A stretch of DNA of 45,775 nucleotides from Marmoricola sp. (GTDB lineage: Bacteria > Actinomycetota > Actinomycetes > Propionibacteriales > Nocardioidaceae), in NCBI RefSeq assembly GCF_025965085.1, contig NZ_JAOPXP010000146.1:1-45775 (forward strand), in the 5' to 3' direction. Made by a program: the position numbers and the translations under genes. This document shows positions 1 to 45,775 of the stretch, in pieces; positions within the stretch are counted from its first letter, which is position 1; each line of letters opens with the position of its first letter. The notes under the pieces are model-generated. The model did not search any database. It saw only the letters and a program-made list of their open reading frames with translations, and was not told the DNA's origin.

Positions 1-842
1 TCGGCGACGAGTGCCACGTCCCACGCCCGGCGGTTGAGGGCCTGGTAGAACGCCTGCTGGGCAGCGAGTCGCCGCTCCGCATCATGGACGTCGTTCAGGT
101 CCTGGGCGAAGAACGTCACCCCGGAAGCTCGTCCGCTGATGTCCCGCAGGACGGTCACGTCGAGGCGCATGGGCACCTGCTTGCCCGTGGCGTGACGACC
201 GACAGCCTCATACCTCTGGGTGTCGCTGGTGTCCGCGCTCGTGAGCTCGCTGACGGGGATCGTGCGCATCGGGTCCCTGACGTCGAGCAGCTCGAGTGCC
301 GGCGTCCCCAGGAGGTCGTGGCGCGCCCGGCCGAGCAGGCGGGCCAAGGCATCGTTGAGGTCGAGGAAACGACCCTCGAGGTCGAGGAGTGCCTGAGGCA
401 TCTCCGACTGGACGAAGCTGCTGCGCAGCCAGTCGTGGAGACGCGCGAGCTCCAGGGCGCGCACCTTGCCCTCGGTGACGTCACGGATGACGAGACTGAT
501 CCCCCGGTGGTTCTCGTCGGCGGCGGTGAAGGGAGCCGTCGACACCTCGACCTCCACGATGTCCCCGTCGAGCCTTCGTGCCTGCAGCTGGGCGCTGGCC
601 TGTCTCTCGCCGGCGACCGCTCGAGCGCAGATCGCCGTCATGGTGTCCCGTGACCCCTCGTCAGCGAAGAGGACTCCGATCCGCTGCCCCACCAGGTCAG
701 CGTTCTCCCAGCCGAACACGGCCTCCGTCATGGGGTTCGCCCACTCGATCGTGCCGTCCGTGTCCAGCAGGATGATGCTCGACCATGTGTGCATCCCTGC
801 GCTCGTGATCATGCGCATCTGTCGGGCTGTCGGTTCGTTCAC
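1..842 (-). CDS. Multi-PAS sensor protein (partial, C-terminus outside window)
   Basis: The first 280 or so residues lie in the window and the gene runs off the left edge. Translation from GTG at 842 gives two PAS domains. The first is at about residues 20-130 (LLDTDGTIEWANPMTEAVFG, then a VSTAPF...RDVTEGK PAC end). The second is at about 140-265 (LLDLEGRFLDLNDALARLLG). A third unit begins at the edge (AFYQALNRRAWDVALVA). The start is supported by an AGGAAAGG-like site just before the GTG. It sits 29 bases after the GAF-PAS gene, probably in one transcript. The output domain (GGDEF/EAL, PP2C or kinase) cannot be seen. PAS domains bind small ligands or cofactors; which one is unknown. Confidence 0.8.
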   Translation of the reverse strand, partial: MNEPTARQMRMITSAGMHTWSSIILLDTDGTIEWANPMTEAVFGWENADLVGQRIGVLFADEGSRDTMTAICARAVAGERQASAQLQARRLDGDIVEVEVSTAPFTAADENHRGISLVIRDVTEGKVRALELARLHDWLRSSFVQSEMPQALLDLEGRFLDLNDALARLLGRARHDLLGTPALELLDVRDPMRTIPVSELTSADTSDTQRYEAVGRHATGKQVPMRLDVTVLRDISGRASGVTFFAQDLNDVHDAERRLAAQQAFYQALNRRAWDVALVA

Positions 843-871
843 CTTTCCTGCCCTTCCTCGGCTGCGGTCGG

Positions 872-1876
872 TCAGGCCACCTCACCATGCCCCGGCCCGT
901 CGCCGTACGCCAGCACCGCGCTGCGCGTGGCGGGTCTCCCACCCCCCGGCTCGACGGGACGTTGCACGTGGCGGAGGTCCGGGGACTGGTGGACGACGAC
1001 GAGGTAGCCGCGCGCCTCCCGGTCCTCGAGGGGCATGATGCTCGCCGAGAGGGTGCATCTCGACCCGCCGGATCCCTCGTAGGCGAGCTCGAGCCTTCTC
1101 GTGCCGGGGAACGACGGCCCCAGGCGCGCCATGACACAGACGCAACCTCCCGTGTCGCGGCGGGCGGAGCCAACAGCTGCCTCGTCGAGGTGGAAGATCT
1201 CGTCGATGGACCTCCGGCCGACCACCGCTTGGGCGTCGATGCCCAGCGCCCGCTCGGCCCCCACGCTGAGGCTCGTCACGACGCCCGCGGGGTCGATGGT
1301 CATCACGGCCGCGGCACGGTCGCTCACGAGGAGCTCCTGGAGGGCCGCCCGAGAGACCTCGAGCCGGCGATTCTCGAGCCGGAGCGCGATCTCCCGGTCG
1401 GCCGCCACTGCCAGTGCCTCGAGCGCCTCGCGCATCTCGGCGGACCATGTCCGTGGCCGGGAGCTCAGTACGCAGAGCGCACCGACGACCACTCCGGCCG
1501 GGTCGTGGAGGGGGAACGCCGCGTAGGACCCCACGCCGCCAACCAGCACAGCGTCCACTGCCTTCTTGCGGACATCGTCGACGACGAGGGGGCCGTGGGC
1601 CCGGACCACCCGGTGACACAGCCACCGGGTGTCCGCGGGCGCGACGTGCTGCGGGGGCGCACCTGGGCCCCTCGAGGTGCTGTCGAGACCTCGCAGGCGC
1701 GGGTCCATCAGGGAGATCCACGCAATGGTGACCGAGGCGAGGGCCACTGCCGCGCTGGTCAGGTGGTGGAGCGCGACGTCCTCGTCCGTCCGGGTCGTAG
1801 GCGCTGCCCCCGGGGACGGGTGCGCCACCGGTGCGGTGTCGAGGAACTCGGCCTGCCGGTTGCCGAGGAAGATCAA
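872..1876 (-). CDS. GAF-PAS domain sensor protein
   Basis: A 334-residue protein with a GAF-like domain at about 35-175 (ending in the ALCVLSSRPRTWS-type strand and a helix rich in Ala/Leu) and a PAS domain at about 185-305 (MTIDPAGVVTSLSVGAERALG). It has no visible catalytic output domain, so it probably modulates a partner. The start is a TTG with AGGAG six bases upstream. The next downstream gene on the same strand is another PAS protein, and the pair follows the chaperone-redox operon after a 99-base gap. A role in redox, oxygen or stress sensing is inferred from position only. The last 30 residues are low complexity and may be a linker. Confidence 0.8.
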   Translation of the reverse strand: MIFLGNRQAEFLDTAPVAHPSPGAAPTTRTDEDVALHHLTSAAVALASVTIAWISLMDPRLRGLDSTSRGPGAPPQHVAPADTRWLCHRVVRAHGPLVVDDVRKKAVDAVLVGGVGSYAAFPLHDPAGVVVGALCVLSSRPRTWSAEMREALEALAVAADREIALRLENRRLEVSRAALQELLVSDRAAAVMTIDPAGVVTSLSVGAERALGIDAQAVVGRRSIDEIFHLDEAAVGSARRDTGGCVCVMARLGPSFPGTRRLELAYEGSGGSRCTLSASIMPLEDREARGYLVVVHQSPDLRHVQRPVEPGGGRPATRSAVLAYGDGPGHGEVA

Positions 1877-1975
1877 TCCGCGCTCCTGTGCTCGCTCCAG
1901 GGGCCGGTCGCCCGGGACTCGGAGGAAGCATCGACCCGTAGGACGGCTTTCTTGAGAGGTAAGGCGACCTTTTCC

Positions 1976-3637
1976 TCAGCGGCGGCCCACCGTCTGCAGG
2001 TAGTCGTGCACCAGACGTACGGCGATCGCACCCTCACCGACCGCCGAGGCCACGCGCTTCACCGACCCGCTGCGGACGTCACCGACCGCGAACACACCCC
2101 GGCGCTCGGTCTCGAAGATCCCGGAGCTGCCTCCCCGGGAACCGGTGACGACGAAACCCCGATCGTCGAGGGGGATCTGACCGTCCAGCCAGCTGGTCTG
2201 CGGGATCGCGCCGATCATCACGAACAGTGCCGTGCTCTCCACGCGATGCTGCTCGCCCTGCGCCTGCAGGTCGTCGAGGACCACAGCCTCGAGCGCCTCC
2301 TCGCCGACCAGCGCGGCCACCTCGCAACTGCGCCAGAGGCGGATCTGCGGTGTCTGGACGACGCGGTCGGCCAGGTACCGGGACATGTCGCGGTACAGGT
2401 CGTCGTGGCGGATCGCCAGGTTGACCACGGAGGCGTTCCGGGCCAGGAACACGGCTGCCTGACCCGCAGAGTTGCCCCCGCCGACGACCATGACGGGGTC
2501 GTCACGGCACAGGCGGGCCTCGCTCTCGGTCGCGGCGTAGTAGACGCTCGAGGCCTCGAGGCGGTCCATGCCCTTGGCCTCGAGGCGCCTGTACTTCGCG
2601 CCGGTGGCCAGGATCACTGCATGGGCGTCCAGCTCGCCGCCGTCGGCCAGGCGCAGGAGGTGGTGCCCGTCCGCGCTGCCGAGCGAGAGCGCCGTCCCGG
2701 GAACGGTGAACGTGGCGCCGAACCGGCGCGCCTGGACGACTGCCCGGTCGGCGAGCTCGGCGCCGGAGATCCCCGCCGGGAACCCGAGATAGTTCTCGAT
2801 CCGCGACGAGGTTGCGGCCTGGCCCCCGGTCGCGACACTGTCCAGCACGATCGTGGAGAGTCCCTCGGACGCGCCGTACACGGCGGCGGCCAGGCCGGCG
2901 GGACCGGCGCCGACCACGACGAGGTCGTGCGCGCCTCCCGACGGCACGGTGCGCAGGCCCAGGAGCTTCGCCAGCTCGGCGTTGCTGGGGTTGCGCAGGA
3001 CGGACTGCCCCTTCCAGATGACGACCGGGGTCATCTCGGGTGGGACCTTCAGTCGCTGCAGGAGGGCCTCGGCCTCGGGGTCCTCCTCCAGGTCGACCCA
3101 GCGGTGCGGGATCCGGTTGCGGCTCACGAAGTCACGGATTCGTCGGCTGTCGGCCGAGTAGCGGGAGCCGATGATCCGCAGCCCGGCGCCGATGCCGGAG
3201 TGCAGCGATCGCCGGATCATGAAGGCCCGGAGGACGAGGTCTCCGAGGGTGGGGTCTTCGGCGACTGCGTCCATCAGCCCCTCGATCGGGACGTCGAGGA
3301 GCTTCACGTCCTCTCGGGCGACGGCTGTCAGATAGGCGTTCTGGCCGATCAGCAGGGACATGTCGCCGAGGAACCGCTTCGGCCCGTGGACCGCGATCAG
3401 CCGCGGCTCGGTGTCGGTCTCCTGGATGACTGCGACGGTCCCCTCCAGCACCACGAAGAAGTCACACTCGCTGTCTCCCTCACAGAAGATCAGGCCCCCG
3501 GCGGGAACGTCGGTCGTCGTACCGAAGCGGGAGAGCAGCATGATGTGCTCGTCGGAGAGGCGGGGATAGGCGCCGGAGGCGTCCGGGGTCTCGGGCTGCT
3601 CCAGCCCTGGGATCTCAGACGAACTGCGCATGCGCAT
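1976..3637 (-). CDS. Cyclic-nucleotide-binding/thioredoxin-reductase-like FAD oxidoreductase
   Basis: About 553 residues in three parts. A cNMP-binding domain at about 25-140 (GGLIFCEGDSECDFFVVLEG, RFLGDMSLLIG) is followed by a thioredoxin-fold segment at about 150-235. A TrxR-like flavoprotein half follows, with an FAD motif (VVVGAGPAGLAAAVYGASEG), an NADPH motif (VMVVGGGNSAGQAAVFLA) and the C-terminal FAD-site GVFAVGDVR. The CxxC of true thioredoxin reductases is missing: the site reads YYAATESEARLC. The thioredoxin-fold part also lacks CxxC. It may therefore reduce a non-disulfide acceptor. ATG at 3637 is preferred over the upstream start at 3703, which lies deep inside the UBP gene; 3631 is also possible. 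It is last in the chaperone-redox operon and overlaps the UBP gene by 23 bases. Confidence 0.87.
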   Translation of the reverse strand: MRMRSSSEIPGLEQPETPDASGAYPRLSDEHIMLLSRFGTTTDVPAGGLIFCEGDSECDFFVVLEGTVAVIQETDTEPRLIAVHGPKRFLGDMSLLIGQNAYLTAVAREDVKLLDVPIEGLMDAVAEDPTLGDLVLRAFMIRRSLHSGIGAGLRIIGSRYSADSRRIRDFVSRNRIPHRWVDLEEDPEAEALLQRLKVPPEMTPVVIWKGQSVLRNPSNAELAKLLGLRTVPSGGAHDLVVVGAGPAGLAAAVYGASEGLSTIVLDSVATGGQAATSSRIENYLGFPAGISGAELADRAVVQARRFGATFTVPGTALSLGSADGHHLLRLADGGELDAHAVILATGAKYRRLEAKGMDRLEASSVYYAATESEARLCRDDPVMVVGGGNSAGQAAVFLARNASVVNLAIRHDDLYRDMSRYLADRVVQTPQIRLWRSCEVAALVGEEALEAVVLDDLQAQGEQHRVESTALFVMIGAIPQTSWLDGQIPLDDRGFVVTGSRGGSSGIFETERRGVFAVGDVRSGSVKRVASAVGEGAIAVRLVHDYLQTVGRR

Positions 3638-3893
3638 AGCACCACCGCCAGTCCTCCCCGGGTTCGAAGGAGCGCACGACGACGTGGCCCACCGACGCGG
3701 CATGGGCGCGCGCGTGCCGCATCGGCGAGGAGTCGCAGCACCCGACCCGACCGCAGGTCAGGCACAGCCGCAGGTGCACCCAGGGGGTGCCCAGGCGAAG
3801 GCACTCCTCGCAGCCCTCCGGTGTGCGGGGGTGGACCGGGCGGATGAGCGCGATGTGGGGGTCCGGGACCGCCCGCCCGGCGGTGGCGGTCAC
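3615..3893 (-). CDS. UBP-type zinc finger protein
   Basis: A 92-residue protein dominated by a ZnF-UBP fold. Paired Cys motifs (CEEC at about 28-31, CLTC at about 44-47, then GCC) are followed by spaced His residues (HARAH...GH) and the typical VVRSFEPGEDWRWCY end. In eukaryotes this finger binds the ubiquitin C-terminus; bacterial versions have no ubiquitin and their ligand is not known. It begins with a GTG that overlaps the thioredoxin stop (GTGA) and overlaps the start of the flavoprotein gene. Tight coupling to both suggests a physical or functional partnership with the flavoprotein, which is inference. Confidence 0.85.
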   Translation of the reverse strand: MTATAGRAVPDPHIALIRPVHPRTPEGCEECLRLGTPWVHLRLCLTCGRVGCCDSSPMRHARAHAASVGHVVVRSFEPGEDWRWCYAHAQFV

Positions 3894-4344
3894 GTGTCGG
3901 CCTCCTGCTTCGGCAGCTTCTCCTCGAGCCAGGCACGCAGCGCGGTGGCGGGCGCAGCCCCGACCTGCTTGTCGACGACCTGAGCGTGGTCGAGCAGGAC
4001 CAGGGTGGGGATCGCCTGGACCTCGAACCGGCCACCGACCTGCGGTGAGTCGTCGGCGTTGACCTTGACGAGCTTCATGCGACCTGCCAGCTCACCGGCG
4101 AGCTGCTCGAGCGCCGGGCTCACCATGCGGCACGGTCCGCACCATGGAGCCCACACGTCGACGAGCACCGGGATCGTCGCCTCGTCCACCACGGCATGGA
4201 AGTCGGCGTCCGAGGCGTCCACCACCCACTTCAGCGGCGTGTGGCACTTTCCGCAGCGGGGGACACCCTCCGCGACCGCCGGGACACGGTTCTTGGCCCC
4301 GCAGTTCGAGCAGACGACGGTCGTCGAGCTCTCGGTCGTGGTGC

Positions 4345-4348
<4 letters not shown>
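3890..4348 (-). CDS. trxC: Thioredoxin 2-type protein with N-terminal zinc ribbon
   Basis: A 152-residue cytoplasmic disulfide reductase. Residues 13-36 carry two CxxC pairs ([17 protein letters not shown]), the zinc ribbon that marks the thioredoxin-2 (TrxC) subfamily. The thioredoxin fold follows with the active site [10 protein letters not shown] at about 67-76 and the cis-proline AIPTLVL near 113. All catalytic residues are present. It starts at an ATG overlapping the ClpB stop (ATGA). Thioredoxin 2 in enterobacteria is an oxidative-stress thioredoxin. Placed after clpB and before a TrxR-like flavoprotein, it probably links redox repair to refolding, although the neighbouring flavoprotein lacks the cysteines needed to reduce it directly. 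Confidence 0.92.
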
Positions 4349-6971
<2,623 letters not shown>

Positions 6972-6981
<10 letters not shown>

Positions 6982-7292
6982 CTCGGGCCTCCCTCTCGAG
7001 GCTGACGTCGTTGTGCGTTCTCGAGCTCGCTGACCCGGTCGAGGAGGTCGGTGACCAGGCCCAGGGCGGAGTACGCCAGGCGCAGGTCGAGGTGGAGTCG
7101 CTGGATCCGCGCCAACGCACGCACCTGTGTCGGGTCGAACCAGAGATCCCCGCGGGAGTCCTTCGTCACCTCGAGCAGGCCCAGCGCGAGGAACCGGCGG
7201 ACCAGGTCGGGATGGACTCCCGAGAGGCGGGCGTAGCTGTCCAGGCTCAACCGGTACGGGCGCCCGAGGGCGTAGCTCGTCGGCGTGCTCAT
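6972..7292 (-). CDS. cbpM: Chaperone modulator CbpM (MerR-like)
   Basis: A 106-residue protein with a MerR-like winged helix ([23 protein letters not shown], then [20 protein letters not shown]) and a C-terminal helix ([16 protein letters not shown]). This fits CbpM, which binds the J domain of CbpA and blocks it, rather than DNA-binding HspR, whose N-terminus is more like classic MerR. It directly follows the J-protein gene (four-base overlap) and overlaps clpB, the usual CbpM position. Actinobacterial dnaK operons normally have hspR in this slot. A DNA-binding role cannot be excluded from sequence alone. Confidence 0.82.
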
Positions 7293-8254
7293 GGGGCGCT
7301 CCTCGGGTCGAAGGTGGAAACGCTGCGGAGCTCCTCGAAGAGGCGCTCCTCCTTCTCGGACAGGGAGGACGGAACCTTGATCTGGGCCTCCGCGTACAGG
7401 TCACCCGGCTTGCCCCTGGGGTTGGGCAGTCCCCGTCCCCTGAGTCGCAGGCGACGTCCGCTCGAGGTCCCAGCCGGGACCGTGACCGTGGCGGGACCTC
7501 CCGGTGTGTCGATGCGCACCTGGGCCCCGAGGGCGGCTTCCCAGGGAGCCAGGGGCAGCCGCGTGTGCACGTCGCGGCCGGTCACCCGGTAGCGCGGGTG
7601 GGGGGCGATCCGGGCGATGAGGTAGAGGTCGCCCGCGTCTGCTCCGCCGGAACCGCTGCTGCCCTGGCCGCGCAGCCGGATCCGCTGGCCGTCGACCACG
7701 CCTGCGGGGATGTCGACCTCCAGGGTGCGGGGACCGCCGGGGGCGTCGATCGTCAGGGATCGGTGCGTGCCGCGGTAGGCGTCCTCGACGGACACCTCGA
7801 CCTCGGCCTCGACGTCGGAGCCGGGGATCGGGCCCCAGCCGGCCCGCCTCCGGCCACCGCCACCGAAGATCCCGCCGAGGAGGTCCTCGAGGTCGACGTC
7901 GTCACCCATGTCGAAGGGAACGCCACCACCAGCCGACCCGCCGGACCACCGGCTGCCGCCGCCGGCCGGTCCGGCACCTGCACCCGCCCGTGCCCTCGAC
8001 TGACGGTACTGGGCCGGGTCGACGTCAGGCGAGACGCGGCGGAAGTCCTCGCCGAACGCGTCGTAGCGCGTGCGTTGCTCGGGGTCCGAGAGCACGTCGT
8101 AGGCCTCGGAGATCTCCTTGAACCGCTCCTCGGCCCCGGGCTCCTTGTTGACGTCAGGGTGGTGGGTGCGCGCGAGCTTGCGGTAGGCCCGCTGGATGTC
8201 GGAGCGGTCGGCGTCCCGGGAGACGCCGAGGGCGTCGTAGAAGTCCCGCGCCAT
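7289..8254 (-). CDS. cbpA: CbpA-type J-domain co-chaperone
   Basis: About 321 residues. The J domain at 1-70 carries the HPD triad ([13 protein letters not shown]) that stimulates DnaK ATPase. A Gly/Ser/Ala-rich linker (about 80-130) is followed by two beta-sandwich substrate-binding domains ([44 protein letters not shown]). There is no CxxCxGxG zinc region, so this is a class II J protein of the CbpA type, consistent with cbpM next to it. ATG at 8254 is chosen because AGGAG lies six bases upstream and it overlaps the grpE stop as TGATG; a GTG one codon earlier is possible. Confidence 0.93.
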
Positions 8255-8733
8255 CACTCGCTCCTGGTGGCCACCACGACGGTCGCCGGCCGGAGGATCG
8301 AGCGGTCCTCCCCGTACCGGGGACGCAGTACCTGGGCGACGGTGCCCGGGACGAGCTGCTCGTCGGCGACCGTGCCGGCTGCCTCGTGGAGCGCCGGGTC
8401 GAACGCCTTGCCGGTGTCGTCGACCTGGGGATACCCGAGGGCGGAGAGCACCGCGAGGGCCTGCTGGTGCACGGCGCGGACACCCTCGACCAACGAGTCG
8501 GGGTCGGCATCCGCGTGCTCCAGCGCCCGCTCCAGGTTGTCGATCACCGGCAGCCAGGCTGCCGCGACCCGTCCCCGCTCCTGCTCACGGGCACCGGTGA
8601 GCTCCCTGGCGGCACGCTTGCGGAAGTTGTCCAGCTCGGCGGCCGTGCGTCGCCAGCCCTCCTCGAGGGCGGAGATCTTGGTGTCGGCGTCCTCGCGGTC
8701 GTCGGTCTCGGGAGGGGTGGTCGGTTCGGTCAT
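8254..8733 (-). CDS. grpE: Nucleotide exchange factor GrpE
   Basis: About 159 residues. It has an acidic N-terminus, a long helix (ALEEGWRRTAAELDNFRKRAARE) that forms the GrpE dimer coiled coil, and the beta domain with AFDPALHEAAGTVAD and the ending GTVAQVLRPRYGEDRSILRPATVVVA. The protein releases ADP from DnaK. It is shorter than most housekeeping GrpE proteins and its C-terminal signature is looser (RYGEDRSILRPA where many have GYRLGDRVLRPA), as expected of a divergent second copy. It starts a few bases after the dnaK stop, in GTGATG, without a clear Shine-Dalgarno site, so translation is probably coupled to dnaK. Confidence 0.93.
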   Translation of the reverse strand: MTEPTTPPETDDREDADTKISALEEGWRRTAAELDNFRKRAARELTGAREQERGRVAAAWLPVIDNLERALEHADADPDSLVEGVRAVHQQALAVLSALGYPQVDDTGKAFDPALHEAAGTVADEQLVPGTVAQVLRPRYGEDRSILRPATVVVATRSE

Positions 8734-8739
8734 CACGGG

Positions 8740-10638
8740 TCACTGGGTGGTGAAGTCGGCGTCGATGACGTCGTCGGCGTCGCTGCCTGCCTCTTCGTCG
8801 ACCCGCTCCGCCCCGCCGCTCGAGGCCGCCGATGGACCACTCGTCCTGGCGGCGGCGGCCAGCGCCTGCTGCATCTGGTGCAGCTCGCCGGTCAGGGAGC
8901 GGAGGCGGTCCAGTGGCGCCTCCTCCTCCAATGCGGTGCGTGCGTCGCTGATCAGGAGCTCGGCGCGGGCACGGTCGTGCTCGGGGACCGAGTCGCCGGC
9001 CGCCTCGAGCGCCCGCTGCACCTGGTAGGCGACGGAGTCGAGCTCGTTGCGCGCGTCCACGGTCTCGCGCAGCGCCGCATCCTCGCTGCTGTGCGCCTCG
9101 GCATCGGCGACCATGCGCTCGACCTCGGACTGGTCGAGGTTCGAGGTCTCGCTGATCGTCACCTGCTGCTCGGCTCCCGTCTCCTTGTCCCTCGCCGAGA
9201 CGTGGAGGATGCCGTTGGCGTCGATGTCGAACGTGACCTCGATCTGCGGGACACCCCGTGGCGCCGGCGGGATGTTCTCAAGGCGGAACCGGGCCAGCAC
9301 ACGGTTGTCGCTGGCGCGCTCCCGCTCTCCCTGGAGGACCACGACGTCCACGGCGGACTGGTTGTCCTCGGCGGTGCTGAAGACCTCGGTACGCCGGGCC
9401 GGGATCGTCGTGTTGCGCTCGATGACCTTCGTCATCACGCCGCCCATCGTCTCCAGGCCCAGGGACAGCGGGGTGACGTCGAGCAGCAGGACGTCCTTCA
9501 CGTCGCCCTTGATGATCGCGGCCTGGACGGCGGCCCCCAGAGCCACGACCTCGTCAGGGTTGACGGTCATGTTCGGGTCCTTGCCGCCGCTCATCCGGCG
9601 TACGAGGGCCTGGACCGCCGGGAGCCGGGTGGAGCCGCCGACCAAGATCACCTCGTCGATGTCGTCGGTGGTGATCTTCGCGTCCTCCAGAGCCTGGCGA
9701 ACGGGCCCCTGGCAGCGATCGACGAGGTCCGCTGTCAGCTGGTCGAACGTCGAGCGCATCAGGTTGACGTTGAGGTGTTTGGGGCCGGACGCGTCCGCGG
9801 TGACGAAGGGGAGGTTCACGGCGGTCTGGGTGACGGCCGAGAGTTCCACCTTGGCCTTCTCGGCAGCCTCGAAGAGGCGCTGCAGGGCTTGCGGGTCCTC
9901 GCGCAGGTCGATCCCGTTCGACTTCTTGAACTCGTCGGCGAGGTAGTCGACGACGCGCCGGTCGAAGTCGTCACCACCGAGGTGGGTGTCGCCTGCGGTG
10001 GACAGCACCTCGACCACGCCGTCGCCGACGGTCAGGACGCTCACGTCGAAGGTGCCACCGCCGAGGTCGAAGACGAGGACGGTCTCGTTCTCGAGCTTGT
10101 CCATGCCATAGGCGAGCGCCGCGGCGGTCGGCTCGTTGATGATGCGCAGCACCTCCAGGCCGGCGATCTTGCCCGCGTCCTTGGTGGCCTGCCTCTGGGC
10201 GTCGTTGAAGTGGGCCGGGACGGTGATGACTGCTTCCGTGACGCGTTCACCGAGGGCCTTGCCGGCGTCCTCCACGAGCTTGCGCAGGACCTGCGCCGAG
10301 ATCTCCTCCGGGGCGTACAGCTTGCCGTTCAGGTTGAAGCGCACCGCGCCGTCGGGACCCGCGACCACGTCGAAGGAGACGGCGTTGAGCTCGCTGGTCA
10401 CCTCGTCGTACTTGCGACCGATGAACCGCTTGGCGGAGTAGACGGTTCCCTTGGGGTTCAAGATGGCCTGGCGCCGGGCCATCTGGCCGACCAGGCGCTC
10501 ACCGGACTCGAGGAACGCCACGACCGAAGGAGTGGTCCGGTTGCCCTCGGCGTTGGGAATGACCTCAGGCTGTCCACCCTCCATGGCCGCGATCACCGAG
10601 TTGGTCGTCCCGAGGTCGATCCCCACTGCTCGTCCCAT
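8740..10638 (-). CDS. dnaK: Molecular chaperone DnaK (Hsp70)
   Basis: 632 residues, full-length Hsp70. The ATPase half has the phosphate-1 motif [12 protein letters not shown] at the N-terminus, [16 protein letters not shown] near 185 and [13 protein letters not shown] near 325. The substrate-binding half has the [17 protein letters not shown] linker region and the [21 protein letters not shown] strand. The lid ends in a Gly/Ser/Ala linker and [14 protein letters not shown] at 10638 has AGGAG eight bases upstream. It heads the chaperone-redox operon. No CIRCE element or HspR-type inverted repeat (CTTGAGT-N7-ACTCAAG) is visible upstream. Given the CbpA/CbpM partners it is probably a second, stress-specific DnaK, which is inference. 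Confidence 0.97.
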
Positions 10639-10701
10639 GGCCCGCTCCTGTCACTGGTTGGCCAGCGCCACGTTTCCGCAGCCCCCACGGACAGGCATCC
10701 C

Positions 10702-10719
10702 GTGAATGGGGGTGAATGG
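10702..10719. repeat. Two direct repeats GTGAATGG upstream of dnaK
   Basis: GTGAATGG occurs at 10702-10709 and again at 10712-10719. The 10-base period puts both on the same DNA face, about 65-80 bases upstream of the dnaK start in the only sizeable gap between the LuxR genes and dnaK. It could be a binding site for the adjacent LuxR regulators; a chance repeat is possible. Confidence 0.35.
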
Positions 10720-10739
10720 CCGGCGTTCCGCGAGCACGC

Positions 10740-11378
10740 TCAGCGGTGCGCGGGAAGGTGCTCCAGCGCGAGGACCGTGAGTGAGACCCGTGAGTGGATG
10801 CCGAGCTTGATGTAGGCGTGCTTGAGGTGGGCGTCCACGGTGTGGTGCGACATGGTCAGCCGGTCGGCGACCGCCCGGTTGGTCAGGCCGTCCGCCACGA
10901 GCTCCGCGACGCGGCGTTCCGCCCCCGTCAGGGTCATCCAGAGGTCCGGTGGCTTCCCGTGCCGGTACGCGGGAACCGCGGCCATGCCGCGACCGGGGAC
11001 GGCCGGCCCCGTGTGCCCCCGCGTCTGCGGGCGGAGGGGGGCCGCGAGCACGACCCGGTCCACGATCACCTTGGAGTGGGTGCGGAGCACGTCGATGAGC
11101 ATCCGGGCGTCGAAGCGTTGCAGGTCGTACATGCACATGTAGACCGCCTGGGACTCTTCCACGACCTCGCTGACCGCCGACTCGTAGCGGAAGAGGTCAT
11201 GGGCCTCCGGGTCGAGGTCGTCGATCAGGCGCCGCCCTCCGTCCCCCCTGCGCAGCCCACTCTCGAGGAACGAGCAGAGCATGCGCTCGCGCTCGTCCGG
11301 CGTCGAGTAGAGCGCGCAGAGATGGCTCCCGGGAAGGAGCTCGCCGACCCCTGGAATGCCGGATCCCGTGGCGGTCAC
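10740..11378 (-). CDS. LuxR-type regulator with shortened MEDS sensory domain
   Basis: 212 residues from a GTG that overlaps the upstream gene's stop (GTGA). Residues 1-110 match the start and end of a MEDS (DcmR sensory) domain: GSHLCALYSTPDERERMLC, GLRRGD, then directly LFRYESAVSEVVEESQAVYM, YDLQRF and VLRTHSKVIV. The 60 or so residues normally between GD and the RYE helix are absent, as comparison with the complete MEDS protein at 18854 shows. A LuxR HTH follows at about 150-205 (LTGAERRVAELVADGLTNRAVADRLTMSHHTVDAHLKHAY). It probably regulates transcription, perhaps of the dnaK operon that begins 101 bases downstream. The longer reading frame upstream is a shadow of the GAF-LuxR gene. Confidence 0.85.
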   Translation of the reverse strand: MTATGSGIPGVGELLPGSHLCALYSTPDERERMLCSFLESGLRRGDGGRRLIDDLDPEAHDLFRYESAVSEVVEESQAVYMCMYDLQRFDARMLIDVLRTHSKVIVDRVVLAAPLRPQTRGHTGPAVPGRGMAAVPAYRHGKPPDLWMTLTGAERRVAELVADGLTNRAVADRLTMSHHTVDAHLKHAYIKLGIHSRVSLTVLALEHLPAHR

Positions 11379-12388
11379 GTCGTCCTCGAGTGCGCGACGG
11401 GGACATAGAGACCCTCCCGGTCGGCCCGGACCGCGGCAAGGGTCCGCGTCGATGCCTCGAACTTCACCAGGATGTGCTCCACGTGGGAGGCCACCGTGCG
11501 TTGCGCCAGCACGAGCCGCCTGGCGATCTCGCGGTTGGAATGCCCCTGGACCAGATGGCCCAGGACCTCCAGCTCGCGCGGCGTGAGGCCCCGGCACTGG
11601 GCGAGGGGGGAGAGGACGACCATGCCGGCGTGGAGCTCGGGCACCTCGCAGGCCGTGCCGAGGACGGTGACGCGGACGTGACCTCCGGGTGCGTGCCGCC
11701 CTCCCAGCGGCCACAGGAAGGAACGGTAGACGTCGCCTGCACGGATGGCTCGCCACGCCGCCTCGAGCACCGGTGAGTCGCCCGCGAGGAGCGAGTGACC
11801 GTCGAGACCCGGTAGAGGCTGCGTCCCTCCGTCCACGCGGACCACGACTCCCGCCGTGGCGCCCTGAACGACGCCTGTCGCGGCGTGCATCGACCGCATC
11901 GGGTCGACGCCCTTCGACAGCACGGCCGTGATCGCGCCGAGCCTGCGTCGTGCGCCCGGTGAGGGCGGTTCACGGCTCGAGGAGAGAAGGGACAGCAGGC
12001 CCACGTGTCGACCGCCCGGGGCGAAGAGTGCGACACACAGGGACTCGCGGTAGCCCGCAGGCAGCAGGCAGTCCGCCCAGGTCTGGATCTCCTCGACAGG
12101 GTAGGGCCGATCGGATGGACTCATGGGGTGACGCGCACGGTTCGCGCCCGTCCACTCGATGTCCCGTGCGGTCCACGGGCCAGCGAGGTACGACAGCGTC
12201 GAGCGGTCCAGGTCGTTGCTTCCGAGCGAGGTGTAGGCGTGCGTGACGGGGTCCGCGACAGCCAGCCAGGCGCCGTCGAAACCGACCACGCGATGCAGCT
12301 TCTCGAGGAACGCTGCAGCGCGCCAGGTGATGGGCTCTGCCGAGGCGGCGATCTCGTTCAACTCAGCCCTGCTGAGCGTGTAGTGCAT
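11375..12388 (-). CDS. GAF-LuxR transcriptional regulator
   Basis: 337 residues. The N-terminal two thirds look like a GAF-type sensor (LHRVVGFDGAWLAVADPVTHAYTSLGS; later GYRESLCVALFAPGGRHVGLLSLLS). A LuxR HTH lies at about 265-325 (LTPRELEVLGHLVQGHSNREIARRLVLAQRTVASHVEHIL). ATG at 12388 has AGAGGA six bases upstream; the reading frame extends further but has no ribosome site. The gene is first of the leftward stress island and is preceded by a close match to a SigB/SigF promoter at 12421-12445. It diverges from the alcohol dehydrogenase operon, so it may control either side. Confidence 0.87.
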   Translation of the reverse strand: MHYTLSRAELNEIAASAEPITWRAAAFLEKLHRVVGFDGAWLAVADPVTHAYTSLGSNDLDRSTLSYLAGPWTARDIEWTGANRARHPMSPSDRPYPVEEIQTWADCLLPAGYRESLCVALFAPGGRHVGLLSLLSSSREPPSPGARRRLGAITAVLSKGVDPMRSMHAATGVVQGATAGVVVRVDGGTQPLPGLDGHSLLAGDSPVLEAAWRAIRAGDVYRSFLWPLGGRHAPGGHVRVTVLGTACEVPELHAGMVVLSPLAQCRGLTPRELEVLGHLVQGHSNREIARRLVLAQRTVASHVEHILVKFEASTRTLAAVRADREGLYVPVAHSRTT

Positions 12389-12420
12389 GCCAGGTCCTCT
12401 TTTCGACGGGCAACGGCGCG

Positions 12421-12445
12421 ATACCCACAGGACGCACAAGTAACC
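12421..12445 (-). promoter_or_regulatory. SigF/SigB-type promoter before GAF-LuxR gene
   Basis: Read on the minus strand: GGTT, 15 bases, GGGTAT. This fits the published actinobacterial SigF (GTTT-N15-17-GGGTAT) and SigB (GNNT-N14-16-GGGTA[C/T]) patterns. The GGGTAT ends 32 bases before the ATG, leaving room for a start site and the AGAGGA ribosome site. A sigma gene of the same family lies at 16303. Confidence 0.65.
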
Positions 12446-12475
12446 GGCGTCGACCCGGATCGAGGGCAGGCAGGG

Positions 12476-12493
12476 ATCGGCACTTCTGCCGAT
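12476..12493. promoter_or_regulatory. Inverted repeat ATCGGCA-N4-TGCCGAT
   Basis: Perfect 7-base arms with a 4-base spacer (CTTC), in the 177-base region between the divergent GAF-LuxR gene and the alcohol dehydrogenase operon. It is a plausible operator for a dimeric regulator. The regulator is unknown. Confidence 0.45.
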
Positions 12494-12532
12494 TGCGGCG
12501 CGCCGGGGTCACGCCCTGGACTGGCGGAAAGC

Positions 12533-12548
12533 GATCCACGGATGGATC
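12533..12548. promoter_or_regulatory. Inverted repeat GATCCA-N4-TGGATC
   Basis: Perfect 6-base arms with a 4-base spacer, ending eight bases before the GGAGGA ribosome site of the first alcohol dehydrogenase gene. It could be an operator near the transcription start or a short hairpin in the leader. Confidence 0.4.
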
Positions 12549-12565
12549 CCACAGTTGGAGGAACC

Positions 12566-13714
12566 ATGAAAGCCGTTGTGTACGAAGGGCCCCGCAAGGT
12601 CAGCGTCAAGGACGTGCCAGATGCACGTATCGAGGAGCCGACCGACCTCTTGGTGCGGATCACCACGACGAACATCTGCGGGTCGGACCTGCACATGTAC
12701 GAGGGCAGGACCTCCTTCGAGACCGGTCGCGTCTTCGGTCACGAGAACCTGGGTGAGGTCGTCGAGGTCGGCCCGGCGGTGTCGAAGGTCAAGGTGGGCG
12801 AGTACGTCGTACTGCCGTTCAACGTCGCCTGTGGCCACTGCAAGCAGTGCGAGAAGGGCCTCACGAACTACTGCCTCACGATGCAGCCCGTGCCCGAGCT
12901 CGCCGGTGCGGCGTACGGATTCGCCGACATGGGTCCCTACCAGGGTGGTCAGGCCGAGCTGCTCCGCGTGCCGTACGGCGACTTCAACGCGCTGCGGCTC
13001 GGGGAGGACGCGGAGGAGCGCCAGACGGACTACGTGATGCTGGCCGACATCTTCCCGACCGGCTACCACGCGACCGAGATGGCACAGGTCAAGCCGGGGG
13101 ACCAGACAGTGATCTTCGGTGCCGGACCCGTGGGGCAGATGGCGGCGTACTCGGCGATGTTGAAGGGTGCCAGCAGGGTGTGGGCTGTCGACCACCAGCC
13201 GGACCGGCTCGCCCTGGCCGAGAAGATCGGAGCGATTCCGGTCAACAGCGCCGAGGTGAACCCGTCGGAGGTCATCAAGGACGCCACCCTCGGACTCGGC
13301 GCCGACAACGGCTGCGAGTGCGTGGGTTACCAGGCCCACGACCCTCAGGGCCACGAGGACGCGAGCCTGACCCTGAACGGCCTCATCGACGCCGTCCGGT
13401 TCACCGGGCATCTCGGTGTGGTCGGGGTGTTCCTTCCCGAGGACCCCGGCGGCAAGGAGGCCCAGAACGAGCTGGAGGCCCAGGGCAAGGTGCCGATCGA
13501 CTTCGGAATGATGTGGTTCAAGGGACAGACGATGGGCACGGGACAGGCGCCGGTCAAGAAGTACAACCGAGCCCTGCGTGACCTCATCGCGGGTGACAAG
13601 GCCCGCCCCAGCTTCGTCGTCTCCCACGAGATCGACCTGGCGCAGGCCCCTGACGCCTACAACAACTTCGACGAGCGCAACGACGGCTGGACCAAGGTCG
13701 TCATGCACCCCTGA
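12566..13714 (+). CDS. Zinc-dependent alcohol dehydrogenase, formaldehyde-dehydrogenase-like
   Basis: 382 residues, medium-chain dehydrogenase family. Catalytic zinc ligands are seen in NICGSDLHMYEGR (about 38-50) and VFGHENLGEVVEVG (about 60-73). Structural zinc cysteines are in CGHCKQCEKGLTNYC (about 92-106). The NAD fold has FGAGPVGQMAAYSAMLKGA near 190. The long insert and QGGQAELLRVPYGDF resemble glutathione-independent formaldehyde dehydrogenases and dismutases, so aldehyde or alcohol oxidation with NAD is likely; the true substrate is not shown. ATG at 12566 has TTGGAGGA upstream. It is first in an operon with a DJ-1-like protein, a second such dehydrogenase and a 195-residue protein. 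Confidence 0.9.
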   Translation: MKAVVYEGPRKVSVKDVPDARIEEPTDLLVRITTTNICGSDLHMYEGRTSFETGRVFGHENLGEVVEVGPAVSKVKVGEYVVLPFNVACGHCKQCEKGLTNYCLTMQPVPELAGAAYGFADMGPYQGGQAELLRVPYGDFNALRLGEDAEERQTDYVMLADIFPTGYHATEMAQVKPGDQTVIFGAGPVGQMAAYSAMLKGASRVWAVDHQPDRLALAEKIGAIPVNSAEVNPSEVIKDATLGLGADNGCECVGYQAHDPQGHEDASLTLNGLIDAVRFTGHLGVVGVFLPEDPGGKEAQNELEAQGKVPIDFGMMWFKGQTMGTGQAPVKKYNRALRDLIAGDKARPSFVVSHEIDLAQAPDAYNNFDERNDGWTKVVMHP

Positions 13715-13765
13715 CCCTTGCGTGCTCCAGGGCGTCCAGACCACTCACGAATCGGAGACACACAC

Positions 13766-14329
13766 ATGGCACGAGAGCTGCACGGAAGACGGGTGGCCAT
13801 TCTGGCCGCCGACGGCGTGGAACGGGTCGAGCTCGAGAATCCGCGGGACGCGCTGGAACAGGCCGGTGCGGACACGGATCTCCTGTCGTTGAACGACGGG
13901 GAGATCAAGGCCCGGAACAACGACCTCGAGGACGCCGGGACCTTCGCGGTGGACGGGCTCGTCGCCGATGCCGCCGTGGAGGACTACGACGCCCTCCTGC
14001 TGCCCGGTGGCACCGTCAACCCGGACAAGCTCCGGATGGATGCGAAGGCGGTGGCGTTCGTGCGGGCCTTCGTGGAGTCGGGCAAGCCGGTGTCGGCGAT
14101 CTGTCACGGGCCGTGGACGCTGCTGGAGGCCGGCGTCGTCTCCGGGCGGACGGTGACCTCGTTCCCCAGCATCCGGACCGACCTGCGCAACGCCGGGGCG
14201 AACGTCGTCGACCAGGAGGTCGCCACCGATGGCAACCTCCTGACCAGCCGGTCGCCGGCCGATCTGCCGGCGTTCTGCGCGGCCGTCGTCGACTCGCTCG
14301 TCCAGAGCGCCGCGCAACCAGCCGGCTGA
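13766..14329 (+). CDS. DJ-1/PfpI family protein (type 1 glutamine amidotransferase-like)
   Basis: 187 residues covering the whole fold. Key features are VAILAADGVERVELENPRDA at the N-terminus (the conserved Glu is in the VELENP segment), YDALLLPGGTVNPDKLR near 75, and the nucleophile elbow SAICHGPWTLLEAG with Cys near 112 followed by His. Such proteins act as deglycase/glyoxalase-like repair enzymes or intracellular proteases; the exact activity is debated. ATG at 13766 has CGGAG nine bases upstream. Lying between two formaldehyde-dehydrogenase-like genes, it fits reactive-carbonyl detoxification, which is inference. Confidence 0.9.
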   Translation: MARELHGRRVAILAADGVERVELENPRDALEQAGADTDLLSLNDGEIKARNNDLEDAGTFAVDGLVADAAVEDYDALLLPGGTVNPDKLRMDAKAVAFVRAFVESGKPVSAICHGPWTLLEAGVVSGRTVTSFPSIRTDLRNAGANVVDQEVATDGNLLTSRSPADLPAFCAAVVDSLVQSAAQPAG

Positions 14330-14339
14330 GGGGGCCGTC

Positions 14340-15485
14340 GTGCGCGCAATGGTCTACCGCGGGCCCTACCGGGTCCGGGTGGAGGAGAAGGACCATCCGG
14401 CCATCGAGCACCCGAACGACGCGATCGTGCGGGTGTCTCGGGCAGCGATCTGCGGGTCCGACCTGCACCTCTACCACGGGATGATGCCCGACACCCGGGT
14501 CGGCATGACCTTCGGTCACGAGTTCATCGGTGTGGTCGACGAGGTGGGGCCTTCGGTGCAGCACCTGCAGGTGGGCGACCGGGTGATGGTCCCGTTCAAC
14601 GTGTTCTGCGGGACGTGCTTCTACTGCGCCCGGGGGCTCTACAGCAACTGCCACAACGTCAATCCCAACGCCACGGCAGTCGGCGGCATCTACGGCTACT
14701 CCCACACGTGCGGCGGGTACGACGGGGGGCAGGCCGAGTTCGTCCGGGTGCCCTTCGCAGACGTCGGGCCGAGCAAGATCCCCGAGTGGATGGAGGACGA
14801 GGACGCCGTACTCCTCACGGACGCACTGGCCACCGGCTACTTCGGTGCGCAGCTCGGCGACATCGCCGAGGGCGACGTCGTCATCGTCTTCGGTGCCGGG
14901 CCGGTCGGACTGTTCGCTGCGAAGTCGTCGTGGTTGATGGGCGCCGGCCGAGTCATCGTCATCGACCACCTCGAGTACCGACTGGAGAAGGCTCGCACCT
15001 TCGCCCACGCGGAGACCTACAACTTCACTGAGTACGACGACATCGTCGTGCACATGAAGAAGATCACCGAGTTCCTCGGCGCGGACGTGGCCGTCGACGC
15101 CGTGGGCGCCGAGGCTGACGGCAACCTGCTCCAGCACGTGAGCTCATCGAAGCTCAAGCTCCAGGGTGGGTCACCGGTGGCGCTGAACTGGGCGATCGAC
15201 TCCGTGCGCAAGGGCGGGACCGTCTCGGTGATCGGCGCCTACGGCCCGCTGTTCAGCGCCGTGAAGCTCGGCGACGCGATGAACAAGGGACTCACGCTGC
15301 GGATGAACCAGTGTCCGGTCAAGCGTCAGTGGCCGCGGCTGTTCGAGCACGTGAGGAACGGCTACCTGAAGCCGAGCGACATCGTCACCCACCGCATCCC
15401 GCTCGAGCACATCGCCGAGGGGTATCACATCTTCTCCGCCAAGCTCGACGGCTGCATCAAGCCCCTCATCGTTCCGAGCGCCTGA
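14340..15485 (+). CDS. Zinc-dependent alcohol dehydrogenase, formaldehyde-dehydrogenase-like (second copy)
   Basis: 381 residues, related to but clearly different from the first dehydrogenase. Catalytic zinc: AICGSDLHLYHGMM and TFGHEFIGVVDEVG. Structural zinc: CGTCFYCARGLYSNC. NAD fold: VFGAGPVGLFAAKSSWLMGAGRVIVIDH. The C-terminal MNQCPVKRQWPRLFEHV and DIVTHRIPLEHIAEGYHIF are typical of this glutathione-independent FDH-like group. The start is a GTG ten bases after the PfpI stop. Two non-identical copies in one operon suggest two substrates, or possibly a heteromer. Confidence 0.9.
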   Translation: MRAMVYRGPYRVRVEEKDHPAIEHPNDAIVRVSRAAICGSDLHLYHGMMPDTRVGMTFGHEFIGVVDEVGPSVQHLQVGDRVMVPFNVFCGTCFYCARGLYSNCHNVNPNATAVGGIYGYSHTCGGYDGGQAEFVRVPFADVGPSKIPEWMEDEDAVLLTDALATGYFGAQLGDIAEGDVVIVFGAGPVGLFAAKSSWLMGAGRVIVIDHLEYRLEKARTFAHAETYNFTEYDDIVVHMKKITEFLGADVAVDAVGAEADGNLLQHVSSSKLKLQGGSPVALNWAIDSVRKGGTVSVIGAYGPLFSAVKLGDAMNKGLTLRMNQCPVKRQWPRLFEHVRNGYLKPSDIVTHRIPLEHIAEGYHIFSAKLDGCIKPLIVPSA

Positions 15486-15507
15486 TGACCGTGATCGGGA
15501 GGACCCC

Positions 15508-16095
15508 ATGACAGAGACCTGGACCTACGGTCCGGCCAAACCACCGCTGCCGGAGTCCACGAGTGTGCTGCGTGAGCGGATCCCGGGCTGGGGCGCCGAC
15601 CTGGACCCGAAGGACAGGCCGTCCGTGCCGAAGTTGCAGTTCGATCCGCACCTGAGCGGCGCCCACTGGGAGTTCCCGGAGCGCCAGCCGGAGAAGTGGC
15701 CTCGGGAGCGCTCCATCGAGCACGCCTTCCTGACGCCCGTGTTCGGCACGTCGTGCCCTCCGAGGGGTCTCTCCGGGCGTATCCGCAGGCTCGCGTACGC
15801 GAGGTACAGCGAGGGACGTACTGCTCACTGGCTGCTCCTGCTGGGCGCCGACCGGGTCGACACTCTCGGGAGCACCCTGTGGTCGTTCGCCAGCAGGCAC
15901 CCCGACAACCTCCTGACGGAGACCGGTGTCCTGAGTGAGCTCAGCCATCACGGGCTGAGCTCGCGCCTCGGCCGCAAGCGGACCGACACCATCCATCATC
16001 CGCTCGATCCACTCATCGTGGCCGGCCCGTGGCTGCTGGTGGCCGGGGTGATCTACAAGGCGCTCAGGAGAGTGGCGAGGACGCGCACCGGCTAG
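15508..16095 (+). CDS. Conserved-looking protein of unknown function, C-terminal membrane segment
   Basis: 195 residues, not matched to a named family by me. The first 60 residues are Pro-rich and charged (GWGADLDPKDRPSVPKLQFD). The middle has PVFGTSCPPRGLSGRIRRLAY and LLLLGADRVDTLGSTLWSF. One hydrophobic helix near 168-183 (DPLIVAGPWLLVAGVIYKAL) is followed by a basic tail, so it is probably tethered to the membrane with a mostly cytoplasmic domain. ATG has GGGAGGA upstream. It is 22 bases after the second dehydrogenase and clearly in that operon, so it probably serves the same detoxification or respiratory process. Confidence 0.75.
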   Translation: MTETWTYGPAKPPLPESTSVLRERIPGWGADLDPKDRPSVPKLQFDPHLSGAHWEFPERQPEKWPRERSIEHAFLTPVFGTSCPPRGLSGRIRRLAYARYSEGRTAHWLLLLGADRVDTLGSTLWSFASRHPDNLLTETGVLSELSHHGLSSRLGRKRTDTIHHPLDPLIVAGPWLLVAGVIYKALRRVARTRTG

Positions 16096-16101
16096 CGCCG
16101 G
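16088..16101 (+). terminator. Short hairpin at end of dehydrogenase operon
   Basis: CCGGC-TAGC-GCCGG, overlapping the stop codon of the 195-residue gene. It has five perfect pairs and no T-run. Weak terminator candidate; actinobacterial terminators often lack the T-run. Confidence 0.3.
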
Positions 16102-16302
16102 AAAGTGCGGGCCGGGTCTCGACTTTCGGGACTCCTCCGTGGACCATGGAGATGGATGCGGGTTCGCGGGGGACGTCAGAACCTCGTCCCGGGGCGGGTA
16201 GAAGTCCCGCGCGGCAACATGGACAAGCAGACCCACAACATGTCATGCCACTTCACGACCCGCTGAGGACATGGGCGGGACACTCCTCGAACGAGGTCCG
16301 TC

Positions 16303-17181
16303 GTGCCCTTCCCCAGCCGATCACCCGCGTCAGGCATGCCGCCGACAGCGACCGCCCAGGAGCAGCACCGGGCCGAGCGTGCCCGGCGCACCACCGAACT
16401 GCTTGAGCAGGCGCGCTCCGCTCGCGACCCTGCCGAGCACGAGCAGATCATCGAGGACATCGTCGTGCTCAACATGGAGGTGGCCGAGTCGGTGGCGTGC
16501 CGGTACCATCACCGGGGAATCGCCCACGAGGACCTGCTGCAGGTGGCCTACCTCGCCCTGACCCAGGCAGCCAAGCGTTTCGATCCCGCGCTCGCATCGG
16601 GCAATGACGAGTTCCTGGCCTTCGCGGTTCCCACGATCCGTGGCGAGCTCCGCAAGCACTTTCGCGACCATGGGTGGGTCATCCGTCCCACCAGGCGCAT
16701 TCAGGAGCTCCAGCCGCGGATCCTCGCAGCCAGGGACGAGCTGCACCGGAACCTGGGGAGGACGCCCCAGCCTCGGGAGATAGCGGCCCACCTCGACGAG
16801 GATGAGGCACTGGTCAACGAGACGCTGGCCCTGGACGGCTGCTACCGGCCGTTGTCGCTCGACCTGCAGGCGCCAGACGAGGGCTGCCGCGTTCCCCTGG
16901 GCACCCTGGTGCGTGCACAGGACGCGGCGTGGGAGTCGGCCGAGGCCCGCATCATGCTGGAGAACTCGCTGCAGGCTCTGGGGGAGCGTGACCGGCGCAT
17001 CGTCTTCATGCGGTTCTTCCTCGGGCAGACCCAGCTCGAGATCGCCGAGGCGCTCGGCCTGACGCAGATGACGATCTCCAGGAACCTCACGCGCATCCTC
17101 CGCGAGATCCGGCAGCAGATCGGCGAGCTGGGCGACACCGTCACATTTCCTCAGCAGCAGGCCTCGCGGCGGGCGGGCTAG
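16303..17181 (+). CDS. RNA polymerase sigma factor, SigF/SigB/SigG family
   Basis: 292 residues. Region 2 spans about 45-115 (VACRYHHRGIAHEDLLQVAYLALTQAAKRFDP, then FAVPTIRGELRKHFRD), region 3 about 125-200, and region 4 about 220-270 (ALGERDRRIVFMRFFLGQTQLEIAEALGLTQMTISRNLTRIL). The RGELRKHFRDHGW block and the FFxGxTQxEIA motif place it with actinobacterial stress sigma factors. No anti-sigma or anti-anti-sigma gene is adjacent, which is unusual. GTG at 16303 is used; ATG at 16336 is an alternative. It may read the GNNT-N15-GGGTA promoters found at 12421, 22123 and 43601. Its stop overlaps the convergent PucR stop by four bases. Confidence 0.93.
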   Translation: MPFPSRSPASGMPPTATAQEQHRAERARRTTELLEQARSARDPAEHEQIIEDIVVLNMEVAESVACRYHHRGIAHEDLLQVAYLALTQAAKRFDPALASGNDEFLAFAVPTIRGELRKHFRDHGWVIRPTRRIQELQPRILAARDELHRNLGRTPQPREIAAHLDEDEALVNETLALDGCYRPLSLDLQAPDEGCRVPLGTLVRAQDAAWESAEARIMLENSLQALGERDRRIVFMRFFLGQTQLEIAEALGLTQMTISRNLTRILREIRQQIGELGDTVTFPQQQASRRAG

Positions 17182-18833
17182 ATGTCCGGGTTCGTGCCCC
17201 GTGGCGCCCCGCGAAGTCGCCAGGCCCGGGTGGAGAGGTGCAGGTTGAGCTTCGTCTCCACGTCGGAGAGGTCGTGTCCGGAGATCTCGGTGATGCGGGT
17301 CAGTCGGTAGCGCAGCGTGTTCCGGTGGATCGACAGCGCCTGAGCGGTGTCGTCGTACCTCCCTCCCCGGTCAAGGTAGGCAGCAAGGGTGGCCACCAGC
17401 TCCGCCTGGTGGGTGCTGTCGTAGCTCAGCAGCGTGCCTAGCCAGTCGGCGATGAGGCGCTCCACCTCCTTGCCGTTTCCCTCGACGGCGAGGATCCGTT
17501 CGACGCCGAGGTCCGCGTAGGCAACGGCGCCGTGCGGGTTGCTCGAGTGCTGGCGGGCCGTGAGGGCGCGCCGAGCCTGGTCGTAGGCGAGGGGGATCTC
17601 CTCCGCCGCGGCCGCCGGTTCACCGACGGCGACCTGACCTTCGGAGGGCCAGAACTCCCGGGAGAGGTCCTGGTAGAGCTTCTGGATGTCGACACCGTGC
17701 TGGGCGACCACGACCACCATGCCGTGCTTGTGGGCCACGAAGCAGGGCAGGTCCTGGCTGGCCATCGCCTGACGAGTGAGCTGGACGTCCCGGGACCAGG
17801 TGTCCCCAGTCCGCCCCGAGGGCCAGGCGACGAGGATGACGTCGTGGGGGACTCGCAGGTCGTGCCCCTGCGCCGCCGCCCGGGCAGCCACGGTGTGGAG
17901 GGCCGCTCCCTCGAGCAGGTCCTCGACGAGGTCACGGCTGAGCCGGTCCTCCATCTCGGCCACAGCGGCCTCGTGCGCCTTCAGCATGCCGAGTGCGTTG
18001 CCAGCGGTCCGCAGGGCGAAGCGTGCATCCTCCTCCTTCTCGTCCCCGGCCGGGATGTCCAGCTCGATGGTGCCGCCGTCGATGCGGCCGCCGCCGATGT
18101 CCGTGACCAGGGTGCCTCCATGGCGCAGCGTCGTCCGCGTGCGGTGTTGCTCGACTCCCAGCGAGGGTGCGGCGGACTCTCCGTCCGCGTCACTCACGGT
18201 GGTCACATGGCCGAACCCGTCACGTACGACCACTCTCCGGCCGGTCAGCCTGCTGAGCGCGATCGCCACGTCTCCCGCGTCGCCTGTGGCACCGATCTGG
18301 GTGAACGCGTTCTGGACCAGCTCTCGGTGACGGAGCGCGGCAACCGTGCGGGCGAGCTCCTCGTTGACCCGGTCCAACTCCGTCGCGCGCCGCTGGTCAC
18401 GCTCATGCAGCTCCGCGTCGACCAGAGCGGCACCGAGGAGATGACCGAGCCGTTCGACCACGAAGAGCTGCTGGGCGTCAGGCTTGCCGGCACTCCGCAG
18501 CACGAGCCTGCCCGGTGGTCCACTCAGGCCGGCGATGGGGGTGGTGCACGTCCATGAGTCACCTTCCTGCTCGAGGATCAGTCCCGCGGACGGAGTGGCC
18601 TCCCACGCCGCGACGTGCGGACCGGGCCAGGACGTCCATTCGTGCTCACGAAGGAACGTCACCTGCACCAGCTGGCACTGCGTCACCGAGTCCACCGAGT
18701 GACCGAACACCCGGAGCACTTCGTCGACCAGGTGGTGGTCGAACAGCAGCATCGACAGCACCAGCAGCTCCTGGAGGGCGTTGAGAGCGCGTCTGAGCTG
18801 TGTGTTGCTCGGGTCGTCAGTGGCGTCAGCCAT
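17178..18833 (-). CDS. PucR-family transcriptional regulator
   Basis: 551 residues. The N-terminal 170 residues look GAF-like with a coiled segment (RRATELDRVNEELARTVAALRHRELVQNAFTQIG). A CdaR GGDEF-like domain is at about 310-430 (VILVAWPSGR, VGEPAAAAEEIPLAYDQARRAL). The PucR HTH is at about 480-535 (LVATLAAYLDRGGRYDDTAQALSIHRNTLRYRLTRI). PucR proteins usually activate catabolic genes in response to a metabolite. ATG at 18833 has GGGAG ten bases upstream. It is 20 bases after the MEDS gene on the same strand, so the two are probably co-transcribed, with MEDS as a possible signal input. Confidence 0.9.
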   Translation of the reverse strand: MADATDDPSNTQLRRALNALQELLVLSMLLFDHHLVDEVLRVFGHSVDSVTQCQLVQVTFLREHEWTSWPGPHVAAWEATPSAGLILEQEGDSWTCTTPIAGLSGPPGRLVLRSAGKPDAQQLFVVERLGHLLGAALVDAELHERDQRRATELDRVNEELARTVAALRHRELVQNAFTQIGATGDAGDVAIALSRLTGRRVVVRDGFGHVTTVSDADGESAAPSLGVEQHRTRTTLRHGGTLVTDIGGGRIDGGTIELDIPAGDEKEEDARFALRTAGNALGMLKAHEAAVAEMEDRLSRDLVEDLLEGAALHTVAARAAAQGHDLRVPHDVILVAWPSGRTGDTWSRDVQLTRQAMASQDLPCFVAHKHGMVVVVAQHGVDIQKLYQDLSREFWPSEGQVAVGEPAAAAEEIPLAYDQARRALTARQHSSNPHGAVAYADLGVERILAVEGNGKEVERLIADWLGTLLSYDSTHQAELVATLAAYLDRGGRYDDTAQALSIHRNTLRYRLTRITEISGHDLSDVETKLNLHLSTRAWRLRGAPRGTNPDI

Positions 18834-18853
18834 GGTCGGGGTGCTCCCGGCAC

Positions 18854-19429
18854 TCAGCCCGGCGTCTCAAAGAAGGGGTTCTCCAAGACCAGTCCCGAGA
18901 GCCAGATGCGCGGATGCGCCTTCATGGCATCGAAGACGATGCCGGCCCCGAGCTCGTCGATGTCGTAGAGGCACAGGATGGACGCACGGTGCCGGGCAGC
19001 GAAGTCGTTGAGGCGGACCTCGTAGCGATGCAAGTCATCGAGGGTTGGCGCCTGTTTCATCCACCAGGTCCCCTCCGCGCTCAGTCGCACGAAGTCGACC
19101 CCTTCGGTGTCGAGCGCAGCGGTGACCAGCTGCTCCCAGAACGTGATGACGTCCTCGGTGTCGAAGGGGTTTTCGGCAAAGACCGGCTCCGTGCGGACGA
19201 TCAGCTCTCCGGGTCCCTCGTCCGCGCTGAACGCACGCACCCGCCCAGAATCCTGGTCACTGATCGCCACGAAGCAGGTGTCACCGGCGCGCAGTCCCTC
19301 GGAGAGGTAAGGGCCCAGCAGCTCGTCGCGCTGGGTGCGCCCCCGGTACATGCAGCACAGGTGTGTTCCGGGAGCGAGATCGAGTGCCTGGGTGCTCACA
19401 TGCGATCGCCAACCATCTTCGACCTCCAC
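18854..19429 (-). CDS. Stand-alone MEDS (DcmR sensory) domain protein
   Basis: 191 residues holding one complete MEDS domain: PGTHLCCMYRGRTQRDELLGPYL, GLRAGDTCFVAI, a central segment with VRLSAEGTWWMKQAPTLDDL, then HRYEVRLNDFAARHRASILCLYD and MKAHPRIWLSGLVLENPFF. There is no DNA-binding domain. MEDS domains are named from methanogen and methylotroph regulators and are thought to bind small organic molecules. The frame opens with GTG at 19429; GTG at 19399 is an equally possible start (181 residues), as neither has a good ribosome site. It lies directly upstream of the PucR gene. Confidence 0.82.
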   Translation of the reverse strand: MEVEDGWRSHVSTQALDLAPGTHLCCMYRGRTQRDELLGPYLSEGLRAGDTCFVAISDQDSGRVRAFSADEGPGELIVRTEPVFAENPFDTEDVITFWEQLVTAALDTEGVDFVRLSAEGTWWMKQAPTLDDLHRYEVRLNDFAARHRASILCLYDIDELGAGIVFDAMKAHPRIWLSGLVLENPFFETPG

Positions 19430-19658
19430 ACCGGATCGGCAGCACCTTCACTGTCTCACCAGTCCGGAGCGATGGACAGGAACCCGGGGCCCCTCGTATG
19501 CGCAGCACTTCGCGTCGGAACCGGCTGTGCTCACGGACCAAGTCGACCCGCCCACTTGGGTTCCCTGTGCCCATGACTTCGGCCGGAGCGCCTGCCACTC
19601 TCTAGAGCCCGAAGACGTTCAATCCTTCAAGATCCCCCACGGCGAACTCGGAGACATC

Positions 19659-20414
19659 GTGACGCGTCATGACCCCGATCAGGTGCTGGCAGACACGGCC
19701 CGGTTTCCGACCACCGACTCCGAGCCCGACAGCGCCCTGGACGCCATCGCGCGCCTGGCGTTGACGTCCCTGCCGGGAATCGACCAGGTCGGAGTGGCGC
19801 TCGCCCGGTCCGGCGCGGCCATCGAGACCATCGCCGGCACCGGCTCCCTCGTGTGGGAGCTCGACCAGCTCCAGTGCTCGTCCCACGATGGTCCGAGCGT
19901 CACCGCCCTTGAGCAGACCGGGACCGTCGTACTCCAGCACGCCGCGCTCGAGCACAGGTGGCCCCGCTTCACCGGACCGGCAGCGGCGCGCGGGCTGCGT
20001 TCCCTGCTCGCGATCCGACTGGACGCCGGCCACAAGGCGACCGGGGTGATGACGATGTACAGCACATCCACCGACACCGTCGACGACCAGACCAGGCGAC
20101 TCGGACCTCTCTTCGCCACCCACTCCGCCCTCGCCGTGCGCCACGCGCGCACCGTCAGGGACCTCAACGCCGTGCTTGAGTCACGCCACGTCATCGGGCT
20201 CGCCTGCGGAATGCTGATGAAGGCCTACCAGATCGACCAGGACCGGGCCTTCGCCATCCTCACCCGCGTGTCCCAGGAGAAGAACACCAAGCTGCGCAAG
20301 GTCGCTCAGGACCTCGTGAACGCTGCGGAGGCGGAGGCCAACCCGGCCTCTCGCAGAGAGGTTCGCCCGCAGCGCGACCGAACCGGTGCGGGCCGCGCCG
20401 GAAGCCGCCGATGA
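19659..20414 (+). CDS. GAF-ANTAR domain regulator
   Basis: 251 residues. The GAF domain is at about 25-160 (ALTSLPGIDQVGVALA, HDGPSVTALEQTGTVVLQ, GLRSLLAIRLD, GVMTMYS). The ANTAR RNA-binding domain is at about 170-225 (SRHVIGLACGMLMKAYQIDQDRAF...VSQEKNTKLRKVAQDLV). ANTAR proteins bind twin hairpins in mRNA leaders and prevent termination. GTG at 19659 with GGAG just upstream is chosen; the open frame upstream has no ribosome site. A basic tail of about 25 residues follows ANTAR. I found no clear tandem ANTAR hairpin pair nearby, so the target is unknown. Confidence 0.88.
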   Translation: MTRHDPDQVLADTARFPTTDSEPDSALDAIARLALTSLPGIDQVGVALARSGAAIETIAGTGSLVWELDQLQCSSHDGPSVTALEQTGTVVLQHAALEHRWPRFTGPAAARGLRSLLAIRLDAGHKATGVMTMYSTSTDTVDDQTRRLGPLFATHSALAVRHARTVRDLNAVLESRHVIGLACGMLMKAYQIDQDRAFAILTRVSQEKNTKLRKVAQDLVNAAEAEANPASRREVRPQRDRTGAGRAGSRR

Positions 20415-20490
20415 AGCGGGGTGAATGCGTGTACGACGGAGGTTTTCGGGCATCGGCGTGAACGGAGAGCCGACCTGAGAGAAGAGTGCG

Positions 20491-21138
20491 GTGAACGACG
20501 AACACACGCAGTACACCAAGCGCTGGCGGAGCTTCTGGGGCGGCATCATCGCCCTGAGTGTGGCCGTCTCGGCCGCTGTGGTCGGTCCCGTCGTGCTGAT
20601 CACGACGGCTGCAGCCGGCGCAGCGGGGGCGGCGATCGTCGCCATGGTCCTCGACTGCGACCAGGACGAGTCGCTCGCGAACAGGCTGCGACGCCTGGGC
20701 AAGGCCACTGCGTGGGGCGCGGGAACGCTGGCTGCGCTCCTCGTCCTGGGGACGGTCTCCGGATCGCTGCCGCTGTGGGCTGTCGTGGCCGCCGTGCTGT
20801 CCAGTCCTCCGGCGGTGCAGGTCGCCCGCTTTGCGCAGGCGCGCGTGAGGGAACCGACCCGGTACCACGCAGGCCAGGTCGCCCCGGAGCGCACGACGCG
20901 CGACGTCCTCGTGCAGCTCAGCAGCGCCGAGCTGTGCCAGGCGTGGCAGTCCACCCATCGCCAGCTGCAGCTCGCAGCCTCGGTCGTGGAGGTCGGCGCC
21001 TACGCACGGCTGCGGCTGCTGCTGCTCGAGGAGCTGGAGTGCCGGCACCCGCAGGAGGTGGCGGCCTGGTTGGCCACGGGAGGAGACGCGGCGGAGGCGC
21101 TCGAGGGGTTCCTGCCGTCCGACCCGCGCAACAGCTGA
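20491..21138 (+). CDS. Small integral membrane protein of unknown function
   Basis: 215 residues, not recognised. The N-terminal half has hydrophobic stretches at about 17-52 (two Ala/Val-rich helices) and about 70-105 (ALLVLGTVSGSLPLWAVVAAVL). The C-terminal half is soluble, with VRDVLVQLSSAELCQAWQSTHRQL-type helices and DGDAAEALEGFLPSD-like acidic ending (seen as GGDAAEALEGFLPSD). The helical tail resembles short alpha-helical interaction domains. The start is a GTG with AGAAGAG upstream. It follows the GAF-ANTAR gene by 76 bases and may be co-transcribed. Confidence 0.72.
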   Translation: MNDEHTQYTKRWRSFWGGIIALSVAVSAAVVGPVVLITTAAAGAAGAAIVAMVLDCDQDESLANRLRRLGKATAWGAGTLAALLVLGTVSGSLPLWAVVAAVLSSPPAVQVARFAQARVREPTRYHAGQVAPERTTRDVLVQLSSAELCQAWQSTHRQLQLAASVVEVGAYARLRLLLLEELECRHPQEVAAWLATGGDAAEALEGFLPSDPRNS

Positions 21139-21181
21139 GTCTCCTTCGCGGCCACGAGGGTGTGCGTGGGCCCTGCGCGGT

Positions 21182-21226
21182 CGGGGTCACGCCCCGGGCT
21201 CGGACGACGGCGAGGCTGGCTCAGCC
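21182..21226. terminator. Two short hairpins between convergent genes
   Basis: CGGGG-TCACG-CCCCG at 21182-21196 and GGCTG-GCT-CAGCC at 21214-21226 lie between the stops of the membrane protein (rightward) and the metallo-hydrolase (leftward). Together they could end both transcripts. There are no T-runs, so this is moderate evidence only. Confidence 0.45.
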
Positions 21227-21271
21227 CGGTGTGCTACCGCCGCCCGCACGCCACCTGTGGCAGCCGCACGG

Positions 21272-22075
21272 TCACGTGGTCGAACCGTTCCCCGGCCGGT
21301 CGAGCGTCACGGTCTCGCCGCGCCGTACGGGGCGGAGCAGACCCCCGAAACCGGTGGCGACCGCGGCCTGCTGGAACTCGGACAGCGGCGAGCGGAAGAC
21401 CTTGTAGTCGTCGTAGTGCACCGGGATGGCCTGGACCGGCCGGATGCGACGCAGGAAGTCGACGCCCTGCTCGGCGTCCATCGTGACGGTGTGGAACAGC
21501 ACCCGCGTCCCGCCGAGGTGTACGACGGCCACGTCGATCCCGGGATGGCGTCGGGCGATCTCGTCGAGATGGTCGCCGGTCAGCGTGTCGCCGCTGAGGT
21601 AGACGCGCCGACGTACGACGCCATCCTGGCTGTGCTCCAGGAGGGTGCCCATCACGGGCGGCAGCAATCGTGCGAGGAGCCCACGCGCGTGCACCGCCGG
21701 CAGCGCGGTCAGCGTGAGGGTCTCCGTGCCATGAGCGATGGTCCTGGAGTCCCACGGCGAGAGGCCGTCTGCGTTGAATCCCCAGTCGGCGAGGGTTTCC
21801 GCTGCCTCAGGGGTGGTCAGGACCGGCTGGGTGCGGTCCAGCTTCGCACGCGCGACCCGGTCGAAGTGGTCGCCATGAAGGTGGGAGAGCACGACGGCGT
21901 CCAGCTCCGGAAGGTCCGATGGCTGCATGGCCGGTTCGGTGAGCCGACGGGACCACAGCCCCTTGCCGAGGTAGGCACGTTGGCCCCGGTGCAGGAAGTT
22001 GGGGTCCGTCAGGAGGGTGAAGGTGCCCAGCCGGAGCACGGTGGTGGCGGTTCCCACGAAGGTCAGCGTGTCCAT
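21272..22075 (-). CDS. MBL-fold metal-dependent hydrolase (UlaG-like)
   Basis: 267 residues of metallo-beta-lactamase fold. The N-terminus LTFVGTATTVLRLGTFTLLTDPNF is typical of the UlaG/lactonase-like group. Metal ligands appear in VVLSHLHGDHFDR (about 62-74), then ALPAVHARG, VYLSGDTLTG and the terminal AIPVHYDDYK. All expected His/Asp ligands are present. The substrate is unknown; lactones or phosphodiesters are family possibilities. ATG at 22075 matches the conserved N-terminus, although its closest good ribosome site (GAGGAG) instead serves a short upstream reading frame. A SigF-like promoter and a 27-base inverted repeat precede it. Confidence 0.9.
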   Translation of the reverse strand: MDTLTFVGTATTVLRLGTFTLLTDPNFLHRGQRAYLGKGLWSRRLTEPAMQPSDLPELDAVVLSHLHGDHFDRVARAKLDRTQPVLTTPEAAETLADWGFNADGLSPWDSRTIAHGTETLTLTALPAVHARGLLARLLPPVMGTLLEHSQDGVVRRRVYLSGDTLTGDHLDEIARRHPGIDVAVVHLGGTRVLFHTVTMDAEQGVDFLRRIRPVQAIPVHYDDYKVFRSPLSEFQQAAVATGFGGLLRPVRRGETVTLDRPGNGSTT

Positions 22076-22089
22076 GTGGGCAGTCCCAT
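22063..22089 (-). other. Eight-codon upstream reading frame overlapping hydrolase start
   Basis: ATG at 22089 opens MGLPTWTR followed by TGA. GAGGAG lies five bases upstream, a better site than that of the hydrolase itself. The stop falls ten bases past the hydrolase ATG. Ribosomes terminating here could restart at the hydrolase start, so this may be a translation-coupling leader. Whether it is translated is unknown. Confidence 0.35.
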
Positions 22090-22100
22090 GAGAGCTCCTC

Positions 22101-22127
22101 GGTAGTGGTCGTCACGCAACCACTACC
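22101..22127. promoter_or_regulatory. 27-base inverted repeat before the MBL hydrolase gene
   Basis: GGTAGTGGT, 9-base spacer, ACCACTACC: perfect 9-base arms. It lies next to the GAGGAG ribosome site and overlaps the -10 element of the SigF-like promoter. This position suits a repressor operator or an RNA hairpin that masks the ribosome site. Confidence 0.55.
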
Positions 22128-22147
22128 CACGGGGCCGCGAAAGACAC
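22123..22147 (-). promoter_or_regulatory. SigF/SigB-like promoter before MBL hydrolase gene
   Basis: On the minus strand: GTGT, 15 bases, GGGTAG. It differs from the SigB pattern GNNT-N14-16-GGGTA[C/T] only in the last base. The element lies 47 bases upstream of the start codon. Confidence 0.45.
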
Positions 22148-22309
22148 GCCGAGCTGGGCGTCGGGGCGACCGGCCGCGTCCACGTCCTGCCGGAAAGGTC
22201 CGACTCCTCGGCTGCCTCGTCTCGAGCAGCGGCGCCGCGACTGTGATCTGCGGAGCCATACGGTGACACCCTCGAGCCGCAGGTCGAGGTCAGGCGGATG
22301 GACGGGAGC

Positions 22310-23023
22310 TCAGCCGCCCAGTGATCCGACCGCACGCGCGACGACCAGCAGTGACACCACCAGCGCAGCGGTTGCCTCGATCCCCATCAGCACCTTGGCC
22401 CGGGTGGACAGGGGCATGGTGTCGGTGGGGCTGAACGCGCTGGAGTTCGTGAGGGACAGGTACAGGTAGTCCACGAAGATCGGGACCCAGCCGGAGGACG
22501 CGCTCGAGCTCCGGCTCACCTCGATCACGGCGTCGTCGTTCTCGTCCTGGGAGAAGCGCCAGTCCGCGACGGGCATCTCGTCGCGCCGCTTGCTCCGCCT
22601 GGAGACGGGACCACCGCGGTCCAGCTCCCAGAACAGCAGCCCGAAGCCGATCACGTTGGTGACCCAGATCTGCATCGCGGCGACCAGCAGGTTGCCGCCG
22701 CTCGAGTTCTTGCTCGAGAGCTCCGAGACGAGCAGTGCGAGGGAGACGAGGTTGGTCAGGATCACCACGACGGCGAGACCTATCGAGGCCCAGCGTGACC
22801 ACCGGGTCTCACGGGTGATCCGTCGCGGGTTGGTGATCAGGAGAGCGACGAGGAGGAGGACCTCGACAACCGGCGTGACCAGTCGTCCGGTGAACAGCAG
22901 CGCCGACGGCAGCAGGGCGTAGACGACGAGCGCGACCACGACGGCGATGGCTGGCGGCAGGCGGTTCTCACCCTCCGCCACGCGTCGCCGCGTGAGCTCC
23001 TCCGCCAGGTCGTCGGGCCCCAT
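22310..23023 (-). CDS. Polytopic membrane protein, possible DUF1345/ion-channel-like
   Basis: 237 residues with about five hydrophobic segments: AIAVVVALVVYALLPSALLF, VVEVLLLVALLI, a helix after WSRWASIG, one around AMQIWVTNVIGFGLLFW, and the C-terminal LMGIEATAALVVSLLVVARAV. The stretch VDYLYLSLTNSSAFSPTDTM before the last helix resembles the conserved end of DUF1345-type and ion-channel-like membrane proteins, where a re-entrant loop precedes the final helix. The function is unproven. ATG at 23023 is chosen; it lacks a clear ribosome site. The gene diverges from the SDR gene. Confidence 0.7.
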   Translation of the reverse strand: MGPDDLAEELTRRRVAEGENRLPPAIAVVVALVVYALLPSALLFTGRLVTPVVEVLLLVALLITNPRRITRETRWSRWASIGLAVVVILTNLVSLALLVSELSSKNSSGGNLLVAAMQIWVTNVIGFGLLFWELDRGGPVSRRSKRRDEMPVADWRFSQDENDDAVIEVSRSSSASSGWVPIFVDYLYLSLTNSSAFSPTDTMPLSTRAKVLMGIEATAALVVSLLVVARAVGSLGG

Positions 23024-23100
23024 GCCACAAGACAACCACGGCAGGGTCGTGACCGGGGTCGAGACGGGCCCATGCGGCGGCGTCGGATCGGGGGGCGGCC

Positions 23101-23106
23101 TAGGCT
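23101..23106 (+). promoter_or_regulatory. -10 element TAGGCT, probable leaderless start of SDR gene
   Basis: TAGGCT ends six bases before the SDR ATG. In actinobacteria a TANNNT box at this distance puts the transcript start on the start codon, giving a leaderless mRNA. No ribosome site is present, which agrees. Confidence 0.6.
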
Positions 23107-23112
23107 GACCGG

Positions 23113-23769
23113 ATGAGCAGCCCCGTGGTGTTGGTGGTCGGTGCGGGTCCCGGAGTCGGCGGTTCCGTGGCGCGGACCTTCGGGCGTGCCGGGTACGACG
23201 TCCAGCTCGTCGGGCTCCACGAGCCCGTCCTGGTGGAGCTGCAGCAGTCCCTGGACGGCGAGGGGATCGAGTCGACATGGCGGGCCGTCGACATCACCGA
23301 CGGCTCCGCGTTCGCTGCTGCCGTCACGGAGCTCGGCGAGGCGGCCGGGCGCATCGACGTGCTCCACTTCAACCCGAGCGCCTTTCGCCACAAGAGCCCT
23401 CTCGAGCTGACGCCGCAGGAGCTCGCGGCCGACGTCACCCTGGGGGTCGGGGCGCTGCTCACGGCGTTGCAGGCGGCGCGCCCCTTCCTGTCGGCCGGCG
23501 GACGGGTGACCGCCACGGGGAGCCTGGCCGCCGACAGGCCGTGGCACGAGGCCGCAAGCCTGGGCGTGCAGAAGGCCGGCCTGCGCAACCTGGTGCGCAG
23601 CATCGACGCGACGCTGGCGCCCGAGGGGATCAGGGCCGTGTCCGTGACGGTGCGCGGCACGCTGGCCCATGAGGGTGCGTTCACGCCGAGCCGGGTGGCG
23701 GCAGCGATCTTCGCGGCGGCCGCCCAGGACGAGGACAGCTGGCAGACCGAGATTCCCTACTCGGGATAG
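23113..23769 (+). CDS. Atypical short-chain dehydrogenase/reductase
   Basis: 218 residues with a Rossmann fold: VVLVVGAGPGVGGSVARTFG (TGxxxGxG-like), VDITDG, HFNPSAF. The catalytic Tyr of YxxxK is missing: the site reads SLGVQKAG, with Leu where Tyr should be, and the preceding catalytic Ser (TATGSLAADRP) is at most partly conserved. So it may be a non-catalytic nucleotide-binding sensor or use other residues. It is slightly short for a classical SDR (usually about 250). It begins with ATG after a leaderless-type promoter and ends one base before the convergent MFS stop. Confidence 0.85.
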   Translation: MSSPVVLVVGAGPGVGGSVARTFGRAGYDVQLVGLHEPVLVELQQSLDGEGIESTWRAVDITDGSAFAAAVTELGEAAGRIDVLHFNPSAFRHKSPLELTPQELAADVTLGVGALLTALQAARPFLSAGGRVTATGSLAADRPWHEAASLGVQKAGLRNLVRSIDATLAPEGIRAVSVTVRGTLAHEGAFTPSRVAAAIFAAAAQDEDSWQTEIPYSG

Positions 23770-23770
23770 G

Positions 23771-25246
23771 TCAGCGGGCGCCGGGGGCGTGCTGCTCGGT
23801 GAGTGCGGGACCGCCGGCCACGAGTCCGAGGCCGGCGTTGTCGGCGTCCTCGAGGGCGTCATGGGTCGGCTGGTCGTGGAGGTCGGGCAGTACGGCGGCC
23901 GCGGCGGCGGCGACCAGCATCCCGGCGGCGAGGATGGCGAAACCGATCGCGTAGCCGCTCTCCACGGGCACACCGCCGGGACCGACCCGAGCCGTGACCA
24001 CGCCGGCCATGACGGCAGACCCGATGGAGCCGCCGATCGTGCGGATGTTGGCGTTCATGCCGCTCGCGACACCGGTCTGCTCGGCCGGGACGGACGCGAT
24101 CACCACGCCCGCGAGGCTGGAGAACACCAGTCCCGAACCGATGCCCTGGAGGGTGGTGGCCGCATAGAGCTGCCACGTGGCGTCGTGCCAGAGCGCGATG
24201 GAGGCGAATGCTGCGGCACTGAACAGGCTCCCCGACGCGATCACGATCCGCGTCCCCAACGCCCGCACCAGCCGGGCCGTCGCGAAGCCCATCAGGAAGC
24301 TCGCGACCGCGGACGGCAGCAGCAGCCAGCCGGACTCGGCGATCGTGGCGCCGAAGCCGTAGCCGGCCGCCGGCGGCGTCTGCAGGAACTGGGGCAGGAA
24401 CCCGAACGAGGCGAACATGCCGAAGCCCACGAACCCGGCCACGACGTTGGTGGTCCAGACGCCGCGGCGACGCATCATCCGCATGTCGATGAGCGGCACG
24501 GTTGCGTGGCTCTCGACCTTCACCCAGGCCACGCACAGGACGAGGGTGGCGGCCAGCAGGCCGAGCACCCGGCCCGAGGTCCAGCCCCAGCTGTTGCCCT
24601 GACTCAGTCCCAGGAGCAGCGTCACCAGCCAGGACGAGAGCAGCACGGCGGGGATGACCGGGATGCGGCCCGGCGTACGCACGGGGGACTCCGGCACCAG
24701 GAACACACCACCCAGACCAGCGGCCGCGGTGGCGAACATCGGCAGCCAGAACAACCAGTGGTAGTTCAGCAGGTCCACGATCGGGCCGGCCACCACGATG
24801 CCGATGCCGAACCCGACGGCGGCCAGGGAGGCGATCACGCTCAACGCGCCGTTGACCTTCTCGCGAGGGAACTCGTCACGGATGATGCCGAACGACAGCG
24901 GGAGCACACCGCCACCGGCACCCTGCACGATCCGCGCGAGGATCAGCCACGCGATGTTCTGCGACAGCGCCGCCAGCAGCGACCCGATCGACAGGGCGGC
25001 CAGGGTGACCACGAGGATCCGCTTCTTGCCCAGCACGTCACCGAGGCGACCCAGGAGCGGCGTGCAGATGGAGGCGGAGAGCAGGTACGCCGTGAGCACC
25101 CAGGTGATCGTGCTCTGGTCGGTCCTGAAGGCGGTCTGGAGCTCGGCGAGCACCGGGACCACGAGGGACTGCAGCAGCGCGAACGACGCGACGGCGATCG
25201 TCAGCACCGCGAACGTGATGCGGTGGCTCGAGCGGGCATGCGGCAC
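23771..25246 (-). CDS. MFS multidrug exporter, DHA2-like (14-TM)
   Basis: About 491 residues with some 14 hydrophobic helices. The family signatures are ILVVTLAALSIGSLLAALSQ preceded by LGRLGDVLGKKR (motif A), RIVQGAGGGVLPLSFGIIRDEFP (motif B/C region), and the second-half GTRIVIASGSLFSAAAFASI. DHA2 proteins pump drugs or metabolites out using the proton gradient. GTG at 25246 has GAGGAAG nine bases upstream; TTG at 25285, five bases after the BTAD stop, is an alternative (504 residues). It is last of a DUF4242-BTAD-MFS set and is probably controlled by the BTAD protein. Confidence 0.9.
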   Translation of the reverse strand: MPHARSSHRITFAVLTIAVASFALLQSLVVPVLAELQTAFRTDQSTITWVLTAYLLSASICTPLLGRLGDVLGKKRILVVTLAALSIGSLLAALSQNIAWLILARIVQGAGGGVLPLSFGIIRDEFPREKVNGALSVIASLAAVGFGIGIVVAGPIVDLLNYHWLFWLPMFATAAAGLGGVFLVPESPVRTPGRIPVIPAVLLSSWLVTLLLGLSQGNSWGWTSGRVLGLLAATLVLCVAWVKVESHATVPLIDMRMMRRRGVWTTNVVAGFVGFGMFASFGFLPQFLQTPPAAGYGFGATIAESGWLLLPSAVASFLMGFATARLVRALGTRIVIASGSLFSAAAFASIALWHDATWQLYAATTLQGIGSGLVFSSLAGVVIASVPAEQTGVASGMNANIRTIGGSIGSAVMAGVVTARVGPGGVPVESGYAIGFAILAAGMLVAAAAAAVLPDLHDQPTHDALEDADNAGLGLVAGGPALTEQHAPGAR

Positions 25247-25290
25247 GGCGGAGGGCTTCCTCGGGATGTTGGTTGCGGGATGCAAGTTTC

Positions 25291-27123
25291 TCAGGCCGAA
25301 GAGTACGGGGTCCGCCGGGCCCAGCCGGCGAGCTCCGCCACGAGCTTGTCCACGACCGGGTTGTCGACGTCTGCGGCCATGAGGCGGGCTGCCTCGGCGT
25401 CACTCGGACTGCCCAGGGCGGCACCGTGGACGAGTGACCGGACGGTCAGCTCCCGCATCCCGGTCCGAGAGGCGAGCAGGCGCAGCTCGGCCACCCACCG
25501 GTGGGTGTCGGGGTGTCCGTGCTCTCGGCCCAGGGTGCACTGGGCGTCCAGGATGTAGGCGTCGAGCCAGACGTAGGGGTCGGCCAGCCGGTCGGTGCGC
25601 AGCCGCGCATCGGCCAACATCTCGAAGGCTTGCGGGAACGCACCGTCCGTGGCCGACACCAGGGCGAGCGCCCGCGCGGACATGCCTTCCCAGCAGGGAT
25701 CGCCCAGCTGGCAGGCGCGCGCGAAGGACTGCTCCAGCAGGCGCCTGGCAGCGACGACGTTCCCGCGCACGAGCTCGACCTCACCCCGGATCGCCTGCGG
25801 CCACGGCATGAAGGACAGCCAGTGGTCCTTCTCGCACAGCTCCAGCGCGGCGTCGAGGTGGTCGACGGCGCGGTCGAGGTCGTGGCGCAGCAGATGGGCA
25901 CGCCCCAGCATGGCCATCGCGTAGGCCCCACGTCGCTGGTCGCCTGTCGCCCGCGCCAGCCCGGCCGCCTCGTCCAGCAGCGCAAAGGCCGTCCGGTACC
26001 TGCCGCGGTCGCTCTCGGCACCCCCCAGGTAGCTGAGGGCCTTGGCGCTGGTCTGGGGCGCGTCGCCGGAGAACTCCAGCGCCTGCTCCAGCCAGACCTG
26101 CGCACGGTCGTAGCGTCCCCGGAGGAAGTCGACGTAGCCGAGCTCGGCCCTCGCCTCGGCCACCGCCACGCGGTCGCCCTGCGCCAGGGCGATGTCGCCG
26201 ACCGCCTGCAGCGCTGCCATGCCCTCCTCGTCCAGACCGCGGACCGCATGGATGAGGGTCTCGGCCAGCACCAGCCGGGAGCCGACGCGCAGGCTCGTGT
26301 CGCCTGCGCGGTCCGCCATGCGAACGGCGTCGCGCAGCGAGTCCGCGCCGATCTCGATCGCGCCGGCCGACACTGCCGCGCGACCCGCCTCGAGGGCGGC
26401 CTCCACCGAGGCGACGTCGGTGGGCAGGTCGGGGTCGGTGCGTTCCTCACGCAGCGCAGCGTGTACGACGGGCCCGGGCAGGACCCCGAGCTCGCGCTGC
26501 AGCAGCTCGGTGCAGGTCATCAGCTGGTGCTGGGCCGCTGCGTTGTCGCCCGCCAGGCGGTAGAGCCGGATCAGGAGGGCGTGGTGGTTCTCCTCCAGCG
26601 GCGTCATCGCGACCAGGCGTACGGCGTACTGGATCGCCTCGTCGAGGAAGTCGCGCGCCAGCGACGCCAGGGCTGCCTCGTGCAGGATCTCCTCCGTGGC
26701 CGCCGCCGCCCGATGCTGCTCGGCCAGCAACCACGACTCGAAGGCCGACGCGCCCGGAACCCGCAGCCCCTCGAGCAGTGCCGAGCCGAGACGGGGCAGG
26801 TCGATCGCATCCGCCCACGAACCGCCCTCGATGATCGAGACGTCGGCCGCCGTGGTCCGGGGCAGCCGGAGAACCACTGGGTCGCCCTCGACCTCGGCCT
26901 CGCCGTCCAGGGCCCGACGAATCTCGGCAAGGCTCCCGCGCAGCGCGGTGAGCGGGTCCTCGGCCTCACTGAACAGCAGCTCCGCCAGGTGGAGCCGGGA
27001 CTGGGGCCGTTCGTTCAGCAGCAGGTAGGCCAGCAGTGCCCAGCTCGTGCGGCTGCGGATCCGATACGTCCCGGACGTCCCCTCGATGTGGGGACGTCCG
27101 AGGAGATGGATCGTCGTACTCAT
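25291..27123 (-). CDS. BTAD-domain (SARP-like) transcriptional regulator with TPR-like repeats
   Basis: About 610 residues. The N-terminal winged helix is at 5-95 (IHLLGRPHIEGTSGTYRIRS, LLAYLLLNERPQSRLHLAELLF) and the bacterial transcriptional activation domain at about 100-235 (EGLRVPGASAFESWLLAEQ, MTPLEENHHALLIRLYRLAGD, LQRELGVLPGP). About 370 residues of TPR-like helices follow (GRYDRAQVWLEQALEFSGD; HDLDRAVDHLDAALELCEKD). There is no NB-ARC ATPase, unlike AfsR. It starts at ATG 27123. It lies upstream of the MFS exporter with a five- to 45-base gap depending on the exporter start, so it probably activates export. Confidence 0.9.
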   Translation of the reverse strand: MSTTIHLLGRPHIEGTSGTYRIRSRTSWALLAYLLLNERPQSRLHLAELLFSEAEDPLTALRGSLAEIRRALDGEAEVEGDPVVLRLPRTTAADVSIIEGGSWADAIDLPRLGSALLEGLRVPGASAFESWLLAEQHRAAAATEEILHEAALASLARDFLDEAIQYAVRLVAMTPLEENHHALLIRLYRLAGDNAAAQHQLMTCTELLQRELGVLPGPVVHAALREERTDPDLPTDVASVEAALEAGRAAVSAGAIEIGADSLRDAVRMADRAGDTSLRVGSRLVLAETLIHAVRGLDEEGMAALQAVGDIALAQGDRVAVAEARAELGYVDFLRGRYDRAQVWLEQALEFSGDAPQTSAKALSYLGGAESDRGRYRTAFALLDEAAGLARATGDQRRGAYAMAMLGRAHLLRHDLDRAVDHLDAALELCEKDHWLSFMPWPQAIRGEVELVRGNVVAARRLLEQSFARACQLGDPCWEGMSARALALVSATDGAFPQAFEMLADARLRTDRLADPYVWLDAYILDAQCTLGREHGHPDTHRWVAELRLLASRTGMRELTVRSLVHGAALGSPSDAEAARLMAADVDNPVVDKLVAELAGWARRTPYSSA

Positions 27124-27169
27124 CACCGCCAGAGTCTCACGTCGCCGGCGGACGCGAGCCCGTCAAGGC

Positions 27170-27310
27170 TCAGGCGTGTCCGGCGACGTGGTGCATCTCG
27201 ACGCCGACGAGCCCGTGCGCCTCCTGGTTGCACCCCGTGCGCCGCGGTGGCGTCAGGGCGTCGACCAGGCAGCCGCCCCGGGGGGCGTGCACGTCCATGA
27301 ACAAGGACAT
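27170..27310 (-). CDS. Short DUF4242-like protein (internally deleted)
   Basis: A 46-residue frame, MSLFMDVHAPRGG... ...EAHGLVGVEMHHVAGHA. The start (LFMDVH) and the end (CLVDA...EAHGLVxxE) match DUF4242 proteins, which are about 85-90 residues. The middle of about 35-40 residues, usually holding the YWVDE-type strand, is absent with the frame kept. A CCAGGG or AAGAGA element precedes the ATG. It lies 46 bases before the BTAD gene on the same strand. It may be a remnant pseudogene or a functional mini-protein. The family assignment is from memory of its signature and should be tested by profile search. Confidence 0.5.
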   Translation of the reverse strand: MSLFMDVHAPRGGCLVDALTPPRRTGCNQEAHGLVGVEMHHVAGHA

Positions 27311-27417
27311 CCCTGGACGTCTCTTCTGGGCGGTCCCGGCTCCGGTGCCGGAACCCCGGTTGCGAAGAGCTCAGCGCTTGCGCGTGTGATGCGGCGTGTG
27401 ACGGGGAGACGAACCGG

Positions 27418-29016
27418 TCAGGACCTCAGGTCACGCAGGACCCGCTGGCTGGCCAGCTTGCCCGGGGCGCCGATGACGCAGCCGCCGGGGTGAGTGCCCG
27501 AGCCGCACTGGTAGTAGCCGTGGATCGGGGTGGCGTACTGGCTCCAGCCGGGCGCCGGGCGGAAGAAGTACATCTGCGGCGCCAGGAACTCACCGGCGAA
27601 GATGTTGCCCTCGGTGAGCCCGGTGAGGCGCTCGATGTCGACCGGGGTGACGACCTCGCGGTGCAGCACCAGGTCGCCGAAGCCGGGGAAGTGCGACTCG
27701 AGGACGGACTGTGCCCGGTCGCCGAAGCGCTCCCGCTCGGCCTCCCAGTCGCTGCCGCGCAGCTCGTACGGCGCGTACTGCACGAAGCAGGACATCACGT
27801 GCTTGCCCGGAGGCGCCATGTCGGGATCGACGACGGACTGGATGGCGGCGTCGATGAAGGGTCGCTCGCTGTACCAGCCGTACTTCGCGGCATCGAAGGC
27901 ACGCTCGACGTACTCGATCGTCGGCCCGATGTTGAGGAAGCCGCCGTAGTGGTCGACCGTGTCGGGGAGCGCGGGGAAGACCGGCAGCGCGTTGAGCGCG
28001 AAGTTGACCTTCGCCGAGACCCCGCGGAACCGCATCCGCTCCACGTTGTCGACCAGGTCGGCGGGCAGCTCGCGCGGGTCGACCAGCTCCAGGAACGTAC
28101 GCCGGGGGTCGAGCGCCGACACGACCACCGGGGCACGGAACTCGGTCCCGTCCTCGAGGGCCACGCCCACGGCGCGACCTTCATGGGTGATCACGTGGCT
28201 GACGCGGGCCCCCAGCCGGATCTCCGCGCCGTTGGCCTCCGCGGACCGGGCGAGCACCTGGGTGAATCCGCCGTTGCCGCCCTTGTGGAACGCCCACGAC
28301 CCCAGGCGTCCGTCGTGCTCGCCCATCTTGTGGAACAGCAGCACCATCCCCGAGCCGGGGGACATCGGCCCGACCTTCGAGCCGATGATGCTGGAGGACG
28401 CGTGGAAGCCCTTGACCGCCTCGTGCTCGAAGTAGTCCTCCAGCCAGTCCGAGGCGCTCCCGGTGAGCAGGCGGACGACGTCGTGCATCACCTTGCGCTC
28501 GACGCCGCCGAGGTGGTCGAGCAGCCAGGCGACGTCAGCCCGGTCCTCGGGGTCCTTGCCGAAGACGTTGGGCGGCGGGTTGTCGAAGAGCGGCTGGACG
28601 GCCTGGACCACCCGGTCGAGGTCGTGGTGGTAGCGGTCGTAGGCGTCCGCGTCGTGTGGCGAGTGGCGGCGGATCTCCTGCACGTTCTGGCCGTGGTCGT
28701 CGCCGAGCAGCAGGTAGCCGCCGTCGCCGGTGGGGTGGAACGACGAGGGCATCATCAGCGGCATGAACCCGTGCTCGACGAGGTCCAGCTCCTGGATGAT
28801 CTCCGGTCGCAGCAGGCTGAGCGCGTAGGAGAAGGTGGTGAAGGAGAACCCGGGGACGACCTCCTCGGTGATCGCGGCCCCACCCACCAGATGTCGCTGC
28901 TCCAGCACCAGCGTGCGCAGACCTGCCTTGGCGAGGTAGCCGGCGTTCACCAGGCCGTTGTGGCCGCCGCCGACCACGATGGCGTCGTAGGTGGATCCGG
29001 TCTGTGCGGAGCTCAT
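27418..29016 (-). CDS. FAD-dependent oxidoreductase, phytoene-desaturase-like
   Basis: 532 residues. The N-terminal FAD motif is AIVVGGGHNGLVNAGYLAKAG with LRTLVLEQRHLVGGAA. A central VKGFHASSSIIGSKVGPMSPGSG is followed by HKGGNGGFTQVLARSAEANGAEI, and the C-terminal FAD signature is HGYYQCGSGTHPGGCVIGAPG. This fits the carotenoid-desaturase/PYROXD2-like amine-oxidase superfamily. No carotenoid genes are near, so desaturation of carotenoids is not implied. ATG overlaps the GcvT-like stop (ATGA), so both are one operon and may act on the same methylated or amino substrate. Confidence 0.87.
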   Translation of the reverse strand: MSSAQTGSTYDAIVVGGGHNGLVNAGYLAKAGLRTLVLEQRHLVGGAAITEEVVPGFSFTTFSYALSLLRPEIIQELDLVEHGFMPLMMPSSFHPTGDGGYLLLGDDHGQNVQEIRRHSPHDADAYDRYHHDLDRVVQAVQPLFDNPPPNVFGKDPEDRADVAWLLDHLGGVERKVMHDVVRLLTGSASDWLEDYFEHEAVKGFHASSSIIGSKVGPMSPGSGMVLLFHKMGEHDGRLGSWAFHKGGNGGFTQVLARSAEANGAEIRLGARVSHVITHEGRAVGVALEDGTEFRAPVVVSALDPRRTFLELVDPRELPADLVDNVERMRFRGVSAKVNFALNALPVFPALPDTVDHYGGFLNIGPTIEYVERAFDAAKYGWYSERPFIDAAIQSVVDPDMAPPGKHVMSCFVQYAPYELRGSDWEAERERFGDRAQSVLESHFPGFGDLVLHREVVTPVDIERLTGLTEGNIFAGEFLAPQMYFFRPAPGWSQYATPIHGYYQCGSGTHPGGCVIGAPGKLASQRVLRDLRS

Positions 29017-30230
29017 GGGCGCGCCGTCCTCCTCGCGGGGTTGAACAGGGGGAGCTTCGCGGTGCCAGCGGCGACCCGCGTGGTGTGGTGCGAGATCGCG
29101 ATCTCCAGGTGCACCGGTGAACCGGGCGCCGCGAGACCGGGCCTCAGCCTGGCCAGGCCGATGTGGCGTTGCAGGACGGGGGAGTAGACGAAGCTGGTCA
29201 CGAAGCCGACCTGCGAGCCGCCCTCCGGCGCGTCGTACAGCATCGACTCGTAGGGCAGCGGGCTCTCGTCCTTCGACGGCAGCAGGCCGGCGTCGCGGTG
29301 CAGCCTGTCCCAGTGGGCCCAGTCGACGACCACGCCGACGGTGGCCCACCGGGAGGTCCCCGTGAGCTCCCTGACGATGGCGTCCCGGCCCACGAAGGGC
29401 CGGTCGCCGTCCTCGACGCCGCGCAGCATCCAGCCCATGCCCAGCTCCTGGGGTGTCACCCTCTGGTCGTCGGTGAAGGCCAGGCGGCTGTTGTGCCACT
29501 CGACGTCGACCAGCGGGAGGCCGGCCTCTATGCGCAGCGACATCAGCGCCTCCTCGCCGAACGGCCGGATGCCGTGACCCTGCCCCGCCTCGAGGACCGC
29601 GTCGAGGACGTCGAGCGCGTGTCCGGACTCCACGGTGATCTCGAAGCCCAGGTCGCCGGTGTAGCCGGTGCGCGAGAGCGTGACCGGTGCCGAGGCGACC
29701 TGGGCCGGGGCGTGGTCGAAGAACGCGAGCGAGTCCGCCTCGGGCATCAGCGCGGACAGCACCGTCCGCGAGCGAGGTCCCTGTACGGCGAGCATCCCGA
29801 AGTCGTCCGAGACGTCCTCGAGGCTCACCCGCAACCGGCCGGCGAGGTCGCAGAACCAGCCCAACGCCGGCCGTGCGACGGTGAGCAGGAACTCGGTCGC
29901 CGAGTGCCGGAAGACGACGCCGTCCTCCATGACGTAGCCGCGGTCGTCGCACCAGAGCGTGTACTGGGCCTGCCCCGGCCGGCAGGTGCGGATGTCGCGG
30001 ACGAGCACGCCGGCCAGGAAGCGCTCGGCGTCCGGCCCCTCGATCCGGTACTTGAACAGGGGAGAGGTGTCGAAGACCCCGACGGAGTTCCGGACGGCGA
30101 AGTACTCGTGCTTGGGCGAGTGGGTGTAGCGCAGCGCCGAGAGGTACCCCTGCCAGTGGGTGTAGAGCCCCTGGGTGTTCAGCTCGCTCAGCCGCGCGTG
30201 GAACGGAGTCGTCCTGATCACCGCGGCCAC
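29013..30230 (-). CDS. GcvT-like aminomethyltransferase/demethylase family protein
   Basis: 405 residues. The GcvT folate-binding fold is recognisable: VGVFDTSPLFKYRIEGPDAERFLAGVL, YTLWCDDRGYVMEDGVVFR, DFGMLAVQGPRSRTVLSAL, TGYTGDLGFEITVE, and the C-terminal beta barrel (GSQVGFVTSFVYSPVLQRHIGLARLRPG). Family members move one-carbon units to tetrahydrofolate: glycine cleavage T protein, DMSP demethylase, dimethylglycine or O-demethylases. No gcvH or gcvP is nearby, so a stand-alone demethylase is more likely. GTG at 30230 is the start. It pairs with the flavoprotein by a four-base overlap. Confidence 0.85.
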   Translation of the reverse strand: MAAVIRTTPFHARLSELNTQGLYTHWQGYLSALRYTHSPKHEYFAVRNSVGVFDTSPLFKYRIEGPDAERFLAGVLVRDIRTCRPGQAQYTLWCDDRGYVMEDGVVFRHSATEFLLTVARPALGWFCDLAGRLRVSLEDVSDDFGMLAVQGPRSRTVLSALMPEADSLAFFDHAPAQVASAPVTLSRTGYTGDLGFEITVESGHALDVLDAVLEAGQGHGIRPFGEEALMSLRIEAGLPLVDVEWHNSRLAFTDDQRVTPQELGMGWMLRGVEDGDRPFVGRDAIVRELTGTSRWATVGVVVDWAHWDRLHRDAGLLPSKDESPLPYESMLYDAPEGGSQVGFVTSFVYSPVLQRHIGLARLRPGLAAPGSPVHLEIAISHHTTRVAAGTAKLPLFNPARRTARP

Positions 30231-30361
30231 CTGACGCTCGCGATCCCCATGGCGGGCAGCATAGGACCCGACGAGGTCGTGGAGGCCGGGACGTCGGACC
30301 CCGAAGCCGGCCGTTTCCGGGCGGGCACCGCCGTCGCGGCAGGGGTCGGCGTCCTCCTCCG

Positions 30362-30393
30362 GAGCCTCCGGGCCGGCACGTCACCGGAGGCTC
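30362..30393. repeat. Perfect inverted repeat GAGCCTCCGG-N12-CCGGAGGCTC
   Basis: Ten-base perfect arms with a 12-base spacer that itself contains GCCGGC. As RNA it would form a stable hairpin. It lies between divergent genes, where a terminator is not expected, so it may be an operator or the trace of a lost gene end. Confidence 0.55.
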
Positions 30394-30472
30394 GAGGCCG
30401 GCATCCACCTGTCGACGCTGGATGAGCTCGTCGCGGCGTACCTGCGGGCATGCGCATTTCCTCAGTCGTTGA

Positions 30473-30479
30473 CGAAAGT
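30473..30479 (-). promoter_or_regulatory. ACTTTCG motif in ROK gene promoter region
   Basis: CGAAAGT on the plus strand, ACTTTCG on the minus, 73 bases before the ROK start and overlapping a TTGACG -35-like box. The same heptamer occurs before the transporter operon at 31769-31775, with a one-mismatch copy at 31756. It may be the ROK operator half-site. Confidence 0.4.
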
Positions 30480-30551
30480 ATGACGATCGCGCGCGCTACC
30501 TGTTGCTGCACATCAGCGGATCTTCCATCGCCGCCGTGGCAGTATCCAGTC

Positions 30552-31748
30552 ATGTCGCACCTGCTCTCCGGTCGGGCCGAGACCCCCACCCAGTCCCGCA
30601 TCCTGACCTACGTCCGTGACGAGGGACCGCTCTCGCGGATGGATCTCGCCGCCCGTCTGAATGTCTCTCGCACGACGGTCGCCGCCGAGGTGGGGAGGCT
30701 GGTCGAGCTCGGGCTGGCCGAGGACGGGGGACCTGCGGCCTCGAGGGGCGGCCGCCGGTCGACGTTGGTCGACCTGGACGCCGGGCTCAGGTTCGTCGGG
30801 GTCCAGCTCGGCGCGACCTCCATGCGCGTGGCGATGACCGATGGACGCCTGGGCGTGCTCGCGCGTGCGTCCTCGCCCGGAGCAGACATCCGGCGCGGGC
30901 CCGAGGCCGTCCTGGCCGAGGTCATCGTCCTGATCCGCAAGGTCCTGGCCGATCACGGCATCGAACGTCCGGCAGGCATCGGCATCGGCGTCCCCGGCCC
31001 GGTCGACTTCCAGGTCGGCGTACCGGTCTCGCCTCCGATCATGCCGGGCTGGGACGGCTATCCCGTGCGCGATGCCCTGTCGCGGGAGTTCGGGAGCCCG
31101 GTGCTCCTCGACAACGACGTGAACGTCATGGCGCTGGGGGAGCAGCACAACGGCGTGGCCCGATCCGCCTCGGACTTCCTCTTCGTGAAGATCGGCACCG
31201 GCATCGGCTGCGGGATCGTCGTCCAGCGCCACCTCTACCGCGGGGCAGACGGTTGCGCCGGGGACATCGGCCACATCCGGCTGGACCAGAACGGGCCCGT
31301 CTGTGCGTGCGGCAACCACGGGTGTCTGGAGGCCTTCTTCGGTGGAGCCGCGCTGGCCAGGGACGCCACGGCCGCCGCACGGACAGGCCGCTCGGACGTG
31401 CTGGCCGACCTGCTCGAGCAGCACGGCTCGCTCACCTCGGAGCACGTCGGCCTCGCGATCACCCAGGGTGACCCCGCCTCGCTCCAGCTCGTCCGCGACG
31501 GTGGGCGCCGGGTCGGTGACGTGCTGGCCAGCCTGGTCTCCTTCTTCAACCCCGGGCTGATCGTCATCGGGGGCGGCGTCGCCGGTCTCGGGCACGCCCT
31601 GCTGGCCGAGATCCGCAGCGTGGTCTACCGGCAGTCCCTGCCGTTGGCGACCGGAAACATGCCGGTGGTGCTGAGCGAGCTCGGCAACGACGCGGGCGTC
31701 ATCGGCGCCGCGAGGCTCATCAGCGACGCGGTGTATGCCGCCGGGTGA
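30552..31748 (+). CDS. ROK-family transcriptional regulator
   Basis: 398 residues. The N-terminal MarR-like HTH is at about 12-65 (TPTQSRILTYVRDEGPLSRMDLAARLNVSRTTVAAEVGRL). The ROK sugar-kinase-like domain has DLDAGLRFVGVQLGATSMRVAM (phosphate 1), LLDNDVNVMALGE (catalytic Asp), VKIGTGIGCGIVV, and the ROK zinc motif CACGNHGCLEAF. Such proteins repress sugar operons until their sugar binds. ATG at 30552 is chosen by family length; the frame opens earlier without a ribosome site. It lies directly before a sugar ABC transporter operon and probably controls it. Confidence 0.92.
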   Translation: MSHLLSGRAETPTQSRILTYVRDEGPLSRMDLAARLNVSRTTVAAEVGRLVELGLAEDGGPAASRGGRRSTLVDLDAGLRFVGVQLGATSMRVAMTDGRLGVLARASSPGADIRRGPEAVLAEVIVLIRKVLADHGIERPAGIGIGVPGPVDFQVGVPVSPPIMPGWDGYPVRDALSREFGSPVLLDNDVNVMALGEQHNGVARSASDFLFVKIGTGIGCGIVVQRHLYRGADGCAGDIGHIRLDQNGPVCACGNHGCLEAFFGGAALARDATAAARTGRSDVLADLLEQHGSLTSEHVGLAITQGDPASLQLVRDGGRRVGDVLASLVSFFNPGLIVIGGGVAGLGHALLAEIRSVVYRQSLPLATGNMPVVLSELGNDAGVIGAARLISDAVYAAG

Positions 31749-31755
31749 TCCAGCA

Positions 31756-31775
31756 TCTTTCGCAAGTGACTTTCG
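31756..31775 (+). promoter_or_regulatory. Repeated CTTTCG motif (candidate ROK operator)
   Basis: TCTTTCG at 31756-31762 and ACTTTCG at 31769-31775, spaced 13 bases, just upstream of the candidate -35 box of the transporter operon. The second copy is part of the palindrome TTTCGAAA (31771-31778). Confidence 0.45.
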
Positions 31776-31783
31776 AAATAGCC

Positions 31784-31812
31784 TTGCTCTCTTTCCTTTG
31801 ATCCCCTAGGTT
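31784..31812 (+). promoter_or_regulatory. Candidate promoter of the sugar ABC operon
   Basis: TTGCTC, 17 bases, TAGGTT, 53 bases before the ATPase start. Only half the consensus bases match, but the spacing is ideal and this is the most AT-rich stretch nearby. Confidence 0.35.
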
Positions 31813-31865
31813 TCGTGCCAGACCGCGAGTGACCCTCGTCACGCTGGTGGTCCAGAGGAGTCAGG

Positions 31866-33383
31866 GTGAGTGTTCCCGAAGGCGCGCCGTTGCTCGAGAT
31901 GAGCGGCATCGTGAAGACGTTCCCGGGTGTCCGGGCCCTCGACGGCGTCGACCTGGTCGTCCGGCCGGGCGAGGTCCACTGCCTCCTGGGCCAGAACGGC
32001 GCCGGCAAGTCGACCCTGATCAAGGTGCTCGCCGGGGCGCACCGCCCCGACGAGGGCTCGATCCGGTGGGCGGGCGACCCCGTCTCGCTGAGCACGCCGG
32101 ACACCTCGATCGCCCTCGGCATCTCCACGATCTACCAGGAGCTCGACCTCGTCGCTGGGCTGACCGTGGCCGAGAACATCTTCCTCGGGCACGAGATGTC
32201 CCGCGGCGGTCTGGTCCGCCGCGGTGAGACACGGCGGAAGGCCACGGCGCTCCTCGCCCGTCTGGGCCACCAGGAGATCCGCGTCGACCGCGAGGTCGGC
32301 ACCCTCCCCGCCTCGGGGCAGCAGATCGTGAGCATGGCGCGCGCGCTGTCGCACGACACCCGGCTGATCGTCATGGACGAGCCGTCGGCCGCCCTCGACC
32401 AGCAGGAGGTCCAGACGCTCTTCCGGGTGATCCGCGACCTGACCACGCAGGGTGTCGCCGTCGTCTACATCTCCCACCGGCTCGAGGAGATCAGGCAGGT
32501 GGGCGACCGGGTCACGGTCCTCAAGGACGGCCGGACGGTGGCGACCGACCTAGCGGCGAAGGACACCCCCACGGCGGAGCTGATCCGGCTGATGACCGGC
32601 CGGGACATCGAGTACGTCTTCCCGCAGCGGACCCCGCCTGACTCTTCGGCCGCCACGCTCCTCGAGGTCGAGAACCTCAGTCTGAACAAGGTCTTCGCCG
32701 ACGTGAGCTTCACGGTCGCGGCCGGTGAGATCGTCGGTCTCGCGGGGTTGGTCGGCTCGGGTCGCTCGGAGATCCTGGAGTCGGTGTACGGCGCCCGCAG
32801 GCCCAACGGCGGAACCGTGCGTGTCGACGGCAACCGGCTTCGGGCCGGCTCGGTCGGTGCGGCGGTGAAGGCGGGCATCGGCCTGGCGCCCGAGGAGCGC
32901 AAGAGTCAGGGCCTCCTGCTCGACCAGCCGATCTACCAGAACATCACGGTCTCGAGCATGGGGCGGTTCGCCCGCGCCGGCTTCCTCAAGGGCTCCTCCG
33001 AGCGGGCGTCGGCGACCGAGTGGGCGAAGGCACTCGACGTGCGGCCCGCAGGGGTGGAGCGTCCGGTGCGCACGCTCTCGGGCGGCAACCAGCAGAAGGT
33101 CGTTCTGGCTCGCTGGCTCCTCCGCGACTGCCGGGTGCTCCTGCTGGACGAGCCCACCCGCGGCGTCGACGTGGGCGCCCGCAGCGAGATCTACGCGGCA
33201 ATCCGCTCCCTCGCCGACAGGGGCATGGCTGTGGTGGTCGTCTCCAGCGAGGTGGAGGAGGTCCTGGGTCTGGCCGACCGGGTCCTCGTCGTACGCGAGG
33301 GGCGGATCGTGCACAGCGGCCCCGCGACCGAGATCGACGAGCACCGGGTACTCGACCTGGTGATGGAGGGAAGCGCGGCGTGA
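31866..33383 (+). CDS. Sugar ABC transporter ATP-binding protein (RbsA/MglA-like)
   Basis: 505 residues with two ABC domains, as in the monosaccharide (CUT2) importers. The first has Walker A GQNGAGKST near 42, a degenerate signature LPASGQQIVSMARAL, and Walker B LIVMDEPSAALD. The second has the usual degenerate Walker A GLVGSGRSE near 295, signature LSGGNQQKVVLARWL, and Walker B VLLLDEPTRGVDVG. Only the first site is likely to hydrolyse ATP well. The start is a GTG with GAGGAG upstream. Its stop overlaps the permease start (GTGA). Confidence 0.94.
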   Translation: MSVPEGAPLLEMSGIVKTFPGVRALDGVDLVVRPGEVHCLLGQNGAGKSTLIKVLAGAHRPDEGSIRWAGDPVSLSTPDTSIALGISTIYQELDLVAGLTVAENIFLGHEMSRGGLVRRGETRRKATALLARLGHQEIRVDREVGTLPASGQQIVSMARALSHDTRLIVMDEPSAALDQQEVQTLFRVIRDLTTQGVAVVYISHRLEEIRQVGDRVTVLKDGRTVATDLAAKDTPTAELIRLMTGRDIEYVFPQRTPPDSSAATLLEVENLSLNKVFADVSFTVAAGEIVGLAGLVGSGRSEILESVYGARRPNGGTVRVDGNRLRAGSVGAAVKAGIGLAPEERKSQGLLLDQPIYQNITVSSMGRFARAGFLKGSSERASATEWAKALDVRPAGVERPVRTLSGGNQQKVVLARWLLRDCRVLLLDEPTRGVDVGARSEIYAAIRSLADRGMAVVVVSSEVEEVLGLADRVLVVREGRIVHSGPATEIDEHRVLDLVMEGSAA

Positions 33384-34462
33384 CTCATCAACGAGAGGCC
33401 GTCACCGACGGCGAGAAGCCGGACGCCGGCCCGGACTCTGGAGTGGTGCAGGTGCCCTTGTCCGGCAGCGGCAAGGCGCGCACCGGCGCCGCAGGCTTCC
33501 TGCTCGGTTCGTCGGTCGGGCGCAACCTGGGACTGGTCGTCGCCCTCTTCGTGCTCTGCCTCGTCGGGGTGGCGACCGCGGGGCAGCAGTTCGCCAGCGT
33601 CGACAACGGCCTCACCATCTTGAGGCTGGCGTCGGTGATCGGCGTCGTGTCGGTCGGGATGACGTTCGTGATCACAGGCGGTGGCATCGACCTGTCGGTG
33701 GGGGCCATCGTCGCGCTGGCGTCGGTGTGGTCGACCACCCTGGCCACGCAGTCGCTCGCTCGCGGGAACCACTGGACCCTGATCATCCTCGTCGCCCTCA
33801 TCGTCGGCATGGGGTGTGGGCTCGTCAACGGGCTCCTGATCGCCTACGGCAGGGTCGTTCCCTTCATCGCCACCCTGGCGATGCTGGCCGCTGCCCGTGG
33901 GCTCGCCGAGATCATCGCCCAGCGGCGGACCCAGATCGTCAGCGTGCCGGGGTTCACGGACTTCTTCCGGCATGACGTGCTGGGCATCCCGCTGCTCGTC
34001 ATCATCTTCGCGGTGGTGGCCGCGATCGGCTGGCTGGTGCTCAACCGCACCACCTTCGGGCGCCGCACCTTCGCGGTGGGTGGCAACCCCGAAGCGGCGC
34101 GGTTGGCCGGCATCAACGTCCAACGGCACACGGTCGCCCTCTACGTGATCGTCGGGCTCTGCTGCGGCATCGCGGCCGTGATGATCGTCGCCCGTACGAC
34201 GACGGGCTCGTCCACGCACGGCACGCTCTACGAGCTCGACGCCATCGCCGCAGTCGTGATCGGCGGCACCCTGCTCTCCGGCGGTCGCGGCACCATCGTC
34301 GGCACCGTCCTCGGGGTGCTGATCTTCACGACGCTGTCCAACGTCTTCACGCAGAACAACCTGTCCAGCTCGGCCCAGTCGGTCGCCAAGGGACTCATCA
34401 TCGTCGTCGCGGTCCTGCTCCAGCAACGTCTCGCGGCACGCAGCAACAACGGCAGCACCTAG
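33380..34462 (+). CDS. Sugar ABC transporter permease (RbsC-like)
   Basis: 360 residues with about ten membrane helices. The N-terminal 45 residues are polar and cytoplasmic. Family marks are GMTFVITGGGIDLSVGAIVALASV, YGRVVPFIATLAMLAAARGLA, RRTFAVGGNPEAARLAGINV (the cytoplasmic loop that meets the ATPase) and DAIAAVVIGGTLLSGGRGTI near the end. It forms a homodimer channel with the ATPase and the lipoprotein. GTG at 33380 overlaps the ATPase stop. Confidence 0.94.
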   Translation: MTHQREAVTDGEKPDAGPDSGVVQVPLSGSGKARTGAAGFLLGSSVGRNLGLVVALFVLCLVGVATAGQQFASVDNGLTILRLASVIGVVSVGMTFVITGGGIDLSVGAIVALASVWSTTLATQSLARGNHWTLIILVALIVGMGCGLVNGLLIAYGRVVPFIATLAMLAAARGLAEIIAQRRTQIVSVPGFTDFFRHDVLGIPLLVIIFAVVAAIGWLVLNRTTFGRRTFAVGGNPEAARLAGINVQRHTVALYVIVGLCCGIAAVMIVARTTTGSSTHGTLYELDAIAAVVIGGTLLSGGRGTIVGTVLGVLIFTTLSNVFTQNNLSSSAQSVAKGLIIVVAVLLQQRLAARSNNGST

Positions 34463-34534
34463 CGCGCACCACCGCCCCACGAAGGTCCACCACCTCTCAC
34501 GACAACCAGTTCTCGAAACACCGAAGGAGCAGCC

Positions 34535-35593
34535 ATGTCTCGCACCACCCCACGCCGCCGGCTCGCGCTGGCCACCGGAACCGCCCTCGCCGGGCTGCTG
34601 GTCGTGTCCGCCTGCAGCACGTCCACGAACGACACTGCGAGCGGCAGCAGCAACAGCAGCGACTCGGCCCGGGCCACGTCGAAGAACGATGACCCGGGGA
34701 AGAAGGTCGTCATCGGGTTCTCGGGCCCGGCCGCCGACCATGGCTGGCTGGCGGCCATCAACAGCTCCGCCCTCGCGGAGGCGAAGAAGTACTCCGACGT
34801 GGAGCTGAAGAGCGCCGAGGGCACCAACGACGCCAACCAGCAGATCAGCCAGGTCGAGACCTTCATCAACGACAAGGTCGACGCCATCGTGCTGCTGCCC
34901 ACGGACGGCGCAGCGCTGACCGACGTGGCGACCAAGGCCATGCAGGCGGGCATCCCGGTCATCAACGTCGACCGCGAGTTCTCGACGCCGTTCGCCGCGC
35001 GAACCACCATCCTCGGTGACAACTACGGCATGGGCGTCTCGGCCGGCACCTACGCCTGCAAGGTGATCAAGGACAAGAAGATCAAGGACGCCGTCGTCGC
35101 GGAGATCGCCGGCATCGACGCGCTGCCCCTGACCCAGGACCGGTCGAAGGGCTTCAAGGACGCGCTCGCGGACTGCGGTGAGAAGGTGGACAACCGCGTC
35201 GCGGCGGAGTTCACCGTCGAGTCGGGCGAGAAGGTGGCCTCGAACCTGCTGCAGGCCGCTCCCAAGATCGACATCATCTGGAACCACGACGACGACCAGG
35301 GGGTCGGCGTCAAGGCTGCCTTCGACAACGCCGGCCGCAAGGAGTTCACGTTCATCGGTGGCGCAGGCTCGGCCAACGCGATGCGATGGATCAAGAGCGG
35401 CGAGATGGCCGCGACGGTCATCTACCCGCCCACCCAGGCGGCCGACGGCATCCGCCTGGCGCGCCTGATCGCGCAGGGCAAGGGTCTCTCCGACCTGGTG
35501 CAGCTCGAGGTCCCCAAGAGGATCGTGCTGAACGCCCCTGTGGTCACCAAGGACAACGTCGACCAGTACATGGCGCTCGGTTTCGAGTCCTGA
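34535..35593 (+). CDS. Sugar-binding lipoprotein of ABC transporter
   Basis: 352 residues. A lipoprotein signal is clear: basic start, hydrophobic core, lipobox VSAC with Cys at residue 27, then a Ser/Asn/Thr-rich linker. The mature part is a type I periplasmic-binding fold: VVIGFSGPAADHGWLAAINS, AIVLLPTDGAALTDVATKAMQAGIPVINVDR, DIIWNHDDDQGVGVKAAFD. It is anchored outside the membrane and delivers a sugar or polyol to the permease. ATG has AAGGAG upstream. The ligand is not evident; ribose, xylose, galactose and inositol binders all share this fold. Confidence 0.93.
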   Translation: MSRTTPRRRLALATGTALAGLLVVSACSTSTNDTASGSSNSSDSARATSKNDDPGKKVVIGFSGPAADHGWLAAINSSALAEAKKYSDVELKSAEGTNDANQQISQVETFINDKVDAIVLLPTDGAALTDVATKAMQAGIPVINVDREFSTPFAARTTILGDNYGMGVSAGTYACKVIKDKKIKDAVVAEIAGIDALPLTQDRSKGFKDALADCGEKVDNRVAAEFTVESGEKVASNLLQAAPKIDIIWNHDDDQGVGVKAAFDNAGRKEFTFIGGAGSANAMRWIKSGEMAATVIYPPTQAADGIRLARLIAQGKGLSDLVQLEVPKRIVLNAPVVTKDNVDQYMALGFES

Positions 35594-35600
35594 CCGGCGG

Positions 35601-35627
35601 GCGGCCGGATCGTGACGACCCGGCCGC
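35601..35627 (+). terminator. Hairpin after the binding-protein gene
   Basis: GCGGCCGG, 11-base loop, CCGGCCGC: perfect 8-base stem seven bases after the stop. There is no T-run. Such hairpins often stabilise or partly end the message after a binding-protein gene, so that it is made in excess over downstream enzymes. Confidence 0.6.
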
Positions 35628-35696
35628 TCACCGTCGTGCGGGCACACCCCGCTCGCACGCGACCGCCTGCAACACTCGGACCTCGAAGGACATCGC

Positions 35697-36911
35697 ATGG
35701 ATCCGCTCGCTCCCGACCTCGGCATCGGCATGGTCGGCTACGCCTTCATGGGCGCGGCCCACTCCCAGGCCTGGCGCACGGCGCCCCACTTCTTCGACCT
35801 CCCCCTGAGGCCGAGGATGCGGGCGCTGTGCGGCCGGGACGCCACCAGAGTCGCCCAGGCGGCGCAGCAGCTCGGGTGGGAGTCCACCGAGACCGACTGG
35901 ACCCGGCTGCTCGCTCGCGCGGACATCGATCTCGTGGACATCTGCAGCCCGGGCAACACGCACGCCGAGATCGCGGTGGCCGCGCTCGAGGCCGGGAAGC
36001 ACGTTCTGTGCGAGAAGCCGCTCGCGAACACGGTGGCCGAGGCGGAGACGATGGCAGCCGCGGCCGAGCGCGCCGCCGAGCACGGCGTCCGGTCCATGGT
36101 CGGCTTCACCTACCGGCGGGTGCCCGCGATCGCCCTCGCCCGCCGGCTGGTGCAGGAGGGACGCATCGGCCAGGTCCGGCACGTCCGGGCGCAGTACCTC
36201 CAGGACTGGCTCGTCGACCCGTCATCCCCGATGAGCTGGCGACTGGAGAGGGACAAGGCAGGCTCGGGGGCACTGGGGGACATCGGGGCCCATGTCGTGG
36301 ACCTCGCCCAGCACATCACGGGTGACCAGGTGGTGGGCGTGAACGGTCTGCTCCAGACGTTCGTGGAGGAGCGTCCTGCTGCGTCCCCGAGCTCGGGCGC
36401 TCGCCTCGGTGGCGAGGCGCGCGACGGGGGTGTACCCGAGATGGGCCGCGTCACCGTCGACGACACCGCGGCCTTCCTCGCACGTTTCGGGAGCGGCGCC
36501 GTCGGAGTCTTCGAGGCGACCAGGTTCGCGACCGGGCGGAAGAACGCGATCCGGCTTGAGATCAACGGCTCCCGGGGAAGCCTCGCCTTCGACTTCGAGG
36601 ACATGAACGTCCTGCAGTTCTTCGACGCGGAAGGCGACGGTGCGACCGCCGGGTTCCGTCGGATCCTGGTGACCGAGCCCGTGCACCCCTACGTCGGGAG
36701 CTGGTGGCCGCCCGGTCACGGCCTGGGCTACGAGCACGGCTTCACCCACCAGGTCGTGGACCTGGTGACCGCGATCGCCAGGGACGAGCAGCCGCTGCCG
36801 TCGTTCGCGGACGGGCTGCAGGTCCAGCGCGTGCTCGCTGCCGTGGAGCGCAGCGCCGAGGCCGGAACCTGGCAACCCACCACTGCCACGCCCGAAGGGA
36901 CACCCAGATGA
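35697..36911 (+). CDS. Gfo/Idh/MocA-family NAD(P)-dependent dehydrogenase
   Basis: 404 residues. The NAD fold at the N-terminus ([53 protein letters not shown]) includes the EKP motif whose Lys is catalytic. The substrate domain has [21 protein letters not shown] (conserved Asp/His pair) and [15 protein letters not shown]. Family members oxidise inositol, glucose and other polyols or sugars. There is a mildly low-complexity insert around 235-260 ([19 protein letters not shown]). ATG has AAGGA six bases upstream. It overlaps the next gene by four bases (ATGA). Confidence 0.92.
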
Positions 36912-37915
36912 CGCGACCGATCACCCTCTTCACCGGCCAGTGGGCCGACCTGCCCTTCGAGGAGGTCTGCCGCCTGGCGTCCGGCTGGGGGTACGACGGC
37001 CTCGAGATCGCCTGCTGGGGCGATCATCTCGATGTCGTGCGGGCCGTGGAGGACGACGCCTACCTCGCGGAGAAGAAGGAGGTCCTGGCGACCTACGGCC
37101 TCCAGGTCTGGACGATCTCCAACCACCTGAGCGGCCAGGCCGTGTGCGACGACCCCATCGACGAGCGGCACCACGGCATCCTCTCCGCCCGTGTCTGGGG
37201 CGACGGTGCCGCCGAGGGGGTGCGCTCCCGGGCGGCGGAGGAGATGAAGATGACCGCCCGCGCCGCCCGCAGGCTGGGCGTGGACACGGTGGTGGGCTTC
37301 ACCGGCTCCTCCATCTGGAAGTACGTCGCGATGTTCCCGCCGGCGACGCAGGAGATGGTCGACGCCGGCTACGAGGACTTCGCCGACCGGTGGAACCCGA
37401 TCCTCGACGTCTTCGACCAGGAGGGCGTCCGCTTCGCGCACGAGGTGCATCCCTCCGAGATCGCCTACGACTACTGGACGACCGAGCGGGCGCTCGAGGC
37501 GGCCGGTCACCGGGAGTCCTTCGGGCTGAACTGGGACCCCTCACACTTCGTGTGGCAGGACCTCGACCCGGTCTCGTTCCTGTGGGACTTCCGAGACCGG
37601 ATCTACCACGTCGACTGCAAGGACACGAAGCTCCAGGTCGACAACGGGCGCAACGGCCGTCTCGGTTCGCACCTCGCCTGGGCGGACCCCCGACGCGGGT
37701 GGGACTTCGTCTCGACCGGCCACGGCGACGTCCCGTGGGAGCGGTGCTTCAGGATGCTCAACACGATCGGCTACCAGGGGCCGATCTCGGTGGAGTGGGA
37801 GGACGCCGGCATGGATCGCCTACGCGGTGCCCCCGAGGCCCTCGACTTCGTCCGCTCGCTCGCGTTCGATCCGCCGGCCGCGGCGTTCGACGCTGCGTTC
37901 TCCTCCGGCGACTGA
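36908..37915 (+). CDS. Sugar phosphate isomerase/epimerase (AP-endonuclease-2-like TIM barrel)
   Basis: 335 residues of xylose-isomerase-like TIM barrel. Metal ligand positions are seen in [29 protein letters not shown] (Glu and His), [11 protein letters not shown] (Asp/His) and the terminal [11 protein letters not shown] (Glu). [13 protein letters not shown] carries the conserved His/Asp. Members include inosose dehydratase, inosose isomerase and ketose epimerases; the exact reaction is open. It starts at the ATG that overlaps the dehydrogenase stop and is last in the ABC-dehydrogenase operon. Confidence 0.9.
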
Positions 37916-38148
37916 GGGGCGAGGGCAGCCAGCCCCGAGCTCGACCAGCCGCCGCCCGCGAGCATGGTCGGGCAGTCCCAGGGAGAACGGCCGGTGGCCG
38001 GGCACGGGCCGCGGGCCGTCCATCTTCCGGGATCCGGATCTGGCAGTCCCGGACGCCGGCCGAGGCGGCAGCGGCCCAGGTGCCGGTCCTCATCGGGTTG
38101 ATGGCCGGCCAGCCGATCTCCCCACGGTGAGCCGCACCGGTCATCGAG

Positions 38149-39261
38149 CTAGGGGCGGACCTTCTCCAGCCTGGTCAGCTTGAAGTCCTGGTTGCCCGCC
38201 TCTCCGGGGGTGGTGTTGGAGTCGTCCTGGCAGATGAAGGCGCCGTGCGGGAAGTCCGGCCCCAGGGGCTGCGACGTGGCCGTGATGCCGTCGGTGTGCG
38301 AGCAGCCGTCAGCCTGGTCGCCGGCGACGATCCGGAAGGACGACCGGTAGGCGCCAGTGTCGCGGTCGAACGTGCTGAAGTACGACTTCTCACCGGTCTG
38401 TCCCTGCGAGGAGGTGATGACCAGGCCCTCACCGTTCCCGTCGTCGACCAGGGTGACGCCCTCGATGTCGGCGATCTGGTGCCCCTGGGGCTTGATCTCG
38501 TCGACCATCGTGCGGGTCGGCCCAGCCTCCGGGTCCGCGTCGTACTTCCAGACGCCGACGTTCTCCTCTGACACGTACAAGGTGTCGGTCACGTCGTCGA
38601 CGACGCACCCCTCGGCCTCCGAACCGACCTTGAACGAGCGCACCAGCTGGAGCGAGAGGTTGCCGGAGCCGTCGTCCTCCAGCGCGAACTGGCGGACGCC
38701 GCCCGAGATGAACACCATGAACACCGACAGGCCGTCCGTGGGGCTGGCGTGGAGACACACACCCTCGCCCCCTCCGGTGTCGAGGGGGGCGCCGTCGGCG
38801 GTGATCGGGGAGAGCCGACGAGTCGCGCCATCCATCGAGTAGAGACGCACCCCGCCGTTGGCCACGGCCACGACGTCGGTCGGACCGGAGGCGAGGGGCA
38901 CGTCCTGGCGAATGTCGACGTTGCCCCAGAACGTGGTCGAGCTCTCGATGCGTTGTTCCAGGGTGCCGTCCAGGTTGTAGGTCTCGAGCGCCCCCCGCTT
39001 GTCGTTCCCGATCACCAGGGACTCGGCGGGATTCCCGGCATCGACCCAGATCGCCGGATCGTCGACGGAGTCGCCCGAGTGCTGCGAGGGCCGGGTCTCG
39101 GCGTCGGCCGGGACCTCGATGACACCGGCGGCGCTCCCGCGGGTGGAGGACTTCGTGGGCGGCTGCTTCGAGGGCTCACCGGTGGAGCCCTGCCCCCCGC
39201 CGCAGCCCGCGAGCAGCCCCGCGGCGCTCAGCAGCGCCAGGGCGGCCCGGAGTCTCGGCAT
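38149..39261 (-). CDS. Beta-propeller phytase lipoprotein
   Basis: 370 residues. The lipobox LAGC has Cys at residue 20, followed by a Gly/Ser/Thr/Pro linker. The six-bladed phytase propeller follows: DDPAIWVDAGNPAESLVIGNDKRG, YNLDGTLEQRI, NVDIRQ, AEGCVVDDVTDTLYVSEENVG and DIEGVTLVDDG, with the calcium-site acidic residues present. It removes phosphates from phytate outside the cell. Length is normal. It begins six bases after a TACCTT -10 box, so it is probably leaderless. It sits tail-to-tail with the sugar operon, suggesting phosphate and inositol scavenging. Confidence 0.92.
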   Translation of the reverse strand: MPRLRAALALLSAAGLLAGCGGGQGSTGEPSKQPPTKSSTRGSAAGVIEVPADAETRPSQHSGDSVDDPAIWVDAGNPAESLVIGNDKRGALETYNLDGTLEQRIESSTTFWGNVDIRQDVPLASGPTDVVAVANGGVRLYSMDGATRRLSPITADGAPLDTGGGEGVCLHASPTDGLSVFMVFISGGVRQFALEDDGSGNLSLQLVRSFKVGSEAEGCVVDDVTDTLYVSEENVGVWKYDADPEAGPTRTMVDEIKPQGHQIADIEGVTLVDDGNGEGLVITSSQGQTGEKSYFSTFDRDTGAYRSSFRIVAGDQADGCSHTDGITATSQPLGPDFPHGAFICQDDSNTTPGEAGNQDFKLTRLEKVRP

Positions 39262-39267
39262 CCCACC

Positions 39268-39273
39268 AAGGTA
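39268..39273 (-). promoter_or_regulatory. -10 element TACCTT, probable leaderless start of phytase gene
   Basis: On the minus strand TACCTT is followed by six bases and the phytase ATG. There is no purine-rich ribosome site. No Pho box (tandem GTTCACC-type repeat) is evident in the 126-base gap. Confidence 0.55.
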
Positions 39274-39375
39274 GGGGACACCCGGAGCACCGGACCTTCG
39301 TCGGCGACGCAGTCAGGTTCTGGTCAGGTACGCGCCGGTCCCTCAGGGCGTGGCTCTGGCGACGCCGGTGGTCGA

Positions 39376-39381
39376 TAGGCT
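39376..39381 (+). promoter_or_regulatory. -10 element TAGGCT, probable leaderless start of PAP2 gene
   Basis: TAGGCT, six bases, GTG. This is the same box and spacing as at the SDR gene (23101). Confidence 0.55.
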
Positions 39382-39387
39382 GCGGCG

Positions 39388-40446
39388 GTGAGAACCGCTG
39401 AGATACCGAGGGCCCGTCGGCAGTCGGCACCGTCCACCGACCGGGAGACGGACTACCGGTGGCTGGTCCGGGTGTGGGCGCTGGTGGCCGCGTTCATGCT
39501 GGTGACGTGGTACTGGTCCCACCACGTCGGCATCCCGGTCAAGGACCCGCAGGGCGCGGTCTTCCTCTCGCGCATCGCCATCTCGCTGGCCATCTTCGTG
39601 CCGATGACGGTGATCGACGCCAGCCTGCGGGTGGGGCGACGTGAATGGACGGTCCGCAAGACCAGCGCCGTGCTGCGCGAACGCTGGACGAGGCACCGCC
39701 TGGCGCTCGCCGGCAGCGCCCTGCTGGCCTACCACATCGTCTACTTCTGCTATCACAACCTGAAGAGCTGGGACGTCCTCAACGAGCCGCGCGACCAGAT
39801 GCTGCTCGACTGGGACCGGTGGCTGTTCCTCGGTCACAGCCCGGCGGTGCTGCTGCACGACCTCCTCGGCCAGAACGTCGCCGCCTACGTGCTGATGCTC
39901 ATCTACGAGTCCTTCGGCACCATGGTGCTGATCGCCATCCCGATGCCGCTGGTCTTCTCGACCCGGATCCGGGACGGGTTCGTCGCCATCGCCTCGGGGC
40001 TGTGGATCTGGATCTTCGGCGTGGCCAGCTACTACCTGATCCCGTCCCTCGGGCCCTTCCAGTCAGCGCCAGAGGAGTTCGCCGGACTGCCGCACACGAT
40101 GATCCAGGACACGCAGGCGAGGTACATGGACCAGCGGGCCCACCTGCTCGCCGACCCGCAGGCGCACGACGCCTACGCCCAGGTGTCGGCCTTCGCGAGC
40201 CTGCACGTCGGGGTGACCTGCGTGATCTTCTTGATGTGCGCGTACTACGGGCTGCGGCGAACGACGATCGCCATGGGGGTGTTCCTCCTCGGCACGATCA
40301 TCGCGACCGTCTACCTGGGCTGGCACTTCTTCGTCGACGACCCGGCCGGGATCGCGATCGGCGTGCTCTCCTGCTACCTGGGCGCCAAGATGATCTATCC
40401 CCATGGGCGTCGGGCTGCTGGTCCCAGGCCTGAGTCACCGCAGTGA
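39388..40446 (+). CDS. PAP2-superfamily membrane enzyme, Aur1/inositol-phosphotransferase-like
   Basis: 352 residues with about six membrane helices. The phosphatase/transferase motifs are SYYLIPSLGPF, FASLHVGVTCV (catalytic His) and YLGWHFFVDDPAGIAIG (His and Asp). This arrangement resembles the Aur1/Ipt1-like branch of PAP2 proteins, which move phospho-inositol groups between lipids, rather than small soluble-type PAP2 phosphatases. The substrate is inferred, not shown. The start is GTG at 39388. It overlaps the convergent PIG-L gene by 12 bases. Confidence 0.85.
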   Translation: MRTAEIPRARRQSAPSTDRETDYRWLVRVWALVAAFMLVTWYWSHHVGIPVKDPQGAVFLSRIAISLAIFVPMTVIDASLRVGRREWTVRKTSAVLRERWTRHRLALAGSALLAYHIVYFCYHNLKSWDVLNEPRDQMLLDWDRWLFLGHSPAVLLHDLLGQNVAAYVLMLIYESFGTMVLIAIPMPLVFSTRIRDGFVAIASGLWIWIFGVASYYLIPSLGPFQSAPEEFAGLPHTMIQDTQARYMDQRAHLLADPQAHDAYAQVSAFASLHVGVTCVIFLMCAYYGLRRTTIAMGVFLLGTIIATVYLGWHFFVDDPAGIAIGVLSCYLGAKMIYPHGRRAAGPRPESPQ

Positions 40447-41298
40447 CGCGAACACGTCGTCCAGCAGACCGGAGGCCACGGGACGTCCGCGTTCCCTGAA
40501 CCACTCCCGACCCAGGGCCAGGCCCAGGATCGGCCCGGGCAGCCGGAGGAGCAGGGCGACGGTACGGATGGATCCGCCGCCCGTGGCCTGCGAGGCGTGG
40601 GCGGCCAGCGCGGCGCGCTTGGCATCGAGATGACGGCGCACGTCGACCTGGTGGGTCAGCTCCGCCCGGGGCAGGAACGACGAGGCGAACCGGGACGCGG
40701 GGATCAACCGGGACACGCCGGGGACCCACCGCATGACCGACGCGACCCGCTGCAGCCTGCTCCGGTCGATCGTGGCCTCGAGGACCACCGGCGTGCCCGC
40801 GAGCTCGGCCGCGAGGATCCCGACGCGGTGCACCTGCACGTGGTCGGGGTGGCCGTAGCCTCCGTGTGCGTCGTAGACCGTGAGGGCGTCGGCCCTCTCC
40901 TCGCGCAGGATCCCGGCCAGCCGCTCGGCGGGCCCGGCGGGGTCGAGGCCGGAGAACGGGTTGCCCACTGTGGCTTCGTGCCCGGTGTGGTGGCCGGTGT
41001 GGTGGCCGGTGTCGTGGCCGGTGTCGTGCCCGGCCGGGGGACTCCAGCCGGAGTCCTCGTAGTCCAGGAGCTCCCACCTCGCGCACCCCAGGGCTGAAGC
41101 GGCTCGCGCCAGCTCGACACGGCGGCGTTCGCCGAGTGGAGCATGTTGGCGCATACGATCGGACAGACCTGCCTCGCCAGCCGTGGCGGTCACGAGGACC
41201 ACGCGATGCCCTTCGGCTGCGGCGCGAGCAAGCGTGCCGCCGGTGAGGAGTGCCTCGTCGTCCGGATGCGCGTGGAAGGAGACGATGGTGAACGGCAC
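40435..41298 (-). CDS. PIG-L/LmbE-family N-acetylglucosaminyl deacetylase-like protein
   Basis: 287 residues. The zinc-binding AHPDDEALLTGG is at 10-21 and the second site GGYGHPDHVQVHRVG near 147. Other conserved parts are VVLVTATAGEAG and ERRRVELARAASALG. Family members deacetylate GlcNAc-inositol, bacillithiol and mycothiol precursors, or antibiotics. A His/Thr/Gly/Asp tandem insert (GHDTGHDTGHHTGHHTGH) lies near 109-126, coded by four 12-base repeats; it is probably a surface loop. The start is a GTG six bases after CAGACT, possibly leaderless, inside the start of the divergent flippase-like gene. Confidence 0.88.
   Translation of the reverse strand: MPFTIVSFHAHPDDEALLTGGTLARAAAEGHRVVLVTATAGEAGLSDRMRQHAPLGERRRVELARAASALGCARWELLDYEDSGWSPPAGHDTGHDTGHHTGHHTGHEATVGNPFSGLDPAGPAERLAGILREERADALTVYDAHGGYGHPDHVQVHRVGILAAELAGTPVVLEATIDRSRLQRVASVMRWVPGVSRLIPASRFASSFLPRAELTHQVDVRRHLDAKRAALAAHASQATGGGSIRTVALLLRLPGPILGLALGREWFRERGRPVASGLLDDVFASLR
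40982..41029. repeat. Four tandem 12-base repeats inside PIG-L gene
   Basis: Units read CCGGTGTGGTGG twice, CCGGTGTCGTGG and CCGGTGTCGTGC, coding on the minus strand for the tandem four-residue unit TGH(H/D). Copy number could vary by slippage without shifting the frame. Confidence 0.85.
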
Positions 41299-42379
41299 GT
41301 CGGAAGTCTGGCATGCAGCGCCGGACGACGCGGCCGACCCCAGGGTGCGTCGCGCCAGCGGCCGAGCCCCTCGCGTCGTGCTCTCCCTCGCACTGGCCGT
41401 GGGCCTCCTCGGCTACGCGCTCCCGCGTCTCGTCGGCACGACGGTGCGCGAGGTCGTCCGAGCCCTCGAGCTGGTCACCGCCCCCGAATCCGTGATGCTG
41501 GTCCTGATCTGGGCGGCCGGGCTCTTCGTCTACTCCTTCGTGCTGACGGCTGCCCTCCCGGGCCTGAGCAGGCAGCGCGCACTCAACCTGAACCTGACCG
41601 GCAGCGCGGTCGCCAACCTGCTGCCCTTCGGTGGAGCGGCGGGCATGTCGCTGAACTACCTGATGATCCGCTCCTGGGGCTTCAGCGCCGCCGGCTTCTC
41701 GGCGTACACGCTGATCACGAACGTGTGGTCGATCCTGCTCAAGCTCGCCCTCCCTGCGGTGGCCCTGACGGCCCTGGTGGTCTCCGGCGAGCACGTCAAC
41801 CAGACCGTACGGTGGACCGGGCTCGGGGCCGCAGCCGTCCTCGCGCTGCTCGTCGTCGTCCTGCTGTCGGGCCTCGCCACGCATCGGGCAGCCGCCCGCG
41901 CTGTGGCTGTCGTCGCTCCCGTCGTGGAGCGCGCCAGTGGCGTCGTCCGCCGGCCTGTCGGGCGGGACGTCGTCACGGCCAAGCTCCTCGACTTCCGCGA
42001 CCACGTGGCAGGGCTGGTCGAGGAGCGCTGGGCGCAGCTCTCGCTCGGCATGGTGGGGTACGGCGTGCTCCAGGCCTTGCTGCTCTGGTCCTGCGTGCAC
42101 GCGGTCGGCGGCCACCTGGGGCCGGTCGTGGTGCTGGCAGCCTTCGCCGTCGACCGCGTCATGTCGATGGTGTTCCTCACCCCCGGTGGCACCGGCTTCG
42201 CGGAGGCCGGGACCGCTGCGGTGCTGGTCGCCCTCGGGGGAGCGCCCGCGGTGATGACGGCCGGAGTGCTGCTCTACCGCGGGTTCACCTATGCCCTGGA
42301 GATCCCGGTGGGCGGCGCCTGGCTGGGCGGCTGGCTGCTGATGCGGCGGCGGCAGCGGCTCGCGGGGACGGTGGCCTGA
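41285..42379 (+). CDS. Flippase-like/LPG-synthase-TM family membrane protein
   Basis: 364 residues with about seven or eight membrane helices. The family signs are GSAVANLLPFGGAAGMSLNYLMIRSWG in the first third and VVVLAAFAVDRVMSMVFLTPGGTGFAEAG near the end, as in the lysylphosphatidylglycerol synthase TM/AglD2 group (UPF0104). Members act in lipid or glycolipid translocation or as membrane parts of glycosyltransferase systems. ATG at 41285 has AAGGAG five bases upstream. It overlaps the GT4 start (TGATG) and its 5' end overlaps the divergent PIG-L start by 14 bases. Confidence 0.88.
   Translation: MVNGTSEVWHAAPDDAADPRVRRASGRAPRVVLSLALAVGLLGYALPRLVGTTVREVVRALELVTAPESVMLVLIWAAGLFVYSFVLTAALPGLSRQRALNLNLTGSAVANLLPFGGAAGMSLNYLMIRSWGFSAAGFSAYTLITNVWSILLKLALPAVALTALVVSGEHVNQTVRWTGLGAAAVLALLVVVLLSGLATHRAAARAVAVVAPVVERASGVVRRPVGRDVVTAKLLDFRDHVAGLVEERWAQLSLGMVGYGVLQALLLWSCVHAVGGHLGPVVVLAAFAVDRVMSMVFLTPGGTGFAEAGTAAVLVALGGAPAVMTAGVLLYRGFTYALEIPVGGAWLGGWLLMRRRQRLAGTVA
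41305..41310 (-). promoter_or_regulatory. Possible -10 element CAGACT before PIG-L gene
   Basis: On the minus strand CAGACT is followed by six bases and the PIG-L GTG. It differs from TANNNT in the first base. The spacing equals that of the other leaderless candidates. The element lies inside the flippase-like coding region. Confidence 0.35.
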
Positions 42380-43497
42380 TGCGCATCCTGCACGTGACCG
42401 ACGTCTACCGCCCACGCGTCGGCGGCATCGAGATGTTCGTCGAGGAGCTGGCGGCTCGCCAGTCTGCGGCCGGCCACGACGTCACCGTGCTCAGTGCGAC
42501 CGCCGACCGTTCCGGGACGGTCCCCTCGGGCCCCGTCCGTGTCATCCGCACGCCGCCCCCCGCGCCGTGGCCGCTGCCGTTCCTGCCCCGTCGTGACCTG
42601 CTGCTGCCGTCCTACGACGTCGTGCACGCGCACCTCTCGGTCGTCTCCCCGTTCACCAGCCGGGTGGCGAAGGCCGCCGTCGCCTGCGGCACCCCGACGA
42701 TCGCCACGGTCCACTCGATGTGGAGCGGACGCGAGGGATGGGTGCGCCTCGTCGGCTCGATCGCCGGCTGGGCCCAGTGGCCGGTCAGGTGGACGGCCGT
42801 CAGCTCGGCTGCCGCTGCGTCGATGCGCGGACCGCTCGGACAGGACACCCAGATCGACGTCGTCTTCAACGCCGTCGACGTCGACTGGTGGCGTGCGCTG
42901 GAGCGTGACCGCGACGCCTCGCGTCCGTTCACGATCGCCGCGGTGATGCGGCTGGCCGGACGCAAGCGCCCGCTCCCGATGCTCGAGGCGCTCGCTGTCC
43001 TGCGCGAGGAGGTCCCGGACGAGATCCCGCTGCGCGCGGTCATCGTCGGCGAGGGACCGCTCGAGGACAGGCTGCGGGCGCACAACGACCAGCTGGGCAC
43101 GAGCGACTGGGTCGACGTGGCGGGGCCGAAGTCGCGCGACGAGATCCGCGACCTCTACCGCGTCGCGGACGCCTACGTCGCCCCGTCCTACCAGGAGTCC
43201 TTCGGCATCGCTGCGCTCGAGGCACGTGCCGCAGGGCTGCCGGTGGTGGCGATGCGCAGCGGGGGAGTGGGCGAGTTCGTGCAGCACGGAGTCGAGGGCT
43301 TCCTGTGCCACGACGACGACGAGATGGTGCGCGCGCTGACAGTGCTGGCCACCGATGCCGAGGTCCGCGAACGGCTCTCCGGGCACAACATCGCTCATCC
43401 GCCACCGATGGACTGGCACATGACGATGGACGGGTTCGAGGCGGCGTACGCCCAGGCCGACCGTGCGCAGACGGCACACCGGACGATGCGGGCCTGA
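42379..43497 (+). CDS. Glycosyltransferase family 4 (GT-B) protein
   Basis: 372 residues. The N-terminal acceptor domain opens MRILHVTDVYRPRVGGIEMFVEELA and has YDVVHAHLSVVSPFT. The nucleotide-sugar domain has FTIAAVMRLAGRKRPLPMLEAL, VIVGEGPLEDRLRAHND and the E-x7-E donor motif ESFGIAALEARAAGLPVVA. GT4 enzymes include PimA, PimB and MshA that act on inositol lipids or inositol phosphate; the donor and acceptor here are not determined. It is translationally coupled to the flippase-like gene by TGATG, so the pair probably builds a membrane glycolipid. Confidence 0.92.
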   Translation: MRILHVTDVYRPRVGGIEMFVEELAARQSAAGHDVTVLSATADRSGTVPSGPVRVIRTPPPAPWPLPFLPRRDLLLPSYDVVHAHLSVVSPFTSRVAKAAVACGTPTIATVHSMWSGREGWVRLVGSIAGWAQWPVRWTAVSSAAAASMRGPLGQDTQIDVVFNAVDVDWWRALERDRDASRPFTIAAVMRLAGRKRPLPMLEALAVLREEVPDEIPLRAVIVGEGPLEDRLRAHNDQLGTSDWVDVAGPKSRDEIRDLYRVADAYVAPSYQESFGIAALEARAAGLPVVAMRSGGVGEFVQHGVEGFLCHDDDEMVRALTVLATDAEVRERLSGHNIAHPPPMDWHMTMDGFEAAYAQADRAQTAHRTMRA

Positions 43498-43530
43498 CCG
43501 GCGAGCGGGATCTTCTCTCCGACAGGCCTG

Positions 43531-43580
43531 CTGCCGTGGTCCGGCAGAGGGAGCGGGCTGCTGGCTGAGTCGCGCTCAGC
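43531..43580 (+). terminator. Two consecutive hairpins after the GT4 gene
   Basis: CTGCCG-TGGTC-CGGCAG at 43531-43547 and GCTGAG-TCGCG-CTCAGC at 43564-43580, each with a perfect 6-base stem and 5-base loop, 34 bases after the GT4 stop. They are a likely terminator although T-runs are absent. Confidence 0.55.
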
Positions 43581-43600
43581 ACGCGACCTCGTCGCGGCAC

Positions 43601-43625
43601 GTGTACGGGGCGGCACGACGGGTAC
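43601..43625 (+). promoter_or_regulatory. SigB/SigF-type promoter before aldehyde dehydrogenase gene
   Basis: GTGT, 15 bases, GGGTAC. This matches the Streptomyces SigB pattern GNNT-N14-16-GGGTA[C/T] fully. It ends 43 bases before the GTG start. Confidence 0.6.
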
Positions 43626-43668
43626 TGCGATCCCCCCAACCGCGTCCGTCCCTGACGAAGGAGCACCT

Positions 43669-45039
43669 GTGTCCCATGACTCCCCTCGCACGCTGACGAT
43701 CCTCGACCCCAGGGACGGCACCTTGGTGGGGCGGCTGGACTGCATGGCTCGAGCCGCCGTCGATGCCGCCGTCGCGGCTGCGGCGAAGGCCGCCCCGGAC
43801 TGGCGGCGTACGGCACCGACCGAGCGCGCGGGCATGCTTCATGCAGCCGCCGCACGGGTGGCCGGGGCAGCGGACCGGCTGGCCGAGCTGACCGCGTGCG
43901 AGATGGGGAAGCCGCTCGAGGATGCGCGTGGCGGCGTCGAGGCCGGCGTGTCCTCGCTCAGGCAGTACGCCGAGCTGGGCCCGCTCCATCGCGGACGCAG
44001 CCTGCAGGGGTCCTGGGACTCCACCGACCTCATGGTGCCCGGGCCCCGCGGCGTCGTCGCCGCCATCACGCCGTGGAACGACCCGGTCGCGGTGCCGTGC
44101 GGTCTTCTCGGCGCCGCGCTGGTGACAGGCAACACGGTGGTGTTCAAGCCCTCGGAACGGACTCCGCACACCGGGCTCCAGCTGGGCCGCCTGCTCTCGG
44201 CGGAGCTGCCCGCCGGTGTTCTGGAGGTGGTGGTGGGGGACGGCTGCGCGGGTGCGTGGCTCAGTGAGTCCCCCGAGGTCGACCTGGTGGCGCACGTGGG
44301 TTCCACGGAGACCGGCCGCAGCATCGCGGCCGCCGCCGCGCGGACCGGGGCGAAGGTCCTCCTGGAGAACGGCGGCAACGACCCGATGGTCGTCGACGGG
44401 GACGTCGACCCCGAGTGGGCAGCGGAACAGGCCGCACTGGGTGCGTTCGCGAACGCCGGCCAGATCTGCACCTCGGTGGAGCGGATCTATGTCGTCGCCG
44501 ACGTAGCCGAACCGTTCCTGGAGTCGCTCACGCGGCGTGCCCGGAACTGTGCGATCGGTCCGCTCGTGGACGAGCGGATGCGCCGGGCCGTGCACGCGCA
44601 GGTGAGCGAGGCGGTCGCCGCCGGCTCCTGCCTGCACACCGGGGGAGTGGTTCCCGACGGAGCCGGCACCCACTACCCGCCCACAGTGATCTCCGGCTGC
44701 ACCCAGGAGATGACCGTGATGTGTGAGGAGACCTTCGGCCCCGTGGCACCGGTCATGGTCGTGCCCGACTTCGACGCGGCCCTCGAGGCCGCACGTCAGG
44801 GCCGGTACGGGCTGGCGGCCGTGGTTCTCACCGCGTCGATGGAGCACGCCCAGCGAGCCTGGCGCGAGCTGCCCGTCGGGACGGTCAAGCTGAACGCCGC
44901 CTTCGGCGGGGCTCCCGGCGGCGCCGCACACCCACGTGGGGCGAGCGGGTCCGGTTTCGGCTACGGACCTGAGCTGCTCGACGAGATGACCGCCACGAAA
45001 GTGGTCCACCTCGGGGTTCCTCGGCCGCGGATTGCATGA
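43669..45039 (+). CDS. NAD(P)-dependent aldehyde dehydrogenase
   Basis: 456 residues, ALDH superfamily. PRGVVAAITPWNDPVAVPCGLLGAALVTGNTVVFKPSE holds the catalytic Asn (PWN) and cofactor Lys. VAHVGSTETGRSI, the general base in VLLENGGNDPMVV and the nucleophile in FANAGQICTSVERIYV follow; all key residues are present. EETFGPVAPVMVV closes the fold. It is slightly short at the N-terminus compared with 480-500-residue members. The start is a GTG with AAGGAG upstream. It stands alone downstream of a SigB/SigF-type promoter, fitting stress-time aldehyde removal. The substrate is unknown. Confidence 0.93.
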   Translation: MSHDSPRTLTILDPRDGTLVGRLDCMARAAVDAAVAAAAKAAPDWRRTAPTERAGMLHAAAARVAGAADRLAELTACEMGKPLEDARGGVEAGVSSLRQYAELGPLHRGRSLQGSWDSTDLMVPGPRGVVAAITPWNDPVAVPCGLLGAALVTGNTVVFKPSERTPHTGLQLGRLLSAELPAGVLEVVVGDGCAGAWLSESPEVDLVAHVGSTETGRSIAAAAARTGAKVLLENGGNDPMVVDGDVDPEWAAEQAALGAFANAGQICTSVERIYVVADVAEPFLESLTRRARNCAIGPLVDERMRRAVHAQVSEAVAAGSCLHTGGVVPDGAGTHYPPTVISGCTQEMTVMCEETFGPVAPVMVVPDFDAALEAARQGRYGLAAVVLTASMEHAQRAWRELPVGTVKLNAAFGGAPGGAAHPRGASGSGFGYGPELLDEMTATKVVHLGVPRPRIA

Positions 45040-45775
45040 CCTTCGGACCCCTGGGTTCGTCGAGGAGCCGCCGAGTCCGTTCGACCTGCCGCGGCACAGG
45101 TCGCCGTCGCCCCAGGGCCCGGGGGAGCCGTGCCAGCGCCTGTCGCACCGCCGACCTCCCGGCGCGACCGCTCCTCAGCTCCACGAGCACGCACCTGAGG
45201 ACCACCGGCCACGGGCGCCGCAGCACTGCGGTCAGCAGCCGGTTGCGCTCGGCGCGAACGCTGCGCTCGACCGGGTCTCGCGAGGATGAGGGATGGTGAT
45301 GCGCGACCACGTGGTCCACGTAGGCCAGGCCCCAGCCCCCGCTGGCCAGATCGAGAGCGAGGCGCTCCTCCTCGCCCATGAAGAAGATCACGTCGTCGAA
45401 GCCGCCGGCCGAGAGGAACGCCGACCTGCGGACCACGGCACCGCAGGCCAGGAACCCCAGGATGGAAGGCCCGGGCAGGTCGTCGTCCTGGCCGAGCGGC
45501 GACCGGGCCATCTGCTCGCAGATGGGGTCGGGCCTGTTGTCCTCCCCGACGAGCACCCGCCCCGCCAGGACTGCCAGTCGCGGATGGGCGTCCAGAAGGT
45601 CGGCAGCCTCGGCGAGCGCGCCCGGAGCCCACCAGGAGTCGTCGTCCGCGAAGGCGACGTAGGGCGTGCGGGAGCGGAGGACGCCGAGGTTGCGAGCCAC
45701 CGCGCCCCGGTTGGTCCCGAGCTCGACGACCGAGGCATCGGGATGGTGCTGCCTCACCAGGTCGGGGGTGCCGTC
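44885..45775 (-). CDS. Glycosyltransferase family 2 protein (partial at N-terminus)
   Basis: The gene enters from the right edge: the visible part begins DGTPDLVRQHHPDASVVELG, so about 80 residues are outside. The GT-A marks are NRGAVARNLGVLRSRTPYVAFADDDSWWAPGAL (the DDD metal motif), FLACGAVVRRSAFLSAGGFDD and FFMGEEERLALDLASGGWGLAYVDHVVAHHHP, typical of rhamnosyl- or galactosyltransferase-like GT2. The last 51 codons, from the residue after PKV, run antisense through the aldehyde dehydrogenase gene and are Arg/Ser-rich, so they look like a read-through tail and not a folded domain. Confidence 0.87.
   Translation of the reverse strand, partial: DGTPDLVRQHHPDASVVELGTNRGAVARNLGVLRSRTPYVAFADDDSWWAPGALAEAADLLDAHPRLAVLAGRVLVGEDNRPDPICEQMARSPLGQDDDLPGPSILGFLACGAVVRRSAFLSAGGFDDVIFFMGEEERLALDLASGGWGLAYVDHVVAHHHPSSSRDPVERSVRAERNRLLTAVLRRPWPVVLRCVLVELRSGRAGRSAVRQALARLPRALGRRRPVPRQVERTRRLLDEPRGPKVMQSAAEEPRGGPLSWRSSRRAAQVRSRNRTRSPHVGVRRRREPRRRRRSA

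Follow-up and report, generated by a model that had tools for sequence, protein, structure and literature searches.

The DNA analyzed here, called the window throughout, is a stretch of 45,775 nucleotides from Marmoricola sp. Handles with G, C, L and f stand for genomes, contigs, loci and families. The window contains two adjacent LuxR-type regulator genes between a chaperone-redox island and a divergent dehydrogenase gene, further a sigma factor gene, an MBL-fold hydrolase gene and an aldehyde dehydrogenase gene. Three promoter-like sites, an inverted repeat and an element before dnaK complete the set of features:

1976..10638, minus strand: DnaK-GrpE-CbpA-ClpB-Trx-TrxR(cNMP) island
10695..10710, minus strand: CCCATTCACGGGATGC, counterpart of an element conserved 5' of dnaK in relatives
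10740..11378, minus strand: LuxR2, a MEDS-LuxR regulator, its start overlapping the LuxR1 stop (GTGA)
11375..12388, minus strand: LuxR1, a LuxR-type regulator whose N-terminal part is weakly GAF-like
12421..12445, minus strand: site 1, GGTT-N15-GGGTAT, before the LuxR1 gene, putative SigB/F-type promoter
12476..12493, plus strand: inverted repeat ATCGGCACTTCTGCCGAT between LuxR1 and fdhA, candidate fdhA operator
12566..13714, plus strand: fdhA-like zinc alcohol/formaldehyde dehydrogenase, divergent from LuxR1
16303..17181, plus strand: SigB/F/G-type sigma gene, Pfam sigma70 regions 2, 3 and 4
21272..22075, minus strand: MBL-fold hydrolase
22123..22147, minus strand: site 2, GTGT-N15-GGGTAG, before the MBL-fold hydrolase gene, the least supported of the sites
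43601..43625, plus strand: site 3, GTGT-N15-GGGTAC, before the aldehyde dehydrogenase gene
43669..45039, plus strand: aldehyde dehydrogenase

All three 25-mers highlighted by the initial annotation were found at the positions and on the strands it had given. Each is in the right orientation, shortly 5' of a start codon, and has a spacing of 15. The distance from the start of GGGTA to the predicted start codon is 38 bases for LuxR1 (12388), 53 bases for the MBL-fold hydrolase (22075) and 49 bases for the aldehyde dehydrogenase (43669). The MBL start codon is uncertain, as a GAGGAG lies about 20 bases 5' of the ATG at 22075. The label "GAF-LuxR", previously given to the product of the gene behind site 1, holds for the clear LuxR-type HTH of the LuxR1 protein and is weak for the GAF part, the GAF_2 matches of the window protein (E 0.0074) and of its homologue in G060 (7e-4) both missing the Pfam cut-off.

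First, the frequency of the motif has to be considered. Scanning both strands of the window for GNNT-N14-16-GGGTA yielded six matches, exactly three of which have N15 and correspond to sites 1-3, the others being located at 12081 on the plus strand (N14) and at 30145 and 5000 on the minus strand (both N16). The non-coding DNA of the window, defined by our own gene calls, contains four GGGTA words, and three of the four have GNNT at a distance of exactly 15 (binomial p 2.8e-4, or 6e-3 if any spacing of 14-16 is allowed). Genome-wide (3.55 Mb), 95 copies of GNNT-N15-GGGTA were counted versus 103 of the reversed pattern, which is no enrichment. From the genome rate 1.22 N15 sites are expected per window, so that three are not unusual (P of three or more = 0.13). 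Hence, the motif by itself proves little, and these counts fit a chance reading, with a loose consensus of 9 letters landing before three genes of a GC-rich genome by luck. Using 70 unselected genome stretches, which total 0.76 Mb and have 389 upstream regions by our own gene calls, the N15 and N16 forms together were found 9 times in sense orientation versus 3.0 expected from other spacings (p 0.004), and 6 times in antisense orientation (p 0.08). The enrichment 5' of start codons, a check named in the initial annotation, was modest in these upstream regions. The sole -35 word with a clear spacing preference in these stretches was GTTT, for which GTTT-GGGTA pairs occurred at spacing 15 (5) and 16 (2), with 2 for the 22 other spacings together. 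Given this preference, promoters of the SigB/F class are apparently used in this genome. One of these seven GTTT sites lies 5' of a sub-threshold Transgly_assoc protein and one 5' of an MT0933-like antitoxin; for the remaining five a simple scan found no recognisable gene. No clear spacing preference was apparent for GTGT, which forms the -35 of sites 2 and 3 (k=15: 2; k=16: 4; other spacings: 0-4). An Rfam search gave no match at gathering score.

In order to judge the sites by conservation, homologues of the three genes were collected within the same bacterial order and the DNA 5' of each was inspected. The LuxR1 set comprised 14 upstream regions (the window, one paralogue from the same genome, and 12 from relatives), the aldehyde dehydrogenase set all 12 matches, and the MBL set 20 of 47 matches. 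Two short matches from a scan of the genome contigs with LuxR1 were left out of the results. Before LuxR1 homologues GGGTA was found in 12 of 14 regions in sense and in 1 of 14 in antisense orientation, and the full GNNT-N14-16-GGGTA in 7 of 14, the copy in G088 lying far upstream near the divergent fdhA. Five genomes (G098, G060, G202, G279, G169) have GGGTA before LuxR1 but without a strict GNNT at 14-16, and both LuxR1 homologues of G158 lack GGGTA upstream. The paralogue in the same genome (G000:C243:1808-2880, L109), 54-55% identical, is preceded by GCTT-N15-GGGTAT; among eleven weaker homologues of 26-34% identity no upstream GGGTA was found (0/11). The aldehyde dehydrogenase homologues carry the full motif in 9 of 12 upstream regions, the exceptions being G075, G063 and G053, and an antisense motif in 6 of 12, several of them as back-to-back pairs. 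Motifs on both strands were observed at L196, L197, L198, L199, L201 and L202, an arrangement that suggests divergent promoters. For the MBL-fold hydrolase the full motif was present in 5 of 20 upstream regions, never in antisense orientation (0/20). A coding-like frame ending within 60 bases of the MBL start was found in 9 of 15 motif-less and 0 of 5 motif-bearing loci; for these nine genes an own promoter may be needless. Among homologues without such an abutting frame, 5 of 11 have the full motif.

The spacing turned out to be the most telling property. When the spacer length k was slid from 6 to 29, k=15 gave 6/14 hits for LuxR1, 4/20 for MBL and 6/12 for aldehyde dehydrogenase, and k=16 gave 2/14, 1/20 and 3/12, respectively, with 0-2 sense hits at every other k. 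After removal of the window from all three sets, of L181 (duplicate of L180) and of L197 (near-duplicate of L196), N15 was still found in 5/13 LuxR1, 3/18 MBL and 5/10 aldehyde dehydrogenase upstream regions, compared to means of 0.11, 0.06 and 0.05 and a maximum of 2 each in 500 dinucleotide shuffles per set. We are aware that relatives are not independent samples, and the shuffles were therefore read as a guide and not as a probability. Presence, position and orientation of the motif, as well as its recurrence with a 15-16 spacing 5' of homologues, were seen directly. Motif and gap thus return together 5' of the same genes in relatives, which is not expected from chance and supports the promoter reading, including the SigF/SigB type assigned in the initial annotation. 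Luck would agree with the missing genome-wide enrichment and with the many homologues lacking the motif (3/12 aldehyde dehydrogenase, 15/20 MBL). However, it does not account for a spacing-specific recurrence above shuffles before homologues of all three genes, nor for the strand bias of GGGTA before LuxR1, and we consider it very improbable. Site 2 is the most open of the three to such a chance reading. Overall, sites 1 and 3 are very probably promoters for a SigB/SigF-type sigma factor, site 2 probably, and transcription is predicted to start at all three.

Which sigma factor would read these sites is a separate question. The gene at 16303, previously described as a SigF/SigB-type sigma gene, proved to be real, with Pfam sigma70 regions 2, 3 and 4 and SigBFG as its best-scoring NCBIfam model, its match to TIGR02980 (SigB/SigF/SigG) of about 202 bits lying below the curated threshold of 234.35. 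The genome encodes five SigB/F/G-type sigmas with strong matches, the window sigma among them (C176 304.6, C93 233.5, C40 219.7, C5 218.5, window 202.0 bits), and five weaker matches were found in addition. The sigma gene on C176 has a HATPase_c_2 (RsbW-like) gene 3 bases upstream. For the window sigma, a Pfam scan of 30 distinct reading frames of the window, a part of all its frames, detected no RsbW-like or STAS partner; a distant partner is possible. Sigma region 4.2 reads the -35 element. All 14 sigmas compared, from relatives and paralogues, have QM[QH][VI][SC]R in the helix of this region. The window sigma departs from it with QMTISRNL, so its -35 specificity may have changed.

The initial annotation had linked the 16303 sigma to the three sites and had suggested that the whole regulator-chaperone-redox island could be controlled from site 1. 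The distance of the sigma gene from the sites, 4 to 26 kb, is in favor of such a pairing, and so is G017, where a 49% identical sigma lies about 3 kb from the LuxR1 gene; in the other fetched LuxR1 loci no sigma homologue above 38% identity was seen. Relatives argue against it. Six genomes with one SigBFG match each at 1e-45 (G115, G197, G208, G104, G131, G122) keep the site before LuxR1 or aldehyde dehydrogenase, and in four of them (G115, G104, G197, G208) nothing matches the window sigma at 1e-50. G158 also has a single SigBFG match at 1e-45, yet no site before its LuxR1 homologues. With five paralogues, single-sigma relatives that keep the sites and a changed region 4.2, the pairing is unproven. 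The sites would be read by one or more of the five SigB/F/G-type sigmas, and the rsbW-linked SigF on C176 is at least as likely a reader as the window sigma. A few further observations concern sigma genes and their surroundings. In four genomes (G088:C16, G150:C1, G269:C1, G122:C20) some 15-20 kb separate the aldehyde dehydrogenase gene from a SigB/F/G-type sigma gene, compared to 26 kb in the window, a proximity due to chance or old linkage. At G000:C93:13888-13986 (L111) a divergent pair of GTGT-N15-GGGTA motifs is located close to where another SigB/F-type sigma gene and a hemerythrin-domain frame have their 5' ends. At L173 and L176, visual inspection suggests similarity between the frame preceding the MBL gene and the unknown protein encoded at 15508-16095 in the window, hinting at one regulon.

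The second part of the earlier proposal, the control of the island by site 1, was followed along the DNA and across relatives. The LuxR2 start overlaps the LuxR1 stop by GTGA, which places LuxR2 probably under site 1, and dnaK follows about 100 bases further on. Searching 8600-13000 for sigma-70-like promoters and terminator-like sites found none. This coupling and the lack of a terminator-like site before dnaK are in favor of the proposal, and they make read-through from site 1 into the chaperone island possible in this genome. The cNMP-type TrxR gave 17 strong matches outside the window; 16 loci were fetched, and G056 lies at a contig end. The gene order DnaK-GrpE-CbpA-ClpB-Trx-TrxR is kept in 16 of 16. 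A LuxR2-matching stretch precedes dnaK in 3/3 f1, 8/8 f3 and 0/5 f4 loci, the f3 stretch covering just the HTH-containing final portion of LuxR2. Within the 16 fetched island loci no match to LuxR1 was found; in G060 LuxR1 lies about 4 kb beyond TrxR. Within 400 bases before dnaK the SigB/F motif was not found in sense orientation in any of the 16 relatives' loci (0/16). Bare GGGTA occurs before dnaK in 4 of 16, in G060 as GGGTAT at -59, and the 300 bases before LuxR2 contain no SigB/F-type site in G046, G202 and G264. A different element is conserved 5' of dnaK in 11 of 12 aligned upstream regions, the f4 loci lying outside the alignment. It has the form CCCGTTCACGGGATGC in three f1 genomes and, except in G159, the 8 f3 genomes have a variant that ends with GGGGATGTG (7 of 8). 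Its copies belong to loci L276-L286 and to 10695-10710 of the window, and it is perhaps a LuxR2 site. No exact match to the HAIR and CIRCE heat-shock elements was found in the window; loose HAIR matches were many and background-like. The lack of the motif before dnaK together with a separate conserved element argues for separate control, and the chaperone island is probably regulated on its own. The original proposal, in which the 16303 sigma reads all three sites and the whole island depends on site 1, is in our view unlikely.

Between LuxR1 and fdhA lies a second candidate control element. Twelve loci contain LuxR1 and fdhA within the fetched stretch. In 9 of 12 fdhA loci a copy of the inverted repeat with at most 2 mismatches is centered 81-97 bases 5' of fdhA. 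Repeats similar to RTCGGCATNTCTGCCGAT were noted before fdhA in the window (12476-12493) and at L116, L117, L151, L153, L156, L158, L167 and L169. G158 and G088 have the repeat with 3 mismatches at 111-117 bases 5' of fdhA, and in G309 the best fdhA repeat has 5 mismatches and a similar repeat stands before its LuxR1 gene. The repeat has remained next to fdhA in G017 and G060, even though LuxR1 is found there at the other operon end. Three LuxR1-type loci (C243, one of those in G158, and G017:C40) have no close fdhA in the stretch. If the word TG[TC]AAT, found 22-23 bases past the repeat in 6 of 12 fdhA upstream regions and absent downstream of the window repeat, is a -10 element, the repeat would be positioned near -44. 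By linkage alone, LuxR1 is the natural candidate to bind the repeat. As a genome-wide regulon marker the repeat was rejected as too loose, since allowing 2 mismatches gave 26 places in the genome of the window versus 6 for the control; genome-wide counts were high in 12 of 12 genomes searched. A literature search covering titles, abstract openings and part of the matches found no description of the module or the repeat.

Taken together, we are fairly confident that a SigB/SigF-family sigma factor reads sites 1-3 and that these drive LuxR1-LuxR2, the MBL-fold hydrolase and the aldehyde dehydrogenase, respectively, with a proposed relay from LuxR1 to fdhA. A stress sigma would transcribe the LuxR1-LuxR2 pair from site 1, the MBL-fold hydrolase from site 2 and the aldehyde dehydrogenase from site 3. 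LuxR1 would then act on the divergent fdhA operon via the conserved inverted repeat, giving a relay from stress sigma via LuxR1 to fdhA-pfpI-adh. The chaperone island would have its own control through the dnaK element, perhaps a LuxR2 site, with possible read-through from site 1. In the same titles and abstract openings no description was found of a stress relay from a sigma factor via a LuxR regulator to a detoxification operon. A more far-reaching scenario is doubtful. In it, a SigB/F-type sigma acts via LuxR and the palindrome on a formaldehyde/aldehyde-detoxification operon; in this genome the relay was fused before a separately regulated DnaK-ClpB-thioredoxin island, which a stress sigma can now reach; and the window sigma, an altered -35 reader, is a specialised paralogue serving the relay. 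The kind of promoter and of regulon is already known. What is new is the set of conserved targets, together with the repeat before fdhA and the element before dnaK. Three short motifs thereby become a conserved regulon core of LuxR1, aldehyde dehydrogenase and MBL-fold hydrolase, and two candidate operators are gained, one before fdhA and one before dnaK. The case also shows that proximity of a sigma gene to a site says little about their pairing when a genome has several SigB/F-type sigmas.

A known arrangement is an activator site of a LuxR-type regulator just upstream of a promoter. The fdhA repeat is similar in that its end lies 22-23 bases before TG[TC]AAT in 6/12 fdhA upstream regions. 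It differs in that the binding protein is deduced from linkage alone and in that the window has no TG[TC]AAT. Among described systems, the sites resemble SigB-group promoters of Streptomyces coelicolor as presented in parts of PMC8346170, with a GNNT or GTTT -35, a GGGTA-like -10 and a similar spacing. According to the same parts, SigB/L/M promoters of S. coelicolor have GNNT and SigF/H/N promoters GTTT as -35, with broad cross-recognition. Several paralogous SigB-type sigmas per genome are common to both organisms, cross-recognition being described for S. coelicolor in this material (PMC8346170). The S. coelicolor promoters in these parts of the paper were shown by assay and start mapping, whereas ours are deduced from conservation, and the target set of LuxR1, MBL-fold hydrolase and aldehyde dehydrogenase is absent from this S. 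coelicolor material (PMC8346170). A second comparison is offered by the SigF regulon of Mycobacterium smegmatis, in the portion of PMC4694148 used here likewise an actinobacterial stress regulon recognised by its promoter consensus. In contrast to the regulon proposed here, the terms dnaK, aldehyde dehydrogenase and LuxR do not appear in the main text of PMC4694148 (0 occurrences). Indirect control via SigF-dependent regulators was proposed for M. smegmatis in the same portion (PMC4694148), which resembles the relay from stress sigma via LuxR1 suggested here.
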